The notes under the pieces were generated by a model. The model was not told where the DNA came from. It ran no database searches and saw only the letters and a list, made by a program, of their open reading frames with translations. 64,000 nt of DNA from Paracoccaceae bacterium (lineage in GTDB: Bacteria; Pseudomonadota; Alphaproteobacteria; Rhodobacterales; Rhodobacteraceae), in NCBI GenBank assembly GCA_027492585.1, contig JAPUEK010000002.1, positions 62,001-126,000 of the forward strand, in the 5' to 3' direction. Position numbers and translations under genes: made by a program. The first letter of the stretch is position 1, and each line of letters opens with the position of its first letter. Shown here in pieces: positions 1 through 64,000 of the stretch.

Positions 1-625
1 CGAGCTGATAGGGCGCGGGAAAGGCCCCGGTCGGGCAGATGTCGAGACAGGCTGTGCAGGAGCCGCAATGGCTCACCTCCGCCCGATCCTTCGGCAGATC
101 GAGCGTGGTGAAGATCGCGCCGAGGAAGAACCAGTTCCCGAGATCGCGCGACAGAAGGTTGGTGTGCTTGCCCTGCCAGCCGAGACCCGCCGCCTGTGCG
201 AGAGGTTTCTCCATCACCGGGGCCGTATCGACGAAGACCTTGATCTCCGCCCCGGTCACATCGACGATCCAGCGACCGAGCCGCTTCAGCCGCCGCTTCA
301 CGAGGTCATGGTAATCCTTGCCCTGCGCGTAGACGGAAACCGCCGCCCGGTCGCGCGCCTCCAGTACCGCAAGGGGATCGCTTTCCGGCGTATAGACCTC
401 CGCCAGCATGATGACGGAGCGTGCCTCGGGCCAGAGGGCGGCGGCATTGCCGCGCCATTCCATCCGTTCGGCCATCCAGCCCATCTGGCCATGGCGCCCC
501 TCGGCCACATAATCCGCCAGCCGCGAAGCCGTCTGCGGCGTCGCATCAGGCGCACAGATGCCGAGCCTGGAAAACCCTTCCCCAAGCGCGCGCTCTTCCA
601 GCACTTTCCGCGAAAGGCCTTTCAT
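1..625 (-). CDS. queG: Epoxyqueuosine reductase QueG (3' part cut by window edge)
   Basis: Catalyses the last step of queuosine synthesis in tRNA, reducing epoxyqueuosine to queuosine; the family uses cobalamin and two 4Fe-4S clusters in the cytoplasm. The visible 208 residues begin [18 protein letters not shown] and end just after the first ferredoxin-like cluster motif [16 protein letters not shown], which is diagnostic. The second cluster and the C-terminus lie outside the window. The start chosen is the ATG at 623-625. It lies inside the tail of a repeated intergenic element (see 618-671), so this start codon may have been supplied by the repeat. The gene follows the GST gene on the same strand with about 50 bases between them. 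Confidence 0.9.
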
Positions 626-671
626 GCTGGCTCAAATATCCTCGGGGGTGCGGGGGTGAAACCCCCGCTGG
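618..671 (-). repeat. Intergenic stem-loop repeat, copy D, overlapping the queG start
   Basis: Read on the minus strand, a GCGGGGG..CCCCCGC hairpin is followed by GGATATTTGAGCCAGCATGA and the queG start codon. It has the same architecture as the copies at 2225, 11656 and 14957 (hairpin, C-rich linker, GATATTTG, then ATGAAAGG). It lies between GST and queG in the sense of transcription. Confidence 0.65.
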
Positions 672-677
672 CTTCAC

Positions 678-1343
678 TCAGAAATCCAGATCGGCATAAT
701 GGGCCGGTGGCGGGAAGCCCGGCACCTGATCGGCCAGCAGCGTGCGGAAGGAGGGGCGCGATTTGATCTTCGCATACCAGTCCTTCACCGTCGCATTGCG
801 GTTCCAGTCCACGTCGGAGATGTAATCGAGGCTGGAGATATGCGCCGCCGCCGTCAGATCGGCCAGCGTCATCACATCCCCCGCCAGCCAGCGGCGCTGG
901 TCGAGCAGCCAGCCCAGATAGTCGATATGGTATTTGATCCGCCCCGCCCCGGATTTCACATTCTTCGAATCCGGATAGCCCTGCGCCATGATCTTCTTGT
1001 TGACCCGCTCATAAAGCAGCTTCGAGGTCACTTCGCTGTGGAACTTGTCGTCGAACCAGGCGCAGAGCCGGCGCACCTCATAGCGGGTGTCGGGGTCGCG
1101 CGGCATCAGCGGCGGGGCCGGCACCGCCTCTTCGAGGTATTCGCAGATCGCCTGGCTTTCGCTCAGCACCCGGTTGTCCATCCGCAGCACCGGCACCTTG
1201 CCGGCCGGATTGCGGCGCAGGAAATCGGGGGAGGGTTCCCAATACCGCTCCTCCACCAGTTCCACCTCCAGCTTCTTCTCGGCGAGCGTCAGGCGCACCT
1301 TCCGGCAGAAGGGGGAAAGCGGGAAATGGTAAAGGCGGATCAT
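678..1343 (-). CDS. Glutathione S-transferase family protein
   Basis: A 221-residue cytosolic protein with a thioredoxin-like N-terminal domain (residues 1-75) and an all-helical C-terminal domain. The N-terminus has PLSPFCRKV near residues 9-16, the cis-proline segment KVPVL (49-53) and the glutathione-binding ES pair (62-63). Length is typical of bacterial GSTs. The substrate cannot be told from sequence; the family conjugates or reduces with glutathione. It sits between mtgA and queG on the same strand, a familiar arrangement in Rhodobacteraceae, with no obvious functional link to either. Confidence 0.9.
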   Translation of the reverse strand: MIRLYHFPLSPFCRKVRLTLAEKKLEVELVEERYWEPSPDFLRRNPAGKVPVLRMDNRVLSESQAICEYLEEAVPAPPLMPRDPDTRYEVRRLCAWFDDKFHSEVTSKLLYERVNKKIMAQGYPDSKNVKSGAGRIKYHIDYLGWLLDQRRWLAGDVMTLADLTAAAHISSLDYISDVDWNRNATVKDWYAKIKSRPSFRTLLADQVPGFPPPAHYADLDF

Positions 1344-1415
1344 CTGGGTGCTTCTTCGTGGGACTTTGCCCTTCCATGCCCCGCAATCGCCCGGATTTCA
1401 ACAGGGATCGGCCCT

Positions 1416-2150
1416 TCAGTCGCGGCTGTCGAAGCATCCGGCGCGGCCATCGGCGGCAATCGTCTCGGCGCCCGACATGATCTCGCGCGTGCGCTTCTTC
1501 ACGAAGGCCGAGGGTTTGGCGGCATCGCGGCCCTTGGGGTCGGGCAAGACGGCGGCCAGACGGGCGGCCTGGGTATCGGTCAGCTTGCTTGCATCGACGC
1601 CGAAGTAATGTTGGGCGGCGGCCTGGACCCCGAAGACGCCCTCGTCGAATTCCGCGACGTTGAGATAGACCTCAAGGATGCGCTGCTTGGACCAGAACAG
1701 TTCCACCAGCGGCGTCATTCCGGCTTCCATGGCCTTGCGGAGCCAGCTCCGCCCCTGCCAGAGGAAGACATTCTTCACCACCTGCTGCGAGATGGTGGAG
1801 GCGCCGCGATTGCTGCCCTGTTCCACCGCGACGCGGATCGCGGCCATGTCGAAGCCCCAGTGCAGGCAGAAATTCGCGTCCTCCGCCGCGACGGCGGAGC
1901 GGCCCATGGCCGGGGCGATCTCGTCCCAGCCGACCCAATCCCTGGAGATGCCGCCGAGCCGCAAGCTTTCGGAAAGCTGGTAGAGGTTGATCGGCGGCGG
2001 AACGAAGCTGAAGAGCAGGATCAGGACGCCGTAAACCGCCGCGATCCCCAGAAGCCCCCGCCCGATGATGCGCCGGGTGCGGCGCAGCCACGGCTCGCGG
2101 GGCTGCGGGGCTTCGGGTTCGGACTGGGCGGTCTTGCGGGGCTTGGCCAT
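1416..2150 (-). CDS. mtgA: Monofunctional biosynthetic peptidoglycan transglycosylase MtgA
   Basis: Polymerises lipid II into glycan strands at the inner membrane. The 244-residue protein has a basic N-terminus, one membrane segment at about residues 30-49, then a glycosyltransferase family 51 domain. The catalytic EDANF motif falls at residues 90-94, followed by GASTISQQVVKN (117-128) and the RILEVYLN block (157-164). The reading frame is open further upstream, but the ATG at 2150 begins the usual short basic cytoplasmic tail (MAKPRKTAQSE) and gives the family length, so it is preferred. There is no penicillin-binding domain. Confidence 0.92.
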   Translation of the reverse strand: MAKPRKTAQSEPEAPQPREPWLRRTRRIIGRGLLGIAAVYGVLILLFSFVPPPINLYQLSESLRLGGISRDWVGWDEIAPAMGRSAVAAEDANFCLHWGFDMAAIRVAVEQGSNRGASTISQQVVKNVFLWQGRSWLRKAMEAGMTPLVELFWSKQRILEVYLNVAEFDEGVFGVQAAAQHYFGVDASKLTDTQAARLAAVLPDPKGRDAAKPSAFVKKRTREIMSGAETIAADGRAGCFDSRD

Positions 2151-2224
2151 GCCGCAGCATAGGCCCGAAGCCTGTGCCGAGGTCAAGGCGGGGGCGATAT
2201 TCGGTGCGGGGCGCCTTTCGTCGG

Positions 2225-2289
2225 GCGCCGGAGGGGTTTTGCACCCCTCCGGACCTCCCCGCAGGATATTTGAGGCAAGATGAAAGGGG
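2225..2289 (+). repeat. Intergenic stem-loop repeat, copy A
   Basis: A CCGGAGGGG..CCCCTCCGG hairpin, then CCTCCCCGCAG and GATATTTGAGGCAAGATGAA with a run of G. Almost identical base for base to the copies at 11656 (inverted) and 14957. It lies between mtgA and the RuBisCO-like gene. Confidence 0.85.
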
Positions 2290-2308
2290 AGCGGGCTTCG
2301 GAAGGGAG

Positions 2309-3427
2309 CTAAGGCTGCTCGGCGGCATCGACGGCGGCGCGCATCGCGGCGACGGCGGCGGCGATGTTCGGCGGGTCTGCCAGCAGGCTGCCGCCGAGGA
2401 GATAGACGACATCCTGCCCGTACATCCGCACCATGTCGGCGGCGCGTTCCACGCTCATCCCGCCGCCGGGACTGGGCAGCATGGCCCGGCCCGGCCCCGT
2501 CCCCCGGCAGGCGGCGGCGATCTGCGCGCATTCCTGCGCGGAGAAGCCGAAGCGCCCGCCGACATTCGGGAAGACCGAGATATCGGCGCCGGCGATCCGC
2601 TGGATCGTGCCGAAGAGGACGCCATGGTCGATGCCGGTGTCGGGTGCCAGCACATAGGGGCCGAGAAAGGCCGGATGGGTCATCACCGGCAGATCGAGGG
2701 AGGCATCCCGCGCGATCCTTTGCACCATGCCGAAGCCGAAGAGCCCCGGCATCACCAGAATCCCCCCCGCCCCGGCATCGCGGGCAAAGCGCAGATTGGC
2801 CTCGATCTCCTCCGCCGGTCCGGAGAGGTTCGGGAAGTAGAGCGCGCTGCGCCCTTCCTCGGCATTGGTCTTGGCGACGGCGGCGGCCACCGCCTCCACC
2901 CGCGCGCGGAAGGGGGCGGTGGGCTGGCCGGCAAGGCCGTGGTCTTCCTTGACGATATCCGCCCCGCCACGCACGCAGTCTGCGGCCAGAGCGGCAAAGG
3001 CCGCGACCGGCTGGCCCATCGGCTTCAGCACCGGGGCGATCAGGCCGCCCCTTGGCCGGTCGGCCCTTGCGCGGATGCCCCCGATGCCGAAGCGCGGGCC
3101 GGGCAGGCGCGCTTCCATCGTCGCCCCCGGCTCGATCCCGGTCACGCGGATGCCCTGCTGGATGGAGGAATTGCCGAAGACCACGTTGAGGAACTGGGTC
3201 ATCTCCGTCCCGGCGCTGTCGGGCGAATAGGAGATCCGGGCCTGAAAGACCCCCTCGGCGAGTTGGCCGATCTCCTCGATGCGTCCGACGATCTCCTCGG
3301 CGACATAGCCTGCGGGAACCACGGCGCGCGGGATTTCCACCGTCTGCTCCAGTGCGATGCCCTCGGCGCGGGCAAGCGCCTCGGCCCGGTTTGCCGCCCG
3401 CACCCGGTAGGTGACGGTGAACCGCAT
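2309..3427 (-). CDS. RuBisCO-like protein (form IV large-subunit homologue)
   Basis: A 372-residue protein with a small N-terminal alpha/beta domain and a TIM barrel related to the RuBisCO large subunit. The metal-site stretch reads GGADIVKEDHG: Lys160 matches the carbamylated lysine and Asp162 a metal ligand, but the adjacent glutamate of true RuBisCO is His163. In the LKPMG loop Lys135 matches catalytic Lys175, while the second loop lysine is missing. Carboxylase activity is therefore not expected. Known RuBisCO-like proteins act in methionine salvage (enolase, isomerase) or in apionate catabolism (3-oxo-isoapionate-4-phosphate decarboxylase); which type this is cannot be decided here. Its ATG overlaps the stop of the transketolase C-subunit. 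It is the last gene of a minus-strand operon with the transketolase and sugar ABC genes. Confidence 0.88.
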   Translation of the reverse strand: MRFTVTYRVRAANRAEALARAEGIALEQTVEIPRAVVPAGYVAEEIVGRIEEIGQLAEGVFQARISYSPDSAGTEMTQFLNVVFGNSSIQQGIRVTGIEPGATMEARLPGPRFGIGGIRARADRPRGGLIAPVLKPMGQPVAAFAALAADCVRGGADIVKEDHGLAGQPTAPFRARVEAVAAAVAKTNAEEGRSALYFPNLSGPAEEIEANLRFARDAGAGGILVMPGLFGFGMVQRIARDASLDLPVMTHPAFLGPYVLAPDTGIDHGVLFGTIQRIAGADISVFPNVGGRFGFSAQECAQIAAACRGTGPGRAMLPSPGGGMSVERAADMVRMYGQDVVYLLGGSLLADPPNIAAAVAAMRAAVDAAEQP

Positions 3428-4428
3428 CAGAGCGCCTCTGCCTTCACGGCGGAATGGACCGCCTCCACCCGCACCGCCCCGAGCGCGTCCTCGTTGATGC
3501 CGGTCTGCTGGCCGGTCAGCCCTTCGACCGCGCGGACGAGCGACAGCGCATCCATGCCGTAATAGCGCATGAGATAGGGCCGCGAGCCGCCATGGGCATA
3601 GGTATCCTGCAATCCGAGCCGGATCAGGCGGCGGGCGAGACCCGCTTCCGCCAGAGCCTCGGCCACCATGGAGCCGATGCCGCCCACCACGAGATGGTTT
3701 TCAAGCGTGATGACGCCGTGTTTCACCGCCTCGGCATGGGCGACGATCTGCGCGGCGTCGAAGGGTTTCAGCGTGTTCAGATGCAGATGGCGCACCGAGA
3801 CCCCGGCGCGGTCGAGCGCCCCGCGCGCCCGGATCGCCTCTTCGGTGGTGATGCCGGCGGTGATGACCAGCACGTCGGTCCCCTCGGCCAGCACCCGCAT
3901 CCGGCCGATCTCCAGCGGGGTATCGAAGAGCCGCGGCACCGATCCGCGCAGGATCCGGCAATAGACCGGGCCATCAACGGAATCCGCCGCCGCGACGATG
4001 CTTTCCACCTCCGTCGCATCGCCCGCTTCCAGCACGGTCATGTTGGGGATGGTCCGCATGACCGAGATATCCTCGATCGCCTGATGGGTCATGCCGCCGG
4101 GCGTGGTCACGCCGGGCAGGAAGCCCATCAGCCGCACCTGCCGGCGCGGATAGGCGATGGAGGCCATGAGCTGGTCATAGGGCCTGCGGTAAAGGAACAC
4201 GCCGAAGGAATGGAGGAAGGGCCGGAACCCCGCCAGACCCAGCCCGCCGGCGAAGGAAAGCATGTTCTGCTCCGCCATGCCGAGGCTCAGGAACTGGTCC
4301 GGGTGGCGGTCGCGGAAGCCGTCCACCTCGCAGGAGGAGGTGAGATCGGCGGACAGGCACAGCACCTCGGGGTGCTGCACGGCATAGGCCTCGAAAGCCC
4401 TGGCATAGGGGCGGTTCACCATTTCCAT
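3427..4428 (-). CDS. Transketolase, C-terminal subunit (Pyr and C-terminal domains)
   Basis: The second half of a split transketolase. Residues 1-170 form the pyrimidine-binding domain with the catalytic glutamate in GMAEQNML (about residues 50-57), and the rest is the C-terminal domain. Works as a heteromer with the N-terminal subunit encoded just upstream; the stop and start codons are separated by one base. Transketolases move two-carbon ketol units between sugar phosphates using thiamine diphosphate. Split forms are known in specialised routes such as apulose-4-phosphate cleavage. Here the neighbours are a RuBisCO-like protein and a sugar transporter, so a dedicated catabolic role is more likely than the general pentose phosphate pathway. 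Confidence 0.9.
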   Translation of the reverse strand: MEMVNRPYARAFEAYAVQHPEVLCLSADLTSSCEVDGFRDRHPDQFLSLGMAEQNMLSFAGGLGLAGFRPFLHSFGVFLYRRPYDQLMASIAYPRRQVRLMGFLPGVTTPGGMTHQAIEDISVMRTIPNMTVLEAGDATEVESIVAAADSVDGPVYCRILRGSVPRLFDTPLEIGRMRVLAEGTDVLVITAGITTEEAIRARGALDRAGVSVRHLHLNTLKPFDAAQIVAHAEAVKHGVITLENHLVVGGIGSMVAEALAEAGLARRLIRLGLQDTYAHGGSRPYLMRYYGMDALSLVRAVEGLTGQQTGINEDALGAVRVEAVHSAVKAEAL

Positions 4429-4429
4429 G

Positions 4430-5359
4430 TCAGTGGCCTTTCAGGTCAACGGGGGCGATGCCCAGTTCGGCGGCGATTGCGACGTTCATTTCCGCCCGTT
4501 CCTCATCGGATTTGAAGCGGACGTAATGCAGCCGCGGGAAGCGCCGCATCAGGAAGTCCATCCCCTGCGTCGGGCTGGAATGGGCCAGAACGATCAGCGG
4601 GCGGCCTTCGTGCGGGGTGGCCTTGGCCTGCCGCAGCGCGCTCAGGTCATGGGCGTCGACCTCTGCCACCACGGCGCCGAAGTTGCGGAACTTGGCGGCG
4701 ATGTCGCCCACGGTCATGACAGAATCCATGGCGCCGTCGCATTGCTGGCGGTTCACATCCATCAGCGCCCAGAGGTTGTCGATGCCGTGATGGGCGGCGG
4801 CCTGTACGGCCTCCCAGGTCTGGCCCTCCTGCACCTCGCCGTCGGACATGTAGACGCAGACCTCGCCCGTCTCGCCCCGGCGCTTGCGCCCCCAGGCGAG
4901 CCCCGCCCCGGTCGACAGCCCGATGCCGAGCGTGCCGTTATGCACCTCCATCCCCGGAGAATGTTCGGCCCCGATCATCTCGACCGAGGAGCCGTCCTGA
5001 TTGAACATCTCCAGCCCCTCGGGCGCCATGCGGCCGACTTCGATCAGGCAGGCATAGGCGACGAGCGCGTAATGGGCGGGCGCGATGAACAGCCGGTCAT
5101 GCACGGCATCGAAGGGGCCGTTGTAGCCTGCGCCGGTGCGATAATCCGTATTGCCTGCCGAAGGCACGCCCCCGAAGGGCGGCGGGATCAGCGGCATGGT
5201 CGAAGGGCCGAGGTTCAGCGCCTCGTTATAAAGAAAGGCGAGCTGCTCGGCGGCGGAACAGGCCTGGCTCAGATAGCCGCCGTTGTTCCGCATGGAATGT
5301 TCGAAGACGCGGCAGCGGATGCCATGGGCAACATCCTCGGTGGCACGGGAGTTTCGCAA
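4430..5359 (-). CDS. Transketolase, N-terminal thiamine-diphosphate-binding subunit
   Basis: About 309 residues corresponding to the PP domain of transketolase. The thiamine diphosphate motif is visible as SDGEVQEGQTWEA followed about 25 residues later by DVNRQQ. A TTG start at 5357-5359 is preferred because AAGGA lies seven bases upstream and translation then begins close to the conserved region (RATEDVAHGIRCRVFEHS). Starting at the ATG at 5476 would add a proline-rich, unconserved tail overlapping the upstream gene. The partner subunit follows directly. The gene lies 92 bases after the periplasmic binding protein, across a strong hairpin. Confidence 0.85.
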   Translation of the reverse strand: MRNSRATEDVAHGIRCRVFEHSMRNNGGYLSQACSAAEQLAFLYNEALNLGPSTMPLIPPPFGGVPSAGNTDYRTGAGYNGPFDAVHDRLFIAPAHYALVAYACLIEVGRMAPEGLEMFNQDGSSVEMIGAEHSPGMEVHNGTLGIGLSTGAGLAWGRKRRGETGEVCVYMSDGEVQEGQTWEAVQAAAHHGIDNLWALMDVNRQQCDGAMDSVMTVGDIAAKFRNFGAVVAEVDAHDLSALRQAKATPHEGRPLIVLAHSSPTQGMDFLMRRFPRLHYVRFKSDEERAEMNVAIAAELGIAPVDLKGH

Positions 5360-5407
5360 GGGCGCATCCTTTCTGGGGTCGGACAGGCGTGGGGCCGGAA
5401 CAGGATC

Positions 5408-5430
5408 GGGGGGCGGATCGCCCGCCCCCC
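5408..5430 (-). promoter_or_regulatory. Intercistronic hairpin between binding protein and transketolase genes
   Basis: A perfect 9-base stem (GGGGGGCGG / CCGCCCCCC) with a 5-base loop and no U-tract after it. Such hairpins behind binding-protein genes commonly stabilise the upstream message or partly stop transcription, so the binding protein is made in excess over downstream enzymes. Confidence 0.6.
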
Positions 5431-5451
5431 GGAAGATCGGTATCGCCGTGA

Positions 5452-6489
5452 TCAGCGGGCGGGCAGGGCCATCCACGGGCTGACCGAAACATCGGCATGG
5501 ACGAAGGCGGGCAGCTTGGCGCCCAGCTCTTCCATGTTGGAGATGTTCAGCTCGTTCAACTGCGCCTGGGTGATCAGGGTCGGCGGCACGATGACGCTCG
5601 CGCCCACCGTCTCGCCGGCCAGAAGCTGCGCGAGGGTGCGGACCGAAACCTCGCCCACCACGGCGGGGTTGGTCGCGGCGGTGGCCTTCCAGGACGAGCC
5701 CGGCTCGCGCATCAGCGCGATGTCGGCGGTCGAGATGTCGGCGGAATAGATCGCCACATCGGCCGACATGCCGGCTTCGTCCACGGCGATCTTCACGCCC
5801 TTGGCGAATTCGTCATAGGGGGCGAAGACCACCTGGATGTCCGGGTTGGCCGACAGGACCGATCGCGCCTGGTTGGCGACCGAGTTGGCGATCGGGTTGT
5901 CCATCGTGCCGAACATCGCCTTTTCGGTGATGCCCGGATATTTGGCCTTGAACTCTTTCCAGGTCTCGTCGCGGCGGTCGAGCGGCGCGATCCCCGGCAC
6001 ATAGACATAGCCGGCGGTCCAGGTCTCGCCCTGATCCTTGATCGCCTGCTCAAGGGCAAGGCGGGCAAGGTCGCGGTCGGATTGCTCGACCTGCGGGATG
6101 GCCGGGTTCTCGACGTTCACGTCGAAGGCGACGACCTTGATCCCGGCCGCCACGGCGCGCTGCGCCGCATCCTTCATGGATTCGGTCAGACCGTGCTGGA
6201 TGATGATGCCCTGCACGCCAAGTGCGATGGCCTGATCGACCATATCGGCCTGAAGCGCCGCATCCTGCCGCGAATCGAAGACCTGAAGGTCGACACCAAG
6301 CGCCGCCGCCTGCTTTTCCACGCCCGAAAGATAGGCCTGGAAGAAGTCGCCGGTGGACAGATAGCGCACGAGCGCGATCTTCACCTTGCCGGGATTGTCG
6401 AAGGGCGCGGGCGCACCCTCGGCCAGAGCCATGCCGGGCAGAAGGGCGATACCGCCCATCAGGCTCACGAAAATCCGTCTCGAAATCAT
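5452..6489 (-). CDS. Periplasmic sugar-binding protein of an ABC transporter (ribose/RbsB type)
   Basis: A 345-residue periplasmic-binding-protein type I. The start is the ATG at 6489, five bases after GAGGGAGG, giving MISRRIFVSLMGGIALLPG, a signal peptide cleaved near ALAEG. The mature part begins with KVKIALVRYLSTGDFFQAY and has the two alternating lobes of the ribose/xylose family. It captures a sugar and delivers it to the permease and ATPase encoded just upstream. Ligand identity is not readable from sequence; downstream kinase and isomerase genes suggest a pentose or 5-modified pentose. Confidence 0.88.
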   Translation of the reverse strand: MISRRIFVSLMGGIALLPGMALAEGAPAPFDNPGKVKIALVRYLSTGDFFQAYLSGVEKQAAALGVDLQVFDSRQDAALQADMVDQAIALGVQGIIIQHGLTESMKDAAQRAVAAGIKVVAFDVNVENPAIPQVEQSDRDLARLALEQAIKDQGETWTAGYVYVPGIAPLDRRDETWKEFKAKYPGITEKAMFGTMDNPIANSVANQARSVLSANPDIQVVFAPYDEFAKGVKIAVDEAGMSADVAIYSADISTADIALMREPGSSWKATAATNPAVVGEVSVRTLAQLLAGETVGASVIVPPTLITQAQLNELNISNMEELGAKLPAFVHADVSVSPWMALPAR

Positions 6490-6522
6490 GGGTTCCTCCC
6501 TCATGTGTCAGTCAGTCCGTCG

Positions 6523-7539
6523 TCAGGTCCGCCCCCGGCCATTGCGGCCGGAGAGGGCGAAGGTGAATACCAGAGCCACCACGAGCACGGCGCCCTTGAT
6601 GAAATCCTGGGTGTAATAGGGGGCGTTGAGCATGGTCAGACCCTGCAGCAGGATCCCCACGAAGAGCGCGCCGATGGCGGTGCCGAAGGCATTGGGCTTG
6701 GCCGCGCCAAGGACGGCAAAGCCGATCAGCGCCGCGGCCACCGCATCAAGCAGCAGGTTGTTGCCCGAGGCCACATCGCCGCGCCCGAGCCGCGCCGCCA
6801 GCAGGATGCCGCCGAAAGAGGCCAGCGTGCCGGAGATCACATAGGCCAGCACCCGGTAGCCGTTGACGTTGATCCCCGCGAGCGAGGCCGCCTTGGCGTT
6901 GGAACCGATGGCATACATGACCCGCCCGTGGCGGGTCAGTTCCAGAAAGCCCCAGACCAGCAGGGCGATCACGATCAGGAAGACCACCGACAGCGGCACC
7001 AGATCCTCAAGGATGAAATCCAGCCGGTAACGGCCCAGCATCAGGAACCCTTCGGAGAAGGTCCCGGTCGCCGTCCCGCCGCCCGGCAGCGACATGCCGG
7101 TGGAGATGGAATTTCCTTCCGTCGGGATGCGCTGCAAGCCCATCAGAAGGAACATCATCCCAAGCGTGGCCAGAAGATCCGGCACTTTCATCTTCACGAT
7201 CAGAAGCCCGTTGATCAGCCCGACCAAGGCTCCCATGGCAAGGCACAGAAGCACCGCCTCCACCGCGCCGAGATCCCAGATCACCATCGCATAGGCCGAC
7301 AGCATCAGCGCCGAGGTGGCCACCGCCCCGATCGACAGGTCGAACCCGCCCACCACCAGCGTTGCCGTCACCCCAAGCGCCAGAATCCCGGTGATCGCCA
7401 CCGATTGCAGGATGAAAACCCCGCTGCGCGCCGACAGGAAGGCCGGCTGCGCGACCGAAAAGCCGATGACCAGCCCCAGCATCAGCAGCAGAAAGCCGTA
7501 GCGGATGGCGAAGTCGGTCAGATTGAAATCTTTTTTCAT
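6523..7539 (-). CDS. Sugar ABC transporter permease (RbsC type)
   Basis: A 338-residue inner-membrane protein with about nine to ten hydrophobic segments and the RbsC-family block VVGGFDLSIGAV near residues 62-73. The C-terminal half carries the conserved GSNAKAASLAGINV loop that contacts the ATPase. It forms the channel as a homodimer. The start overlaps the stop of the ATPase gene by four bases (ATGA), so the two are translationally coupled. The binding protein follows 33 bases downstream. Confidence 0.9.
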   Translation of the reverse strand: MKKDFNLTDFAIRYGFLLLMLGLVIGFSVAQPAFLSARSGVFILQSVAITGILALGVTATLVVGGFDLSIGAVATSALMLSAYAMVIWDLGAVEAVLLCLAMGALVGLINGLLIVKMKVPDLLATLGMMFLLMGLQRIPTEGNSISTGMSLPGGGTATGTFSEGFLMLGRYRLDFILEDLVPLSVVFLIVIALLVWGFLELTRHGRVMYAIGSNAKAASLAGINVNGYRVLAYVISGTLASFGGILLAARLGRGDVASGNNLLLDAVAAALIGFAVLGAAKPNAFGTAIGALFVGILLQGLTMLNAPYYTQDFIKGAVLVVALVFTFALSGRNGRGRT

Positions 7540-9044
7540 GCGGAATGTCCTGCGGCGGATTCGGTGACCTGCGCCATCACGAGGCCAAGGTCGATGTTCT
7601 GGTTGCGGTGCGCGCCGGCGATGGAATGTTCGCTCATCACGAGGATGCGGTCGGCGATCTCGAGCGCCTCGTCGATCTCGGCGCAGAGGACGAGCGTAGC
7701 GCGCGTCGCCGCACTTTCGCGGATGCGCTTGCCGATGTCGCGGCGGGCCTGAATGTCCACGCCCTGGAACGGCTCGTCGAGGATCAGCAGGCGGGAAGCC
7801 TCGGCGAGCCAGCGGGCCACCACCACCTTCTGCTGGTTGCCGCCCGAAAGCGTCAGGATGCCGTCCTTCGGCCCCTGGCAGACGACGCCCATCTCGGCGA
7901 TCATCCGGCTCGCCACAGCCCGCTCCGAGCCGCGCCGCATCAGGCCCAGAAGGGCGGCGTGGCGGCCGAGGAAGGGCAGGGTCATGTTGCGCGTCAGGTC
8001 GAAATCCGGGACCACCGAGTTCAGGAGCCGGTCCTTGGCCGACAGGAACACCCCGGCACGGACCGCCACCCCCGGCGAGGCGGGCGCATAGGCTGCCCCA
8101 TCGAGCCGCAACTCCCCCGCCACGGGCGCGGTGATGCCGTAAAGCACCTCCGCCAACGCCGATTTGCCGGAGCCGACAAGGCCGGTGATCGCCACCACCT
8201 CATTCTCGTGCAGGGTCAGATCGAAGGGCGCGGCCCCGGCCCGCAGCACCAGCCCGCGCGCCTCGATCACCGGGCGCCCGGCGGGCGGAATGTCGATATC
8301 GACCTCGGTGATCTCATGGCCGAGCATGGCCCGCACCGCCCCGGCATAGTCGAGCGGCTGGCTTTCGAACCGGCCCGAAATCAACCCGTCGCGCATCGAC
8401 ACGATCCGGTCGGCAAGGCGGCGGATATCCGACATGCGATGCGAGATGTAGAGGATCGCCACCCCCTCCGCCCGCAGCCGGTCGATCAATGCGAACAGCC
8501 GTTCGGTTTCTGCCGCCGACAGCGAGGAGGTCGGCTCGTCAAGGATCAGCAGACGCGGTTTGTGCGACATGGCGCGGGCGATGGAGACAAGCTGGCGGTC
8601 CGCCAGAGCCAGCTCCGACACCGGGCGCGTCACGTCCACGTCGAGCCCCACGGCCCCGGCGATCCGCCGCGCCTCCGCCCGCATCCGGCGGCGGTTGAGG
8701 ACGAAAGAGGAGCCCGAAGCCAGCTCGTCCAGCAGAAGATTGGAGGCGACATCGAGATCGGGGGCCACCCCGTCATTGATGCTCTGATGGACCGTCACAA
8801 CCCCGGCCCGCAGCGCCGCCGCCGGGCTTGCCGGCTCGAACGGGCGACCGTCGAGGGTGATCGTGCCGGAATCCGCCGCCTGCACCCCGCAGAGGATCTT
8901 CACCAGCGTCGATTTTCCCGCCCCGTTTGCGCCCATCAGCACGGTGACCTGCCCGGCCGAAAGCGTCAGATCGACGCCGCGCAGCACGTTGTTGCGCGCG
9001 AAGGACTTCGTGAGCCCCGCTATTACGATGGCGTCTTGCGGCAC
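7536..9044 (-). CDS. Sugar ABC transporter ATP-binding protein (RbsA/MglA type, two domains)
   Basis: A 502-residue protein with two fused ATPase domains. The first has Walker A GANGAGKST, a weak signature LALADRQLVSIARA and Walker B LLILDEPTSSL. The second has GLVGSGKSAL, LSGGNQQKV and LLILDEPFQGVD. This tandem form is specific to monosaccharide ABC systems. The GTG at 9044 is chosen because GAGAGGAG lies six bases upstream; a longer frame reaches 9089 but would run into the palindrome at 9087-9112. First gene of the minus-strand operon ABC-transketolase-RuBisCO-like. Confidence 0.9.
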   Translation of the reverse strand: MPQDAIVIAGLTKSFARNNVLRGVDLTLSAGQVTVLMGANGAGKSTLVKILCGVQAADSGTITLDGRPFEPASPAAALRAGVVTVHQSINDGVAPDLDVASNLLLDELASGSSFVLNRRRMRAEARRIAGAVGLDVDVTRPVSELALADRQLVSIARAMSHKPRLLILDEPTSSLSAAETERLFALIDRLRAEGVAILYISHRMSDIRRLADRIVSMRDGLISGRFESQPLDYAGAVRAMLGHEITEVDIDIPPAGRPVIEARGLVLRAGAAPFDLTLHENEVVAITGLVGSGKSALAEVLYGITAPVAGELRLDGAAYAPASPGVAVRAGVFLSAKDRLLNSVVPDFDLTRNMTLPFLGRHAALLGLMRRGSERAVASRMIAEMGVVCQGPKDGILTLSGGNQQKVVVARWLAEASRLLILDEPFQGVDIQARRDIGKRIRESAATRATLVLCAEIDEALEIADRILVMSEHSIAGAHRNQNIDLGLVMAQVTESAAGHSA

Positions 9045-9086
9045 GGTGGTCTCCTCTCCCCCTGGCAGGCTAGCCCTCCGGTTATT

Positions 9087-9112
9087 CAAATGTCAATAAT
9101 GTTTGACAAATG
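9087..9112. promoter_or_regulatory. Candidate operator of the sugar regulon, site 1
   Basis: Imperfect palindrome CAAATGTCAA-6-TTGACAAATG (8 of 10 positions symmetrical) between the divergent ABC and kinase genes. Its left arm, read on the minus strand, gives TATTGACATTTG, identical over 12 bases to 12761-12772 in the regulator/aldolase promoter region. Inferred target of the SorC-family regulator encoded at 11756-12730. Confidence 0.6.
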
Positions 9113-9230
9113 CCGGAAGAGCGGAAATTCTCTTCTGGAACTCGGGCGGGGAAGAGGAGAAAATCCCCCTCGAAGCGCTGAAAACCGGCGGCGGAGACCT
9201 GTTCCAAAGCTGGCGGAGGAGGAGAATACC

Positions 9231-10496
9231 GTGATTCCGACTGACTATGAGGCGCTGGCGCCTGACACTCTGCCTGCCCGACTGGGGCATCTGGCGCTTC
9301 TGACCGACCGGGTCGGGCCGGCGGAAAGCTGGCAGGTCGAAGAGGTGGGCGACGGCAACCTGAACCTCGTCTTCATCCTGCGCGGCACTCTGGGGGCGGC
9401 CATCGTGAAGCAGGCGCTGCCCTATGTGCGGCTTGTGGGCGAATCCTGGCCGCTGCCGCTGAAGCGCAGCTTTTTCGAATATCACGCGCTGATGCGGCAG
9501 GCCGCCCGCGACCCCGGCGCCGTGCCGGAGGTCTGGCATTTCGATGAGGGGCAGGCGATCGTCGTGATGGAATTCCTGACGCCGCACATCATCCTGCGCC
9601 ACGGGCTGATCGCGGGGAAACGCTACAAGGATCTCGGCGAAAGGCTCGGCCTCTTCTGTGCGCGCACGCTTTTCCGCGGCTCCGACCTGTCGATGGCGAC
9701 GGCGGAGAAGAAGGCGGATATGGCGTTGTTTGCCGGCAATGTCGAACTCTGCGACATCACCGAAAACCTCGTCTTCTCAGACCCTTACTTCGAGGCGCCG
9801 ATGAACCGGCATACGGAGGGGCTGGAAGGTTCCGTGGCCCGGCTGCGCGCGGACCTGCCGCTCAAGGTCGCCGCGCAGCATCTGAAGATGGCCTTCACCG
9901 CGCAGGCGGAAACGCTGCTCCATGGCGATCTGCATACCGGGTCGGTCATGGTCTCCGACGCGGAAACACGGGTGATCGACCCGGAATTCGCCACCTATGG
10001 CCCCATCGGCTTCGATGTGGGGATGCTGATCTCCAACTTCCTGATGGCCTTCATGTCCCAGCCCGGCCATGAGGCGGAACCCGGCGACCGGGCCGGCTAT
10101 CAGGACTGGCTCCTGTCGGTGACGGCGGCGGTCTGGACCAGCTTCGAGGCGGAGTTCACCCGGCTCTGGCGGGAGGAGCGGCGCGGCATCCTCTATCAGG
10201 CCTCGCTTTATGAAGATCAGGACCACGGCCTCGCCTCCGAGATCGCGCGGGCCGAACGGCTGGCGGCGATCTGGCGCGACGCGCTCGGTTTCTGCGGGGT
10301 GGAAATGCACCGCCGCATCCTCGGCCTCGCCCATAACGCCGATTTCGAGCGGATCGCCGATCTCCCCACCCGCGCCGCCTGCGAGGCGCGCGCCCTTGCG
10401 CTTGGCACGGCGCTGATCCACGGCCGCGCCAGCATTACCGGAATCCCCGCCGTGCTCGATCTCGCCCGGCGTCTCAGCACGGAGAACCACCTGTGA
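9231..10496 (+). CDS. mtnK: 5-methylthioribose kinase-like sugar kinase (MtnK family)
   Basis: A 421-residue kinase of the MtnK/choline-kinase fold. The nucleotide loop is [10 protein letters not shown] (39-48), the catalytic loop HGDLHTGS (231-238) and the metal motif DPEF (250-253), followed by the family block GPIGFDVG. MtnK phosphorylates 5-methylthioribose at C1; close relatives phosphorylate 5-deoxyribose. The GTG at 9231 is chosen because GGAGGAGGAG ends about five bases before it; the open frame extends far upstream only as an antisense shadow of the ABC genes. It overlaps the isomerase gene by four bases. No enolase, dioxygenase or other standard methionine-salvage gene is in the window, so the substrate remains open. 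Confidence 0.85.
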
Positions 10497-11602
10497 AGAT
10501 CAACGGCAAGCCCTATCGTTCCATCTGGCGCGAGCCTTCGGGTGAGGTGCAGATCATCGACCAACGCTGGCTGCCGCATGAGCTGCGGATCGTTCCCCTG
10601 GCCGGGCGCGCCCGCTATGCCGAGGCGATCCGCGACATGTGGGTGCGCGGGGCGCCGCTGATCGGGGCGACGGCGGCCTACGGGGTCGCCGACCAGATGG
10701 CGCGCGATCCTTCCGACGCCTCGCTGTCGGAGACCTGGGAGGTGCTGCACGAGACCCGCCCGACCGCGATCAACCTGCGCTGGGCGCTCGATGAGATGGA
10801 CCGGGTGCTGCGGCCCCTTGCCCCCGCAGATCGCACCGCCGCCGCCTGGATCCGCGCCGACGAGATCGCCGAGGAGGATGTGGAGATCAACCGCCGCATC
10901 GGCGAGAACGGCCTTGCGATCATCCGCGGGATCGCCGCCCGCAAGAAGCCCGGCGAGCGGGTGAACATCCTCACCCATTGCAATGCCGGCTGGCCCGCGA
11001 CGGTGGATTGGGGAACCGCCACCTCGCCCATCTATCATGCGGTCGAGGCGGGGATTCCCGTCCATGTCTTCGTGGACGAAACCCGCCCGCGCAATCAGGG
11101 CGCGCAGCTTACCGCGTGGGAACTGAACTCCGCCGGGGTCAGCCATGACCTGATCGTGGACAATGCCGGCGGCCATCTGATGCAGCATGGCGAGATCGAC
11201 ATGGTGATCGTCGGCACCGACCGCACCACGGCGCAGGGCGATGTCTGCAACAAGATCGGCACCTATCTGAAGGCGCTTGCCGCCAGGGCCAATGGCGTGC
11301 CGTTCTATGTGGCGCTGCCCTCCCCCACCATCGACTGGACGGTGGTGGACGGGGTGAAGGAGATCCCGATCGAGGAACGCTCCGACGCCGAAGTGACGCA
11401 TGTGCAGGGCAAGGATGCGAGCGGAAAGATCGTGCAGGTCCAGATCAGCCCCGATGGCACCGGCGGCCGCAACCCGGCCTTCGACGTGACCCCGGCGGCG
11501 CTCGTCACCGGGCTGATCACGGAACGCGGTGTCTGTGCGGCCGATAGCGCCGCCATGGAGGCGATGTTCGGCGATCTGAAATCCGCCGCGCTGAAGCGCT
11601 GA
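10493..11602 (+). CDS. mtnA: S-methyl-5-thioribose-1-phosphate isomerase-like protein (MtnA family)
   Basis: A 369-residue aldose-ketose isomerase related to eIF2B. It carries [13 protein letters not shown] (52-64), the catalytic cysteine in THCNAG (Cys163), [17 protein letters not shown] (195-211) and the catalytic aspartate in [11 protein letters not shown] (Asp243). It would convert a 5-substituted ribose 1-phosphate to the ribulose 1-phosphate. The block around Asp243 differs from the usual GADRI..NGDV, so specificity may have shifted. The GTG start lies inside the kinase stop (GTGA), showing tight coupling. The product is the type of ketose 1-phosphate that a class II aldolase can cleave, and such an aldolase is encoded 1.3 kb downstream. 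Confidence 0.85.
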
Positions 11603-11655
11603 GGCCCGGGGGCAAATCCCCTCCGGACGGCTTCTGCCCTCCATCCACTGTGCAT

Positions 11656-11702
11656 AAATATCCTGCGGGGAGGTCCGGAGGGGTGCAAAACCCCTCCGGC
11701 GC
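11656..11702 (-). repeat. Intergenic stem-loop repeat, copy B (inverted)
   Basis: Same element as at 2225 and 14957, in minus orientation, between the convergent isomerase and SorC regulator genes. The hairpin CCGGAGGGG..CCCCTCCGG is followed by CCTCCCCGCAGGATATTT; the ATGAAAG tail is not kept. It may act as a terminator for one or both genes. Confidence 0.8.
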
Positions 11703-11755
11703 CCGCAATGGGGCGCAACACAGGCCGACTGTCGATCCGCACCCCGGACCGCGGC

Positions 11756-12730
11756 TCAAAGTTCCTGAGCCAGCAGCGCCTCGGCCACCGTCAGCCCGGT
11801 CACGAGATGGGTGACATATCCTCCCCGGATCGCGGCCATCGTCGCCGCCACCTTGTCATGGCCGGGGGTGACGAGGATCCCCATCTCCAGCCCGACCAGA
11901 CGCTCCAGCGGGATGCCGATCATCCGCGCCTCCATCGGGCCGGGGATCGGCTTGCCATGGGCGTCGATGAAGCGGCCGCAGATCACGCCCTCGGCGCCGC
12001 TGCGGGTGTAATGCTCCAGATCGGCGAGGGTGGCGAGGCCACTGGAGACGATATGGCTGTCCGCCGCCACCGTACCGACGGAAAAGAGCAGCTTGTTGAC
12101 CTTCTCGATCTCGTCAAGCTGCACCCGCAGGATCGGTTCGGCCCGCAGCGCCTCGGCAAGGGCGGCACTCGACAGGATCGCCGGGGCGTGCAGGTTGAGA
12201 CAGCGCGCCCCGAGCCGCTGGGCAAGACGGGTGGAACAGGCCTCGGCGGTGAAACCATAGGGCGTCGCCATGGAGCCGACGAGCTGGAGGACCGTCATCT
12301 CCTCCGTCCGTGTCGTCTCGAGCGCCTCGGCAAGGTCATAGACCGTCCGCCCCCAGGCCACGCCGAGATTGTCGCCGGGCGCCAGCAGGTCCGGCAGCCA
12401 CAGCGCCGCGCCGCGCACCACCCGGCGGAAGGCCTCCTCCTGATCGGCGCCCTCATCCGGCACCACATAGGCGGAGCGCAGCCCGAACCGCTTGCACAGA
12501 TCGGTCGCCAGCCTATGCGTGGTGAAGGCGGGGGCGGCGAGGGTGATGCGGATCAGCTCCCGCTCCCGCGCTTCCTGGAGGTAGTTCACCACCGTCGCCC
12601 GCGAAATCCCGAGCGCCTCGGCGATGTCCTTCTGGTTCAGCCCGTCGTGGTAGTAAAGCCAGGCCACTTCGATCACGGCATTCTCGCCGCTGACCTGCCC
12701 CATGGTGCGACGCTTGCTGGTAAGGTTCAC
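11756..12730 (-). CDS. SorC-family sugar-responsive transcriptional regulator
   Basis: A 324-residue regulator. Residues 15-60 form a winged helix (AWLYYHDGLNQKDIAEALGI followed by SRATVVNYL). Residues 65-324 form the SorC sugar-phosphate-binding domain related to NagB, with GVAWGRTVYDL and the terminal VTHLVTGLTVAEALL block. The GTG at 12730 follows AGAGG at a normal distance. It is divergent from the aldolase-dehydrogenase gene and convergent with the isomerase gene. SorC proteins bind phosphorylated sugars, so the inducer is probably a kinase or isomerase product of this locus. Confidence 0.88.
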   Translation of the reverse strand: MNLTSKRRTMGQVSGENAVIEVAWLYYHDGLNQKDIAEALGISRATVVNYLQEARERELIRITLAAPAFTTHRLATDLCKRFGLRSAYVVPDEGADQEEAFRRVVRGAALWLPDLLAPGDNLGVAWGRTVYDLAEALETTRTEEMTVLQLVGSMATPYGFTAEACSTRLAQRLGARCLNLHAPAILSSAALAEALRAEPILRVQLDEIEKVNKLLFSVGTVAADSHIVSSGLATLADLEHYTRSGAEGVICGRFIDAHGKPIPGPMEARMIGIPLERLVGLEMGILVTPGHDKVAATMAAIRGGYVTHLVTGLTVAEALLAQEL

Positions 12731-12748
12731 CGCTGGCCTCTTTCTACG

Positions 12749-12773
12749 TTTGACAGGTCATATTGACATTTGT
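12749..12773. promoter_or_regulatory. Candidate operator of the sugar regulon, site 2
   Basis: Between the divergent regulator and aldolase genes. It contains TTGACA twice, 13 bases apart, and the 12-mer TATTGACATTTG (12761-12772) shared with site 1. One TTGACA could also serve as a -35 element for the plus-strand gene, so binding would compete with RNA polymerase. Confidence 0.55.
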
Positions 12774-12863
12774 AAACAACACGGGACGATCCTGCAATCG
12801 GCCCCTGCGGCCCGCGCAGCGATCCTTCATCCGAGAGTAGGATATCCACCGGGGAGGGTGCAA

Positions 12864-14933
12864 ATGAGAACGAACCTCTGGAACGACGCCGAGGCGCGGG
12901 CTTTGCAGGATGCGGCCGGTGACGATCCTGCCGCGCGGGAGCTGGCGCTGCGGGTCTATTCCTCCCGGATCATCGGGCGCGATCCAGATATGGTGATGCA
13001 CGGCGGCGGCAATACCTCGCTCAAGGCGCAGGCCGTGGATGTCTACGGCGACCTTGTGGATGTGCTGCACATCAAGGGCTCCGGCTGGGATCTGGAAACC
13101 ATTCAGGCCGCGGGCCTTCCGGCGGTGCGGATGGCGCCGCTGGCCCGGCTCCGCGGGCTTGCGACGCTTTCGGATGAGGCGATGGTCAATGTGCAGCGCG
13201 CGAACCTGATGGACAGCGCCGCGCCGAACCCCTCGGTGGAGACGCTGCTCCATGCCTGGATTCCGCATACCTACGTCGATCACACCCATGCCACCGCTTT
13301 CCTGACGCTGGCGAACCTGCCGGAGGTGGAGGCCGCCACGCGCGAGATCTTCGGGTCGAGGCTGACGCTGCTGCCCTATATCATGCCGGGCTTCGCCTTG
13401 GCCAAGGCCGCCGCCGATGCCTATGACGCGGCGCCGGAGGCGGAGGGGCTTCTCCTCATCAACCACGGCCATTTCACCTGGGGGCCGACGGCGAAAGCCT
13501 CCTATGACCGGCTCGTCGCCCATACGAACGAGGTGGAGGCCTGGCTTGCCGACCGCCGGCCGGAGCCGCTGCGCCCTTCGGCCGCGCTGCCCCAGCCGAA
13601 GCTGGCCGAGGTGCTGGCCACCCTGCGCGGGGCGCTCGCCTCCGCCCTGCCGGAGACCGCCGCCCTGCCGGTGCTGGATCTGCGCGCCGATGAGGGAACC
13701 CGCGCCTTCACCCTGCGCGGCGATCTGCCCGCCCTTGCCACCCGTGGCGTTGCGACACCGGATCATGTGATCCGCACCAAGGGTCATCCGCTGATCCTGA
13801 CCCGTGCGACGCTGACCGGCGGCGCGGAGGCGATCCGCGCCGCGGTCTCGGCCTTCAGCGCCCGCTACAAGGCCTATTTCGACCGTCAGGCGCCGGGGGC
13901 GGCCGAGACCAAGACCATGCTCGCCACCATGCCGGGGCTCGTCTGGATCGAGGGCGAGGGCATCGTCGGGGTCGGCGCCAATGCCGCCGCCGCCCGGATC
14001 GCGGGTGACATCGGCACCCAGACCGCGCGGGTCATGGCCGATGGCGAGCGGCTCGGCGGCTTCCATCCGATCGGCGAGAAAGACCTCTTCGAGATGGAAT
14101 ACTGGTCGCTGGAGCAGGCCAAGCTCGGCAAGGGCAAGCCGCCGCGCTTTCAGGGCAAGGTGGTGCTGGTGACGGGCGGGGCGGGGGCCATCGGCCTTGC
14201 GACCGCAAGGGCCTTTGCCGCCGAGGGCGCGACCCTTTTCGTGGTGGACCGCGATGCGGCGCTTCTGGCCGCCGCGCTCAAGGCGCTCGGCCGCGACCAT
14301 GACGGGCTGGCCTGCGACATCACCGAAGCCGGCGCGGCGCGGGCGGCGGTGGAGGCTTGCGTTGCGCGCTTCGGCGGGCTGGACATTCTGGTGTCCAATG
14401 CCGGGGCCGCGATGACCGGGGAGATCGCCACCCTGCCCGAAGAGGTCCTCCGCCAGAGCTTTGAGCTGAATTTCTTCGCCCATCAGGCCTTTGCCCAGGC
14501 GGCGGTTTCAGTGTTCCGCGCCCAGAGCCTTGGCCGGGGCAGCCGGGGGGCGGGGGATGCCGGTCAGATCCTGATCAACGTCTCCAAGCAGGCGGTCAAT
14601 CCGGGCAGGAATTTCGGCGCCTACGGGCTGCCCAAGGCAACGACCTTCTTCCTTCTGCGCCAGCTTGCGCTCGAACTCGGGGCCGAGGGCATCCGGGTGA
14701 ACGGCGTCAATGCCGACCGCATCCGCTCGGGCCTTCTGACCGATGCGATGATCGCGGCGCGGTCCTCGGCGCGGGGGCTGGACGAGGCGAGCTACATGGG
14801 CGGCAACCTGCTGGGGCGGGAGGTCGAGGCCGGTCATGTCGCTGCCGCCTTCACCGCCCTTGCCTCTGCGGCGCGCACCACCGGCCATGTGATGACGGTG
14901 GACGGCGGCAATATCGAGGCGGCGCTGCGCTAG
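12864..14933 (+). CDS. Bifunctional class II aldolase / short-chain dehydrogenase (RhaD-Adh type)
   Basis: A 689-residue fusion. Residues 1-425 are a class II aldolase with HGGGNTSLK (46-54) and zinc-binding histidines in DHTHA (His140, His142). Residues 431-689 are a classical SDR with TGGAGAIG, SNAGA and the catalytic pair Tyr587/Lys591 in YGLPK. Relatives split rhamnulose 1-phosphate into dihydroxyacetone phosphate plus lactaldehyde and oxidise the aldehyde. Beside a kinase and a ketose-1-phosphate-forming isomerase, it would plausibly split a 5-substituted ribulose 1-phosphate and handle the two-carbon aldehyde. The ATG at 12864 follows GGGGAGGG; longer starts upstream run through the promoter region. 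Confidence 0.88.
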   Translation: MRTNLWNDAEARALQDAAGDDPAARELALRVYSSRIIGRDPDMVMHGGGNTSLKAQAVDVYGDLVDVLHIKGSGWDLETIQAAGLPAVRMAPLARLRGLATLSDEAMVNVQRANLMDSAAPNPSVETLLHAWIPHTYVDHTHATAFLTLANLPEVEAATREIFGSRLTLLPYIMPGFALAKAAADAYDAAPEAEGLLLINHGHFTWGPTAKASYDRLVAHTNEVEAWLADRRPEPLRPSAALPQPKLAEVLATLRGALASALPETAALPVLDLRADEGTRAFTLRGDLPALATRGVATPDHVIRTKGHPLILTRATLTGGAEAIRAAVSAFSARYKAYFDRQAPGAAETKTMLATMPGLVWIEGEGIVGVGANAAAARIAGDIGTQTARVMADGERLGGFHPIGEKDLFEMEYWSLEQAKLGKGKPPRFQGKVVLVTGGAGAIGLATARAFAAEGATLFVVDRDAALLAAALKALGRDHDGLACDITEAGAARAAVEACVARFGGLDILVSNAGAAMTGEIATLPEEVLRQSFELNFFAHQAFAQAAVSVFRAQSLGRGSRGAGDAGQILINVSKQAVNPGRNFGAYGLPKATTFFLLRQLALELGAEGIRVNGVNADRIRSGLLTDAMIAARSSARGLDEASYMGGNLLGREVEAGHVAAAFTALASAARTTGHVMTVDGGNIEAALR

Positions 14934-14956
14934 GTCCGACACCGCGCGATGCCGCG

Positions 14957-15020
14957 GCGCCGGAGGGGTTTTGCACCCCTCCGGACCTCCCCGCAGGATA
15001 TTTGAGGCAAGATGAAAGGG
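14957..15020 (+). repeat. Intergenic stem-loop repeat, copy C
   Basis: Nearly identical to copy A: hairpin CCGGAGGGG..CCCCTCCGG, CCTCCCCGCAG, GATATTTGAGGCAAGATGAA and a G run. It lies 23 bases after the aldolase-dehydrogenase stop, in the sense orientation. Confidence 0.85.
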
Positions 15021-15059
15021 AAGGGCTTCGGCCGGCAGGTCGATTGGCCCGCGAAATGG

Positions 15060-15092
15060 AAAGGCCGGGAGAGTGTTGCTCCCCCGGCCTTT
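15060..15092 (-). terminator. Terminator hairpin shared by convergent aldolase and gltB genes
   Basis: A stem of about 14 base pairs (AAAGGCCGGGAGAG / CTCCCCCGGCCTTT with one mismatch) and a short loop, 17 bases beyond the gltB stop. T-rich sequence (CTTTCTTTC) follows on the plus side, so it could stop transcription from both directions. Confidence 0.65.
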
Positions 15093-15108
15093 CTTTCGTC
15101 GTCGCGGT

Positions 15109-18100
15109 TTACTCCGCGGGCATCTTCGCCGCTTCGTCCGACAGCGGATGGGGCAGGTGGACCAGCATTTCCTGCGGGCAGATCTGCAGGAAATTCGCCC
15201 GCTCCGCCGCCCAGTTCGCCAGAAGCCGCTCTGCCAGACGCGAGCCGGTCTCGGCCGCGTGGCGCTCGATCAGGCCCTTGAGCTGCGCTTCCCAATGCGG
15301 ATGGCTGACCGCGCAGGTGACGAGGCTTTCGGCGTTCAGGAAATCCTCCGCCACGCCGTTCGGATCGTAGACATAGGCCATGCCCCCGGTCATCCCGGCG
15401 CCGAAGTTGCCGCCGATCCGCCCGAGGATCACCGCCACACCGCCGGTCATGTATTCACACCCGTTGGAGCCGCAGCCCTCCACCACCACCCTGGCGCCGG
15501 AGTTCCGCACCGCGAACCGCTCCCCCGCGCGTCCGGCGGCGAAGAGATAGCCGTCGGTCGCGCCGTAAAGCACGGTGTTGCCGACGATGGTGTTCTCCTC
15601 CGCCTTCAGCGGCGAGGCCATCTGCGGCCGCACGACGATGGTGCCGCCCGACAGGCCCTTGCCGACATAATCGTTGGCATCGCCCTGCACCTCGATCTTC
15701 AGCCCGTTGACGGCAAAGGCCCCCAGCGACTGCCCGGCGTTGCCGGTCAGCTTCACCGTCAGATGGTCGGGCTGGAGACTGTTCCGCATCCCGAACTTCT
15801 TGACGATATGGCTCGACGCCCGCGTCCCGATGGTCCGCAGCGTGTTCCGCACCGCATAGGAAAGCTGCATCTTCTCGCCATCCTCGAAGAAGCGCGCACC
15901 GTCCTTGACGATTTCCGCATCCAGCGTGTCCGGCACCGCATTGCGCGGCTTGGAGCGGTCGTAGGTGATCTTCTGCGCCCCATCCACCGTGATCAGGAGC
16001 GGGTTGAGATCGAGATCGTCGAGATGCGCCGAGCCGCGGCTGACCTGGCTCAGAAGATCGGCCCGGCCGATGATCTCATCCATGGAACGGGCACCGATCT
16101 GGGCGAGGATTTCCCGCACTTCCTGCGCGTAGAAGGTGATGAGGTTCACCACCTTGTCCGCCGTGCCGGTGAACTTGGCGCGCAGGTCGGGGTTCTGGGT
16201 GCAGACGCCCACCGGGCAGGTGTTCGACTGGCACTGGCGCACCATGATGCAGCCCATGGCGATCAGCGCCGCGGTGCCGATGCCGTATTCCTCGGCCCCC
16301 ATCATCGCCGCCATCACCACGTCGCGCCCGGTCCGGAGGCCGCCATCGGTCCGCAGCGTCACCCGCTCGCGCAGGTTGTTCATCGCCAGAACCTGATGCG
16401 CCTCGGTCAGACCCATTTCCCACGGCAGGCCCGCATATTTGATCGAGGTGCCGGGCGAAGCCCCGGTCCCGCCGTTGTGGCCGGAGACGAGGATGATGTC
16501 CGCCTTGGCCTTCGCCACCCCCGCCGCAATCGTGCCGACACCGGAGGCGGAGACGAGCTTCACCGTCACCTTGGCGCGCGGGTTGATCTGTTTCAGGTCG
16601 TAGATGAGCTGCGCCAGATCCTCGATGGAATAGATGTCGTGGTGCGGCGGCGGGCTGATCAGCGTCACCCCTTGCGTCGAATGGCGCAGGCGCGCGATCA
16701 GCGCCGTCACCTTCATGCCGGGCAATTGGCCGCCCTCGCCGGGCTTGGCGCCCTGCGCGACCTTGATCTCCAGCTCTTCGCAGGCGTTCAGATATTCCGC
16801 CGTCACGCCGAAGCGCCCCGAGGCCACCTGCTTGATCTTGGCCGAAGGGTTGTCGCCGTTGGCCTCGGGCAGGAAATGCGCCGGGTCCTCGCCGCCCTCG
16901 CCGCTGTCGGATTTGGCCCCGATGCGGTTCATGGCGACGTTCAGCGTCTTGTGCGCCTCCGGCCCGAGGGCGCCGAGGCTCATGCCCGGCGTCACGAACC
17001 GCTTGCGGATCGAGGTGATGCTTTCCACCTCCTCGATCGGCACTGGCTTGCCGAGGCTCTTGATATCCAGAAGGTCGCGGATGTGGATCGGGGGATTGGC
17101 CCGCATCGCCGCCGAATACTGCTTCCAGATGTCATAGCTCGCCCGGTCGCAGGCCGATTGCAGCATATGCATGGTCTGCGCTTCCCAGGCGTGTTTCTCG
17201 CCCGAGCGCCGCGCCTTGTAGAAGCCGCCGATGGGCAGCACATCCGCGCCGCCTTTCCAGCCGCGGGCATGGACCTCTTCGACCTTGAGCTGAAGCCCCT
17301 GAAGACCGATGCCGGAAATCCGGCTGTGCATACCGGGGAAATATTCCGCGACCATGGCGCGCGACAGGCCCACGGCCTCGAAGTTCAGCCCGCCCCGATA
17401 GGAGGAGATGACCGAGATCCCCATCTTCGACATGATCTTCAGCAGGCCCGCATCGACCGCATGGCCATAGCGGCGCATCGCATCGACAAGGCTGCCTTCC
17501 AGAAGGCCGCGGCGGATGCGGTCGGCGATGCTGTCCTGCGCCAGATAGGCGTTGACCGTGGTGGCGCCGGAGCCGATCAGCACCGCGAAGTAATGCGGGT
17601 CGATGCACTCCGCCGAGCGCACGTTGATCGAGCAGAAGGTCCGCAGTCCCTTGCGCGTCAGCCAGCTATGCACGGCGCTGGTGGCAAGGATCATCGGCAT
17701 GGCGACCTTCTCCGGCCCCTGATGCTGGTCGGTCAGCACGAGCTGCCCGGCACCGGAGCGCACGGCGTCCTCCGCTTCGGCGCGGATCCGTTCCAGCCCC
17801 TGCCGCAGCGCATCCGGTCCCGCCCCTTCGGGGAAGGTGCAGTCGATGAAGGCGACCTGCTCGCCGAAGCGCTTCACCACCACCTCGAATTCCGAATTGG
17901 CGAGGAAGGGGCTTTCCAGCACGAGAATCTCGGTCTGGGCGTTGCTTTCGTCCAACACGTTGCGGAGGTTGCCGAAGCGGGTCTTGAGGCTCATCACCCG
18001 GCCTTCGCGCAGGCTGTCGATGGGCGGGTTCGTGACCTGGCTGAAGTTCTGCCGGAAGAAATGGCTGAGCGGCCGGTAGACATTGGACAGAACCGCGGCC

Positions 18101-19647
18101 GGGGTGTCGTCGCCCATGGAGGCGATCATTTCCTTGCCGTCTTCCGCCATGGGTGCCAGAACCTGCTCCAGCTCCTCCAGCGTATAGCCCGCCGCGATCT
18201 GGCGTTTCCGCAGATCGGCACCCTCGAACATCGGCTCTTCCGGCACGTCGCGCAGGAGGGCGTTCAGATCGACGATCTTCTCCACCCATTCGCCGTAAGG
18301 CTGGCTGTTGGCCAGTTTGTCCTTCATCGCAACGTCGTGGTAGAGCTTGCCCTCCACCATGTCGACGGCGATCATCTGCCCCGGCCCGAGAGCGCCCTTC
18401 TCGCGCACGGTGGCTTCGTCCACCGGCACCATCCCCGCTTCGGAGCCCGCGATCAGCAGCCCGTCGCCGGTGACGACATAGCGCATCGGACGCAGGCCGT
18501 TGCGATCCAGCCCGCCGCAGACCCAGCGGCCGTCGGTCATGGCAAGGGCGGCCGGCCCGTCCCAGGGCTCGATGACCGAGTTGCAATAGGCATACATATC
18601 CGCCCAGGCGGGCTTCATGTCGGTCGTGGCCTTGGACCAGGCCTCCGGCACCAGCATGGTTTTCGCCAGGGGCGCGTTGCGGCCGGAGCGCACAAGCGCC
18701 TCGAACACCGCATCGAGCGCCCCGCTGTCGGAGGTCCCGGCCGGGATGATCGGTTTGATATCTTCCGCCGCATCGCCGAAGTTGTTGGAGGCCATGCGGA
18801 TCTCATGGCTTTTCATCCAGTTGACGTTGCCCTTCAGCGTGTTGATCTCGCCATTGTGCGCGAGCATCCGGAAGGGCTGCGCCAGCCACCATTGCGGGAA
18901 AGTGTTCGTCGAATAGCGCTGGTGATAGATGGCGAAGGCGCTCTCGAACCGCTCATCCGTCAGATCGGGATAGAAGACCGAGACCTGCTCGGCCAGCATC
19001 ATGCCCTTGTAGATGATGCTGCGGCACGAGAGCGAGCACAGATACATCCCCTGGATATGGGCGGCGAGCGCGGCCTTCTCGATCCGGCGGCGGATGATGT
19101 AGAGCTCGCGCTCGAACTGCTCCTGGTCGATGTCCTTCTCGCAGCGGATCAGGATCTGCTCGATCTCCGGGCGGGTGGCATTGGCCTTTTCCCCCAGTAC
19201 CGAGACATCGACCGGGACATGGCGCCAGCCGTAGATGTAATGGCCCATCCGCAGGACTTCGGTTTCCACGATGGTCCGGCAACGCTCCTGCGCGCCGAAA
19301 TCGGTGCGCGGCAGGAACACCTGACCGACGGCGATCAGCTTTTTCGTGTCCGGCTCATGGCCCGTGCGGCGCACCTGATCGTAGAAGAATTTCACCGGGA
19401 TCTGCACATGGATGCCCGCGCCGTCGCCGGTCTTGCCATCGGCATCGACCGCGCCCCGGTGCCAGATCGCCTTCAGCGCCGCGATGCCGTTTTCCACCAC
19501 CTTGCGCGACGGCTTGCCCGAGACGGCCACGACCAGCCCCACCCCGCAGGAGGAATGTTCGTCCTCGGTCTTGTAGAGACCGTTCTCGTCCAGCCAGGCA
19601 CGCTTGGCCTCTTCGGCGGCAACCCATGCTTCATCATACTTCGTCAT
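15109..19647 (-). CDS. gltB: Glutamate synthase (NADPH) large subunit
   Basis: Makes glutamate from glutamine and 2-oxoglutarate with GltD. The 1512-residue length is standard. A short propeptide precedes Cys34 in SSCGVGLV, the N-terminal nucleophile of the glutaminase domain after processing. It is followed by the central domain, the FMN-binding synthase barrel with GEGGEDPAHF, the 3Fe-4S motif CQSNTCPVGVC, and the C-terminal beta-helix ending in GGNFGAGMTGGMAYV. The start is the ATG at 19647, preceded by GAAGGAGA. A very long open frame on the opposite strand is only a codon-bias shadow. Its small subunit lies about 1.4 kb upstream in the same direction, separated by two unrelated genes. 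Confidence 0.97.
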   Translation of the reverse strand: MTKYDEAWVAAEEAKRAWLDENGLYKTEDEHSSCGVGLVVAVSGKPSRKVVENGIAALKAIWHRGAVDADGKTGDGAGIHVQIPVKFFYDQVRRTGHEPDTKKLIAVGQVFLPRTDFGAQERCRTIVETEVLRMGHYIYGWRHVPVDVSVLGEKANATRPEIEQILIRCEKDIDQEQFERELYIIRRRIEKAALAAHIQGMYLCSLSCRSIIYKGMMLAEQVSVFYPDLTDERFESAFAIYHQRYSTNTFPQWWLAQPFRMLAHNGEINTLKGNVNWMKSHEIRMASNNFGDAAEDIKPIIPAGTSDSGALDAVFEALVRSGRNAPLAKTMLVPEAWSKATTDMKPAWADMYAYCNSVIEPWDGPAALAMTDGRWVCGGLDRNGLRPMRYVVTGDGLLIAGSEAGMVPVDEATVREKGALGPGQMIAVDMVEGKLYHDVAMKDKLANSQPYGEWVEKIVDLNALLRDVPEEPMFEGADLRKRQIAAGYTLEELEQVLAPMAEDGKEMIASMGDDTPAAVLSNVYRPLSHFFRQNFSQVTNPPIDSLREGRVMSLKTRFGNLRNVLDESNAQTEILVLESPFLANSEFEVVVKRFGEQVAFIDCTFPEGAGPDALRQGLERIRAEAEDAVRSGAGQLVLTDQHQGPEKVAMPMILATSAVHSWLTRKGLRTFCSINVRSAECIDPHYFAVLIGSGATTVNAYLAQDSIADRIRRGLLEGSLVDAMRRYGHAVDAGLLKIMSKMGISVISSYRGGLNFEAVGLSRAMVAEYFPGMHSRISGIGLQGLQLKVEEVHARGWKGGADVLPIGGFYKARRSGEKHAWEAQTMHMLQSACDRASYDIWKQYSAAMRANPPIHIRDLLDIKSLGKPVPIEEVESITSIRKRFVTPGMSLGALGPEAHKTLNVAMNRIGAKSDSGEGGEDPAHFLPEANGDNPSAKIKQVASGRFGVTAEYLNACEELEIKVAQGAKPGEGGQLPGMKVTALIARLRHSTQGVTLISPPPHHDIYSIEDLAQLIYDLKQINPRAKVTVKLVSASGVGTIAAGVAKAKADIILVSGHNGGTGASPGTSIKYAGLPWEMGLTEAHQVLAMNNLRERVTLRTDGGLRTGRDVVMAAMMGAEEYGIGTAALIAMGCIMVRQCQSNTCPVGVCTQNPDLRAKFTGTADKVVNLITFYAQEVREILAQIGARSMDEIIGRADLLSQVSRGSAHLDDLDLNPLLITVDGAQKITYDRSKPRNAVPDTLDAEIVKDGARFFEDGEKMQLSYAVRNTLRTIGTRASSHIVKKFGMRNSLQPDHLTVKLTGNAGQSLGAFAVNGLKIEVQGDANDYVGKGLSGGTIVVRPQMASPLKAEENTIVGNTVLYGATDGYLFAAGRAGERFAVRNSGARVVVEGCGSNGCEYMTGGVAVILGRIGGNFGAGMTGGMAYVYDPNGVAEDFLNAESLVTCAVSHPHWEAQLKGLIERHAAETGSRLAERLLANWAAERANFLQICPQEMLVHLPHPLSDEAAKMPAE

Positions 19648-19658
19648 GGCGGTCTCCT

Positions 19659-20225
19659 TCACGCAGCAATTTCCATCACGACCCATTCCTCGCTGTCGAG
19701 GGTCAGGCCCGTGTCGCGGTCGAAGGACCGCAGATGTGTTCCATGGGCGGCGAAGCCCGGCGGCAGCATCGCCCCGGTTCGCGCCAGCAGATCTTCTTCG
19801 GGGGCGGAGGCTTCGATCCAGCCGCCCTGCCAGTCGGTCCGGGCAAAGCCCAGGGCCGCCCGCACCTCCGGCGCATGGCCGTGGGCGGCGGCGCCATCGG
19901 CAAAGACGCAGAGCTCCGAGCCCCAGAGCAGCGGCCATTCGAGGATCGCCGCCACGCGGGCGGAGGAGCCTGCGGGCTTCCTGCGCGCCACCTCGCCTGC
20001 AACTTCCACCAGTCGCGCCACCACCGCTTCGCGGAAACCCGGCCGGGCATGGCGTGGCGAGACGGCCTTGGCCTGCACCGGCAGCTTCACCGCCGCAAAG
20101 CCGCGCTCCATCTCCTCCGGCGCGGGAAACCAGCCCGCAAGCCCGTCCATCGCCCGGAAAAAGCGGCGCTCCTGCCTCGCGGCCCCGCGCAGCTTCTTCT
20201 CCGGATGAAGGTCGAGCCGGCGCAT
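19659..20225 (-). CDS. DUF3916-like protein of unknown function
   Basis: A 188-residue protein starting MRRLDLHPEKKLRGAARQER with no signal peptide or membrane segment. The general pattern (basic start, FFRAMDGLAGWFP near residue 23, acidic C-terminus with FDRDTGLTLDSEEWVVMEI) resembles the DUF3916 family, whose role is unknown; I recalled this by eye and it is not certain. The ATG at 20225 lies two bases after the stop of the secreted-protein gene, and gltB follows 11 bases downstream, so all three are probably cotranscribed. Confidence 0.7.
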   Translation of the reverse strand: MRRLDLHPEKKLRGAARQERRFFRAMDGLAGWFPAPEEMERGFAAVKLPVQAKAVSPRHARPGFREAVVARLVEVAGEVARRKPAGSSARVAAILEWPLLWGSELCVFADGAAAHGHAPEVRAALGFARTDWQGGWIEASAPEEDLLARTGAMLPPGFAAHGTHLRSFDRDTGLTLDSEEWVVMEIAA

Positions 20226-20227
20226 GA

Positions 20228-20938
20228 TCAGCCATTGCCTCCGAAAGACGGAAGCACCGGACGGTCGAGCGAGGACATCATCGCATCGCAGTCGAACAGC
20301 GGCTGCGTCGCGGCAAAGCCCGGCTCGCCGGGGTTGACGAAGCTCACCGGGCTGCCTTCCAGCGGCAGATAGGTGCCGTCGCCCTGATCCCACTCCGAAT
20401 GGCCCGAGAAGAACATCCGCCATTCGCGGCTGATATATTCATTGCCCTTCGCCCGGCGCAGGATCGCACCGGAATCGTCGGTCTCGGTATATTCGAACTC
20501 GGTCTCGTCCAGCGTCACGCCGTCGATGGTGAAGGTCTTGCCGGTCAGCTTGTCATAGCCGCGGACCTTGGAATGTTCGCCATTGTCCTTGCTCAGCTCG
20601 AAGATGAAATCGTCGCGGCCCTTGGTGATCAGATCGGTGAAGCTCGCCGGGTCCTGCGGGTTCGGGTCGAGCGTCTGGATCACCGTCGGGTTCATGTCGA
20701 CGCTTTCGATCCATTGGGTCTCGGCGTCGATCCGGGACATGAAGAAGATGCCTTCCTGATCGAAATCCGCGCGCCACTGATGGCCTGCGGGGTCCCCCTC
20801 GCAGGTGTAGTAGTTGGCGACATAGCAGCCGCGCGACTGCACGGTCAGATAGGTCGTGCAGCCCTGAGGGGGCGTGAAGCTCCCCGCAAGGGCAGGGGAG
20901 GCGAGCAGCAGAAGCGGAACAAGCACAGTCGTTTTCAT
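20228..20938 (-). CDS. Secreted protein of unknown function between gltD and gltB
   Basis: A 236-residue protein with a clear Sec signal peptide (MKTTVLVPLLLLASPALA, cut near residue 18). The mature part has three cysteines close to the N-terminus (Cys27, Cys38, Cys45) and one near the C-terminus, consistent with disulfide bonds in the periplasm. I do not recognise the family. It lies upstream of the DUF3916-like gene and gltB in the same direction, 127 bases downstream of gltD. Confidence 0.85.
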   Translation of the reverse strand: MKTTVLVPLLLLASPALAGSFTPPQGCTTYLTVQSRGCYVANYYTCEGDPAGHQWRADFDQEGIFFMSRIDAETQWIESVDMNPTVIQTLDPNPQDPASFTDLITKGRDDFIFELSKDNGEHSKVRGYDKLTGKTFTIDGVTLDETEFEYTETDDSGAILRRAKGNEYISREWRMFFSGHSEWDQGDGTYLPLEGSPVSFVNPGEPGFAATQPLFDCDAMMSSLDRPVLPSFGGNG

Positions 20939-21010
20939 GGTTCACCTGTCTGATGGGTCAGCGCGACTGACCGACCGAAATTTCTCATGTGCGCGATGTA
21001 TGTACAAAGA

Positions 21011-21062
21011 GCATACGGGGAGCATACGGAGTGACTACGCCGGACACACATGAAACATACGG
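21011..21062. promoter_or_regulatory. Repeated GCATACGG motifs upstream of the secreted-protein gene
   Basis: GCATACGG occurs at 21011-21018 and 21022-21029 (11 bases apart, one helical turn), and ACATACGG at 21055-21062 immediately before the gltD stop. The spacing suggests sites for a dimeric DNA-binding protein, but nothing identifies it. Confidence 0.35.
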
Positions 21063-21065
21063 TCA

Positions 21066-22502
21066 TTATTCTGCGGCGACGCTCGCCGGTTGCGCCAGAT
21101 AGGACAGGATGGCATCGGCGGCTTCGCGCCCGTCGCGGATCGCCCAGACCACCAGAGAGGCACCGCGCACGATATCGCCTGCCGCATAGACGCCCGGCAA
21201 ACTCGTGGCATGGCTGCGGAAATCGGCCTTGATCGTCCCCCAGCGGGTCACGGCCAGCTCCGGCACGCCCCAAAGGGTCGGGATCGCCTCCGGCTCGAAA
21301 CCGAGCGCCTGCACCACAAGATCGGCGGGCTCGATGTAGTCGGCGCCCTCGATCACCTCGGGCATCTGCCGGCCGCTGGCATCCGGGGCGCCAAGGCGCA
21401 TCTTCTGCACCATCACGCCCTCGACCGAAGTGCCGCCGGTGAAGCCTTTCGGCGCAGAAAGCCAAACGAAATCAACGCCTTCTTCTTCGGCATTCTGCAC
21501 TTCACGCTGGCTGCCCGGCATGTTGGCCTTGTCGCGGCGGTAAAGGCATTTCACCGAAACCGCGCCCTGCCGGATCGCGGTGCGAACGCAGTCCATCGCC
21601 GTGTCGCCGCCGCCGATCACCACGACGCGCTTGCCCTCGGCATTGAGTTCGCCCGACTCGAATTCCTCCACCTCATCGCCGAAGCTCTTGCGGTTGGAGA
21701 CGGTGAGATAGTCGAGCGCCCGCACGATCCCCGCCGCCCCGACCCCCGGCGCCTCGATGTCGCGCGCCTTGTAGACGCCGGTGGCGATCAGCACCGCATC
21801 ATGCTGGCCACGGATCGCATCGAAGGACAGATCCTCGCCGACCTTGCAGTTCAGCACGAACTGGACGCCCGCCGCCTCAAGCTGCGCGATCCGCTGCATG
21901 ACGACGGGCTTTTCCAGCTTGAAGCCGGGGATGCCGTAGGTCAGCAGCCCGCCTGCGCGGTCGTAGCGGTCATAGACGGTGACCTGCACGCCCCGGCGCC
22001 GCAGCACATCCGCCGCCGCAAGGCCGCCCGGACCCGCCCCGATGATGCCCACCGATTCCGTCCGCTCCGCCTGCGGCAGGATCGGCTTCACCCAGCCGTT
22101 TTCCCAGGCTGTGTCGGTCAGGTATTTTTCGACGGAGCCGATTGTGACCGTGCCATGGCCCGACTGCTCGATCACGCAATTGCCTTCGCAAAGCCGGTCC
22201 TGCGGGCAGATGCGGCCGCAGATCTCGGGGAAGGTGTTGGTGGCCTGCGACAGCTCGTAAGCCTCCTGTAGGCGGCCTTCTGCGGTCAGGCGCAGCCAGT
22301 CGGGGATGTTGTTGTGCAAGGGGCAATGCGACTGGCAATAGGGAACGCCGCACTGGCTGCAACGGCTGGCCTGCTCCGCCGCCTTTTCCGCGGCGAACTC
22401 ACGATAGATCTCGTGGAAATCCTCCGACCGCGCCGAAGCCTCGCGCTTGACCGGCATCTCTTTGCCAAGGGTGACGAATTTCAGCATCTTTTGCGTGGCC
22501 AT
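21066..22502 (-). CDS. gltD: Glutamate synthase (NADPH) small subunit
   Basis: Transfers electrons from NADPH through FAD and 4Fe-4S clusters to GltB. The 478-residue protein has the N-terminal cluster cysteines in CSQCGVPYCQSHCP (Cys48, 51, 56, 60) and CGRICPQDRLCEGNC (Cys95, 99, 105, 109). It also has an FAD site GAGPGGLAAADVLRRRG and an NADPH site GGGDTAMDCV. The start at 22502 follows GAAGGGG. Same direction as gltB but separated from it by two unrelated genes and a 127-base gap with repeated motifs, so gltB may also have its own promoter. Confidence 0.96.
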   Translation of the reverse strand: MATQKMLKFVTLGKEMPVKREASARSEDFHEIYREFAAEKAAEQASRCSQCGVPYCQSHCPLHNNIPDWLRLTAEGRLQEAYELSQATNTFPEICGRICPQDRLCEGNCVIEQSGHGTVTIGSVEKYLTDTAWENGWVKPILPQAERTESVGIIGAGPGGLAAADVLRRRGVQVTVYDRYDRAGGLLTYGIPGFKLEKPVVMQRIAQLEAAGVQFVLNCKVGEDLSFDAIRGQHDAVLIATGVYKARDIEAPGVGAAGIVRALDYLTVSNRKSFGDEVEEFESGELNAEGKRVVVIGGGDTAMDCVRTAIRQGAVSVKCLYRRDKANMPGSQREVQNAEEEGVDFVWLSAPKGFTGGTSVEGVMVQKMRLGAPDASGRQMPEVIEGADYIEPADLVVQALGFEPEAIPTLWGVPELAVTRWGTIKADFRSHATSLPGVYAAGDIVRGASLVVWAIRDGREAADAILSYLAQPASVAAE

Positions 22503-22567
22503 GGCTGCGCCCCTTCGACAGGATTTCCGTGCTGCGAAGGGATACTTTGGGCGCCTGCAAAATAAAA

Positions 22568-22661
22568 GTCAGTATAGTTTACCTATTTGTCGGTTTTTTC
22601 AGGGATAGGTCAATTTTACTGCCAGATTTTTCTCTATCTAGGTCAGTATGGTTTACCTATT
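22568..22661. promoter_or_regulatory. Pair of 20-base direct repeats upstream of gltD
   Basis: GTCAGTATAGTTTACCTATT at 22568-22587 and GTCAGTATGGTTTACCTATT at 22642-22661 differ at one base. They are spaced 74 bases apart in an AT-rich stretch directly upstream of gltD, about seven helical turns. This looks like two binding sites of a regulator of gltD; a variant GGGATAGGTCAATTTTACT lies between them. Confidence 0.55.
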
Positions 22662-22664
22662 GAT

Positions 22665-23462
22665 CTAAAACCCCAAGGAAAGCAGCGCCAGAGCCACCCC
22701 GCCGACGATGATTCGCCACCAGCCGAAGACGGCGTAGCCATGCCGGGAGACGAAATCGAGCAATCCCTTGACCACGATAACCCCGGTCACGAAGGCAAGG
22801 GTGAAGCCGATCCCGATCTGGCTCCAGGCGCTGAAGTCCAATACATCCCGGTTCTTTAAAAGGTCGTAACCGACCGCCGCCGCCATGGTCGGCAGCGAAA
22901 GAAAGAAGGAAAACTCCGCCGCCGCCCGCTTCTCCACCCGCAGGAAGAGCGCGCCGACGATGGTGGAGCCCGACCGCGACACGCCCGGCACCATGGCGAG
23001 GCATTGGGCAACCCCGATCAGCAGCGCCTTGCGGAAGGGCAGGGCGGTCGCGTCGAAATGCTCCGGCTCCGGCGCCATGCGGTCGATGAAGAGCAGCACC
23101 ACCCCGCCGAGGATCAGCATGATGGCGATGAGGCGCGGGGTTTCGAACAGCACGGTCTTGATGAAATCATGGGCCAGCACCCCCACGACGGCCGCCGGCA
23201 GAAAGGCGAGCGCCACCGAGATCACGAAGCGCAGCGAGGCCGGGTCCTTGTGGATCGTCGAGAACACCTGCCAGAGCTTGGCGAAATAGACGACCGCAAT
23301 CGCCAGAACCGCACCGAGCTGGATCACCACCTCGAATGTTTTCCCTGCACTTTCAAAGCCGAGGAAGTGCGATGCCAGCAACAGATGCCCGGTGGAGGAG
23401 ACCGGCAGAAACTCCGTCAGCCCCTCGATCAGGCCCAGGAACGCCGCGATGAGCAGATCCAC
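22665..23462 (-). CDS. uppP: Undecaprenyl-diphosphatase UppP (BacA)
   Basis: Inner-membrane enzyme that dephosphorylates undecaprenyl diphosphate, recycling the lipid carrier for cell-wall synthesis; overexpression gives bacitracin resistance. The 265-residue protein has about eight hydrophobic segments, the catalytic [14 protein letters not shown] block near residues 13-26 and the second motif PGVSRSGST in the middle. The GTG start at 23462 lies three bases beyond the stop of the upstream gene, so the two are probably coupled. Confidence 0.95.
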
Positions 23463-23465
23463 GGG

Positions 23466-24452
23466 TCAGGCTTTGCGAAGGTTCTTGGCAGATTCCTTGA
23501 TGGCCGCATATTGGCCCGACGGCCGGTAGCGCCACAGATACTCCGGGATCACCGAGCCGATGTCGGTCGGCTGGATGCCCAGATCGGCAAGGCCCTTTGC
23601 CCCGGCGGCGATCACGCTGTCGCGGCGAAGCTGGGTCACCTGATCGCGGGTCAGGATCTTGTTCGGGACGAGGCCGAGGGTCACGGCAGAGCCGAAATCC
23701 AGCAGGCCGCCGAGGATGGAGCCCGCGAAGAACGGCAGGTTCAGCACCAGCCGGCGGCGGCGGATCACCTTCAGCATCATGTCGATGAAACTGTGGAGCG
23801 TTCCGGTCTCCGGCCCGCCAAGCTCATAGATCCCGGCCGGGGCCGCCCCGGTGATGCCTTTGACCGCCGCCTGCGCCACGTCATCGACATAGACCGGCTG
23901 GAACTGCGTCTTGCCGCCGATCAGCGGCAGCACCGGCCCGAGCCGCGCCATCCCGGCAAAGCGGTTGAAGAAGCCGTCCTCGTTGCCGAAGATCACCGAG
24001 GGCCGCAGGATCACCGCCGAGGGGAAGGCCGCCAGAACCGCCGCCTCGCCCGCACCCTTGGACTGGGCGTAAAGGCTCGCGCCCTCCGCATCCGCGCCGA
24101 GGGCGGACAGGTGGACGAGCGCGCCCACCCCTTCCTCCGCCGCGATCCGGGCGATGCGGGCCGCACCTTCGGTCTGGACCGCCTCGAAGTTGTTCTTGCC
24201 GCCGCGGTCGAAGGTGCCGACGCAGTTGACCACCGCATCCGCCCCGCGCATCGCCGCACGCACCGAGGCATCGTCGCGGATGTTGCAGAAGATCGGTTCC
24301 ACCTGACCGACGACGCCGTAGGGCTTCACGAACAGGGCCTCGTTCGGACGACGGACGGCGATGCGGATGCGCCAGCCCTCCTTCGCCATCCGGCGCGCGA
24401 TGTAGCGCCCGACAAAGCCCGAACCGCCGTAGATCGTGACAAGCTTGTTCAT
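23466..24452 (-). CDS. Complex I NDUFA9-like NAD(P)-binding protein
   Basis: A 328-residue atypical short-chain dehydrogenase starting MNKLVTIYGGSGFVGRYIAR, with the dinucleotide loop GGSGFVG at 9-15. The conserved VVNCVGTFDRGGKNNFEAV and LYAQSKGAGE segments match the group that includes the NDUFA9 accessory subunit of complex I and its alphaproteobacterial homologues. It lacks the usual catalytic Tyr-x-x-x-Lys, having YAQSK in its place, and may be structural or regulatory. The ATG at 24452 gives the family-typical start directly before the Rossmann fold. Confidence 0.85.
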   Translation of the reverse strand: MNKLVTIYGGSGFVGRYIARRMAKEGWRIRIAVRRPNEALFVKPYGVVGQVEPIFCNIRDDASVRAAMRGADAVVNCVGTFDRGGKNNFEAVQTEGAARIARIAAEEGVGALVHLSALGADAEGASLYAQSKGAGEAAVLAAFPSAVILRPSVIFGNEDGFFNRFAGMARLGPVLPLIGGKTQFQPVYVDDVAQAAVKGITGAAPAGIYELGGPETGTLHSFIDMMLKVIRRRRLVLNLPFFAGSILGGLLDFGSAVTLGLVPNKILTRDQVTQLRRDSVIAAGAKGLADLGIQPTDIGSVIPEYLWRYRPSGQYAAIKESAKNLRKA

Positions 24453-24595
24453 CGCACACCCTCTCTGGCCCCGCGCGGGGGGCTTTTGACCTTGCCGTCT
24501 GAATAGCCCCGCTCCCCGCGCCGGGCAAGACCAAAGACCCGGAGCGCGCCGCGCAAGTCTGTGACGAAATTTCGCAAATCCCTGAGGAACCCCCG

Positions 24596-24624
24596 TTGAC
24601 ACCCCCCGCAGGCTCCTCTAAATC
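24596..24624 (+). promoter_or_regulatory. Promoter of tRNA-Leu
   Basis: TTGACA (24596-24601), 17-base spacer, TAAATC (24619-24624), with the tRNA starting 16 bases further on. A good match to the housekeeping sigma factor consensus. Confidence 0.75.
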
Positions 24625-24640
24625 GCCGATCACGACATCT

Positions 24641-24725
24641 GCCCAGATGGCGGAATTGGTAGACGCACTGGTTTCAGGTACCAGCGCTGCAAGGCGTGGA
24701 GGTTCGAGTCCTCTTCTGGGCACCA
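24641..24725 (+). tRNA. tRNA-Leu (anticodon CAG)
   Basis: Acceptor arms GCCCAGA and TCTGGGC pair perfectly, followed by discriminator A and an encoded CCA. The D-loop is GGAATTGGTAGACGC, the anticodon stem CTGGT/ACCAG encloses TTCAGGT with anticodon CAG, and a long variable arm marks it as a class II tRNA. The T arm contains GGTTCGAGTCC. It reads CUG, the main leucine codon in this GC-rich genome. It forms the left border of the CRISPR-Cas block. Confidence 0.97.
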
Positions 24726-24735
24726 ATACTTCATG

Positions 24736-24776
24736 AAAGCCGTGTGACCCTGACAGGTCGCGCGGCTTTCTTGCTT
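24736..24776 (+). terminator. Terminator after tRNA-Leu
   Basis: Hairpin with outer stem AAAGCCG/CGGCTTT and inner GACC..GGTC, followed by CTTGCTTTCC. It sits 11 bases after the tRNA end and separates it from the cas genes. Confidence 0.65.
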
Positions 24777-25008
24777 TCCGCTCGCGTCTTTGCAGCAGCC
24801 GTTCTTCCTTGGCCGTACTCTCTCGACATGGCGGCCCCCGGATGGCCTCCGCCCGGCGGACGTGCTGTCGATGGAATCCTGCATCCAGACGGCCAATCCG
24901 AAAGTTGAGTTTCCCGATCCGCCATGTCTGACTGCGAAAAGCATCAGAGCCGCGAGACGGCCGGATGCCCTGGCACCTGAACATCCGCTTCTCCTGCGCG
25001 AGGCATAT

Positions 25009-27510
25009 ATGTCTTTCTTCGACTGGCCCGGCAAAAGTGCTCCTCCCGGCGGTGGAATATGCCACCCCGCAGTCTGCCATATGCTCGATGTCGCGGCTGT
25101 TGCAGAGCGATTGATCGCTCCTTCCTCGTTCGAAGAGGGGCTGCGCGAGGCGTTGGTGCTGCTGGTCGCCCTGCATGATCTCGGCAAGATCAGCGACAGC
25201 TTCCGCGCGATGATCGAAACCGGATCTTCCCAGAGGTTCAGGCATTGGCAACTGACGGAGGCGTTGCTTTTCGCCCATGATGCGCGGCTCGCGGCCCGGA
25301 TCGGCGGCGGCTGGCGGCAGCGGCAGGCGCTCTACGCCTCCGCTGCGGGACATCACGGTCAGCCTTCGGGCCTCGTTCTGGGCGGTCTGCCCGGCCTGCC
25401 CGCCCGCGAAAGGGACATGCGTGCCGCTCTGGCGGATATCGGCAGCGGAATTAAGCCCGCGGGCGAGGTGATAGACCTCTTCTGTGCGCTCTGGCCCGGT
25501 GCAAGTCTGGCCGCGCTGGAGCCGGGTGCCGCCACCACGGCGCTTTCCTGGTGGTTGCCGGGGCTTTGTGCCGCGGCGGATTGGATCGGCTCGAACACGC
25601 AGTGGTTCGAGCCGGAGGCCGGACCTGTGGACCTCGGGGAGTATCTGCGCTGCGCCCGCCGTATCGCCAAGCGGGCGGTGAGCGAGGCCGGGCTCGCGGG
25701 GAGTGCTGTCAAACAGGGTCCGGTCTTCGATTTCGCGCTGCGTCCGATGCAGGCGGCCTGTGCGGAGATTTCCCTGCCGGATGGCCCGATGCTGGCGGTG
25801 ATCGAGGATGAGACCGGCGCCGGCAAGACCGAAGCCGCCCTGCTGCTCGCACATCGGATGATGCGGGCGGGCAAGGGGCGGGGGATCTATTTCGCGCTGC
25901 CGACCATGGCGACCAGCGATGCGATGTTCATCCGCGCCCGCGAGGTGGTCGGGCGGATGTTCACCGCCCCGACTCTGACGCTGGCGCATGGGCGCGCGGG
26001 CCTGTCCGCCCCGTTCCGCGACCTCGTGGTGGGCGGGCAGCAGGGAGAGGACGCGCCATCCTGCACGGGCTGGCTTGCCGAAAGCCGCCGTCGCGCGTTG
26101 CTCGCCGATGTTGGCGTGGGAACGGTGGATCAGGCGCTTCTGTCCGTCCTGCCGGTCAGGCATCAGACGCTGCGCCACTTCGGTCTCTCCTCCAAGATCC
26201 TGATCGTGGATGAGGTTCACGAGATGGGAGAACCCTATGTAGGCCGTGAGCTGGAGCGGCTCTTGCAGATGCACCGCGCCGCCGGGGGCTCGGCCATCCT
26301 GCTGACGGCGACCCTGCCGATGGCGTTGCGTGCGCGGCTTCTGGCCACTTACGGAGGGGGCAATGCCGCCCCGGCCTATCCGGCGCTGACCGTGGCGGGC
26401 GGGGCTGCGGTCACAGCCTTCGCCGAGGACCGGCGGCCGGTGAAAGGCCCGGTGCGGGTCGAACGCCTCGGCAGTGCCGAAGCCGCGGCGGATCTGCTGG
26501 CCGAAAAGGCGCGGATCGGTGCGGCCTGCGTCTGGGTCCGCAATTCGGTGGATGACGCGATTGCCGCCGTCGCCGCCCTGCGGGCGCGCGGGCTTAAGGC
26601 GCGGCTGCTTCATGCGCGCTTCGCTCTGTCTGATCGCAAGCGGATCGAGGCCGAGGTTCTGGCCCGTGCCGGCAAAGAGGGTACGGATCGGGAGGGCTTC
26701 GTTCTGGTCGGGACGCAGGTTCTCGAAGCTTCGCTCGACCTGGATTTCGATGTCATGCTTTCCGATATCGCGCCGATTGCCGCGCTGATCCAGCGGGCCG
26801 GGCGGCTTTGGCGGCATATGGACCGGCGGCCGACGGCGACGCGCCCCGTGCCGGAGCCGGTTCTGCATGTGCTGTCGCCAGATCCCGATGTGGTGCCGGA
26901 TGACCGCTGGTTGCAGGGCGCCCTCGGCAGCGGCGCTTATGTCTATGCGCCGGCGGATGTCTGGCGCAGCGCGCGCGTCCTGTTCGCCGCGGGGCAGATC
27001 GTTGCACCTCATGGGCTGCGCGGGCTGATCGAAGCGGTCTACGGGGATGAGGCCGAGGATCTGCCCGCCCCTCTTCTCGCCGCCGACCTGAAGGCCATCG
27101 GCAAAGCGGCGGCGGCCGGGACGCTGGCCTCGCACAATCTCGTCGATCTGGCGGCGGGTTATCGGGCTGCCGGGCGGGGTGACAGCGATGTGACCTATCC
27201 GACGCGCCTCGGGGCCGAGACCCGGACACTGGTTCTGGCGCGGGTGACCGGGGCCGAGCTGGTGCCATGGGCAGGGGAGGCCGCGACGGCCGGGAACTGG
27301 GCGCTTTCCGAGGTTTCGGCCCGCCGTAGCCGCCTCGACCGCCTGCCGCTGCCGGACCAATCCCTGCCCTCCATCGCGGCCATCACCAAAGACTGGCCCG
27401 ACTGGAAACGTACCGAGGCGCTTCTCTGTCCCGTGGCCGGTGACGGCACCATCTGCGCGGGCTTGCGATATGACGCAAAGTGCGGTCTGGTGTTCGTATC
27501 CCCGGAGTGA
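25009..27510 (+). CDS. cas3: CRISPR-associated nuclease/helicase Cas3 (type I-E)
   Basis: The effector that degrades DNA after Cascade finds its target. The 833-residue protein has an N-terminal HD nuclease domain with His19, His24, the HD pair His56-Asp57 in ALHDLGK and AGHHG near residue 115. The helicase follows: Walker A ETGAGKT (268-274), DEVH (401-404), TAT (433-435), then motif V GTQVLEASLDLDFD and motif VI QRAGRLWRH. All nuclease and helicase residues look intact. The ATG at 25009 is chosen because it begins the conserved MSFFDWPGK segment before the HD domain. It lies 400 bases before cas8e, the usual I-E gap that holds the Cascade promoter. Confidence 0.95.
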   Translation: MSFFDWPGKSAPPGGGICHPAVCHMLDVAAVAERLIAPSSFEEGLREALVLLVALHDLGKISDSFRAMIETGSSQRFRHWQLTEALLFAHDARLAARIGGGWRQRQALYASAAGHHGQPSGLVLGGLPGLPARERDMRAALADIGSGIKPAGEVIDLFCALWPGASLAALEPGAATTALSWWLPGLCAAADWIGSNTQWFEPEAGPVDLGEYLRCARRIAKRAVSEAGLAGSAVKQGPVFDFALRPMQAACAEISLPDGPMLAVIEDETGAGKTEAALLLAHRMMRAGKGRGIYFALPTMATSDAMFIRAREVVGRMFTAPTLTLAHGRAGLSAPFRDLVVGGQQGEDAPSCTGWLAESRRRALLADVGVGTVDQALLSVLPVRHQTLRHFGLSSKILIVDEVHEMGEPYVGRELERLLQMHRAAGGSAILLTATLPMALRARLLATYGGGNAAPAYPALTVAGGAAVTAFAEDRRPVKGPVRVERLGSAEAAADLLAEKARIGAACVWVRNSVDDAIAAVAALRARGLKARLLHARFALSDRKRIEAEVLARAGKEGTDREGFVLVGTQVLEASLDLDFDVMLSDIAPIAALIQRAGRLWRHMDRRPTATRPVPEPVLHVLSPDPDVVPDDRWLQGALGSGAYVYAPADVWRSARVLFAAGQIVAPHGLRGLIEAVYGDEAEDLPAPLLAADLKAIGKAAAAGTLASHNLVDLAAGYRAAGRGDSDVTYPTRLGAETRTLVLARVTGAELVPWAGEAATAGNWALSEVSARRSRLDRLPLPDQSLPSIAAITKDWPDWKRTEALLCPVAGDGTICAGLRYDAKCGLVFVSPE

Positions 27511-27910
27511 CGGGATGTGCAGGGGCGCGGCGCGGGGGTATTCTGCGCCAGCATATTCTGTGCGTTCGTGGAGGGGGGGCGCCTGCGCGAGACGTTCACC
27601 CGGCTGTCTGCGCTTTCGGTTTGCAGGCGCTTCACGAAGAGCTTCGGGAGAAGGTCATCAACTGCGGATCCTGAACTTGCGTTTCCGGAGGTGCCAGCCG
27701 CCCGGTCTGTGGGCGGAGGAAGCGCCGGGCATCCCGCCTGATCCACCTGATTGCCGCCCCACCCACGGGTGCAGCGCGGGGGAGGCGCAAGGCCCCCGCA
27801 GTCCCAGACGTCGCCGGCGAGGGTGCTTTGACCCATGCCCCGCGTCGACACGCCGCTTTACACAGGGGGTGGATCGGACCATGTTTCACATGGTTGTGAT
27901 CGGGATAATC
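27511..27910. other. 400-base gap between cas3 and cas8e
   Basis: No convincing gene on either strand. Short open frames exist but carry no ribosome-binding site or recognisable family. By position it should contain the promoter of the cas8e-cas2 operon; in Escherichia coli the same gap is where H-NS and LeuO act. No clear -35/-10 pair was picked out. Confidence 0.5.
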
Positions 27911-29364
27911 ATGTCGCTCAATCTGATTTCCGACCCTTGGATTCCCGTCCGTTGCTCCGATGGCTCCCTGCGGGTGATCGCTCCGTGGCAGATGGTCGCG
28001 CCGGGGATCGAGGCTCCCGATTGGCCGCGTCCTGACCTGAACATCGCCTGTCTGGAACTGCTGATCGGTCTGGTCTATCTGGCCGATCCGCCTGCCGATA
28101 TCGACGACTGGGATCGCCGGGCGGTGCCGGACCCCGACCGGCTGCGCGACCGGCTGGCGGGTTTCGCGCCAGCCTTCAACCTGCTGGGCGCGGGGCCGCT
28201 CTTCCTGCAGGATCTGGAGCCGCTGGTGGGGGAGCCGAATACCCCCGACATGCTCTTCATCGACAGTGCGGGGGCGAATACGGCGAAGAACAACGCAGAT
28301 CTGATGGTCCATCGCGGCCGTTATCCGAAGCTTGATCTGCCGCTTGCCGCGATGGCGCTTTATGCCTTTCAGGCCTTCGCGCCCTCGGGCGGGGCGGGCA
28401 ATCGCACCTCGATGCGGGGCGGCGGACCTCTGGTCACTATGGCCGATCCTGGACAGGGGCTTTGGCCGCTCGTCTGGGCCAATGTGCCTTATGGCTCGCC
28501 ACTTACGGCAGCGAGCCTGCCCTGGATGAGGGCAACCCGCGTCTCTGACACGGCGACGGAGACTGACCCGCCCGACGGGACGCTCTTCGGGCCGGAGGCC
28601 TTTTTCGGCATGCCGCGCCGGTTGCGGCTGGTGGCGGATGCCTCGGGCGTGACCGGGGTGATCCAGAAACCCTACGGCACCAATTACGCGCGCTGGAAGC
28701 ATCCGCTCTCGCCCTATTACCGCATGAAGGCAGGCGCGGACTGGCTGCCGAAGCATCCCCGCGCCGGGCGGTTCGGCTACCGCAACTGGCTGGGCATCCT
28801 TGCGCGTGAGGCGAAAAACGATCTGGCCGAACTGTCGCTGTCGCTGCGCGACTGGGGGCAGCGGCGTGGCGGCGGCTCGGTGATCGTCGCCGGTTGGGCG
28901 ATGGACAACATGAAGCCCCGCGATTTCACCCTCTCGGTCGAGCCCTTCCTCGATCTGGAGCCGGAGGCCGAGGATCGGCTGGTCGCGCTGATCCTCGGGG
29001 CGGAAGCGGCGGGTGTGGCGCTGCGTGGTGCGCTGGAGCCGGTGCTGGGTGCAGGCGAAGCGCGCGAAGCGGAGCGCGAGGCGTTTTTCAGCGCCACCGA
29101 GGCCCGTTTTGCGACGCATCTTGCATCGGTGCGGGCGGGGGCGGACCCGCGTGCCGACTGGTTGGCGGATCTGCGGGCGCAGGCCCTGAAGCAGTTCGAC
29201 GCGCTGGCGCTGCCGGGGATCGACCAGCGTGAAACCGATGGGATCAAACGCATCGTCGATGCCCGCAGGGTCCTTGGTCTCGCCTTCGCCGGCTACGGCA
29301 AGCAGGGCAAGGCGATCTTCGATGCCCTTGGGCTGGATGCGCCGGAAAAGAAAGGGAAAGCCGC

Positions 29365-29368
<4 letters not shown>
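27911..29368 (+). CDS. cas8e: Cascade large subunit Cas8e (Cse1/CasA)
   Basis: Recognises the PAM and recruits Cas3. The 485-residue protein starts with the family signature MSLNLISDPWIPV, and has FNLLGAGPLFLQDLE (about 78-92) and the nucleic-acid-facing block NRTSMRGGGPLVTM (about 162-175). Length is close to the E. coli protein (502). The ATG at 27911 is preferred over one 27 bases upstream because homologues begin at this motif. The gene overlaps cas11 by four bases. Confidence 0.95.
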
Positions 29369-30958
<1,590 letters not shown>

Positions 30959-30959
<1 letters not shown>

Positions 30960-31624
30960 TGCCGTCCTTTCTGATCTTCGGCCTGACTGCCAGCCTCGGC
31001 GCCATGGGCGAATTGGCCGGACACGAGCGGCGCGGCGCCCTGCTCTGGCCCGGTCGCTCCGCGCTGATCGGGCTCATGGCGGCGGCGCTCGGTATCCGCC
31101 GCGATGGCGACTTCTCGGGGCTGGAGGCTCTGGATGTGACGGTCGGCATCTACGACAGCGGCGCGCCCCTGCGGGACTATCACACGATCGAGACCGTGCC
31201 TTCCGCGGTTGTGAAGGCGGCCAATTCCCGGCCCGAGGCGCTGCGCGTCGCTCGCGGGCGCACGAATACCACGATCACCCTGCGCGACTACCGCGCCGGG
31301 CCGCTCTTCGGCGTGGCCGTGGCGGGGGAGGGGCTGGAGGCGATCGCGTCTGCGCTCAACTCTCCGGTTTTCACTCTGTATCTGGGCCGCAAATCCTGCC
31401 CGCTGGCCGCACCGCCCGGTGCGCGGCTGGTGGAGGCCGAGGGGGAGGAGGACGCCTTGGCGCAACTGATCCTGCCGCCGTGGCGGATGGGGGCGCGGCT
31501 CCGGAGCCTCATCGTTGCTGCCCCTGCGGGAGAGGTCGTGCATGATCAGGCCATCGACCGGGCGCATTGGCACTTCGCGCCGCGCCGCGTGATCGCGCGG
31601 CCGGCGAAGGAGGCGGAGCGTTGA
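30959..31624 (+). CDS. cas5: Cascade subunit Cas5e (CasD)
   Basis: Binds the 5' handle of the crRNA. The 221-residue RAMP protein starts MPSFLIFGLTASLGAMGELA and continues RRGALLWPGRSALIGLMAAALGI, both typical of Cas5e. LGRKSCPLAAPP lies in the C-terminal half. The ATG at 30959 overlaps the cas7 stop by one base; a GTG three bases earlier is also possible. The C-terminus overlaps the TTG start of cas6e. Confidence 0.93.
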
Positions 31625-32345
31625 CCCTCTACCTCAGCCAGATTCGCCTGTCGCGCAGCCCTTCGGTGCAGGCTCTTGCCCGGCTGTTTGCGCCCTCCGA
31701 CATGGCGGCGCGGCGCTCGGCCCAGCACAATCTCCTGTGGTCGGTCTTTTCCGACGGCCCCGACCGCCGCCGCGATTTCCTCTGGCGCGAGGAGCGGGAT
31801 GGCAGCTTTCTGACCCTTTCGGCCCGGCCGCCCGTGCAGACCGATCTCTTCGAGCCGCATCTCGTGCGTGACTTCGCCCCCGCACTTGCCGCTGGTGACC
31901 GACTCGACATCCAGCTCCGCTGCAATGCCACACGCACGGAGAAGACCGGCGGAGTATCGGCTGCGGGCAAGGAAAAGAAACGCCATGTCGATCTGGTGAT
32001 GGACGCGCTTCATGCCATTCCCGGACGCAAGGATCTGCCCGAAGATGCGGCCAGCCTGCGGGCGCCCAAGCGTCTGGATCTGGCACAGGAGGTCGCGGCC
32101 AAATGGCTGGGCCGTCAGGGCGAGAAAACCGGGTTTCGGGTGCTGGCCACGGAGGTTGCCGACTACAGTACCGAGGTCTTGCCGGGCCATCGCGGCGCCC
32201 GCAAGGGCCAGCCGCAATTCGGCATCCTCGATCTGGCGGGCCGGATCGAGGTCACCGACCCCGCGACGTTCCTTGCCCGGCTGCCAGAGGGTTTCGGTCG
32301 CGCCAAGGCCTTCGGCTGCGGTCTCATGCTGATCCGGCGTGCGGG

Positions 32346-32349
<4 letters not shown>
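31621..32349 (+). CDS. cas6e: CRISPR endoribonuclease Cas6e (Cse3/CasE)
   Basis: Cuts the pre-crRNA in each repeat and stays bound to the 3' hairpin. The 242-residue protein has the catalytic histidine in SAQHNLLWSVF (His36) and the C-terminal glycine-rich loop GFGRAKAFGCGLMLIRR. It is longer than E. coli CasE (199), mostly because of a central charged insert around TGGVSAAGKEKKRHVDL. The TTG start at 31621 is preferred: it overlaps the cas5 stop, follows GGAGG, and gives the conserved start TLYLSQIRLSRSP. Confidence 0.92.
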
Positions 32350-33595
<1,246 letters not shown>

Positions 33596-33675
33596 AGACA
33601 TACGGGAAGCCGTCAAAAATCGGTGCGCTCTTTGACATTGTGAAATAAATTGAAAATCAATCTTCTACAGGAAGA
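33596..33675 (+). promoter_or_regulatory. CRISPR leader
   Basis: An 80-base AT-richer segment between cas2 and the first repeat. It contains TTGACA at 33632-33637 and the AT-rich stretch GAAATAAATTGAAAATCAAT, which would suit an IHF-type bend and a promoter for the pre-crRNA, though no strong -10 is evident. Its position fixes repeat 1 (33676) as the insertion point for new spacers. Confidence 0.75.
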
Positions 33676-34985
33676 CTGTTCCCCGCAGACGCGGGGATGA
33701 ACCGGGTGCCTTCCTTGGTTTCGGCCATCAGGTCGACTGTTCCCCGCAGACGCGGGGATGAACCGGTTTCCAGCAGTTGCGGCCGCATTGACGACGACTG
33801 TTCCCCGCAGACGCGGGGATGAACCTGGTTTGGCGAATTTCTCGGGGCCTTGGCCGAACTGTTCCCCGCAGACGCGGGGATGAACCGGACCGCTGGTCAA
33901 CACTGGAGTTGATGAAAGACTGTTCCCCGCAGACGCGGGGATGAACCGCAGTAGTTTGCGACCGAGGGTAGGTTGTCATTCTGTTCCCCGCAGACGCGGG
34001 GATGAACCGCGGGCTTTGCGCGCCCTATCCCCTTCGGCCTTCTGTTCCCCGCAGACGCGGGGATGAACCGGCCAAGTCCGATCCCTGATGCGGCGTCCAT
34101 GTCTGTTCCCCGCAGACGCGGGGATGAACCGCATCAATGATGTTGTCCACATGGGCAGGCAGGCTGTTCCCCGCAGACGCGGGGATGAACCGTGACATTG
34201 CGCCGCGATTGCTGGAGAAATTCGCTGTTCCCCGCAGACGCGGGGATGAACCGAGTTTCGCCGCGATTTCTGCGAGACGGTGGCCCTGTTCCCCGCAGAC
34301 GCGGGGATGAACCGCGGTGTCGATGGGGCTTTCGCCTCCGGCGGGCCTGTTCCCCGCAGACGCGGGGATGAACCGCGGGCGGGTCTTGCCCGGCTCGCGC
34401 GTGATCTCTGTTCCCCGCAGACGCGGGGATGAACCGGAAAAAACGGCCACGCTCACCAAGGGCGTGACCTGTTCCCCGCAGACGCGGGGATGAACCGTTG
34501 GCGGAGGCCCGGCGACCAGTCGCGCCCGTCTGTTCCCCGCAGACGCGGGGATGAACCGGCTGGCCGCCGCCTGATATGCCGCGCCGATCCCTGTTCCCCG
34601 CAGACGCGGGGATGAACCGGCAAGCAAGACTGCGGTCGTCGGGCGGTCGGTCTGTTCCCCGCAGACGCGGGGATGAACCGTCTTTCCGGCTCTTACCGAT
34701 CTGCAGGGCGATCTGTTCCCCGCAGACGCGGGGATGAACCGGAGTTGAGGCGTTGCAGCGAAAGTATCCACCCCTGTTCCCCGCAGACGCGGGGATGAAC
34801 CGTTGCAGCAATTGGTCGGCGGCAGTTAATGGTCCTGTTCCCCGCAGACGCGGGGATGAACCGGCCGGGTCTAGCGGGCCGCGAGACGACCCATCCTGTT
34901 CCCCGCAGACGCGGGGATGAACCGCGCACATTGTTTCCATGCCGAGCGAGGTTTACCTGTTCCCCGCAGACGCGGGGATGAACCG
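33676..34985 (+). CRISPR. Type I-E CRISPR array, 22 repeats and 21 spacers
   Basis: The repeat is 29 bases, beginning CTGTTCCCCGCAGACG and ending CGGGGATGAACCG, with the palindrome CCCCGC..GCGGGG expected for Cas6e cutting. Repeat starts fall every 61 bases exactly from 33676 to 34957, so all 21 spacers are 32 bases. All 22 repeats look identical except the third, whose last base is T at 33826. Its resemblance to the E. coli I-E repeat supports the plus orientation with the leader at the cas2 end. No spacer matched another part of the window by eye. Confidence 0.98.
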
Positions 34986-35166
34986 CCCCTTAATTCTCGC
35001 GGTAATCGGCCTGAACGCTTTCGGGGTGCGCTGGACCGCAACTTCGCACTTTCGGTGCCGGTGTGATCAACCCGCGCGATCCTGTCATCGACCGGATCGC
35101 GCGCAGGCCCATACCATCACGACGGCAACATCCGAAACAGGCTGTCACATGCAGGCCCGAAGGGCT

Positions 35167-36198
35167 TCAGGCCGAAAGCTCACGCCGGACGATCTCTGCC
35201 CCCGCGTTCAGCGCGGCCAGCTTGCCTCTGGCAACGTGACGGGGCAGCGGAGCCATGCCGCAATTGGTGCAAGGGTAAAGCTTGTCGGCATCGACGAACT
35301 GAAGCGCCCTGTGCAGCACATCGGCAACTTCTTCGGGCGTCTCGATGATATCGGTTGCCACATCTATGGCCCCGACCATGACCTTCTTGCCCCGGAGAAG
35401 CCCGATCAGATCCATCGGAACGCGGGAATGCTGACATTCCAGCGAGACCATGCCGATGGAAGACTTTTGCAACCTGGGGAAGACCCGTTCATATTGCCGC
35501 CATTCCTCGCCCAGCGTCTTCTTCCAGTCGGTATTGGCCTTGATGCCGTAGCCATAGCAGATGTGAACGGCAGTCTCGCATTTCAGCCCCTCGGCCGCCC
35601 TTTCCAATGCTGCAATTCCCCAATCGTTCACCTCGTCGAAGAAGACGTTGAAGGCAGGTTCGTCGAACTGGATGATGTCAACGCCCGCAGCTTCCAATTC
35701 TCTGGCTTCCTGATTGAGAATCCCGGCAAACTCCCAGGCCAGCTTTTCACGGCTTTTGTAATGGCTGTCGTAAAGCGTATCGATCATGGTCATCGGACCC
35801 GGCAGCGCCCATTTGATGGGTTGGTCGGTCTGCCCGCGCAGAAACCTTGCATCCTCGACAAAAACGGGTTTCTGGCGCGACACGGCGCCGGTAACCGTCG
35901 GAACGCTGGCATCATAGCGATTCCGGATCCTGACCGTTTCGCGCTTTTCGAAATCCACGCCGTCGAGATGCTCGATGAATGTGGTGACGAAATGCTGGCG
36001 CGTCTGCTCGCCATCGCTGATGATGTCGATCCCGGCGTTCCGCTGATCGTTCAGAGCCACGCACAGGGCATCCCGCTTGCCCTCGGCCAATTCATCGCCC
36101 TGCAGTTTCCAGGGCGACCACAGGGTTTCGGGCCGGGCAAGCCAGGAGGGTTTGGGCAGGCTTCCTGCGGTTGCGGTGGGCAGAAGCTTGTTTATCAT
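35167..36198 (-). CDS. mesD: Folate-independent methionine synthase MesD (core-MetE)
   Basis: A 343-residue protein equivalent to only the C-terminal catalytic barrel of MetE. Zinc ligands are visible as His and Cys in VHICYG, Glu in SLECQHS and Cys in PCTNCGM. It methylates homocysteine with an unknown methyl donor rather than methyltetrahydrofolate. The adjacent DUF1852 gene is the expected partner MesX, which identifies the MesD type. The ATG at 36198 follows AAGG and gives MINKLLPTATAGSLPKPSWL. A cobalamin riboswitch upstream fits a B12-sparing enzyme. Confidence 0.88.
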   Translation of the reverse strand: MINKLLPTATAGSLPKPSWLARPETLWSPWKLQGDELAEGKRDALCVALNDQRNAGIDIISDGEQTRQHFVTTFIEHLDGVDFEKRETVRIRNRYDASVPTVTGAVSRQKPVFVEDARFLRGQTDQPIKWALPGPMTMIDTLYDSHYKSREKLAWEFAGILNQEARELEAAGVDIIQFDEPAFNVFFDEVNDWGIAALERAAEGLKCETAVHICYGYGIKANTDWKKTLGEEWRQYERVFPRLQKSSIGMVSLECQHSRVPMDLIGLLRGKKVMVGAIDVATDIIETPEEVADVLHRALQFVDADKLYPCTNCGMAPLPRHVARGKLAALNAGAEIVRRELSA

Positions 36199-36223
36199 CG
36201 GGTGACCTTGCATCTCCGGTTGA

Positions 36224-37207
36224 TCAGGCAGCGTATTGGGCGGACCATTGCTCAAGAATGTTCCGATACGGTTTTATGAAATTCTCTTCAGCATACTTGC
36301 CCTGCTCGACGGCCAGCCGGTTGCGCTCCTCCCGGTCATAGACGATCTGGGTCAGGGAATAGTCCTGATGTTTCAGGCTGGGACGATAGCAATGCCCTGC
36401 GGGTGAGTTTGCATTGTAGATCTCGGGCCGGTAGATCCTTTGGAATGTCTCCATCGTGCTTATCGTTCCGATAAGCTCAAGGCTGGAATAATCGTTGAGA
36501 AGATCGCCGGTGAAATAGAAGGCCAGGGGGGCAACGCTGTTCGGGGGCATGAAGAATCGAACCTGCATCCCCATCTTTTCGAAATACCTGTCGGTTGATG
36601 AAAAGGAGTCCTGCCGGTATTCCGCGCCCAGAAGCGGGTGTTCGTTTTCGATCCGTTGGTAGATCCTGTTGCTTGAGACGCTGAGGCAGATGGCAGGCGG
36701 CTTCTGGAAATGCGCCTTGTAGGCTGCTGAGTTCAGGAAGCCCTTGAACAGGTTTCCATGCAGATCCCCGAAATCCTCGGGCGCGCTGAACTGGGACCGG
36801 CCCTTGTTATACTGCGGCAGCAATATGCTGAAATCGTAATCGCGCACATAGGATGAAAAGTTGTTGCCGGCGATGCCCTCGATCCGTTTTCCGGTTGCCC
36901 GGTCGAGGATGGTCGGCTTCAGGATTTCGATCAGCGGAAAAGCATCGACCTGCCTTCCCTCTCCGATGCTGATTTCGGCAGAGATGATGTCCAGCTCGAC
37001 GGAATAGCGATCCGCGTTCGGATTGTCCCAATGGGCCAAGGCGTTGAACCGGTTGTCGATCATCCTGAACGCGTTGCACAGATTGTCCCGGCGCCTGTCT
37101 CCTCTGGCGAGGTTGGCGAAATTGGTCGTGGCGCGCGTGTTGTCCGGGGGGACGTAATTCTCGTCGAAGCGAATGCTCCTGATGGAATATGCGAAGTCTT
37201 TTCTCAT
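36224..37207 (-). CDS. mesX: MesX (DUF1852), oxygenase-like partner of MesD
   Basis: A 327-residue DUF1852 protein beginning MRKDFAYSIRSIRFDENYVP. In the literature on folate-independent methionine synthases, MesD needs MesX and oxygen; the chemistry of MesX is not established. Lies 25 bases upstream of mesD in the same operon. The ATG at 37207 matches the conserved N-terminus; the frame is open back to 37255 but that adds a proline-rich stretch. First gene after the cobalamin riboswitch. Confidence 0.87.
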   Translation of the reverse strand: MRKDFAYSIRSIRFDENYVPPDNTRATTNFANLARGDRRRDNLCNAFRMIDNRFNALAHWDNPNADRYSVELDIISAEISIGEGRQVDAFPLIEILKPTILDRATGKRIEGIAGNNFSSYVRDYDFSILLPQYNKGRSQFSAPEDFGDLHGNLFKGFLNSAAYKAHFQKPPAICLSVSSNRIYQRIENEHPLLGAEYRQDSFSSTDRYFEKMGMQVRFFMPPNSVAPLAFYFTGDLLNDYSSLELIGTISTMETFQRIYRPEIYNANSPAGHCYRPSLKHQDYSLTQIVYDREERNRLAVEQGKYAEENFIKPYRNILEQWSAQYAA

Positions 37208-37351
37208 CCTGACATGCCTTCTGGGCGGCCCGAGGATCGGGACCGTGAAAACCAAGTGACTCTCTGCGACGGATGTCGCAAAGCGGTGACGTCACCTTGC
37301 GGATGGACCGCTCCCGACGCGCCCACCGCGGCCGGAACAGGTGATCAATCG

Positions 37352-37502
37352 AGGCAGGTTTCCTGACTTGCGGGTCTTCGCCTTGCCCGGCCTTCCCGAC
37401 GCGAGATCAGCGCCAGTGGCAGTTCGGACAGGCTCTCCGCCTACAGTTGCGGGGGCAGTTCCGGATTCGGCGACAGCCTGACCGGATTCCCTTTTATCCG
37501 AG
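37352..37502 (-). promoter_or_regulatory. Cobalamin riboswitch upstream of mesX-mesD
   Basis: On the minus strand, in order: AAAAGGGAATCCGGTC, the stretch CTGCCCCCGCAACTGTAGG, GCCACTGG (37413-37420), GGGAAGGC, and the B12 box AGTCAGGAAACCTGCCT (37352-37368). These are the standard conserved blocks. About 145 bases separate it from mesX and hold the expression platform: a self-complementary GGTGACGTCACC and a hairpin TGCGAC-ATCC-GTCGCA are candidates. Cobalamin should switch the operon off. Confidence 0.93.
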
Positions 37503-37809
37503 GTCTCCCCCGGCACCTTGATCTGATGGCAAATTCGGCCGGAACCGCGGCCATGTCAACGCGGCGGCGGCCCAGAAATATTCATGATCAATATGAGGAT
37601 GAAGAGGTTTCTTCAAAGCGGTGGTGCCGCCGCGATCAATCTGGATGCCTGCCCGACAGGCTTTGTCACGCCTTGGGCGGAAGCCCCGCAAAACGTCGGT
37701 CACAATGATCTTCAATTCGTTCTGGCAAGTGCCGCTTCCGAAAAGAACCGGCAGGCCCCGCCGGACCCGGACTTGAGCCGGCGAGGTCTCTCCTGGGTGC
37801 AAGAATAGC
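37503..37809. other. 307-base stretch without a supported gene
   Basis: Lies between the dimethylglycine-dehydrogenase-like gene and the mesX riboswitch. A 74-residue plus-strand frame (37584-37808) and minus-strand frames exist but show no ribosome-binding site and no family I recognise. It must contain the mesX promoter. No clear terminator for the upstream gene was found. Confidence 0.5.
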
Positions 37810-40260
37810 TCAGGCTTTGATCTTTTCGCCCTTCGGATCATACCAGGGGCCGAACTGCACCCGGGCCGGGATGCGTTTGAGGGCGGCCTCGACCTCCCAG
37901 CGGCCGCTCTCCAGCCAGTCCTTCGTCACGCCTTCGGGATGGGAGACATAGGCAAGGCCCAGCGAAGCGCCGATGCGGTGGCCATAGGCGCCCGACATCA
38001 CCGAACCCACCCTTTCGCCATCGCGGAAGACCGGCTCGTAATGATAGAGCATCGGGGCCTCGTCACCGCCCTCAAGCCGGACCTGCACGAGGCGCCGGCG
38101 GATCGGGCCTTCGGCTTTCTGCGTCAGCAGCGCCTCGCGGCCGATGAAACCGCCCGGCTTGTCCATCGCAACCGCAAAGCCAAGGCCGGCATGGAAGGGG
38201 GTATCCTCCTCACCGATGTCATGGCCCCAATGGCGGTAGCCCTTTTCCATCCGCAAGGAGTTCAACGCGAAATAGCCCGCCGGTTTCAGGCCGAGACCGG
38301 CACCCGCTTCGGCCAGCACCTCCCAGACATGGGCGGCACATTCCGCCTCGATCATCAACTCGAAGCCAAGTTCCCCGACAAAGGTCAGGCGGCTGGCGCG
38401 GACCCGCGCATAGCCAAGGTCGATCTCGCGCGAGGTTCCGAAGGGAAAGCCCTCGTTCGAGAAATCATCGGGCGAGATGCGGGCCATCAGTTCGCGCGCC
38501 TTCGGCCCCATCACCGCCAGCATCGGCGTCGCCGAGGTGATGTCGGTGAGATGCACCTGCGCGCCTTCGGGCAGGTTGCGCCGCAGCCAGGCAAGGTCGC
38601 GCCGCTGCGAGACCGCCACCGTCACCACGAGGAAGGCGGTTTCCGAAACGCGGATCACCGTGACATCGGCCTCGATCCCGCCCCTGGGGTTCAGCCATTG
38701 CGTATAGACGATCCTGCCCACGGACACGTCGCAATCCCCGGCGCAGACATGGTTCAGCGCCCGCAGCGCATCCGGTCCTTCGATCCGGTATTTCGCAAAA
38801 CAGCTGTAGTCGAAGACCGAGACGTTTTCCGCCGTGTTGCGACATTCGGCGGCGACATTTCCGAACCAGCTTGGCCGGTGATACGAATATTCGATCCCGG
38901 CCAGTTCCTCGGGCGTGCCGAAGAAGCCTGGCCGTTCCCATCCTGCCAGCTCGGTCATGAAGGCGCCGGCCGCCAGCATCCGGTCGTGGAAGGGCGAGCG
39001 GCGTACACCGCGCGCGGTCTCGAACTGCTTGCCGGGCCAATGCATGTCGAACAGGGTGCCGATGGTCTCGACCGCCCGGTCTTCAAGATACTTGCGGTTG
39101 CGCTGGAAGCTTTGCGTGCGGCGCACATCCACGTCGATCAGTTCGACCGGCGGGTGTCCCTCGGCGATCCAGGAGGCCATCGACTTGCCGACCCCGCCCG
39201 AGGAGAGGATGCCGATGGAGTTGAAGCCGGTGGCCGAGAACAGCCCCCGGATCTCGGGCGTCTCGCCGAGGTGGTAACGGTTGTCGGGGGTAAAGCTTTC
39301 CGGCCCGTTGAAGAAGAGCTGGATGCCGGTGCGCTCCAGCACCGGAACGCGCCGCATCGCCAGTTCAAGATAGGGGCTGATATGGTCGATATCCTCGGGG
39401 ATGGCATCGAAGCAGAAGCTTTCGGCGATGCCCTTCTGCCCCCATGGCTTGGCGCCCGGTTCGAAAAAGCCGACCAGCAGCTTGCCGGCATCTTCCTTGT
39501 AGTAGCTCCACTCATCGGCCATGAACATGACCGGCAGATCGCGGGGCAGATCGGGGATCGCCTCCGTCACGACGTAGAAATGCTCGGCGGCGTGCAAGGG
39601 CAGCGTGACGCCGATATCGGCCGCCAGATCGCGGGACCACATGCCGCCGGTGATCACCACCTTCTGCGCGTCGATCTTGCCGAATTCGGTCATCACCCCG
39701 GTGGCGCGACCGTTTTCCGTCAGGATCTTCGTGACGGTGACGCCCTCCAGGATCTTCGCGCCGCCCATGCGCGCGCCCTTGGCATAGGCCATGGTGACAT
39801 CGGCCGGATTGACCTGCCCGTCATCGGGGAACCAGAAGCCGCCGGTGATGCCCTCGGTCGAAATGGGAGCCCAGCGTTCCTTGATCGCATCAGGTGTCAG
39901 CGCCTCGACCGGCAGGCCGAAATTGCGGCCCATCGAGGCGCCGCGCGCCAGTTCCTCATAGCGCGCCGGAGTCTTTGCGATCCGCAGCGAGCCGTTCCTT
40001 TTGAACCCGGTGGCCTGACCGGTCTCTTCTTCCAGCTTGCCAAAGAGCTCGCCGGTATATTGTGCAAGCTCGGTCATGCGCTGCGAGGCGCGCAACTGGG
40101 TCACAAGGCCCGCCGCGTGCCAGGTGGTGCCGCAGGTGAGTTGCTTGCGCTCCAGCAGCAGCACATCCGTGATGCCCAGCTTTGCGAGGTGATAGGCGAT
40201 CGAGCAGCCGGCAATGCCGCCGCCGATGATGATGATTTCTGCGCTGGAAGGGATGTTCAT
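37810..40260 (-). CDS. Dimethylglycine/sarcosine dehydrogenase-like flavoprotein with GcvT domain
   Basis: An 816-residue two-part enzyme. Residues 1-390 form a DAO-type FAD domain with GGGIAG (13-18) and TTWHAAG, where His48 is the usual covalent FAD attachment. An FAO-type linker region follows, then a C-terminal GcvT-like aminomethyltransferase domain. The family demethylates dimethylglycine, sarcosine or related N-methyl amines and passes the one-carbon unit to tetrahydrofolate. It is the last gene of an operon with a polyamine-type ABC transporter, which probably imports its substrate. The ATG at 40260 directly precedes the Rossmann fold. Confidence 0.85.
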
Positions 40261-40347
40261 CGGATTGTCCTGAATTTGGTCATGCGTCACCGGGCGCCAC
40301 CGGCTGGCGGTGGTCCGAAATGGCAAAGGTCGCGGGGTCGGGAAGCG

Positions 40348-41178
40348 TCAGATCATCGGGGCGCTCAGGCGCTTTCGTCGCCGGCGGAGCAGATACCAGC
40401 CATAGGCAAGTCCGATGGCGGTAAAGACCGAGGCCGCCAGCAGGATCGCAGCCACGGCAAGCTGCGGCGTGGCGCTGGAGCGCAGCGACAGCCACAAGAG
40501 GACCGGCAGGGTCTGGCTGTCCCTCGTGGTCAGGAACAGCGCCATGATGAATTCGTTGAGCGAGGTGATGAAGGCGAAAAGCGTTGCCGAGACAAGGCCG
40601 GTCGAGACCAGCGGCAGGCTGACCGTGAGGAAGCTTCGCAGGGGGGAGGCGCCGAGATCGCCCGACGCCTCGACCAGCGAACGGTCGAGCGTGGCAAAGC
40701 TGGGTTCCAGCACGGTGATCGCCAATGGCAGCGCCCAGAGCGTATGGGCGCAGGCGACCAGCAGGGAGGAGCCGTAAAGCGCATGGCCGAACAGCGTCAC
40801 ATTGCCGAAACCGATGGCGACCGAGACGCCAAGCACCACGGCCGGCACGAAAAGAGGCAGCAGAAGCAGCACCTGCAAGCGGTTGCGCGCCTTGCGCGAA
40901 CGCGACAGGCCGTATGCCGCAGGCACCGCGAGCAGGATCGAAAGACAGGCCGTCAGCGCGGCGATCTTCAGCGAATTCAGCGCCGCCGTCAGCCATTGTC
41001 GGTTGCTGAAGAACTCCTCGAACCAGCGCAGCGACCAGCCCCGGATCGGAAAGCGGATGATGTTGTCATCGCTGAAGGCCATCAGCGCGGTGATCCCCAG
41101 GGGGATCAGCACATAGGCGGCGAAAAGGGCGATGAAGATCCGGTCAGCCCAAAGCCCCGGCATGGCGCGTTCAGTCAT
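40348..41178 (-). CDS. ABC transporter permease, spermidine/putrescine type (PotC-like)
   Basis: A 276-residue inner-membrane protein with six hydrophobic segments and the permease loop EASGDLGASPLRSFLTVSLP, which docks on the ATPase. The ATG at 41178 overlaps the end of the PotB-like gene by eight bases. It forms the channel together with that permease. The dehydrogenase gene follows 87 bases downstream. Confidence 0.88.
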   Translation of the reverse strand: MTERAMPGLWADRIFIALFAAYVLIPLGITALMAFSDDNIIRFPIRGWSLRWFEEFFSNRQWLTAALNSLKIAALTACLSILLAVPAAYGLSRSRKARNRLQVLLLLPLFVPAVVLGVSVAIGFGNVTLFGHALYGSSLLVACAHTLWALPLAITVLEPSFATLDRSLVEASGDLGASPLRSFLTVSLPLVSTGLVSATLFAFITSLNEFIMALFLTTRDSQTLPVLLWLSLRSSATPQLAVAAILLAASVFTAIGLAYGWYLLRRRRKRLSAPMI

Positions 41179-42034
41179 GGCGCTGCCCCCTGCGGCTGTG
41201 CAGGGCATGAAGCCCGATCACCGTCAGCGAGATCAGCACGATCAGCACCACCGCAAAGGCAGAGGCCAGCGGCCAGTCGCGCTTGGACAGCATCTGGCGC
41301 TGGATCTCGTAACCGATGCTCCAGAGCGAATCCGGTCCAAGCGCATTGACCGCCGCATAGATCCCCATCGAGAAGACGAAGGCCTGGGTGAAGGCGCCGA
41401 TGATGCCGCCCATGGTCAGCGGCACGAGGACGCGGAAGAAGGTGTGCCAAGGCGAGGCACCCAGATCGCCGCTTGCCGTGATCAGGTCACGATCCACCGC
41501 ATTCATCACGCTCAGGATGGTCAGGAAGCAGTAGGAGACCGAGATGTAGCTGAGCCCGACAATCGCCGCGAAACGGGTGCCGAGCAGGTTGACCTTGCGC
41601 TCCACCAGCCCCGTCTCGACCAGCGCGTAGGACAGGAAGCCGTTGCTCGGGAAGAACATTCTCCAACCGATGATCACCGAGATCTCGGAAACCAGCATCG
41701 GACACAGCGCGATGGCCAACAGGACAAGATGCACACGGCCTTTGCGCTTCCAGACCGCATGGGCGAAGAGGAAGGCGACAACCACCGTCACCACGGCCGT
41801 GATCAGTGACAAGAGCACCGTGTCGCGGATCGTGTGCAGGTTGACCGGATCGGTCAGGATCTTGACATAGTTTTCCAGCGACCAGGACAGTTCATAGATG
41901 CCGTCCGGCGGATGGGTGTTGAAGCTCATCCGCAAGAGATGGAAAAGCGGCACCCCGAAGACCAGCAGGATGAAACCGAGCGCCGGCAGAACCAGCCAGG
42001 CGGGGGAGGGCGCGGGGATCAGGCGGCGCATCAT
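41171..42034 (-). CDS. ABC transporter permease, spermidine/putrescine type (PotB-like)
   Basis: A 287-residue inner-membrane protein starting MMRRLIPAPSPAWLVLPALG, with six hydrophobic segments and the docking loop TASGDLGASPWHTFFRVLVP. The start at 42034 is ATGATG overlapping the stop of the ATPase gene. A longer open frame upstream is a shadow of that gene. Confidence 0.88.
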   Translation of the reverse strand: MMRRLIPAPSPAWLVLPALGFILLVFGVPLFHLLRMSFNTHPPDGIYELSWSLENYVKILTDPVNLHTIRDTVLLSLITAVVTVVVAFLFAHAVWKRKGRVHLVLLAIALCPMLVSEISVIIGWRMFFPSNGFLSYALVETGLVERKVNLLGTRFAAIVGLSYISVSYCFLTILSVMNAVDRDLITASGDLGASPWHTFFRVLVPLTMGGIIGAFTQAFVFSMGIYAAVNALGPDSLWSIGYEIQRQMLSKRDWPLASAFAVVLIVLISLTVIGLHALHSRRGQRHD

Positions 42035-43056
42035 GGTGCGGCAAACCAGGTCGCATCGGCGCTGTCCCAGCCGATGGTGACGGCATCGCCGGGCGTCAGC
42101 GCCGGCGGGGCGGTCAGGTCCAGAGAGAGCCTCCCGCATGGCGCATCGGCATGGAGCCGGTAGCTGCCGCCCAGATACTCCACCTCGGCCACGCGGGCGT
42201 CGGCCTCGTTCTGCGCCTCTCCGGGAGAGACGCGGCGCAGAGAGGCGGGGCGCAGGAACAGCAGATGGCGCCCGGCACCCGGCGCGTTTGCAAGACGCAG
42301 GCTGCCATCCCTGCCCGCATCGGTGTCGATCGCAAGCTGACAGGATTCACCCAGGAAACTGTAGACGAAAGCGCTGGCCGGGCGCTCGAAGGTCTCGACC
42401 GGCGAGCCGCTTTGCTCGATCCGGCCATGGTTCATGATCACCACCCGGTCGGAAAGCGTCATCGCCTCGGATTGGTCATGGGTGACGAAAACGGCGGTGA
42501 AGCCCAGCTCACGATGCAACCGGCGGATTTCCGAACGCAGCTCCAGCTTCAGTTTCAGATCGAGCGCGCTCATCGGCTCGTCAAAGAGCAGGATGCTCGG
42601 CTCCACCACCATGGCCCGCGCCAGAGCCACCCGCTGGCGCTGGCCGCCCGACATCTCGGACGGATAGCGCGCGGCAAAGCGGCCCATCTGCACCACATCG
42701 AGCATCCGCGCGATGCGGGCGGGGATCTCTGACGAAGGCACACCGCGCATCTTCAGCCCGTAGGCCATGTTTTCGGCGACGGTCAGATGCGGGAACAAGG
42801 CCCCCGACTGGAAGACCGTCGCGGTGTCGCGTTTGTAAGAGGGCAGATGATCCACCCTCTTGCCCTTGATCTCGATCCGGCCCGAGCTGGGCTTTTCCAT
42901 GCCGCCGATCAGCCGCAAGGTCGTGGTCTTGCCACAGCCCGAGGGGCCGAGGAGGGTCAGGAATTCTCCCTCCCCGACGGTGAGATCGGTGCTCTCCACA
43001 GCGGTGAAGCTGCCATAGGCCTTGTGCAGTTGGGTCAGTTGCAGCCTTGGCGTCAT
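42031..43056 (-). CDS. ABC transporter ATP-binding protein (PotA-like)
   Basis: A 341-residue ATPase with Walker A GPSGCGKT (37-44), signature MSGGQRQRVALARA, Walker B ILLFDEP and a C-terminal TOBE-type domain from about residue 265. It powers uptake with the two downstream permeases. The ATG at 43056 is placed directly before the first beta-strand (MTPRLQLTQLHKAYG). Confidence 0.9.
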   Translation of the reverse strand: MTPRLQLTQLHKAYGSFTAVESTDLTVGEGEFLTLLGPSGCGKTTTLRLIGGMEKPSSGRIEIKGKRVDHLPSYKRDTATVFQSGALFPHLTVAENMAYGLKMRGVPSSEIPARIARMLDVVQMGRFAARYPSEMSGGQRQRVALARAMVVEPSILLFDEPMSALDLKLKLELRSEIRRLHRELGFTAVFVTHDQSEAMTLSDRVVIMNHGRIEQSGSPVETFERPASAFVYSFLGESCQLAIDTDAGRDGSLRLANAPGAGRHLLFLRPASLRRVSPGEAQNEADARVAEVEYLGGSYRLHADAPCGRLSLDLTAPPALTPGDAVTIGWDSADATWFAAP

Positions 43057-43109
43057 GGCGCAACACTCTGGAGGATCGGCTCTTTGGTCATGATCGGTCC
43101 GGCCGCCCC

Positions 43110-44261
43110 TCAACCCGCCGAGGTCTTCAGCACGGCTTCCTTGAAGCGGGCATCAAGTGCATCCCAATTGGCAAGGATCTTCTCCCATCCCGCCACATCA
43201 ATCAGATTGACGCGCTTTTTCAGATCGTCATTGGTGACGGGATAGCCCTGCCAGTGTTCCGGTACCGTCACATCGGCGCGCGAGGAGACCGAGGTAGTGG
43301 TGGCAAGGATGCGGTCCTGCGTCTCCTTCTCAAGCATGTAATTGAGGAAGACATCGCTCAACTCGTCATGGCGGGTGCCGCGCACCTTGATATACCAATC
43401 GGTATAGGCAACGGTTCCATCCTCGGGGATGCCGGTCTTGAAAGCCTCCCCGCCATCGCGCACCATGCCGAAAGCGTCGATCGAGTAAATCTCGGCCATG
43501 GCGGCCTGTTCCTGCATCATCACGAAGGACAGTTCGGCCCCATCACGATACCATTTCGCCGGGCGCAGCTCCTCCAGCTTGGCGAAAAGCGGATCCTCCG
43601 CCATGCCGGGCTGCCAGGAGTAGAGCTCCTCCAGCCCCGGTTTCGCGCCCCGGACCAGCGCCGTGACCGCCAGAAGCCAGACGAAAGAGGCGCCGTCGAG
43701 CGCAAGCTGGCGCTCCATCGCCGGGTCCCAGAGCGATTTCCAGGACAGAGGCAGATCCTCGCCCGCCAGACTGGTGTTGATCAGCGGCAAAAGGAACCCA
43801 AGCCCGAAGGGGATGCCGAAATCGCGCATCGCTTCGGGGCGGGTCTCGAGATACCAGGGCTGCACGCCGGAGAGGTTGGGCAACTTGTCGCGGGGGGTTG
43901 CGGCCCAGAGACCTTCGGTCATGCCGACCAGCGTGGTGTATTCATCGGCGATGGTGATGTCGAAAGGCGGGTTGTCGGCCGGCGCCGCCATGATCTGCGC
44001 CGCCATCTGATCCCAGCCGCCAAGGGTGACGGCATTGGTGCCATAACGCTCGTTGAAAGGATCGACCACGGCGCGCCGAAAGGCGTCCTCGTAGGCGCCC
44101 GACCAGGTGGTCACGGCCATCTCTTCGCCGGCAAAGGCGGTCTGGGCCGAAGCCGGATCGGCGCGGCCCAGAAGCGCAGGCGCGGCAAGGCCGGCGCTGA
44201 CCGATCCGAGAAAGGCACGACGGGACAATCCGCCGGAGCGGGTGAAACGGTTGTTTTTCAT
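43110..44261 (-). CDS. Periplasmic binding protein of polyamine-type ABC transporter (PotD-like)
   Basis: A 383-residue extracellular solute-binding protein family 1 member. The N-terminus has a twin-arginine signal (SRRAFLG, Arg14-Arg15) and a hydrophobic stretch ending near PASAQ. The mature part (EEMAVTTWSGAYEDAFRRAV) resembles spermidine/putrescine receptors, but the ligand is open. The downstream N-methylamine dehydrogenase suggests a methylated amine. Confidence 0.87.
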   Translation of the reverse strand: MKNNRFTRSGGLSRRAFLGSVSAGLAAPALLGRADPASAQTAFAGEEMAVTTWSGAYEDAFRRAVVDPFNERYGTNAVTLGGWDQMAAQIMAAPADNPPFDITIADEYTTLVGMTEGLWAATPRDKLPNLSGVQPWYLETRPEAMRDFGIPFGLGFLLPLINTSLAGEDLPLSWKSLWDPAMERQLALDGASFVWLLAVTALVRGAKPGLEELYSWQPGMAEDPLFAKLEELRPAKWYRDGAELSFVMMQEQAAMAEIYSIDAFGMVRDGGEAFKTGIPEDGTVAYTDWYIKVRGTRHDELSDVFLNYMLEKETQDRILATTTSVSSRADVTVPEHWQGYPVTNDDLKKRVNLIDVAGWEKILANWDALDARFKEAVLKTSAG

Positions 44262-44311
44262 GATGACCCTGTTGTTCTTCTGGTTTTTCTTGGCGTTTCT
44301 GGCTCAGCCAG

Positions 44312-44926
44312 TCAGTAGGAGGGCGGCGTGATCGCCCAGATCACCACGGCCTCGGTCTCTCCGGGATTGCGATAGCGATGGGGGGTGGTGCTGGGAAAGG
44401 CGAAGCTGTCCCCCTCGCTCAACAAGAAGCACTCGTCACCGATCCACATTTCAAGCGCGCCCGAAAGCACGATCCCGGCCTCTTCGCCGGTATGGTTATA
44501 GGGTACATCGGCACCGACCGCGCCGGGCGGAAAGCGCGACATCAGCAGTTCGAGCTGGCCGCGCAGATTGGGCGAGAGCAGTTCATCCACCACACCCGAG
44601 GAAAACCGCAGGCTCCGCCGGTTGCCCGCACGCACGACATGGCGGCGCTCGGCGCTCTCGCTTTCTTCTGCATTGTGCAGAAACCAGCCGATGGTGACGC
44701 CAAGCGCGCGGGCAATGTCATGCAACGCCTTGATGCTGGGCGAGGAAATACCGCGTTCGATCTCGCTCAGATGGCCGATCGAGATGCCGGTCGCCTCGGA
44801 AAGCGCCTTGATGGTCAGGCGCTTCGCCTTCCGCAGATCGCGGATCTCCAGACCGATTGCCGCCGGGCTGCCGGCATCGGGCTTTGCGGCTTCGGCCTGC
44901 GCGGATATGTCGATCTGTTTCAGCAT
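44312..44926 (-). CDS. XRE-cupin transcriptional regulator (PuuR-like)
   Basis: A 204-residue regulator with an HTH_3 domain (about 27-81, LTIKALSEATGISIGHLSEI) and a C-terminal cupin (about 110-200) that would bind a small ligand. It is the first gene of the operon with the ABC transporter and dehydrogenase, 50 bases before the binding-protein gene. Such proteins usually repress amine-uptake operons. The ATG at 44926 is chosen; the open frame further upstream crosses the shared promoter region. Confidence 0.85.
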   Translation of the reverse strand: MLKQIDISAQAEAAKPDAGSPAAIGLEIRDLRKAKRLTIKALSEATGISIGHLSEIERGISSPSIKALHDIARALGVTIGWFLHNAEESESAERRHVVRAGNRRSLRFSSGVVDELLSPNLRGQLELLMSRFPPGAVGADVPYNHTGEEAGIVLSGALEMWIGDECFLLSEGDSFAFPSTTPHRYRNPGETEAVVIWAITPPSY

Positions 44927-45043
44927 CGGGTGTTCGGATGGTTTCTCGGGCAGCAAGGAAAGGAAAAGCGGGTCAGGCACGGCACCACGGGGTGCCAAGG
45001 ATTTGACGCAAGCTGTATCTCGTGAAATGATGTTCGGGGAAAT

Positions 45044-45079
45044 CGAAATTTGCAAGACTAAATTTCGAAACGCATTTCG
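45044..45079. promoter_or_regulatory. Candidate operator between divergent XRE-cupin and AraC genes
   Basis: Perfect inverted repeat CGAAATTT-8-AAATTTCG (45044-45067), overlapping a second CGAAA-CGCA-TTTCG (45066-45079). It lies in the only promoter region shared by both regulators and may serve either of them. Confidence 0.5.
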
Positions 45080-45094
45080 ATGCAGGGGGAGACC

Positions 45095-46018
45095 GTGCTG
45101 CGAGCCTGCCAGAGCCAGCCTGAAGACCCCGTGCTGACGGCCCGTGACTGGATCGCGCGGCTTGGCGGCGAGGCGATGCGCGAACGTTCCTGGGTGGTGA
45201 CGCCGGCCTTTGCGGCGGGGCATTTCCGGTTCCGCCCGCTAGAAGAGGAAATCGAGGCGCCAAGCCTGCCGTTCCATTACATTTCCCTGACACTGAACGG
45301 CATGATCCGGGTCGAGGCCAATGTCGGGGGCAGGCGGGTGAATGTGAAGATCCGCACCGGGCAATCCATGATCATGTCGGCGGGGCGCGACAACCGCTGG
45401 CGATGGGATGCCCCGACGGAAGAGGCGTTCGTCTTCCTGCGCCCCGATTTCCTGCACAGCTTTGCCGACGAGGCCGGAACCCCCGAGGTGGAGATCCGCG
45501 ACCGATTCGTCTTTGAGGATGCACATCTGCGCCGCACCTTGCACGGGATCGCCTCGGAACTGTCATTGCCGGGCGCATTATCGCCGCTTTATCTCGATAT
45601 GGCGGCTCAAGCGGTGGCGGCACGCCTTTTGTCGCGCCATCGCAGCGGTGCGGTGCAGGACGGCGCGACCCGCGCCGGGCAGACCAGCCTCACCGCGCCG
45701 CAACTGCGCCGGGTGCTGTCGCTGGTCGAGGACCGGCTGGGCGAAGAGATCGACCTTGCCGCGCTGGCCGATGCGGCGGGGGTCAGCCGCTTTCATTTCC
45801 TGCGCTGCTTTCGCGCCACGACCGGCATGTCGCCGCATCGCTGGGTGACGGGGCTCAGGATCGCGCGGGCCTGCAGATTGCTGGAGGAGAGCCGACACTC
45901 GGTGCTGGAGATCGCGGGCCTCGTCGGCTTTGAAAGCCAGAGCCATTTCGGCCAGGTCTTCCGTCGTGTGACCGGCCTTGCGCCAAGGGACTGGCGGGCC
46001 GAGCGGCGCGGGCATTGA
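45095..46018 (+). CDS. AraC-family transcriptional regulator
   Basis: A 307-residue regulator. The N-terminal half is a ligand-binding domain of unknown specificity. The C-terminal hundred residues are two helix-turn-helices (IDLAALADAAGVSRFHFLRC and VLEIAGLVGFESQSHFGQVF). The GTG at 45095 is favoured because GGGGGAG lies just upstream; an in-frame ATG at 45080 would add five residues. It probably activates the downstream oxygenase genes, which begin 94 bases after it. Confidence 0.85.
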   Translation: MLRACQSQPEDPVLTARDWIARLGGEAMRERSWVVTPAFAAGHFRFRPLEEEIEAPSLPFHYISLTLNGMIRVEANVGGRRVNVKIRTGQSMIMSAGRDNRWRWDAPTEEAFVFLRPDFLHSFADEAGTPEVEIRDRFVFEDAHLRRTLHGIASELSLPGALSPLYLDMAAQAVAARLLSRHRSGAVQDGATRAGQTSLTAPQLRRVLSLVEDRLGEEIDLAALADAAGVSRFHFLRCFRATTGMSPHRWVTGLRIARACRLLEESRHSVLEIAGLVGFESQSHFGQVFRRVTGLAPRDWRAERRGH

Positions 46019-46112
46019 AAGCCTGCATCTGAAAAACAGCAATATCCCGAGAGACGGCGCCCACCCCGGCAGGGGATGCTGAGTCAAAGAAGACAGAACA
46101 GGGATATGCCAG

Positions 46113-47510
46113 ATGACCAGGATGTGGGGCGATCAGCCTTATTTCGGGCTTGATGCCAGCTTTGACCCCGATTGGCTGCTGACGGAGGCGCAAAAGGAGC
46201 TGCGGGCGGAGCTGATCGAGCTTTGCCGCACCGCCTTGCGCCCGAATGCGGTGGAGGCCGACAAGAAGAATTTCTATCCGCGCGCCAATGTCGATGCGCT
46301 GGCAAGCCTGCGGCTTCTGGGCCTGATCGTGCCGAAGCAATTCGGCGGGCGTGGTGAGAATACCGTCGGCGCCGTCATGGTGGCCGAAACCATCGCGCGC
46401 TACGGCTGCCCCTCGACGGCGCTGATCTACATGATGCATACGGTTGCAGTTGCCGGCCTGTGCTACCGTGCCAAGGGCAATGCGGCGATTGAGAACCTGC
46501 TCTCGCGCCTTGATGACGAGGCGTTGATCGGCACCGCCTCCTATACCGATCCCGAGACCGGCGGCCATTTCTGGTATCCGAAAATGTCGGGCGCCAAACG
46601 CACCGAAGCCGGCTGGCATGTGCAGAAGAAAGCGGCCTGGACCACCTCTTCGGGCTATGCCGACTGGTATATCTCGCAGACCACCAGCCCCGATTTCGCC
46701 GGCGACTACAGCGATCTCTCGGTTTTCCTGTTCATGAAGGACGAGGTGAACGGCGCCCCCGGCAAATGGGAGGCGATGGGGATGCATGGCAACCAATCCG
46801 GCCCGGTCGAGATCGACGCCATAGTCCCCTTTGACCGCATCGTCGGCTGGCCCGGCGATGGCGCCGCCTCGAACGACGAGGCGATCGACCCCCTGGCGAT
46901 GCTGATGTATGCCGGGTCATACAATGGGCTCGGCCTTGCCTGTATCGACGTTGCCAAAAGCCATGTGACGCGCAAGGCGCATGTGCAATACGCCCGTCGT
47001 GTCGCCGATTACCCGACCATCCAGGACAGTTTCGGCCGCGCCGTGATGGAGGGGCAGGCCTCCCGCCTTTACGCCTATGCGCTGGCGAAGGCGCTGGACG
47101 ATGCCACCGAAAACGGCAGCTGGGAGATCTATTACAAGGATCCCAAAGCCATGCCGCGGGCGAAATTCGCGGTCTGGGCCTTTCAGGCCAAGTTCCTCTC
47201 GACCCGCTTCTCGTATGAGGTTTCGGACAAGATGCTCGCCACCTGCGGCGGGCGCGGCTACATGGCCGATCTCGGGCTTGAGCGCCTCGTGCGTGATTCC
47301 AAGGCCGGCTGGATCATGGGGCCGTCGAACGAGATCACCGCGCAACTGATCGGCAAATGGGCGCTTCTGGGTCCCGATGCGGTCGATTGGTGGAACCAGC
47401 GCGTCGATGAGCCGGTGATGATGAACGAGATCGGCAAGCTCGACGCCGAGGGAAAACGCCGGCTGGTCGAAAAGCTCCAGGCCGAGCTGATGCCGCAGAC
47501 TGCGGAATGA
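46113..47510 (+). CDS. Acyl-CoA-dehydrogenase-fold flavoprotein, probable FMN-dependent monooxygenase
   Basis: A 465-residue protein with the three-domain acyl-CoA dehydrogenase fold (helical N-terminus, central beta domain near GTASYTDPETGGHF, helical C-terminus with ATCGGRGYMADLGLERL). The usual catalytic glutamate region is not clear. Its direct neighbour is a flavin reductase sharing a four-base overlap, so it is more likely the oxygenase part of a two-component monooxygenase than a fatty-acid enzyme. The substrate is unknown. ATG at 46113 follows AGGGA. Confidence 0.75.
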   Translation: MTRMWGDQPYFGLDASFDPDWLLTEAQKELRAELIELCRTALRPNAVEADKKNFYPRANVDALASLRLLGLIVPKQFGGRGENTVGAVMVAETIARYGCPSTALIYMMHTVAVAGLCYRAKGNAAIENLLSRLDDEALIGTASYTDPETGGHFWYPKMSGAKRTEAGWHVQKKAAWTTSSGYADWYISQTTSPDFAGDYSDLSVFLFMKDEVNGAPGKWEAMGMHGNQSGPVEIDAIVPFDRIVGWPGDGAASNDEAIDPLAMLMYAGSYNGLGLACIDVAKSHVTRKAHVQYARRVADYPTIQDSFGRAVMEGQASRLYAYALAKALDDATENGSWEIYYKDPKAMPRAKFAVWAFQAKFLSTRFSYEVSDKMLATCGGRGYMADLGLERLVRDSKAGWIMGPSNEITAQLIGKWALLGPDAVDWWNQRVDEPVMMNEIGKLDAEGKRRLVEKLQAELMPQTAE

Positions 47511-48049
47511 GCGCGATGCAGGCGCCCCTTTCCGCAGGACCGGCTCCGGCGGTGTTCCGCGCCGCCGATGACCCGAAGGCGTTTCGGGAGGTGCTCGGCC
47601 AGTTCTGCACCGGGCTGACCATCGTCACGGGGCAGTTGCCGGGCGGCAGCCGCTTCGGCCTGACGGCAAGCTCCTTCCAGGCGCTGTCACTGGACCCGCC
47701 TCTGGTGCTTTACTCAGTGCGGCGGGAGGCGGCTTCGGTCGATCTGGTGCGCCGCGCCGGGGGCTTCTGCGTCAATGTGCTGCGCGACCACCATGGCCCG
47801 CTCGCGCGGCGCTTCGGCTCGCCGGTCGAGGACCGTTTCGCGGGTGAGGTCTGGCATCAAAGCCCCTCGGGCGCCTGGCGCCTGCCCGATGCCATCGCAG
47901 CCCTTGATTGCCGGCTGTGGAACATCTGCGAGGGCGGCGATCATGTGATCATCATCGGCGAAGTCACCGCGATGAGCCGTTCCGACGGCGACCCGCTTCT
48001 GTTCTTTCGTGGCGAGTTCCGGCCCATCGGCCAGAACCCGCGCCCCTGA
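47507..48049 (+). CDS. Flavin reductase family protein (HpaC-like)
   Basis: A 180-residue split-barrel flavin-binding protein with FREVLGQFCTGLTIVT, FGLTASSFQALSLDPPLVL and GGFCVNVLRDHH. This group reduces free FMN with NAD(P)H and hands it to a partner oxygenase, here most likely the product of the overlapping upstream gene. An alternative ATG nine bases later is possible. Confidence 0.88.
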   Translation: MSAMQAPLSAGPAPAVFRAADDPKAFREVLGQFCTGLTIVTGQLPGGSRFGLTASSFQALSLDPPLVLYSVRREAASVDLVRRAGGFCVNVLRDHHGPLARRFGSPVEDRFAGEVWHQSPSGAWRLPDAIAALDCRLWNICEGGDHVIIIGEVTAMSRSDGDPLLFFRGEFRPIGQNPRP

Positions 48050-48070
48050 CACCGGTCAAAGGAGCATCCC

Positions 48071-48595
48071 ATGACCCTGATCCCCCCCGTCAAAACCGAA
48101 CATGTCACCTTTGATCCGCCGGAATTCGGCCATCTGGGCATGATCCCCGAAATCGTCGTCCTGCCTGTCACGGATGAACGGATCTGGGTCGAGCTGGAGC
48201 CGAATGTCTGGTTCCGTCCGCTGTTCTTCGACATGAACCAAGGCTCGCATGGCGAGGTCCTGCGCGTGCGGCGCGGCGGCGTCCTGTCGCGTCACCTGCA
48301 CGCGACGCCGGTGCATGGCTTCGTGATCAAGGGCAACTGGCGCTATCTCGAACATAGCTGGACCGCGGTCGAGGGCTCTTACGTCATGGAGCCGCCGGGG
48401 GAGATCCACACCCTGACCTGCGACGGCGATGACGAGATGCAGACCGTCTTCTTCATCCAGGGGCCGACGCTCTATATGGACGAGAATGACAATGTGACGC
48501 TGGTCGAGGACAATCTCCACCTGATCCGCACCGCGCGCGCACATTACGAGAAAGTCGGCCTCGGCGCCGATTTCGTCAATCAGTTCATCCGCTGA
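48071..48595 (+). CDS. Cupin dioxygenase-like protein (2,4'-dihydroxyacetophenone dioxygenase type)
   Basis: A 174-residue single cupin. The metal site is suggested by RRGGVLSRHLHATPVHG (His75, His77, His82) and PPGEIHTL (Glu111, His113). This pattern resembles 2,4'-dihydroxyacetophenone dioxygenase, a non-haem iron enzyme that cleaves the side chain of an aromatic ketone. Assigned by resemblance only. It is in the same operon as the two-component monooxygenase. Confidence 0.7.
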   Translation: MTLIPPVKTEHVTFDPPEFGHLGMIPEIVVLPVTDERIWVELEPNVWFRPLFFDMNQGSHGEVLRVRRGGVLSRHLHATPVHGFVIKGNWRYLEHSWTAVEGSYVMEPPGEIHTLTCDGDDEMQTVFFIQGPTLYMDENDNVTLVEDNLHLIRTARAHYEKVGLGADFVNQFIR

Positions 48596-48601
48596 AACGC
48601 C

Positions 48602-49018
48602 ATGTTCGCCTATACGATGCTTGGCACCAATGATCTTGCCCGCGCGGTGGCCTTCTATGCGCCGCTGATGGACCTTCTCGGCCAGCCCCGGGTCGGCGGT
48701 GATGACACCTTGGTCACCTGGGGGTCTTATGACGACTATGACCGTCCCGGATTCAGCGTGGGAAAGCCGGTTGATGGCCTGCCGGCCAGTGCCGGAAACG
48801 GCAGTATGCTGGCCTTCCGCGCACCCGAGGCGGCGCTGGTGGACCGTCTCCACAAGGCGGCGATGGCTGCGGGCGGGCGCTGCGAAGGTCCGCCCGGCCC
48901 GAGGCCCGGAGTCTGGCCGGGCTTTTATGCCGCCTATGTGCGCGATCCGGACGGCAACAAGATCTCCTTCGCCTGCTATCACGATCCTGCGGATGATCCG
49001 GTTTTTGACAGGTCGTGA
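48602..49018 (+). CDS. VOC superfamily protein (glyoxalase/dioxygenase fold)
   Basis: A 138-residue protein with the paired beta-alpha-beta modules of the vicinal oxygen chelate fold: MFAYTMLGTNDLARAVAFYA at the start and YAAYVRDPDGNKISFACYH at the end. It could be an isomerase, ring-cleaving enzyme or resistance protein. It lies six bases after the cupin gene, last in the operon. Confidence 0.82.
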   Translation: MFAYTMLGTNDLARAVAFYAPLMDLLGQPRVGGDDTLVTWGSYDDYDRPGFSVGKPVDGLPASAGNGSMLAFRAPEAALVDRLHKAAMAAGGRCEGPPGPRPGVWPGFYAAYVRDPDGNKISFACYHDPADDPVFDRS

Positions 49019-49034
49019 AGGTCGTGATCCCAGC

Positions 49035-49058
49035 CCTGCGCCGGTCTTCCGGCGCAGG
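49035..49058. terminator. Hairpin between convergent VOC and alcohol dehydrogenase genes
   Basis: Perfect 10-base stem CCTGCGCCGG/CCGGCGCAGG with a TCTT loop, between two converging genes. There is no long T-run; probably a bidirectional transcription stop. Confidence 0.6.
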
Positions 49059-49067
49059 TTCTGCCGG

Positions 49068-50246
49068 TCAGACCCTGCCGTCGAAGGCGGCCTCCAGAAC
49101 AGCGGTCAGAAACGCGGGGGAAACCGGCACCGGATTGGTCGGCGCGGTCGGATCGCTCAATGCAGCCGCGACGATGCGGCCGAAATCCTCGCGCTTCACA
49201 CCGAACGCGGCAAGGGTGTGCGGCACTCCGATCCCCTCGCGCAGCCCCAGAATCCAGTCCAGTACCCGCCCCGTCCCGTCCCCGCCCGATTGCGGCAGAT
49301 CAAGACAACGCGCCAGATGCTCCATCTTGTCGCCGATGGCGGCACGGTTCGCGGCGATCACATAGGGCATCAGCACCGCATTGGTCATGCCGTGATGGAA
49401 GCCGTAGATCGAGCCGATCGGATGGCTGAGCGCATGGATCGCGCCAAGCCCCTTCTGGAACGAGGTGCCGCCCATGCTGGCCGCCGTCATGACCTCCGCG
49501 CGGGCCTGAAGGTTCTGCCCGTCGGCGACCGCGACCGGCAGCCACAGCTTCAGCAACCGCAGCCCCTCGATGGCGATGGCATCGGCCATCGGGTGATAGG
49601 AGGGAACGCACAGCGCCTCAAGATTATGGGCCAGCGCATCCATGCCGGTGCCGGCGGTCAGTGCGGGCGGCAGGCCAAGCGTCAGCGCCGGATCGGCGAT
49701 CACCAGTTGCGGCAGCATCATCGGGTGGAAGATGATCTTCTTCTCATGGGTCGCGTCATTGGTGATCACTGTGGCGCGCCCGACCTCGGAGCCGGTGCCG
49801 GAGGTGGTCGGCACCGCGATGATCGGCGCGATGCCTTTGGTTTCAGCCGCGCGCCAGAGGCTGCCGATATCCTCGAACTCCCAGACCGGACGGGTCTGCG
49901 CCACCATGAAGGCGACCGTCTTGCCGACATCCAGCGCCGAGCCGCCGCCGATGGCGATCACGCTGTCATGGCCGCCTTCGCGGAAGGCCGCCACCCCGTC
50001 GTCGAGATTGCGCGAGGTCGGATTGCCCTGAAGCCGGTCGAAAAGCCCGGCCCTGATCCCGGCCTGTGCAAGCCGCTCGCGGATCTGCGCCATGACGGGA
50101 AGGCCCGAGAAATAGGGGTCCGACACGATCAGCGGGCGGCTGATCCCGATCTCGGCGCAGGCGGCGGCAAGATCGTCGATCCGGCCGGGGCCGAACCAGA
50201 TCCGGGTCGGGTAGTTCCAGTTGGCGGCAGGGGTGTGAGGGGTCAT
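49068..50246 (-). CDS. Iron-containing alcohol dehydrogenase
   Basis: A 392-residue group III dehydrogenase interconverting an alcohol and an aldehyde with NAD(P). The nucleotide loop is GGGSALDVGK (100-109). Metal ligands are predicted as Asp203 and His207 (MDALAHN), His271 (GAIHALSH) and His285 (GFHHG). Lies directly after the esterase gene with a four-base overlap, suggesting it acts on the alcohol that the esterase releases. Confidence 0.9.
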   Translation of the reverse strand: MTPHTPAANWNYPTRIWFGPGRIDDLAAACAEIGISRPLIVSDPYFSGLPVMAQIRERLAQAGIRAGLFDRLQGNPTSRNLDDGVAAFREGGHDSVIAIGGGSALDVGKTVAFMVAQTRPVWEFEDIGSLWRAAETKGIAPIIAVPTTSGTGSEVGRATVITNDATHEKKIIFHPMMLPQLVIADPALTLGLPPALTAGTGMDALAHNLEALCVPSYHPMADAIAIEGLRLLKLWLPVAVADGQNLQARAEVMTAASMGGTSFQKGLGAIHALSHPIGSIYGFHHGMTNAVLMPYVIAANRAAIGDKMEHLARCLDLPQSGGDGTGRVLDWILGLREGIGVPHTLAAFGVKREDFGRIVAAALSDPTAPTNPVPVSPAFLTAVLEAAFDGRV

Positions 50247-51364
50247 TTCAGGCTCTCCTTCGGGGGCATCAGCAAGGCCCGGATACGCCGGGCCGTGTCG
50301 GTCAGCGCCGCGCGTGCGGCGGGTACTCCGCCGGTCATGGCGGAAAAGGCGTGAGGCAGCGTCGGATGGATCACATGGTCAAGCGCGACCCCGGCCCCGC
50401 GCAACCGGGCGGCGAAGGCGGCCCCTTCGGCAAAGAGAAGATCATGCCCCGCCTGAACGAGCAGCGTCGGCGGCATCCCGGACAGATCCCCGGCCCGTGC
50501 CACCGAGCACAGCGGATCGGCGGCATCGGCGGCGGTGTGCATATAGAGCCGCGCAAACCAGGTCATATCGGCGCGGGTGAGCGGATAGCATTGGTCGAAG
50601 GCGCCGGGCGGCAGCGCCTCACGCTCCATTTCCAGCACCGGATAGATCAGGATCTGCGCCTTTGGCGGCGGTTCCTCCGCCCGCAAAAGCGCCAGAGACG
50701 CCGCAGCCGCGAGGTGGCCGCCGGCGGAATCGCCACCGATCGCAATGGCGTCTGGATTGATCCCGAAGGTCGCGGCATGGGTCCGCAGCCAATGCCAGGT
50801 GGCGATCACATCCTCCAGCGCGGCGGGGAAGGGATGCTCGGGCGCCAGCCGATAGCCAAGGGACAGCACCCGGAAACCGCCATGATGCGCCAGCAGGGTG
50901 CAGGCGGTGTGGCAGGTCTCCAGATCCCCCAGCACCCCCCCTCCGAAATGAAGGAATATCAGCGCAGGGCCGCAGGTCTCATCCGGATCGGGGATGTAGA
51001 GCCGGGCGGCAAGTGCGCCACCGGGGCCGGGCAGGGTGACATCGCGGATTTCGGGCAGGGCAAGCGGCGCACCCTCAAGCAGCGCCAGCGAGATCAGCCG
51101 CGGGCGGCGCGCCACCGCCGGATCGGAACTGCCAGCCGCGCCGAAGCGCGTCACGAGCCAGGCATGGAAGCGCGCGCGCGGATCGGCGCCGCGCCGGGGT
51201 ACTGCCGCGCCGCCGCCGTCTGCGATCCGGTCCAGAACCGGGCCAGGCAGCAGCAGGGCGGCGCGAAAGGCCGCCCGGACCAGCGCCGCACCGGGAGAAA
51301 GCCGCGCTTTCTCGGCCGGGTTCTGCCCGCTTTGCGCCGACAGGGCAGGTTCTGCGCTCAACAT
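50243..51364 (-). CDS. Alpha/beta hydrolase (hormone-sensitive-lipase family esterase)
   Basis: A 373-residue esterase. The oxyanion motif reads HFGGG (139-143) instead of HGGG, the nucleophile elbow is GDSAG with Ser213, and the C-terminal histidine lies in PHAFS. No signal peptide, so probably cytoplasmic. It is divergent from the GntR regulator gene; one palindromic site lies between them close to this gene. Likely cleaves an ester produced by the Baeyer-Villiger-type enzyme of the same region. Confidence 0.87.
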   Translation of the reverse strand: MLSAEPALSAQSGQNPAEKARLSPGAALVRAAFRAALLLPGPVLDRIADGGGAAVPRRGADPRARFHAWLVTRFGAAGSSDPAVARRPRLISLALLEGAPLALPEIRDVTLPGPGGALAARLYIPDPDETCGPALIFLHFGGGVLGDLETCHTACTLLAHHGGFRVLSLGYRLAPEHPFPAALEDVIATWHWLRTHAATFGINPDAIAIGGDSAGGHLAAAASLALLRAEEPPPKAQILIYPVLEMEREALPPGAFDQCYPLTRADMTWFARLYMHTAADAADPLCSVARAGDLSGMPPTLLVQAGHDLLFAEGAAFAARLRGAGVALDHVIHPTLPHAFSAMTGGVPAARAALTDTARRIRALLMPPKESLK

Positions 51365-51509
51365 GCAGCCTCAGAACGGCAAAGACGCGGCAGCGCCGCG
51401 GGGCGGGGGCGATGAGGGAAGCGGCACGGACACCTCGCAGGCTGGATTCGGTCGCCGGGGGACAGCGCAACGGGCTCCGGCTTGCGGTGCATCTGACACT
51501 TCACTTTGG

Positions 51510-51524
51510 TATATTGTCAATATA
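51510..51524. promoter_or_regulatory. GntR operator candidate 1
   Basis: Perfect palindrome TATATTGTCAATATA in the AT-rich region between the divergent esterase and GntR genes. It shares ATATTG-N-CAATAT with the site at 51610. Confidence 0.65.
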
Positions 51525-51609
51525 TCAGCGATGGATTAAAATTAAATCTATAAAAAACAGATAATTGAGATGGAGAATCACATACTGGACCATCAATGAC
51601 GGTTAAAAA

Positions 51610-51622
51610 ATATTGACAATAT
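51610..51622. promoter_or_regulatory. GntR operator candidate 2
   Basis: Perfect palindrome ATATTGACAATAT, about 38 bases before the GntR start. Same core as site 1, 100 bases apart, which would allow control in both directions. Confidence 0.65.
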
Positions 51623-51659
51623 ATTGATGTGATTCCTAACTGGACCCGTTCTTCAACAG

Positions 51660-52433
51660 ATGAGGCCCTTGCCAGTGTCCGATCTTTCCGACCCGTTTCG
51701 CGTACCCCAGTTCGAGGATGGCGCGCGTGAGACCCAGGCCACACAGGCCTATCACGCGATCCGGCGCATGATCCTGCGCTGCGAACTGCCGCCCGGCGCG
51801 ACGATCAGCGACAAGAGCATCGGCGCGAAGCTCGATTTCGGCCGCACCCCGATCCGCGAGGCGCTGCTCAGGCTTGCCAGCGAGCGGCTGGTCCTGTTCC
51901 AGCACAACCAGAGCATCCTGGTGGCGCCGGTAGGTCTGGACGAGATCAACGACATCTACACCCTGCGCCTGCATCTGGAGCGCCTTGCCTGGCGGCTCTG
52001 GCTGGGAGAGGCGGGTGACAAGCAGGTCGAGCGTCTGGCCGCCGTTTTCGATGATGTGCCAAAGCTGGTGCGGGCGGGGGATGTCGAGGGGCTTCTGCAT
52101 CTCGACTTCCTGTTCCATTCGCAGATCTACCGCGAATGTGGCAACCCCTTCCTGACCCAGTCGCTGTATAACCTGTCGGGCGTCACCTACCGGATGTGGC
52201 ACATCACCTCGACCCGCGATGTGCAGGCCCAGGCAGAGACGGCGCGCACCCATCAGCCGATCATTGATGCGGTCTATGCCCGCGATGCCGCCCGGCTCGA
52301 CCGCGAGATCGAGAGCCATATCAGCCACGCCTATGACCAGATCATGCAGCGGTTCCTGCACAACACCGTGGGTCGCATCGGCGATCTCCCCATCAACATT
52401 TTCCAGAAGGAAGGCCAAGATGAAACGCAGTGA
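51660..52433 (+). CDS. GntR-family transcriptional regulator, FCD subfamily
   Basis: A 257-residue regulator. The winged helix spans about 25-90 (AYHAIRRMILRCELPPGATI ... FGRTPIREALLRLASERLV). The helical FCD ligand domain follows, with metal-binding candidates in DFLFHSQIY and ESHISHAYD. It probably binds the palindromes at 51510 and 51610. The 3' end overlaps the binding-protein gene by 14 bases, so it is the first gene of the transport operon. Start uncertain by a few residues (a GTG lies six codons on). Confidence 0.87.
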   Translation: MRPLPVSDLSDPFRVPQFEDGARETQATQAYHAIRRMILRCELPPGATISDKSIGAKLDFGRTPIREALLRLASERLVLFQHNQSILVAPVGLDEINDIYTLRLHLERLAWRLWLGEAGDKQVERLAAVFDDVPKLVRAGDVEGLLHLDFLFHSQIYRECGNPFLTQSLYNLSGVTYRMWHITSTRDVQAQAETARTHQPIIDAVYARDAARLDREIESHISHAYDQIMQRFLHNTVGRIGDLPINIFQKEGQDETQ

Positions 52434-53517
52434 GTTCCGTTCCGACCGTTCCTCCGCTTCTTTTTCCGGCAATATGCGGGCGGGTCTGATGGCGGGCGCC
52501 GCCATGGTCGCGCTTGCCGCCCCTGCGGCGGCCGAGGGGCAACTTGTCCTGCTGGTGTGGGAGGGCTATGCCGATGACAGCATCGTCAAGCCGTTTGAGG
52601 AACAGACCGGCTGTCGGGTCGATCCGATCTATGTCGGCTCGAATGACGAGATCGTCTCCAAAGTCATGAGCGGCGGCGGAGCGGCGGATCTGATCTCGCC
52701 GTCGAACGATACTGCGATGCGACTGGTCGATGCAGGCGTGATCGCGCCGGTCGATCCGGCGAAAGTGCCTTCGATGGCCGATTTCATGCCGCAGTTCCAG
52801 AACCCGGAATGGCTGATGAAGGATGGCCAACTGTATGGTGTCCCCTATGGCTGGGGCCTGATCCGCATCATCGCCGATGCCGACAAGGTGCCGGCGGATA
52901 CCGACAGCCTCGGCTTCCTGTGGGACCCGGCCTACAAGGGGCAGATCTCGGTCTGGGATGACATCGAGACCCTCTACATGGCCGCGCGCTATCTGGGCTT
53001 CGAGAACACTTACGACCTGACGGATGAGCAGCTTGAGGCGGTCAAGGCCAAGCTGATCGAGATGAAGCCCAATATCCGCAAATACTGGTTCACCACCGGC
53101 GAAATGGGCACGCTGATGTCGGGTGGCGAAGTGGTGGGCGGCTCTTCCTGGGAGCCGACGCTGGTGGAGCTTTGGGCGGCCGGCAAAAACGTGATCGACG
53201 TGAAGGCCAAGGAAGGGCGGGGCGGCTATTCCGACAGCTGGATGATCGTCAAGGGCGCCGAGGAAAACGAATGTATCTACCCCTGGCTTGAATATGTCTC
53301 GACGCCGGCGGCGCAGGCTTTGGCCCATAAGGTGACCGGCTTCGGCTTTCCGAACAGCAAGATGTCGGCCGAACTCGATGAGGACACCCGTGCCACCTAT
53401 GAGCGGCTTGGCATGTCGGATTCCGAGGCGCTGACGAACATCGACTGGTGGCAGCCGGCCAAGCGGCGAACGAAGTACCTTGAGATCTGGAACCAGGTGA
53501 AGGCGGCGGCGCAGTAA
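52420..53517 (+). CDS. Periplasmic binding protein of second polyamine-type ABC transporter
   Basis: A 365-residue PotD/PotF-type receptor. The ATG at 52420 follows GAAGGAAGG and gives a charged start, then a signal peptide (LMAGAAMVALAAPAAAEG). The mature part (LVLLVWEGYADDSIVKPFEE) is typical of spermidine/putrescine receptors. The ligand is unknown; downstream glutamine-synthetase-like and monooxygenase genes suggest an amine. Confidence 0.88.
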   Translation: MKRSEFRSDRSSASFSGNMRAGLMAGAAMVALAAPAAAEGQLVLLVWEGYADDSIVKPFEEQTGCRVDPIYVGSNDEIVSKVMSGGGAADLISPSNDTAMRLVDAGVIAPVDPAKVPSMADFMPQFQNPEWLMKDGQLYGVPYGWGLIRIIADADKVPADTDSLGFLWDPAYKGQISVWDDIETLYMAARYLGFENTYDLTDEQLEAVKAKLIEMKPNIRKYWFTTGEMGTLMSGGEVVGGSSWEPTLVELWAAGKNVIDVKAKEGRGGYSDSWMIVKGAEENECIYPWLEYVSTPAAQALAHKVTGFGFPNSKMSAELDEDTRATYERLGMSDSEALTNIDWWQPAKRRTKYLEIWNQVKAAAQ

Positions 53518-53627
53518 GCGGCCTCCCGCCTCAGCGGCCGGGTGTTTCCGGCCCCCCCGAAACAGCCTCCTGCGCGTAAAAGCGGGCAGGGGAATAAAGC
53601 GACACGCAGTAAAAACGGCGGCGAGAG

Positions 53628-54722
53628 ATGACAACAGGGATTGAGTTGCGCGATTTGCGTAAGCGCTATGAGGGGCATGGCAGCGCCGGCTCCTGGGCGG
53701 TGGATGGCGTCGATATGCAGATCGGGCGTGGCCAGTTCGTGACGCTTCTCGGGCCTTCGGGCTGCGGCAAGACCACAACCTTGCGTATGATCGCGGGATT
53801 CGAGGTACCGACCTCGGGCCAGATCCTGCGCGACGGGGTGGATATCACCGACCAGCCGGTGACGGATCGGGAGATGCGTATGGTCTTTCAGGATTTCGCG
53901 CTGTTCCCGAACATGACGGTGGCCGAGAACGTGGCCTTCGGGCTGAAAACCCGGCGGATGAAGGGCCGGTTCGGTGCCGCCGAGGTCCGCCGCCGTGTCG
54001 GCGAATATCTCGATCTGGTCCACCTCGGCACCCATGCCGATAAACGTCCGCATCAGTTGTCGGGCGGGCAGAAGCAGCGGGTTTCCCTTGCGCGCGCGCT
54101 GATCACCGACCCGGATGTGGTGCTGTTCGATGAACCGCTCGGCTCATTGGATGCACATTTGCGTAAGGTGATGCAGATCGAACTGATCCGCCTGCACCGG
54201 GAACTGAACAAGACCTTCATCTATGTCACCCACGACCAGGATGAGGCTATGGCGATGAGCGACGCCATTGCGGTGATGAACGGTGGCAAGGTGCAGCAGT
54301 TCGGCACCCCGCGCGAGATCTACGATCGTCCGACCTCGCGCTATGTCGCGGGCTTCATCGGCCATGCCCATATCGTCGAGGCCACCGTGGCCGAAAGCGG
54401 TGCATCCGGGCTGAGCGTCCGGCTTGGCAATGGCGAGGTGGTGCGGCTTGACGCGCCGGCCGATCTGCAACGGGGCGAGGCGGTCGGGCTGATGCTGCGG
54501 GCCGAGGATCTGTCGCTGGCGAAACCGGGCGAGGGAGAACTGCATGGCCAGGTGTCCGACAGCCTCTATCGCGGCGAATACGTCGAATATGTCGTCGATC
54601 TGAAGGGCGGTGCCGGTACGGTCCATGTCCATGAGCCGACCCATGCCGCGCCCTTCGCCCATGGCGCCGATGTGGCGTTGAAGGTCAATCCGGCCAAGGC
54701 CCATGTGGTCGGGGGGGCGTGA
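53628..54722 (+). CDS. ABC transporter ATP-binding protein (PotA-like), second system
   Basis: A 364-residue ATPase with Walker A GPSGCGKT (42-49), signature LSGGQKQRVSLARA, Walker B VLFDEP and a C-terminal TOBE domain. A 110-base gap with a GGCCGG..CCGGCC hairpin separates it from the binding-protein gene. The stop overlaps the next permease start. Confidence 0.92.
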   Translation: MTTGIELRDLRKRYEGHGSAGSWAVDGVDMQIGRGQFVTLLGPSGCGKTTTLRMIAGFEVPTSGQILRDGVDITDQPVTDREMRMVFQDFALFPNMTVAENVAFGLKTRRMKGRFGAAEVRRRVGEYLDLVHLGTHADKRPHQLSGGQKQRVSLARALITDPDVVLFDEPLGSLDAHLRKVMQIELIRLHRELNKTFIYVTHDQDEAMAMSDAIAVMNGGKVQQFGTPREIYDRPTSRYVAGFIGHAHIVEATVAESGASGLSVRLGNGEVVRLDAPADLQRGEAVGLMLRAEDLSLAKPGEGELHGQVSDSLYRGEYVEYVVDLKGGAGTVHVHEPTHAAPFAHGADVALKVNPAKAHVVGGA

Positions 54723-55633
54723 TCATGCAGGCCACCATCGAAGCGCGGGGGCCACAGCCAGCCTTACGCAGCGCGAAAAGGCTGGAGCGGCGGCGGATGC
54801 TGTTGTGGCTTTTGCCGCCCGTCGCCTGGTTCTCGGTCTTCATCCTCGTCCCCTATGCGATGCTGTTCTGGTACAGCCTCGGCCATACCGAGGACATGCA
54901 TTTTGTCCCCGGCTTCTCGCTGGCCAATTTCGCCCGCGTCTTCACCGATGAGCCCTATCTGGGCGTGATCCTGAAATCGGCGCGGATCGGGCTGACGACG
55001 GCCATCCTTTCGGCCATCGTCGCCTGGCCGCTGGCCTTCGTGATCGCCTTTCACACCCGCTCCGCCTCGGTGAAATTCGCGCTCTATCTGCTGGTCATCG
55101 TGCCATGGTGGGCCAGCTATCTGGTCAAGGCCTATGCCTGGAAGACCATTCTCGGCACCAATGGCATCCTGAATGCCACGCTTCAGGGGCTCGGGTTCAC
55201 CGATGAGCCGGTCCGGCTCTTCCTTTACAACGAGTTCAGCGTGGTGCTGACGCTGACCTATATCTTCACCCCCTTCGCGGTGCTGTCGATCTATGCCCAG
55301 CTTGAGCGCATCCCGACCTCGCTGATCGAGGCGGCAAAGAACCTCGGCGCCGGCGGGTGGGAGATTTTCTGGCGCATCGTGCTGCCGATTTCCGTGCCGG
55401 GCATCATCGCGGGCGGCATCATCACCTTCTCGCTGGCCTTTGGCGACTTCGTGGCGCCGGTCTTGGTCGGCGGATCGGATTCGGTGATGATCTCGAACAT
55501 CGTCATCAACCTTCTCGGCGTGGCCTTCGACTGGCCGATGGCGGCGGCAATCGGGCTGGTCATCATCACGCTCGGCCTTGGCCTGATCTCGCTGACCGGC
55601 TGGCTGGAAGAGAAAACCAAGGTGAGGCTCTGA
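54719..55633 (+). CDS. ABC transporter permease (PotB-like), second system
   Basis: A 304-residue inner-membrane protein with about six hydrophobic segments and the docking loop EAAKNLGAGGWEIFWRIVLP. The GTG at 54719 overlaps the ATPase stop (GTGA); an ATG six bases later is the alternative. Confidence 0.9.
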   Translation: MIMQATIEARGPQPALRSAKRLERRRMLLWLLPPVAWFSVFILVPYAMLFWYSLGHTEDMHFVPGFSLANFARVFTDEPYLGVILKSARIGLTTAILSAIVAWPLAFVIAFHTRSASVKFALYLLVIVPWWASYLVKAYAWKTILGTNGILNATLQGLGFTDEPVRLFLYNEFSVVLTLTYIFTPFAVLSIYAQLERIPTSLIEAAKNLGAGGWEIFWRIVLPISVPGIIAGGIITFSLAFGDFVAPVLVGGSDSVMISNIVINLLGVAFDWPMAAAIGLVIITLGLGLISLTGWLEEKTKVRL

Positions 55634-55635
55634 TC

Positions 55636-56436
55636 ATGCGTGCCTTCGGAAATCGACCCTTCGTGCTGTCGCTCGCCTCGCTGGTGCTGTTCTTCCTTTA
55701 CGCGCCCCTGCTGGTGATCGTGATCTTCTCGTTCAACGATTCCTCCTATACCGGGCTGCCGTTCAACGGCTTCACCCTGCACTGGTATGGCGATCTTCTG
55801 TCCAACCGGCAGATCATGGGCTCGATCTGGAACAGCGTCTATGTGGCGGTGGGCGTCGTGATCCTGAGCGTGGTCTTCGGCCTGCCGGCCGCCATCGCGC
55901 TGGACCGCTACGAGTTTCCCGGCAAGGGCATCTTCCGGCGCATCGTCATGCTGCCGATCGTGCTGCCGGGGATCATCACGGGCGTCGCCCTGCTCAGCTT
56001 CTATCTGACGCTGAACCTGAAACTGTCGCTGCATACGATCATGCTGGGGCAGGGGACGGCGCTGATGTGCATCACCATCACCGAGGTCTTCGCCCGCCTG
56101 CAACAGATGGGCAAAAGCCAGACCGAGGCGGCGGTGAATCTCGGCGCCAATGACTGGGAGGTCTTTCGCCATGTCACCCTGCCGGGGGTCAAATCCTCGC
56201 TGTTCGGCGCGATGCTGATCTCTTTCTCGATCTCCTTCGATGAGATTGCGGTGACCTTCCTGCTGACCGGGCGCGAGAACACGCTTCCGATGACGCTGTG
56301 GTCGCTGTTGCGCCGCGAGGTCACGCCCGAGGTGAACGCCGCCGCCACCCTGATTATTGCCGTCTCGGTCGTGCTGATCGTGATCGGAATGTATGCCTCG
56401 CGCGGCAAGGGCGCCGCCGGATCGGAAGGCCGCTGA
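55636..56436 (+). CDS. ABC transporter permease (PotC-like), second system
   Basis: A 266-residue permease starting MRAFGNRPFVLSLASLVLFF, six hydrophobic segments, docking loop EAAVNLGANDWEVFRHVTLP. The ATG lies two bases after the stop of the PotB-like gene. The open frame further upstream is a shadow of that gene. Confidence 0.9.
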   Translation: MRAFGNRPFVLSLASLVLFFLYAPLLVIVIFSFNDSSYTGLPFNGFTLHWYGDLLSNRQIMGSIWNSVYVAVGVVILSVVFGLPAAIALDRYEFPGKGIFRRIVMLPIVLPGIITGVALLSFYLTLNLKLSLHTIMLGQGTALMCITITEVFARLQQMGKSQTEAAVNLGANDWEVFRHVTLPGVKSSLFGAMLISFSISFDEIAVTFLLTGRENTLPMTLWSLLRREVTPEVNAAATLIIAVSVVLIVIGMYASRGKGAAGSEGR

Positions 56437-56437
56437 G

Positions 56438-57769
56438 ATGGATATGGAACGGATCGAAACGCTGATCGCCGATCACGGCATCCGCACTGTGATCGTGGCG
56501 GGAACCGATCCCGCCGGGGTCTTGCGCGGCAAACGCCTGACGGTGCCTTATTTCCGCAAGGCATCCGAAAGCGGCATCAGTTTTGCCTCTTACATCCTTG
56601 GCACCACCACGATGGACGAGGTGTTGCCCGGCCTTTTCGACACCGGCATTCCCGATGTTCATGCAAGGCTCGACCTCTCGACCTTTCGCCTTGCCCCCTG
56701 GGAGAAGGATGCCGCAATCGTCCTGCTGGACTGGGTGACACCCGAGGGCGCGCCGCATCCCCTGTGTCCACGCGGTGCGCTGAAGCATCAGGTGGCGCAG
56801 GCGGACAGGTTGGGCTTCAAGGCCTATGCAAGCCTTGAGCTGGAATTCTACATCCTGCCCCTGCCGATTTCCGAGGTCCGTCAGGGCCGCTGGTCGGACC
56901 TGCCGCTGCCCTCGAAGGACATCCATTGCTACTCGATCCTTGAGGGGCATTTCTGCGAGCCGATCATCGGCCGCCTGCGCGATTGCTTCCCCGAAGAGAT
57001 CGAGGCCTGCCTGCCCGAATGGGGGCAGGGCCAGTTCGAGGTGAACCTCTACCGTGCCGATCCGCTGGCGATGGCCGATACGGCGGTGCTGATGAAGCTG
57101 GCGGTCAAGCAGATCGCGGCGGAATCCGGCGCCACCGCCACCTTCATCGCCAAGCTGCGCGAGGACATGTCCGGCAGCTCCGGCCATATCCATCTGAGCC
57201 TGCGCGACAAAGCCAGTGGAGAGAGCGTCTTCTACGATCCCGCCGACCCGTTGAAACTGTCAAAGACCTTCCGGCAGTTCGTGGCCGGCAACATGGCGGT
57301 CTTTGCCGAATCCGCGCTCTTCTATGCGCCGAACGTGAATTCCTACAAGCGGATGCAATCGGGCAGTTTCGCCGGCACCACCCGCTGCTGGGGTGTCGAC
57401 AACCGCACCGCAGGCTTCCGCGCCATCAATGAAAGCGCCGGAAAATGCCGGCTGGAGGTGCGGATCGGAGGTGCGGACCTGAACCCCTATCTCGGCATTG
57501 CAACCGGGCTCGGCGCGGGCTTGCGTGGCATCGAACTTGCGCTGGAGCCGCCCGCCCCCGGCTCGGGCAACAATTACGAGCAAGGCGTCGAAACGGTCCC
57601 GGTGGATCTGGCCGCTGCCGTCGCCGCCGTTGAGGAAAGCCAGGCGATCCGCGAAATCCTGCCTCCGGCGCTGATCGACAATGCGCTGCGGATCGCCCGT
57701 TTCGAGATCGGCGTCTTCCGCGGCACCGTCACCGATCTGGAACGCCGCCGCTACATGGAGACGGTCTGA
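56438..57769 (+). CDS. Glutamine-synthetase-family amine ligase (PuuA-like)
   Basis: A 443-residue member of the GS superfamily. The metal-binding ExE is in ASLELEFYIL, the substrate/ATP region SGSSGHIHLSLRD replaces the usual GNGMHVHQSL, and NSYKRMQSGSFAGTT and RLEVRIGGADLNPYLGIA follow. Relatives join glutamate to putrescine, ethanolamine or other amines to start their breakdown. Set between an amine-type transporter and a monooxygenase, it most likely activates the imported amine. One base separates it from the permease stop. Confidence 0.85.
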   Translation: MDMERIETLIADHGIRTVIVAGTDPAGVLRGKRLTVPYFRKASESGISFASYILGTTTMDEVLPGLFDTGIPDVHARLDLSTFRLAPWEKDAAIVLLDWVTPEGAPHPLCPRGALKHQVAQADRLGFKAYASLELEFYILPLPISEVRQGRWSDLPLPSKDIHCYSILEGHFCEPIIGRLRDCFPEEIEACLPEWGQGQFEVNLYRADPLAMADTAVLMKLAVKQIAAESGATATFIAKLREDMSGSSGHIHLSLRDKASGESVFYDPADPLKLSKTFRQFVAGNMAVFAESALFYAPNVNSYKRMQSGSFAGTTRCWGVDNRTAGFRAINESAGKCRLEVRIGGADLNPYLGIATGLGAGLRGIELALEPPAPGSGNNYEQGVETVPVDLAAAVAAVEESQAIREILPPALIDNALRIARFEIGVFRGTVTDLERRRYMETV

Positions 57770-57773
57770 GATC

Positions 57774-59231
57774 ATGGAGATTTTCGACGTTCTCATCGTC
57801 GGTGCCGGGATTTCCGGCATCGGCAGCGCCTGGCATCTGCAGCGCCAATGCCCCGGCAAGAGCTTTGCCATTCTGGAAGCACAGGAAACCTTCGGCGGCA
57901 CCTGGCACACCCACCGCTATCCCGGCGTGCGTTCGGACAGTGACCTTTACACCTTCGGTTACAGCTTCAAACCCTGGACCGAAGAGCCGGTGGCGACCGG
58001 CGCGCGCATCCTTGCCTATCTGGAGGCGGTGATTGCGGAAAACGACCTTGGCCGCCATATCCGCTATGGCCACAAGGTCATTTCCGCCGACTGGTCCGCG
58101 GCAGAGGCGCTCTGGACGCTGAAGATCCGTCTGGCGGATGGCTCGGACAGCACCCTGCGCGCCAATTTCCTGTGGATGGGGCAGGGCTATTACCGCCATG
58201 AAGAGGGCTATACGCCCGACTGGCCCGGCATGGCAGACTATCGCGGGCGCATCGTGCATCCGCAGAAATGGCCGGCCGATCTGGATTATGCCGGCAAAAG
58301 GATCGCGGTGATCGGATCGGGCGCGACGGCGGCGACCATCGTGCCGGCCATGGCGGAAAAGGCCGGCCACATCACGCTGGTTCAACGCTCTCCGACCTAT
58401 TTCAACCCCGGCACCAATGCCGATGCCCTGGCGGATGAGCTGCGCGCACTGGAGATCGACGAGCATTGGATCCATGCGATCATCCGCAAGAAGCTGCTTG
58501 CCGATCAGAAGGCGCGCGTCGCCAGGGCCGCGGCAGAACCCGAAGCGGTTGCCGCCGAGCTGATCGGCAAGGTGGTCGAACATCTTGGCCCCGGTGTCGA
58601 CGTGGCCAGGCACTTCACCCCGCGCTACCGGCCCTGGCAACAGCGCGTCGCCTTCATCCCCGAGGGTGACTTTTTCACCCCCTTCCGCGAGGGCAAGGCC
58701 GATATCGTCACGGGCCAGATCGGACGCTTCACCGAAACCGGGCTGGAGATGACCGACGGCACCAGGGTCGAGGCCGATCTTGTCGTCACCGCCACCGGCT
58801 TCAATCTCTGTGTTCTCGGCGATATTGCCTTTTCGCTGGACGGCCAGCCGGTCGATTTTGCCCGGACCGTGACCTGGCAGGGCATGATGTTCACCGGCGT
58901 GCCGAACATGGTCTGGGTCTTCGGCTATTTCCGTGCAAGCTGGACATTGCGGGTCGAGATGATCGCCGAAGTGATCTGCCGCATCCTGAACCAGATGGAG
59001 GCAACCGGCGCCCGCAGCGTTGTGGTTGAAGTGCCGGAACATCTGCGCGGAATGGAGCGCCTGTCTTGGGTCGATCCGGAGAGTTTCAACCCCAATTACC
59101 TGATGCGCGACATGGATCTGATGCCGAAGCGCCTTGATCTCCCGGCCTGGCAGCACACGCAGGATTACTGGTCCGAGGTCGACCGCTTCGCGCAGATCAA
59201 GGCGACGGACGAAGCCTTGAGCTATCGCTGA
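57774..59231 (+). CDS. Baeyer-Villiger-type flavin monooxygenase
   Basis: A 485-residue class B flavoprotein. FAD loop GAGISG (10-15), FGGTWHTHRYPGVRSDSD, the fingerprint YRGRIVHPQKW (F-x-G-x3-H-x3-W with Tyr for Phe) at about residue 153-163, an NADPH loop GSGATA and VTATGFNLCV. Such enzymes turn ketones into esters, or oxygenate nitrogen or sulfur. The divergent esterase and alcohol dehydrogenase genes would complete a ketone-to-ester-to-alcohol sequence. The ATG follows the ligase stop by four bases; last gene of the operon. Confidence 0.87.
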   Translation: MEIFDVLIVGAGISGIGSAWHLQRQCPGKSFAILEAQETFGGTWHTHRYPGVRSDSDLYTFGYSFKPWTEEPVATGARILAYLEAVIAENDLGRHIRYGHKVISADWSAAEALWTLKIRLADGSDSTLRANFLWMGQGYYRHEEGYTPDWPGMADYRGRIVHPQKWPADLDYAGKRIAVIGSGATAATIVPAMAEKAGHITLVQRSPTYFNPGTNADALADELRALEIDEHWIHAIIRKKLLADQKARVARAAAEPEAVAAELIGKVVEHLGPGVDVARHFTPRYRPWQQRVAFIPEGDFFTPFREGKADIVTGQIGRFTETGLEMTDGTRVEADLVVTATGFNLCVLGDIAFSLDGQPVDFARTVTWQGMMFTGVPNMVWVFGYFRASWTLRVEMIAEVICRILNQMEATGARSVVVEVPEHLRGMERLSWVDPESFNPNYLMRDMDLMPKRLDLPAWQHTQDYWSEVDRFAQIKATDEALSYR

Positions 59232-59349
59232 TCAGGGTATCGGGCGGCACGGTACTTCCCACCCTCGGCCCGGCCCCGGCGGTCTTCGCCCGTGCTCTGC
59301 TCTCCGGGTTTGGGCTGCCGCGATCTTGAGTTTCGCAGCTCTGATCACG

Positions 59350-59445
59350 GGGCGGACTGGCTGCGCCACCGGGAATATGCAGGCCGATCGGCACGTTGTA
59401 ACCGATCGCGCTGCGAGGCCGGCCCTCGTTGCAGTCTCTGCGCGA
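59350..59445 (-). pseudogene. Remnant of an IS3-family transposase C-terminus
   Basis: One minus-strand frame contains RRDCNEGRPRSAIGYNVPIG followed by LHIPGGAASPP, which closely resembles the end of IS3-type orfB transposases (DYNEVRPHSAIG...GGAASPP). The rest of the catalytic domain and the IS ends are missing. Marks an old insertion at the edge of the degenerate region. Confidence 0.5.
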
Positions 59446-60324
59446 AGCCTCCGGTTTCACCCGGCGCTTCGGCTGCCGGCGCAAGCGGTGGCATCCTTCT
59501 TGGATATGGGGTCGGCTCCTGTCTTTGGGCGCGCAGGACCATCCCCGCGCGACAGGCGCCCGAAGTGTCTGACCGGATCTGCAATTGCCCTCGTGCGTTC
59601 GGCCCAGTCTTTTCAAAACGGGGCCGAATCCGTGGGGGCGGCAGGCCCGCCTAGCCGACCCATCTGGGATCCAGCATCAAAGAGACGGATCAGACCAAGG
59701 ACGGCGAATGGTAGGGGGAGGATGGGGCTTTGACCCTGCGAAGAGCCCCTGTCCCGTCCGGGGATGCCCACCGCTCGCCAGCCTTGCCGCCACGCGGGTC
59801 GCTGAGGGTCGGCATGGTTCAGGCCGGAAGAGGAAAAGCGGAATGCTGCCAGATGAATACGGGCGTGCCTGCCCGCCACCGGAAATCCCTGGCATCAGGT
59901 CGAAACGCCGGACCCTTCCGCCCCCCCCCTTTCTTTCCGGCCAGACCGGCCGTCGCGCAAGGGATCGTCGCCGGAGTGGGGGGGAACTGCCCGGCAGGCC
60001 CCCCTCGGCATGACCGGAGCCCGGCCCCGGCCCTGCCAGGATGTGCCATCGGCTTTTCTCTTGAGCCCGGAAGCTTTGGCTGGAGGACGGCACCTCTTTG
60101 CCAAGGCCAGCGATGTAATTTTACTGTGCCGTAAATATGGAGACGTGAAATATGGAGACGTGGCTGAATATGTACCGGTATGCGAACTTAAACAGCCATG
60201 AACCGCCCACATGGACATTAAACTGACCATGCCCTGACGGGAGCTCCAGGAAGAATAGAATGATCAGTTAAATACTCATAGGGCGCCCTCGCGCTTGTTA
60301 TACTGCCCGGAGGAGCTCTTTCAG
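59446..60324. other. About 880 bases without a supported gene
   Basis: Between the transposase remnant and the HipB-like gene. Several open frames exist on both strands but none has a ribosome-binding site or a recognisable family. The last 180 bases are AT-rich and contain the promoter of the HipB-like gene and a 15-base tandem duplication. Confidence 0.5.
60133..60162 (+). repeat. 15-base tandem duplication
   Basis: AAATATGGAGACGTG occurs twice head to tail with no difference. Confidence 0.9.
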
Positions 60325-60657
60325 ATGAAGCGGATTAGAAGCTACTCAAGGGTTACGACAGAAGCGCTGTCCCTCTTTGGCAAGCTGATCAAGACGGCGC
60401 GACTGGAGCGCAGGCAGACATCAGAGGAGGTTGCTGAACGGGCAGGCATAAGCCGCACGACCCTGCGTAACATAGAAAACGGCAGCGCAGGAACTGAAAT
60501 TGGCGCAGCCTTCGAAGTCGCGGCCCTTCTTGGAATCCGTCTTTTCGACCTCGATCCATCTGCCCTTGCGCTGCATACGGCACGCCTCGATGAAAAGCTG
60601 ACATTGCTGCCGAAGGCCGCGCGCGCGCCGAGCATGGAGATGGATGATGACTTCTGA
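60325..60657 (+). CDS. hipB: HipB-like XRE antitoxin/regulator
   Basis: A 110-residue DNA-binding protein with an HTH_3 domain (about 20-75, RRQTSEEVAERAGISRTTLR). The ATG at 60325 follows GGAGGAG. It overlaps the following HipA-like frame by 14 bases, the standard antitoxin-toxin arrangement in which HipB represses the operon and neutralises HipA. Since HipA is truncated, the protein may now only be a repressor. Confidence 0.82.
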   Translation: MKRIRSYSRVTTEALSLFGKLIKTARLERRQTSEEVAERAGISRTTLRNIENGSAGTEIGAAFEVAALLGIRLFDLDPSALALHTARLDEKLTLLPKAARAPSMEMDDDF

Positions 60658-61285
60658 CTCCGCGCAAAGCAAAGGTGCCTTTGTCTGGATATGGCTGCCG
60701 GGCAAGGCCGATCCGGTCGTCGCGGGCCGGCTTGTCCAAGGTCAGGACCGTTTTGTCTTCAACTACGGTGGCAGCTATCTGGCCCGCAGCGATGCGATCC
60801 CGATCTATGAACCCGAGCTTCCGCTCGGCCGGGGATTGATCGAACCGCCGGCCGGGTTGTCGATGGCCCGCAGCATTCGTGACGGATCCCCGGATGCCTG
60901 GGGACGTCGTGTGATCATCAACCGGCTAACCGGGGCAAAAGCTGCGGAAGCAGCCGACTTCTCGGAGCTCACCTTCCTCCTTGAGTCGGGTTCGGACCAC
61001 ATCGGCGCACTGGATTTTCAGGAGTCCGCGACAAACTATGTGCCGCGCCTCAAGGCAAACGCGCCTTGCGAAGAGCTTCTCGAGGCCGCGGCCATGATCG
61101 AGAAGGGAGTGCCGCTGACCCCCGCTCTCGATCTCGCCCTCAACCATGGCACCTCAATCGGCGGAGCCCGCCCCAAGGCATTGATCGACGATGGCGATCG
61201 CAAACTGATCGCAAAGTTTTCGGCAAGCGCCGATATCTACAGCGTGGTGAAGGCCGAGTTCATTGCCATGAAACTGGCTTCGGCC
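60644..61285 (+). pseudogene. hipA: Truncated HipA-like serine/threonine kinase toxin
   Basis: About 214 residues of a HipA family protein: N-terminal couple-hipA part (FVWIWLPGKADPVVAGRLVQ ... SMARSIRDGSPDAWGRRVI), the ATP-lobe GTSIGGARPKALI and KLIAKFS. The frame stays open to 61561 but resemblance ends near residue 213 (AEFIAMKLA). The catalytic and metal-binding C-terminal half of the kinase is missing, replaced by a phage-like sequence in another frame. Full HipA proteins are about 410-440 residues, so this one should be inactive as a kinase. Confidence 0.75.
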
Positions 61286-61565
61286 TCAGGCCGCCGCCAA
61301 ACAGGAGCGCGAACATCCCGAGCTTCTTGGTACCGATTATCTGATGGCGCAGCGCACCATAGATACGGCGACCAGGCGCATTCAGGACACGCCTCACTCC
61401 ATGATCTATCTGACAGACGATCCAGGGGCGAATGGCTATGTGCTTGCGGTGAAGGTTACCAAGTCCGGCGAAGGGCTGTTCGTTCTGAGCTTCGGGCGGC
61501 TGAGCGCCGTTGCCGCTGTCCGGGACCGCACGGTCAGGCAGCTTCTCAGGAAAAGAGATGAGTGA
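61284..61565 (+). pseudogene. C-terminal fragment of a Mu-like phage head protein with a PBECR-type nuclease tail
   Basis: In a frame different from hipA, the sequence reads PQAAAKQEREHPELLGTDYL, then MAQRTIDTATRRIQDTPHSM and GLFVLSFGRLSAV, ending at a stop at 61565. This resembles the toxin-like tail of MuF/gp30-type phage proteins. No start or ribosome-binding site precedes it. It abuts the broken end of hipA. Confidence 0.55.
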
Positions 61566-61685
61566 CTGCAGGCGGCAGGGCCCCGCTTCCGGTTTCCCGG
61601 AAACCCTGCATGGCGCTCCGATCATTCGATCGTGCTACGGCCGCGAGAATATTACCGTGTCACGCCTGCAGACAGGAATATAGCC

Positions 61686-61923
61686 ATGGTTCGCCCTCGA
61701 AATCAACGATACCGCAGCCAACGCCGCGCTGGACGAGATGGCGGCAGTGATGAGCGATATGACACCCTGCATGCAGGAGATCGGGGAGTTCCTCACCGCA
61801 TCGACCAAAGACCGCTTTGCCACCGGAGCGGCACCGGACGGCACGCTTTGGGCATCAAAACCGGAAGTCACCAAGGAAGCCTATCGGACGCGCGGCGACA
61901 AGGTGGATGATCAGCCCGCATAG
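61686..61923 (+). pseudogene. Fragment of Mu-like phage virion morphogenesis protein (gpG type)
   Basis: Frame reads FALEINDTAANAALDEMAAV, then MSDMTPCMQEIGEFLTASTK and DRFATGAAPDGTLWASKPEV, which resembles phage Mu gpG. The expected start at 61686 is out of frame by one base and the product stops after about 79 residues, half the normal length. Confidence 0.6.
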
Positions 61924-61932
61924 GAGGCTACT

Positions 61933-62164
61933 ATGCTGATCAAACGCAACCGCATCGGCCGACGCTGGATCGGGCAGGCCAATGCCACCCCCGCGCGCTG
62001 TTCAACACCCCCGCGCGCTGTTCAACAATGCCGAGAACGGGGTCTTCTGGGATTTCAGCGATCCCCGCAGCCTCTATGCAGATGCCAGCGGTACACGACA
62101 ATCTGTGCCAACGTCTGTAACGTTGCGACTGTCGTGCTGGACAACATCTCCCTCAAACTTTTGA
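61933..62164 (+). pseudogene. Broken phage structural gene with tandem duplication
   Basis: One frame contains LFNNAENGVFWDFSDPRSLY followed by ADASGT, resembling a recurrent phage tail-region protein (..YDPSDLSTLFQDAAGTTP..). The reading frame is interrupted upstream; a 20-base tandem duplication (61986-62025) lies exactly at that point. The reading frame decays after about 62100. Confidence 0.45.
61986..62025 (+). repeat. 20-base tandem duplication
   Basis: CACCCCCGCGCGCTGTTCAA is repeated exactly twice head to tail. Twenty is not a multiple of three, so it shifts any reading frame. Confidence 0.95.
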
Positions 62165-62180
62165 CGCTGGAGGCCCTCGC

Positions 62181-62460
62181 ATGACCAGTGCCGTCCTGAT
62201 CGCCCCCGCCACCCTGCGGCTCCCGGCGAATGCGATAGGCGAGGCTATGGGCTGGGCGTCTGACAGCTATATGATTCCGATCTTGGCCGATGGGGTCGAT
62301 GTCACGCATTCCGGCTGCCGCGCGATGTCAGTGCGGAATTCGTGGCGCTGATCGCCGCCGCACAGGCGGGTGAGCTGCCGCCCGGCCTGCCGCCCGAGGC
62401 CGCCGGCGTCATCGCTGCGCTGGTCATCAAACCTGAACGACGAGCTGACAAGCGAGCCCC
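62181..62460 (+). pseudogene. Frameshifted phage-like gene
   Basis: An ATG at 62181 opens MTSAVLIAPATLRLPANAIG, then EAMGWASDSYMIPILADGVD, stopping at 62351. A second frame continues smoothly as DVSAEFVALIAAAQAGELPP, then GLPPEAAGVIAALV, typical of a small phage gene beside tail-fibre genes. A one-base change near 62320 would rejoin the two. Confidence 0.45.
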
Positions 62461-62672
62461 ATCTCCTCTCCAGCAAATCGCGCTGCTGTCAACTCAGCTG
62501 TCACGCCACACAACTTGTCCACAGAAGATTTGCCAAGATTTCACTTTACAGACTTCCCCGTGCATCCCACAATATCTAGTAAGGGCGCGGTTGGCATCCG
62601 CTGCAACTTGCCGGACGCGCAGCCAATAGTGGGGGCAACAGTCCTCATACGGCTTTATTGTGAGGCAGGTCC

Positions 62673-63176
62673 ATGTCGCTTTCCGAAGATTTCCTGTCCG
62701 GCGATGATCTGCACCCTATCGACATCGTCGAAAGCCTCGCCGCCCACCACGATTGGGAATTCGACCGCGTGACAGATGACCAGATCGCCATGGCGGTCGA
62801 AGGGCAATGGCGCACCTACTCGCTGACCCTCGCCTGGTCCGCGCAGGATGAGACGCTGCGCCTGATCTGCACCTTCGAGATGGAGCCGCCGGTGGCGCGG
62901 ATGGGCGCGCTTTACGATGTGCTCAACCGCTGCAACGATATGGTCTGGACCGGGGCCTTCACCTATTGGGCGGAACAGAAGCTGATGGTCTGGCGCTATG
63001 GTCTCTGCCTTGCCGGCGGCCAGATGGCCGGGCCGGAGCAGATCGACCGGCTGATCTCCTCCGCCGTCATGGCGGCGGAGCGGTTCTACCCGGCCTTCCA
63101 ACTCGTCTCCTGGGCCGACAAGACCCCGGTGGACGCGATGAAGGTCGCCATCGCCGAGGCTTACGGCCGCGCCTGA
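62673..63176 (+). CDS. YbjN-domain protein
   Basis: A 167-residue protein of the YbjN family, a chaperone-like sensor fold of unclear function. It has HDWEFDRVTDDQIAMAVEGQ and later NDMVWTGAFTYWAEQKLMVW, with the conserved hydrophobic core of the family. It lies upstream of proC in the same direction, a common arrangement in Rhodobacteraceae. Confidence 0.85.
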   Translation: MSLSEDFLSGDDLHPIDIVESLAAHHDWEFDRVTDDQIAMAVEGQWRTYSLTLAWSAQDETLRLICTFEMEPPVARMGALYDVLNRCNDMVWTGAFTYWAEQKLMVWRYGLCLAGGQMAGPEQIDRLISSAVMAAERFYPAFQLVSWADKTPVDAMKVAIAEAYGRA

Positions 63177-63230
63177 GGCGCTCCTCCCCCCCTTTTTGCG
63201 CCCTGCATGGGCTGCGGAAGCCTCCGGCGG

Positions 63231-63290
63231 GGATATTTGGCCAATGTGAAAGGGCTTTCATACTGGTTCAAATATCCCCCGCGGAGCGTT
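63231..63290. repeat. Inverted pair of the GATATTTG...ATGAAAG element tails
   Basis: GATATTTGGCCAATGTGAAAG on the plus strand is followed at once by its imperfect complement CTTTCATACTGGTTCAAATATC. This is two tails of the same repeat family facing each other, between ybjN and proC. Could form a long hairpin that ends ybjN transcription. Confidence 0.65.
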
Positions 63291-63387
63291 CCTCCGCTCT
63301 GCCGGGCGCAGCCTTTTCAGGATGGCGCCGCCGCCCATTGCAGCGCACCGGAACCCCGCCTAACCTGCCGGAAAATCGGAGGCTGGA

Positions 63388-64000
63388 ATGGCGCTTGAGA
63401 CGGTTGCCCGCGACGGGCTGGTGCTTTTGGGATGCGGCAAGATGGGGACGGCCCTGCTGACGGGCTGGCTGGAGGCGGGGGTGCCTGCCGCCTCGGTCTG
63501 GGTGATCGAGCCGAACCCGACCGACTGGCTGCGCGCCAGCGGTGTACATCTGAACGAAGGCATCCCGGCGGCGCCGGCGGTGGCGCTTCTGGCGGTGAAG
63601 CCGCAGATGATGGGGGCGGCGCTGCCCGCACTTCAGGCGCTCGGCAACGGGCGGACGCTGTTCGTCTCCATCGCGGCCGGCACTTCCATTGCCACCTTCG
63701 AGGCGGCGCTCGGCGACAAGACCCCGATCGTGCGGACCATGCCCAACACTCCGGCCATGGTCGGGCGCGGCATCACCGGGATCTGCGCCAACACCTTTGC
63801 CGGGGCGGAGGGCCTGGCCACGGCCAGGGCGCTGATGGCGGCGGTCGGCGAGGTGGTCGAGCTTGACGGCGAGCATCAGATCGACGCGGTGACGGGGGTT
63901 TCCGGCTCCGGCCCCGCTTATGTCTTCCACCTGATCGAGGCCATGGCGGCGGGCGGCGTGGCGCAGGGGCTGTCGCCCGAGGTTGCCATGAAACTCGCAA
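63388..64000 (+). CDS. proC: Pyrroline-5-carboxylate reductase ProC (3' part cut by window edge)
   Basis: Last step of proline synthesis, reducing pyrroline-5-carboxylate with NAD(P)H. The visible 204 residues show the Rossmann loop GCGKMG (15-20), LAVKPQMM, RTMPNTPAMVGRGITGI and the ProC signature SGSGPAYVFHLIEAM at the right edge. GGAGG precedes the ATG at 63388. About a quarter of the protein is outside the window. Confidence 0.93.
   Translation, partial: MALETVARDGLVLLGCGKMGTALLTGWLEAGVPAASVWVIEPNPTDWLRASGVHLNEGIPAAPAVALLAVKPQMMGAALPALQALGNGRTLFVSIAAGTSIATFEAALGDKTPIVRTMPNTPAMVGRGITGICANTFAGAEGLATARALMAAVGEVVELDGEHQIDAVTGVSGSGPAYVFHLIEAMAAGGVAQGLSPEVAMKLA

Follow-up and report, generated by a model that had tools for sequence, protein, structure and literature searches.

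A RuBisCO-like protein (RLP) gene of a Paracoccaceae bacterium is packed on one strand, in last place, behind the two genes of a split transketolase-like thiamine-diphosphate enzyme, here named TkN and TkC (together, TK). This pairing with a dedicated thiamine enzyme is the interesting part of the locus. An earlier sequence-only reading of the window (the whole 64,000-nucleotide stretch that was analysed) had singled out the RLP for its altered active-site residues; the observation of the RLP stands, and the novelty read from its residues does not. No paper describing an RLP-split transketolase pairing was found in open-licence PubMed Central, as judged from titles and the starts of abstracts. 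We tentatively propose, as one possible reading, that RLP and a "methylthio-phosphoketolase" open a route for 5-methylthioribose (MTR) and methylthioadenosine (MTA) that would need neither oxygen nor glutathione, would convert 1-methylthioxylulose-5-phosphate (MTXu-5P) to glyceraldehyde-3-phosphate, acetate or acetyl phosphate, and methanethiol, and would occur with exchangeable front ends in Alphaproteobacteria, Clostridia and other phyla.

The RuBisCO-like protein

What kind of enzyme is the window RLP? The gene (positions 2309 to 3427, minus strand; P0001, 372 residues) was assigned to the TK-linked lineage of DeepYkr-type RLPs from its open frame, Pfam, an AlphaFold2 model searched with Foldseek, an alignment and trees. 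It scores 73.1 bits with PF00016 (RuBisCO_large), for which the cut-off is 30.1, and the AlphaFold2 model (mean pLDDT 91.8) aligns from end to end with RLPs and RuBisCOs. PDB entry 3qfw is the best match both by sequence and in Foldseek (E 1.2e-35, TM 0.87/0.92), and in VIA-align it ties with MtnW structures at a Z of about 45. By its PF00016 score and predicted fold, the protein is a member of the RuBisCO superfamily. The residues that had drawn attention, namely Lys160, Asp162, a His163 in place of the KDDE glutamate, and a lone loop lysine in LKPMG, were read correctly. The codons of Lys160-Glu161-Asp162-His163, the K-x-D-H metal-site motif, lie at positions 2939 to 2950 and that of the single loop lysine, Lys135 (K135-P-M137), at 3023 to 3025, both on the minus strand, and Met replaces the second loop lysine.

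Are these residues peculiar to the window? We aligned 111 RLPs: 84 TK-linked, 15 in a cupin group (the RLPs of 14 loci that have a neighbouring cupin gene, and 3qfw), nine with neither gene in view, and three MtnW-type PDB anchors. Lys160 and Asp162 are each present in 84/84 TK-linked RLPs, His163 in 83/84 (Asp in Vibrio locus L028) and Lys135 in 83/84 (Asn in L078); in this alignment the features are conserved and not chance. The L078 protein (8790-9917) comes from a metagenome-assembled genome (MAG), and its Asn could be a sequencing error or mark a changed enzyme. Position 163 is also His in all 15 cupin-group rows and in seven of the nine unlinked rows; the other two unlinked rows have Glu and are taken to be L019 and L020, another RLP branch in a 97-row tree. 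Where the second loop lysine would stand, the cupin group has Gln throughout (15/15), and the TK-linked rows have Gln (43), Met (26), Val (13) or Leu (2). Since every cupin-group row has His163 and just one loop lysine, the supposedly altered active site is the normal DeepYkr one, and the argument from altered residues to a new reaction fails. As judged from the alignment, K-x-D-H with one loop lysine is the normal signature of assigned DeepYkr RLPs. K135, K160, D162, H163, N86, H251 and R292 are conserved in the TK-linked and cupin groups alike; positions that separate the groups cleanly include T29/S, Y67/L, F295/Y and G321/A, in a comparison that leaves out L028 and counts L049, L050 and L058 as TK-type.

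The known classes were considered in turn. The earlier view that this is no DK-MTP-1-P enolase (MtnW) is borne out: TIGR03332 gives 129.4 bits against a cut-off of 513.6, and all three MtnW-type anchors have Glu, the MtnW ligand, where the window RLP has His163. In addition, Lys98 of the MtnW structure 2oek, which we take to be the base, is Asn86 in the window RLP. What the two proteins have in common is the RLP fold and a methylthioribose salvage context. Likewise, we rejected 3-oxo-isoapionate-4-phosphate decarboxylase (OiaX; NF042437, 67 bits against 700) and type III RuBisCO (TIGR03326, 99.9 bits against 497). The D-apiose pathway, which we take to use RLPs together with a split transketolase, is ruled out for the window locus by the mtnK and mtnA neighbours and by the low OiaX score.

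The closest assayed relative is R. palustris RLP1, a 5-methylthioribulose-1-phosphate 1,3-isomerase with a kcat of 1.3 per second; DeepYkr RLPs convert this substrate to MTXu-5P and 1-methylthioribulose-5-phosphate in a 3:1 ratio (both from the accessible portion of PMC5893883). The R. rubrum RLP, another DeepYkr isomerase of this kind in the MTA-isoprenoid shunt, is likened to the window RLP by function only. We take 3qfw to be RLP1 because its title names R. palustris and 2qyg, in the same match list, is titled rlp2; we place it in the cupin group because the R. palustris cupin, RPA2170, is numbered next after RPA2169 (PMC5893883, accessible portion). The window RLP and 3qfw share K-x-D-H, the single loop lysine and the catalytic positions.

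In a careful 43-row tree (L018, L019, L020, L028, L092, L106 and rows more than 68% identical left out) the cupin-group rows form one clade with 3qfw inside it (support 100/100); in a quick 97-row tree (TK-linked rows more than 85% identical to a kept row left out) this clade also takes in the unlinked row L018. The clade of the window RLP is a different one and TK-linked, with 20 rows (support 100/99) in the first tree and 57 rows, four without a TK gene at the locus, in the second. The trees leave the order of further deep branches unresolved; these hold TK-type rows from Clostridium, Symbiobacteriaceae, Chloroflexota, Spirochaetota and Thiomargarita. Because just 14% of the bootstrap trees (43-row tree) set the TK rows apart from all others by a single branch, we make no claim as to which linkage, TK or cupin, is older. 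The sampled cupin-linked RLPs make up one compact clade beside more diverse TK-linked RLPs; all cupin-linked rows in the trees are alphaproteobacterial, and RLP-cupin pairs also occur in nine Firmicutes (PMC5893883, accessible portion). By these trees the window RLP is a relative of the assigned enzyme and lies outside its clade as sampled, that is, with alphaproteobacterial cupin rows only. The sequence-only reading had proposed that membership in an assigned clade with the same residues would decide against novelty: the residues are indeed shared, and the window RLP stands outside the RLP1 clade as sampled.

Linkage to a split thiamine enzyme

How general is the pairing? We examined 88 loci (L021 to L108), comprising eight plasmid records and 80 genome loci; the latter were fetched with TK-linked RLP queries and are the best 80 of 511 relatives, so the fraction that follows does not describe DeepYkr RLPs as a whole. 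In 81/88 loci the RLP gene has TK genes next to it, and wherever both TK halves were found the order is TkN-TkC-RLP on one strand (76/76). The genomes of L049, L050 and L058 carry a cassette-type TkC elsewhere (74-76% identity), as does that of L095 (54%); in the genomes of L092 and L106, both MAGs, no cassette-type TkC was found at E 1e-60, and L027, with no adjoining TK gene, has a cupin.

A less biased sample is provided by 385 genomes of the class, in which at most five first-look candidates per genome were scored, so that misses are possible. DeepYkr-type RLPs occur in 17 of these genomes, three TK-linked, 13 cupin-adjacent and one (L018) at a contig edge; two further RLP matches, L019 and L020, belong to the other branch. 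Cassette-type TkC (59-100% identity) is present in three of the 385, exactly those with a TK-linked RLP, and five more hold a different split transketolase at 40-44% identity to TkC.

Does TK stand where the cupin stands in other systems? We searched 30 chosen genomes, namely seven of the 13 with a cupin-linked RLP, the three TK-type genomes of the class and 20 of the 80 genome loci, and found the cupin in 7/7 cupin-type as against 1/23 TK-type genomes. The window genome gave no match to the cupin methylsulfurylase at E 0.01 with the same query that finds all seven cupin-type genomes. In the other direction, cassette-type TkC was found in 0/12 cupin-type genomes, one of which (G231) has a 42% relative. 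The single TK-type genome with a cupin, G391, has one RLP. The DeepYkr isomerase works with the cupin in the MTA-isoprenoid shunt, whereas the partner of the window RLP is a split thiamine enzyme, and the window locus, unlike that system, has an importer and kinase front end. From gene linkage, we consider it likely that TkN/TkC acts on the RLP product.

The split thiamine enzyme

TkC (3427 to 4428, minus strand; P0002, 333 residues) supplies the pyrimidine-binding and C-terminal half and overlaps the RLP start by one base; TkN (4430 to 5359, minus strand) supplies the thiamine-diphosphate-binding half. Both were assigned by Pfam, PDB match and alignment. For TkN we prefer the TTG start at 5359, giving 309 residues, because the homologues in L022 and L104 have 311 and 308. 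PF00456, PF02779 and PF02780 all score over cut-off in the pair, the best PDB match is the split transketolase 6yaj/6yak, and the thiamine-diphosphate motif SDGE with N181 (79/79) and the catalytic E53 (81/81) are invariant in the aligned homologues. Motifs and inspection by eye suggest that two other long frames in the window genome are transketolase and 1-deoxyxylulose-5-phosphate synthase (DXS); TkN/TkC is therefore probably not a housekeeping enzyme.

The canonical transketolase His and Asp residues are replaced in the family: Tyr7 of TkN (75/76) and Leu104 and Gly111 of TkC (83/83 each) align with sites that we take to be yeast His30, His469 and Asp477. The Carboxydothermus split transketolase (6yaj/6yak) shares with TkN/TkC the two-gene layout and the thiamine-binding motifs; it has His, His and Asp where TkN/TkC have Tyr, Leu and Gly, and it lacks the TkN family insert and the C-terminal tail HSxxKAEAL. 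Related split transketolases of five genomes, on the other hand, carry the same Tyr and the same loss of His and Asp, and four of the five genomes have no RLP match at E 1e-20. These five relatives rule out the changed residues as a cassette-specific mark of a special reaction. Against the five relatives and the PDB anchors, the cassette-specific features are the TkN insert, the VEMIGAEHSPGME and RxPxxHY stretches and the HSxxKAEAL tail.

The transketolase domain architecture, the thiamine-diphosphate motifs and the 6yaj/6yak match would also suit an ordinary transketolase, one that moves the methylthio two-carbon unit of MTXu-5P to an aldose phosphate, the sulfur being released later or never. 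We regard this as improbable: the residues aligned with the canonical His and Asp are lost, and the product would presumably lead nowhere without a further enzyme to use it.

Several observations bear on the wider family. L123-L127 represent a second split transketolase family lacking the canonical His and Asp, 40-44% identical to TkC; for four of these five, the host genome gave no RLP match at E 1e-20. In the L095 genome (a Spirochaetes MAG; G406:C172:2261-3253), the cassette-type TkC lies in a 667-residue frame, and a TkN-TkC fusion is possible. Finally, Enemella evansiae (L085, Actinomycetota) and Ponticoccus (L021, Roseobacteraceae) have nearly the same cluster with nearly identical TkN, which could reflect recent transfer or assembly contamination.

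Front ends of the loci

Upstream of TkN-TkC-RLP, the window holds importer genes and a divergent mtnK-mtnA pair. Profile matches identify the substrate-binding protein (5452 to 6504), permease (6523 to 7539) and ATPase (7536 to 9089) of a ribose-type ABC importer, all on the minus strand. On the plus strand follow MtnK, 5-methylthioribose kinase (9231 to 10496; GTG start, 421 residues; TIGR01767, 462 bits against 275, scanned from 9333), and MtnA, 5-methylthioribose-1-phosphate isomerase (10493 to 11602; TIGR00512, 415 bits against 279). Beyond them lie a SorC/DeoR-type sugar-responsive regulator (11756 to 12730, minus strand; PF04198 over cut-off, NF053881 under its cut-off) and a bifunctional class II aldolase/short-chain dehydrogenase (aldolase/SDR; 12864 to 14933, plus strand; profile matches). 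Since an aldolase/SDR homologue of at least 200 bits occurs in 50/88 related loci, the window gene probably belongs to the same regulon. It might offer a second, DHAP-shunt-like exit for the ketose-1-phosphate with built-in aldehyde turnover.

Homologues of both MtnK and MtnA are found in 60/88 loci, and a purine nucleoside phosphorylase (PNP) with MtnA in 9/88. For example, the Ponticoccus cluster (L021) contains PNP, an amidohydrolase, MtnA and a BisC-type S/N-oxide reductase. In C. ljungdahlii (L104), importer, mtnK, mtnA, TkN, TkC and RLP stand in a row, and neither aldolase nor cupin was recognised within its 21 kb; the enzymes of this six-part row should therefore reach central metabolites unaided.

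Other front ends differ. On a Vibrio nigripulchritudo plasmid (L028, 4886-11563), genes for an FGGY kinase and an SDR take the place of mtnK and mtnA beside TkN-TkC-RLP; the RLP there has K-E-D-D, not K-E-D-H, so the substrate may differ. L075 (531-13432) combines TkN-TkC-RLP with a PfkB kinase, a class II aldolase and a sugar ABC importer, with no mtnK or mtnA in view and a molybdopterin oxidoreductase of the S/N-oxide reductase type downstream. In L049 (2313-11128) the RLP lies beside PNP, an amidohydrolase and an ABC importer of betaine/choline type by eye, the TK being elsewhere in the genome; L050 resembles it, and L058 has such an importer without a PNP or amidohydrolase match. A small neighbour in L049 (11134-11583, minus strand) and in 11 further loci resembles, by eye, an RbsD/FucU sugar mutarotase. 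The feature common to the front ends would be delivery of a ketose-1-phosphate.

Could the RLP itself catalyse a new reaction on a ketose phosphate or acid-sugar phosphate, as the sequence-only reading supposed? The kinases and partners of L028 and L075 could be read that way, and so could the absence of the window RLP from the clade, as sampled, that holds the assayed enzyme. At its catalytic positions it has the same residues as the assayed isomerase, and mtnK and mtnA homologues stand at the same locus in most of the 88 loci; we consider a new RLP reaction highly improbable. A new reaction is possible, and the partner enzyme is a likelier place for it than the RLP.

A proposed route

We propose that the window locus encodes uptake and breakdown of MTR. 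First, the ABC importer would take in MTR; second, MtnK would form MTR-1-phosphate; and third, MtnA would give 5-methylthioribulose-1-phosphate, these three steps being predicted from family models. Fourth, the RLP would shift the carbonyl to give MTXu-5P, the DeepYkr reaction, which close homology and the common active site make very probable. Fifth, TkN/TkC, in place of the glutathione-dependent cupin, would attack the C2 carbonyl of MTXu-5P and cut between C2 and C3, releasing glyceraldehyde-3-phosphate. As a whole, the series, ending with the C2-C3 cut in a 5-methylthio substrate, seems to us, as read from the genes, to have a little under an even chance of being correct. What becomes of the sulfur? 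The thiamine-bound 2-methylthio enamine may expel methanethiol to leave an acetyl group, which would depart as acetate or acetyl phosphate. In phosphoketolase the analogous thiamine intermediate loses water. Methanethiolate is a better leaving group than water, which makes acetyl-thiamine, and then acetate or acetyl phosphate, plausible. On these chemical grounds thiol elimination at the thiamine step is a reasonable possibility, to which we give somewhat less than even weight. Exchange of the glutathione-dependent cupin step for a TkN/TkC step would suit anaerobes.

The MTR route draws support from the TK-RLP linkage, the cupin replacement, the common RLP active site, the minimal L104 unit and the S/N-oxide reductase genes. 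It is weakened by the aldolase/dehydrogenase of many clusters, which could use the same intermediate, by the cupin in the TK-type genome G391, and by the changed transketolase residues, which, being shared by the split transketolases of five genomes, four of them with no RLP match at E 1e-20, point to no special reaction.

Sulfur or deoxy sugar

The same enzymes could instead serve 5-deoxyribose, from 5'-deoxyadenosine: the RLP would make 1-deoxyxylulose-5-phosphate from 5-deoxyribulose-1-phosphate, and TkN/TkC would catalyse a reverse DXS-like cleavage to glyceraldehyde-3-phosphate and an acetaldehyde-level fragment. Known 5-deoxyribose clusters combine a kinase with an isomerase, and the DrdK kinase takes 5-methylthioribose and 5-deoxyribose about equally well (PMC6079011, accessible portion). 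TkC resembles DXS (TIGR00204, 154 bits, under its cut-off), and many clusters include a fusion of class II aldolase and dehydrogenase. For the L021 amidohydrolase, likewise, the 5'-deoxyadenosine deaminase model gives a higher score (301 bits) than that for MTA/SAH deaminase (220 bits), under every listed cut-off, and the L021 PNP is far under the MTA and MTI phosphorylase cut-offs; these scores favour no sulfur substrate, and the amidohydrolase, if anything, leans to deoxyadenosine.

Other evidence argues against the deoxy sugar. The DrdK-DrdI-DrdA cluster and the DHAP shunt (MtnK or MtnP, MtnA, class II aldolase) have kinase, isomerase and sugar importer in common with the window, where an aldolase/SDR gene is also found; unlike the window locus, however, the DrdK-DrdI-DrdA clusters are without RLP or thiamine enzyme, and the known 5-deoxyribose route ends with the aldolase, as described in the accessible portion of PMC6079011. 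The nearest assayed RLP uses a methylthio compound (PMC5893883, accessible portion), and a gene of the S/N-oxide reductase type recurs in some clusters. A BisC/TorA-type homologue occurs in 6/88 loci, in line with the cassette in L021, L085, L075 and L076. The gene was also searched for in 12 genomes, five of them picked for a copy known from their loci. G408, G395, G409, G396 and G397 have exactly one match each, in the RLP cluster or about 11 kb from it (contig and locus being equated from coordinates); in the L090 genome about 11 kb separate the only match from the RLP. Six matches are present in G394, one of them in the cluster, and the window genome and four others have no match. With TIGR00509 all matches except one, those in the clusters included, score 834-1000 bits against a cut-off of 1018, and the one over the cut-off (G391) is far from the RLP. 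Weighing these points, we consider the 5-deoxyribose reading somewhat unlikely and still a serious rival to the MTR route.

In the window genome no acireductone dioxygenase MtnD (PF03079), taken as the marker of universal methionine salvage, was found, with control matches in 5/14 and over cut-off in 2/14, nor any match to methanethiol oxidase SBP56 (PF05694), for which the control matches in only 1/14; there are four PNP_UDP_1 matches. No methanethiol-handling gene was recognised among the recurrent unassigned neighbours, judged by eye from their first 70 residues.

Implications

The view of a His-for-Glu active site as a mark of unassigned chemistry is corrected by these results. Methylthioribose is a waste product of methionine metabolism, and the RLP-TK cassette suggests a route for its breakdown in bacteria. 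If the MTR route is true, it would add a new exit for 5-methylthioribulose-1-phosphate beside the universal methionine salvage pathway, the MTA-isoprenoid shunt and the DHAP shunt. Furthermore, it would add thiamine-dependent cleavage of a C-S bond, and it would make soil bacteria, marine bacteria and acetogens biological producers of methanethiol.
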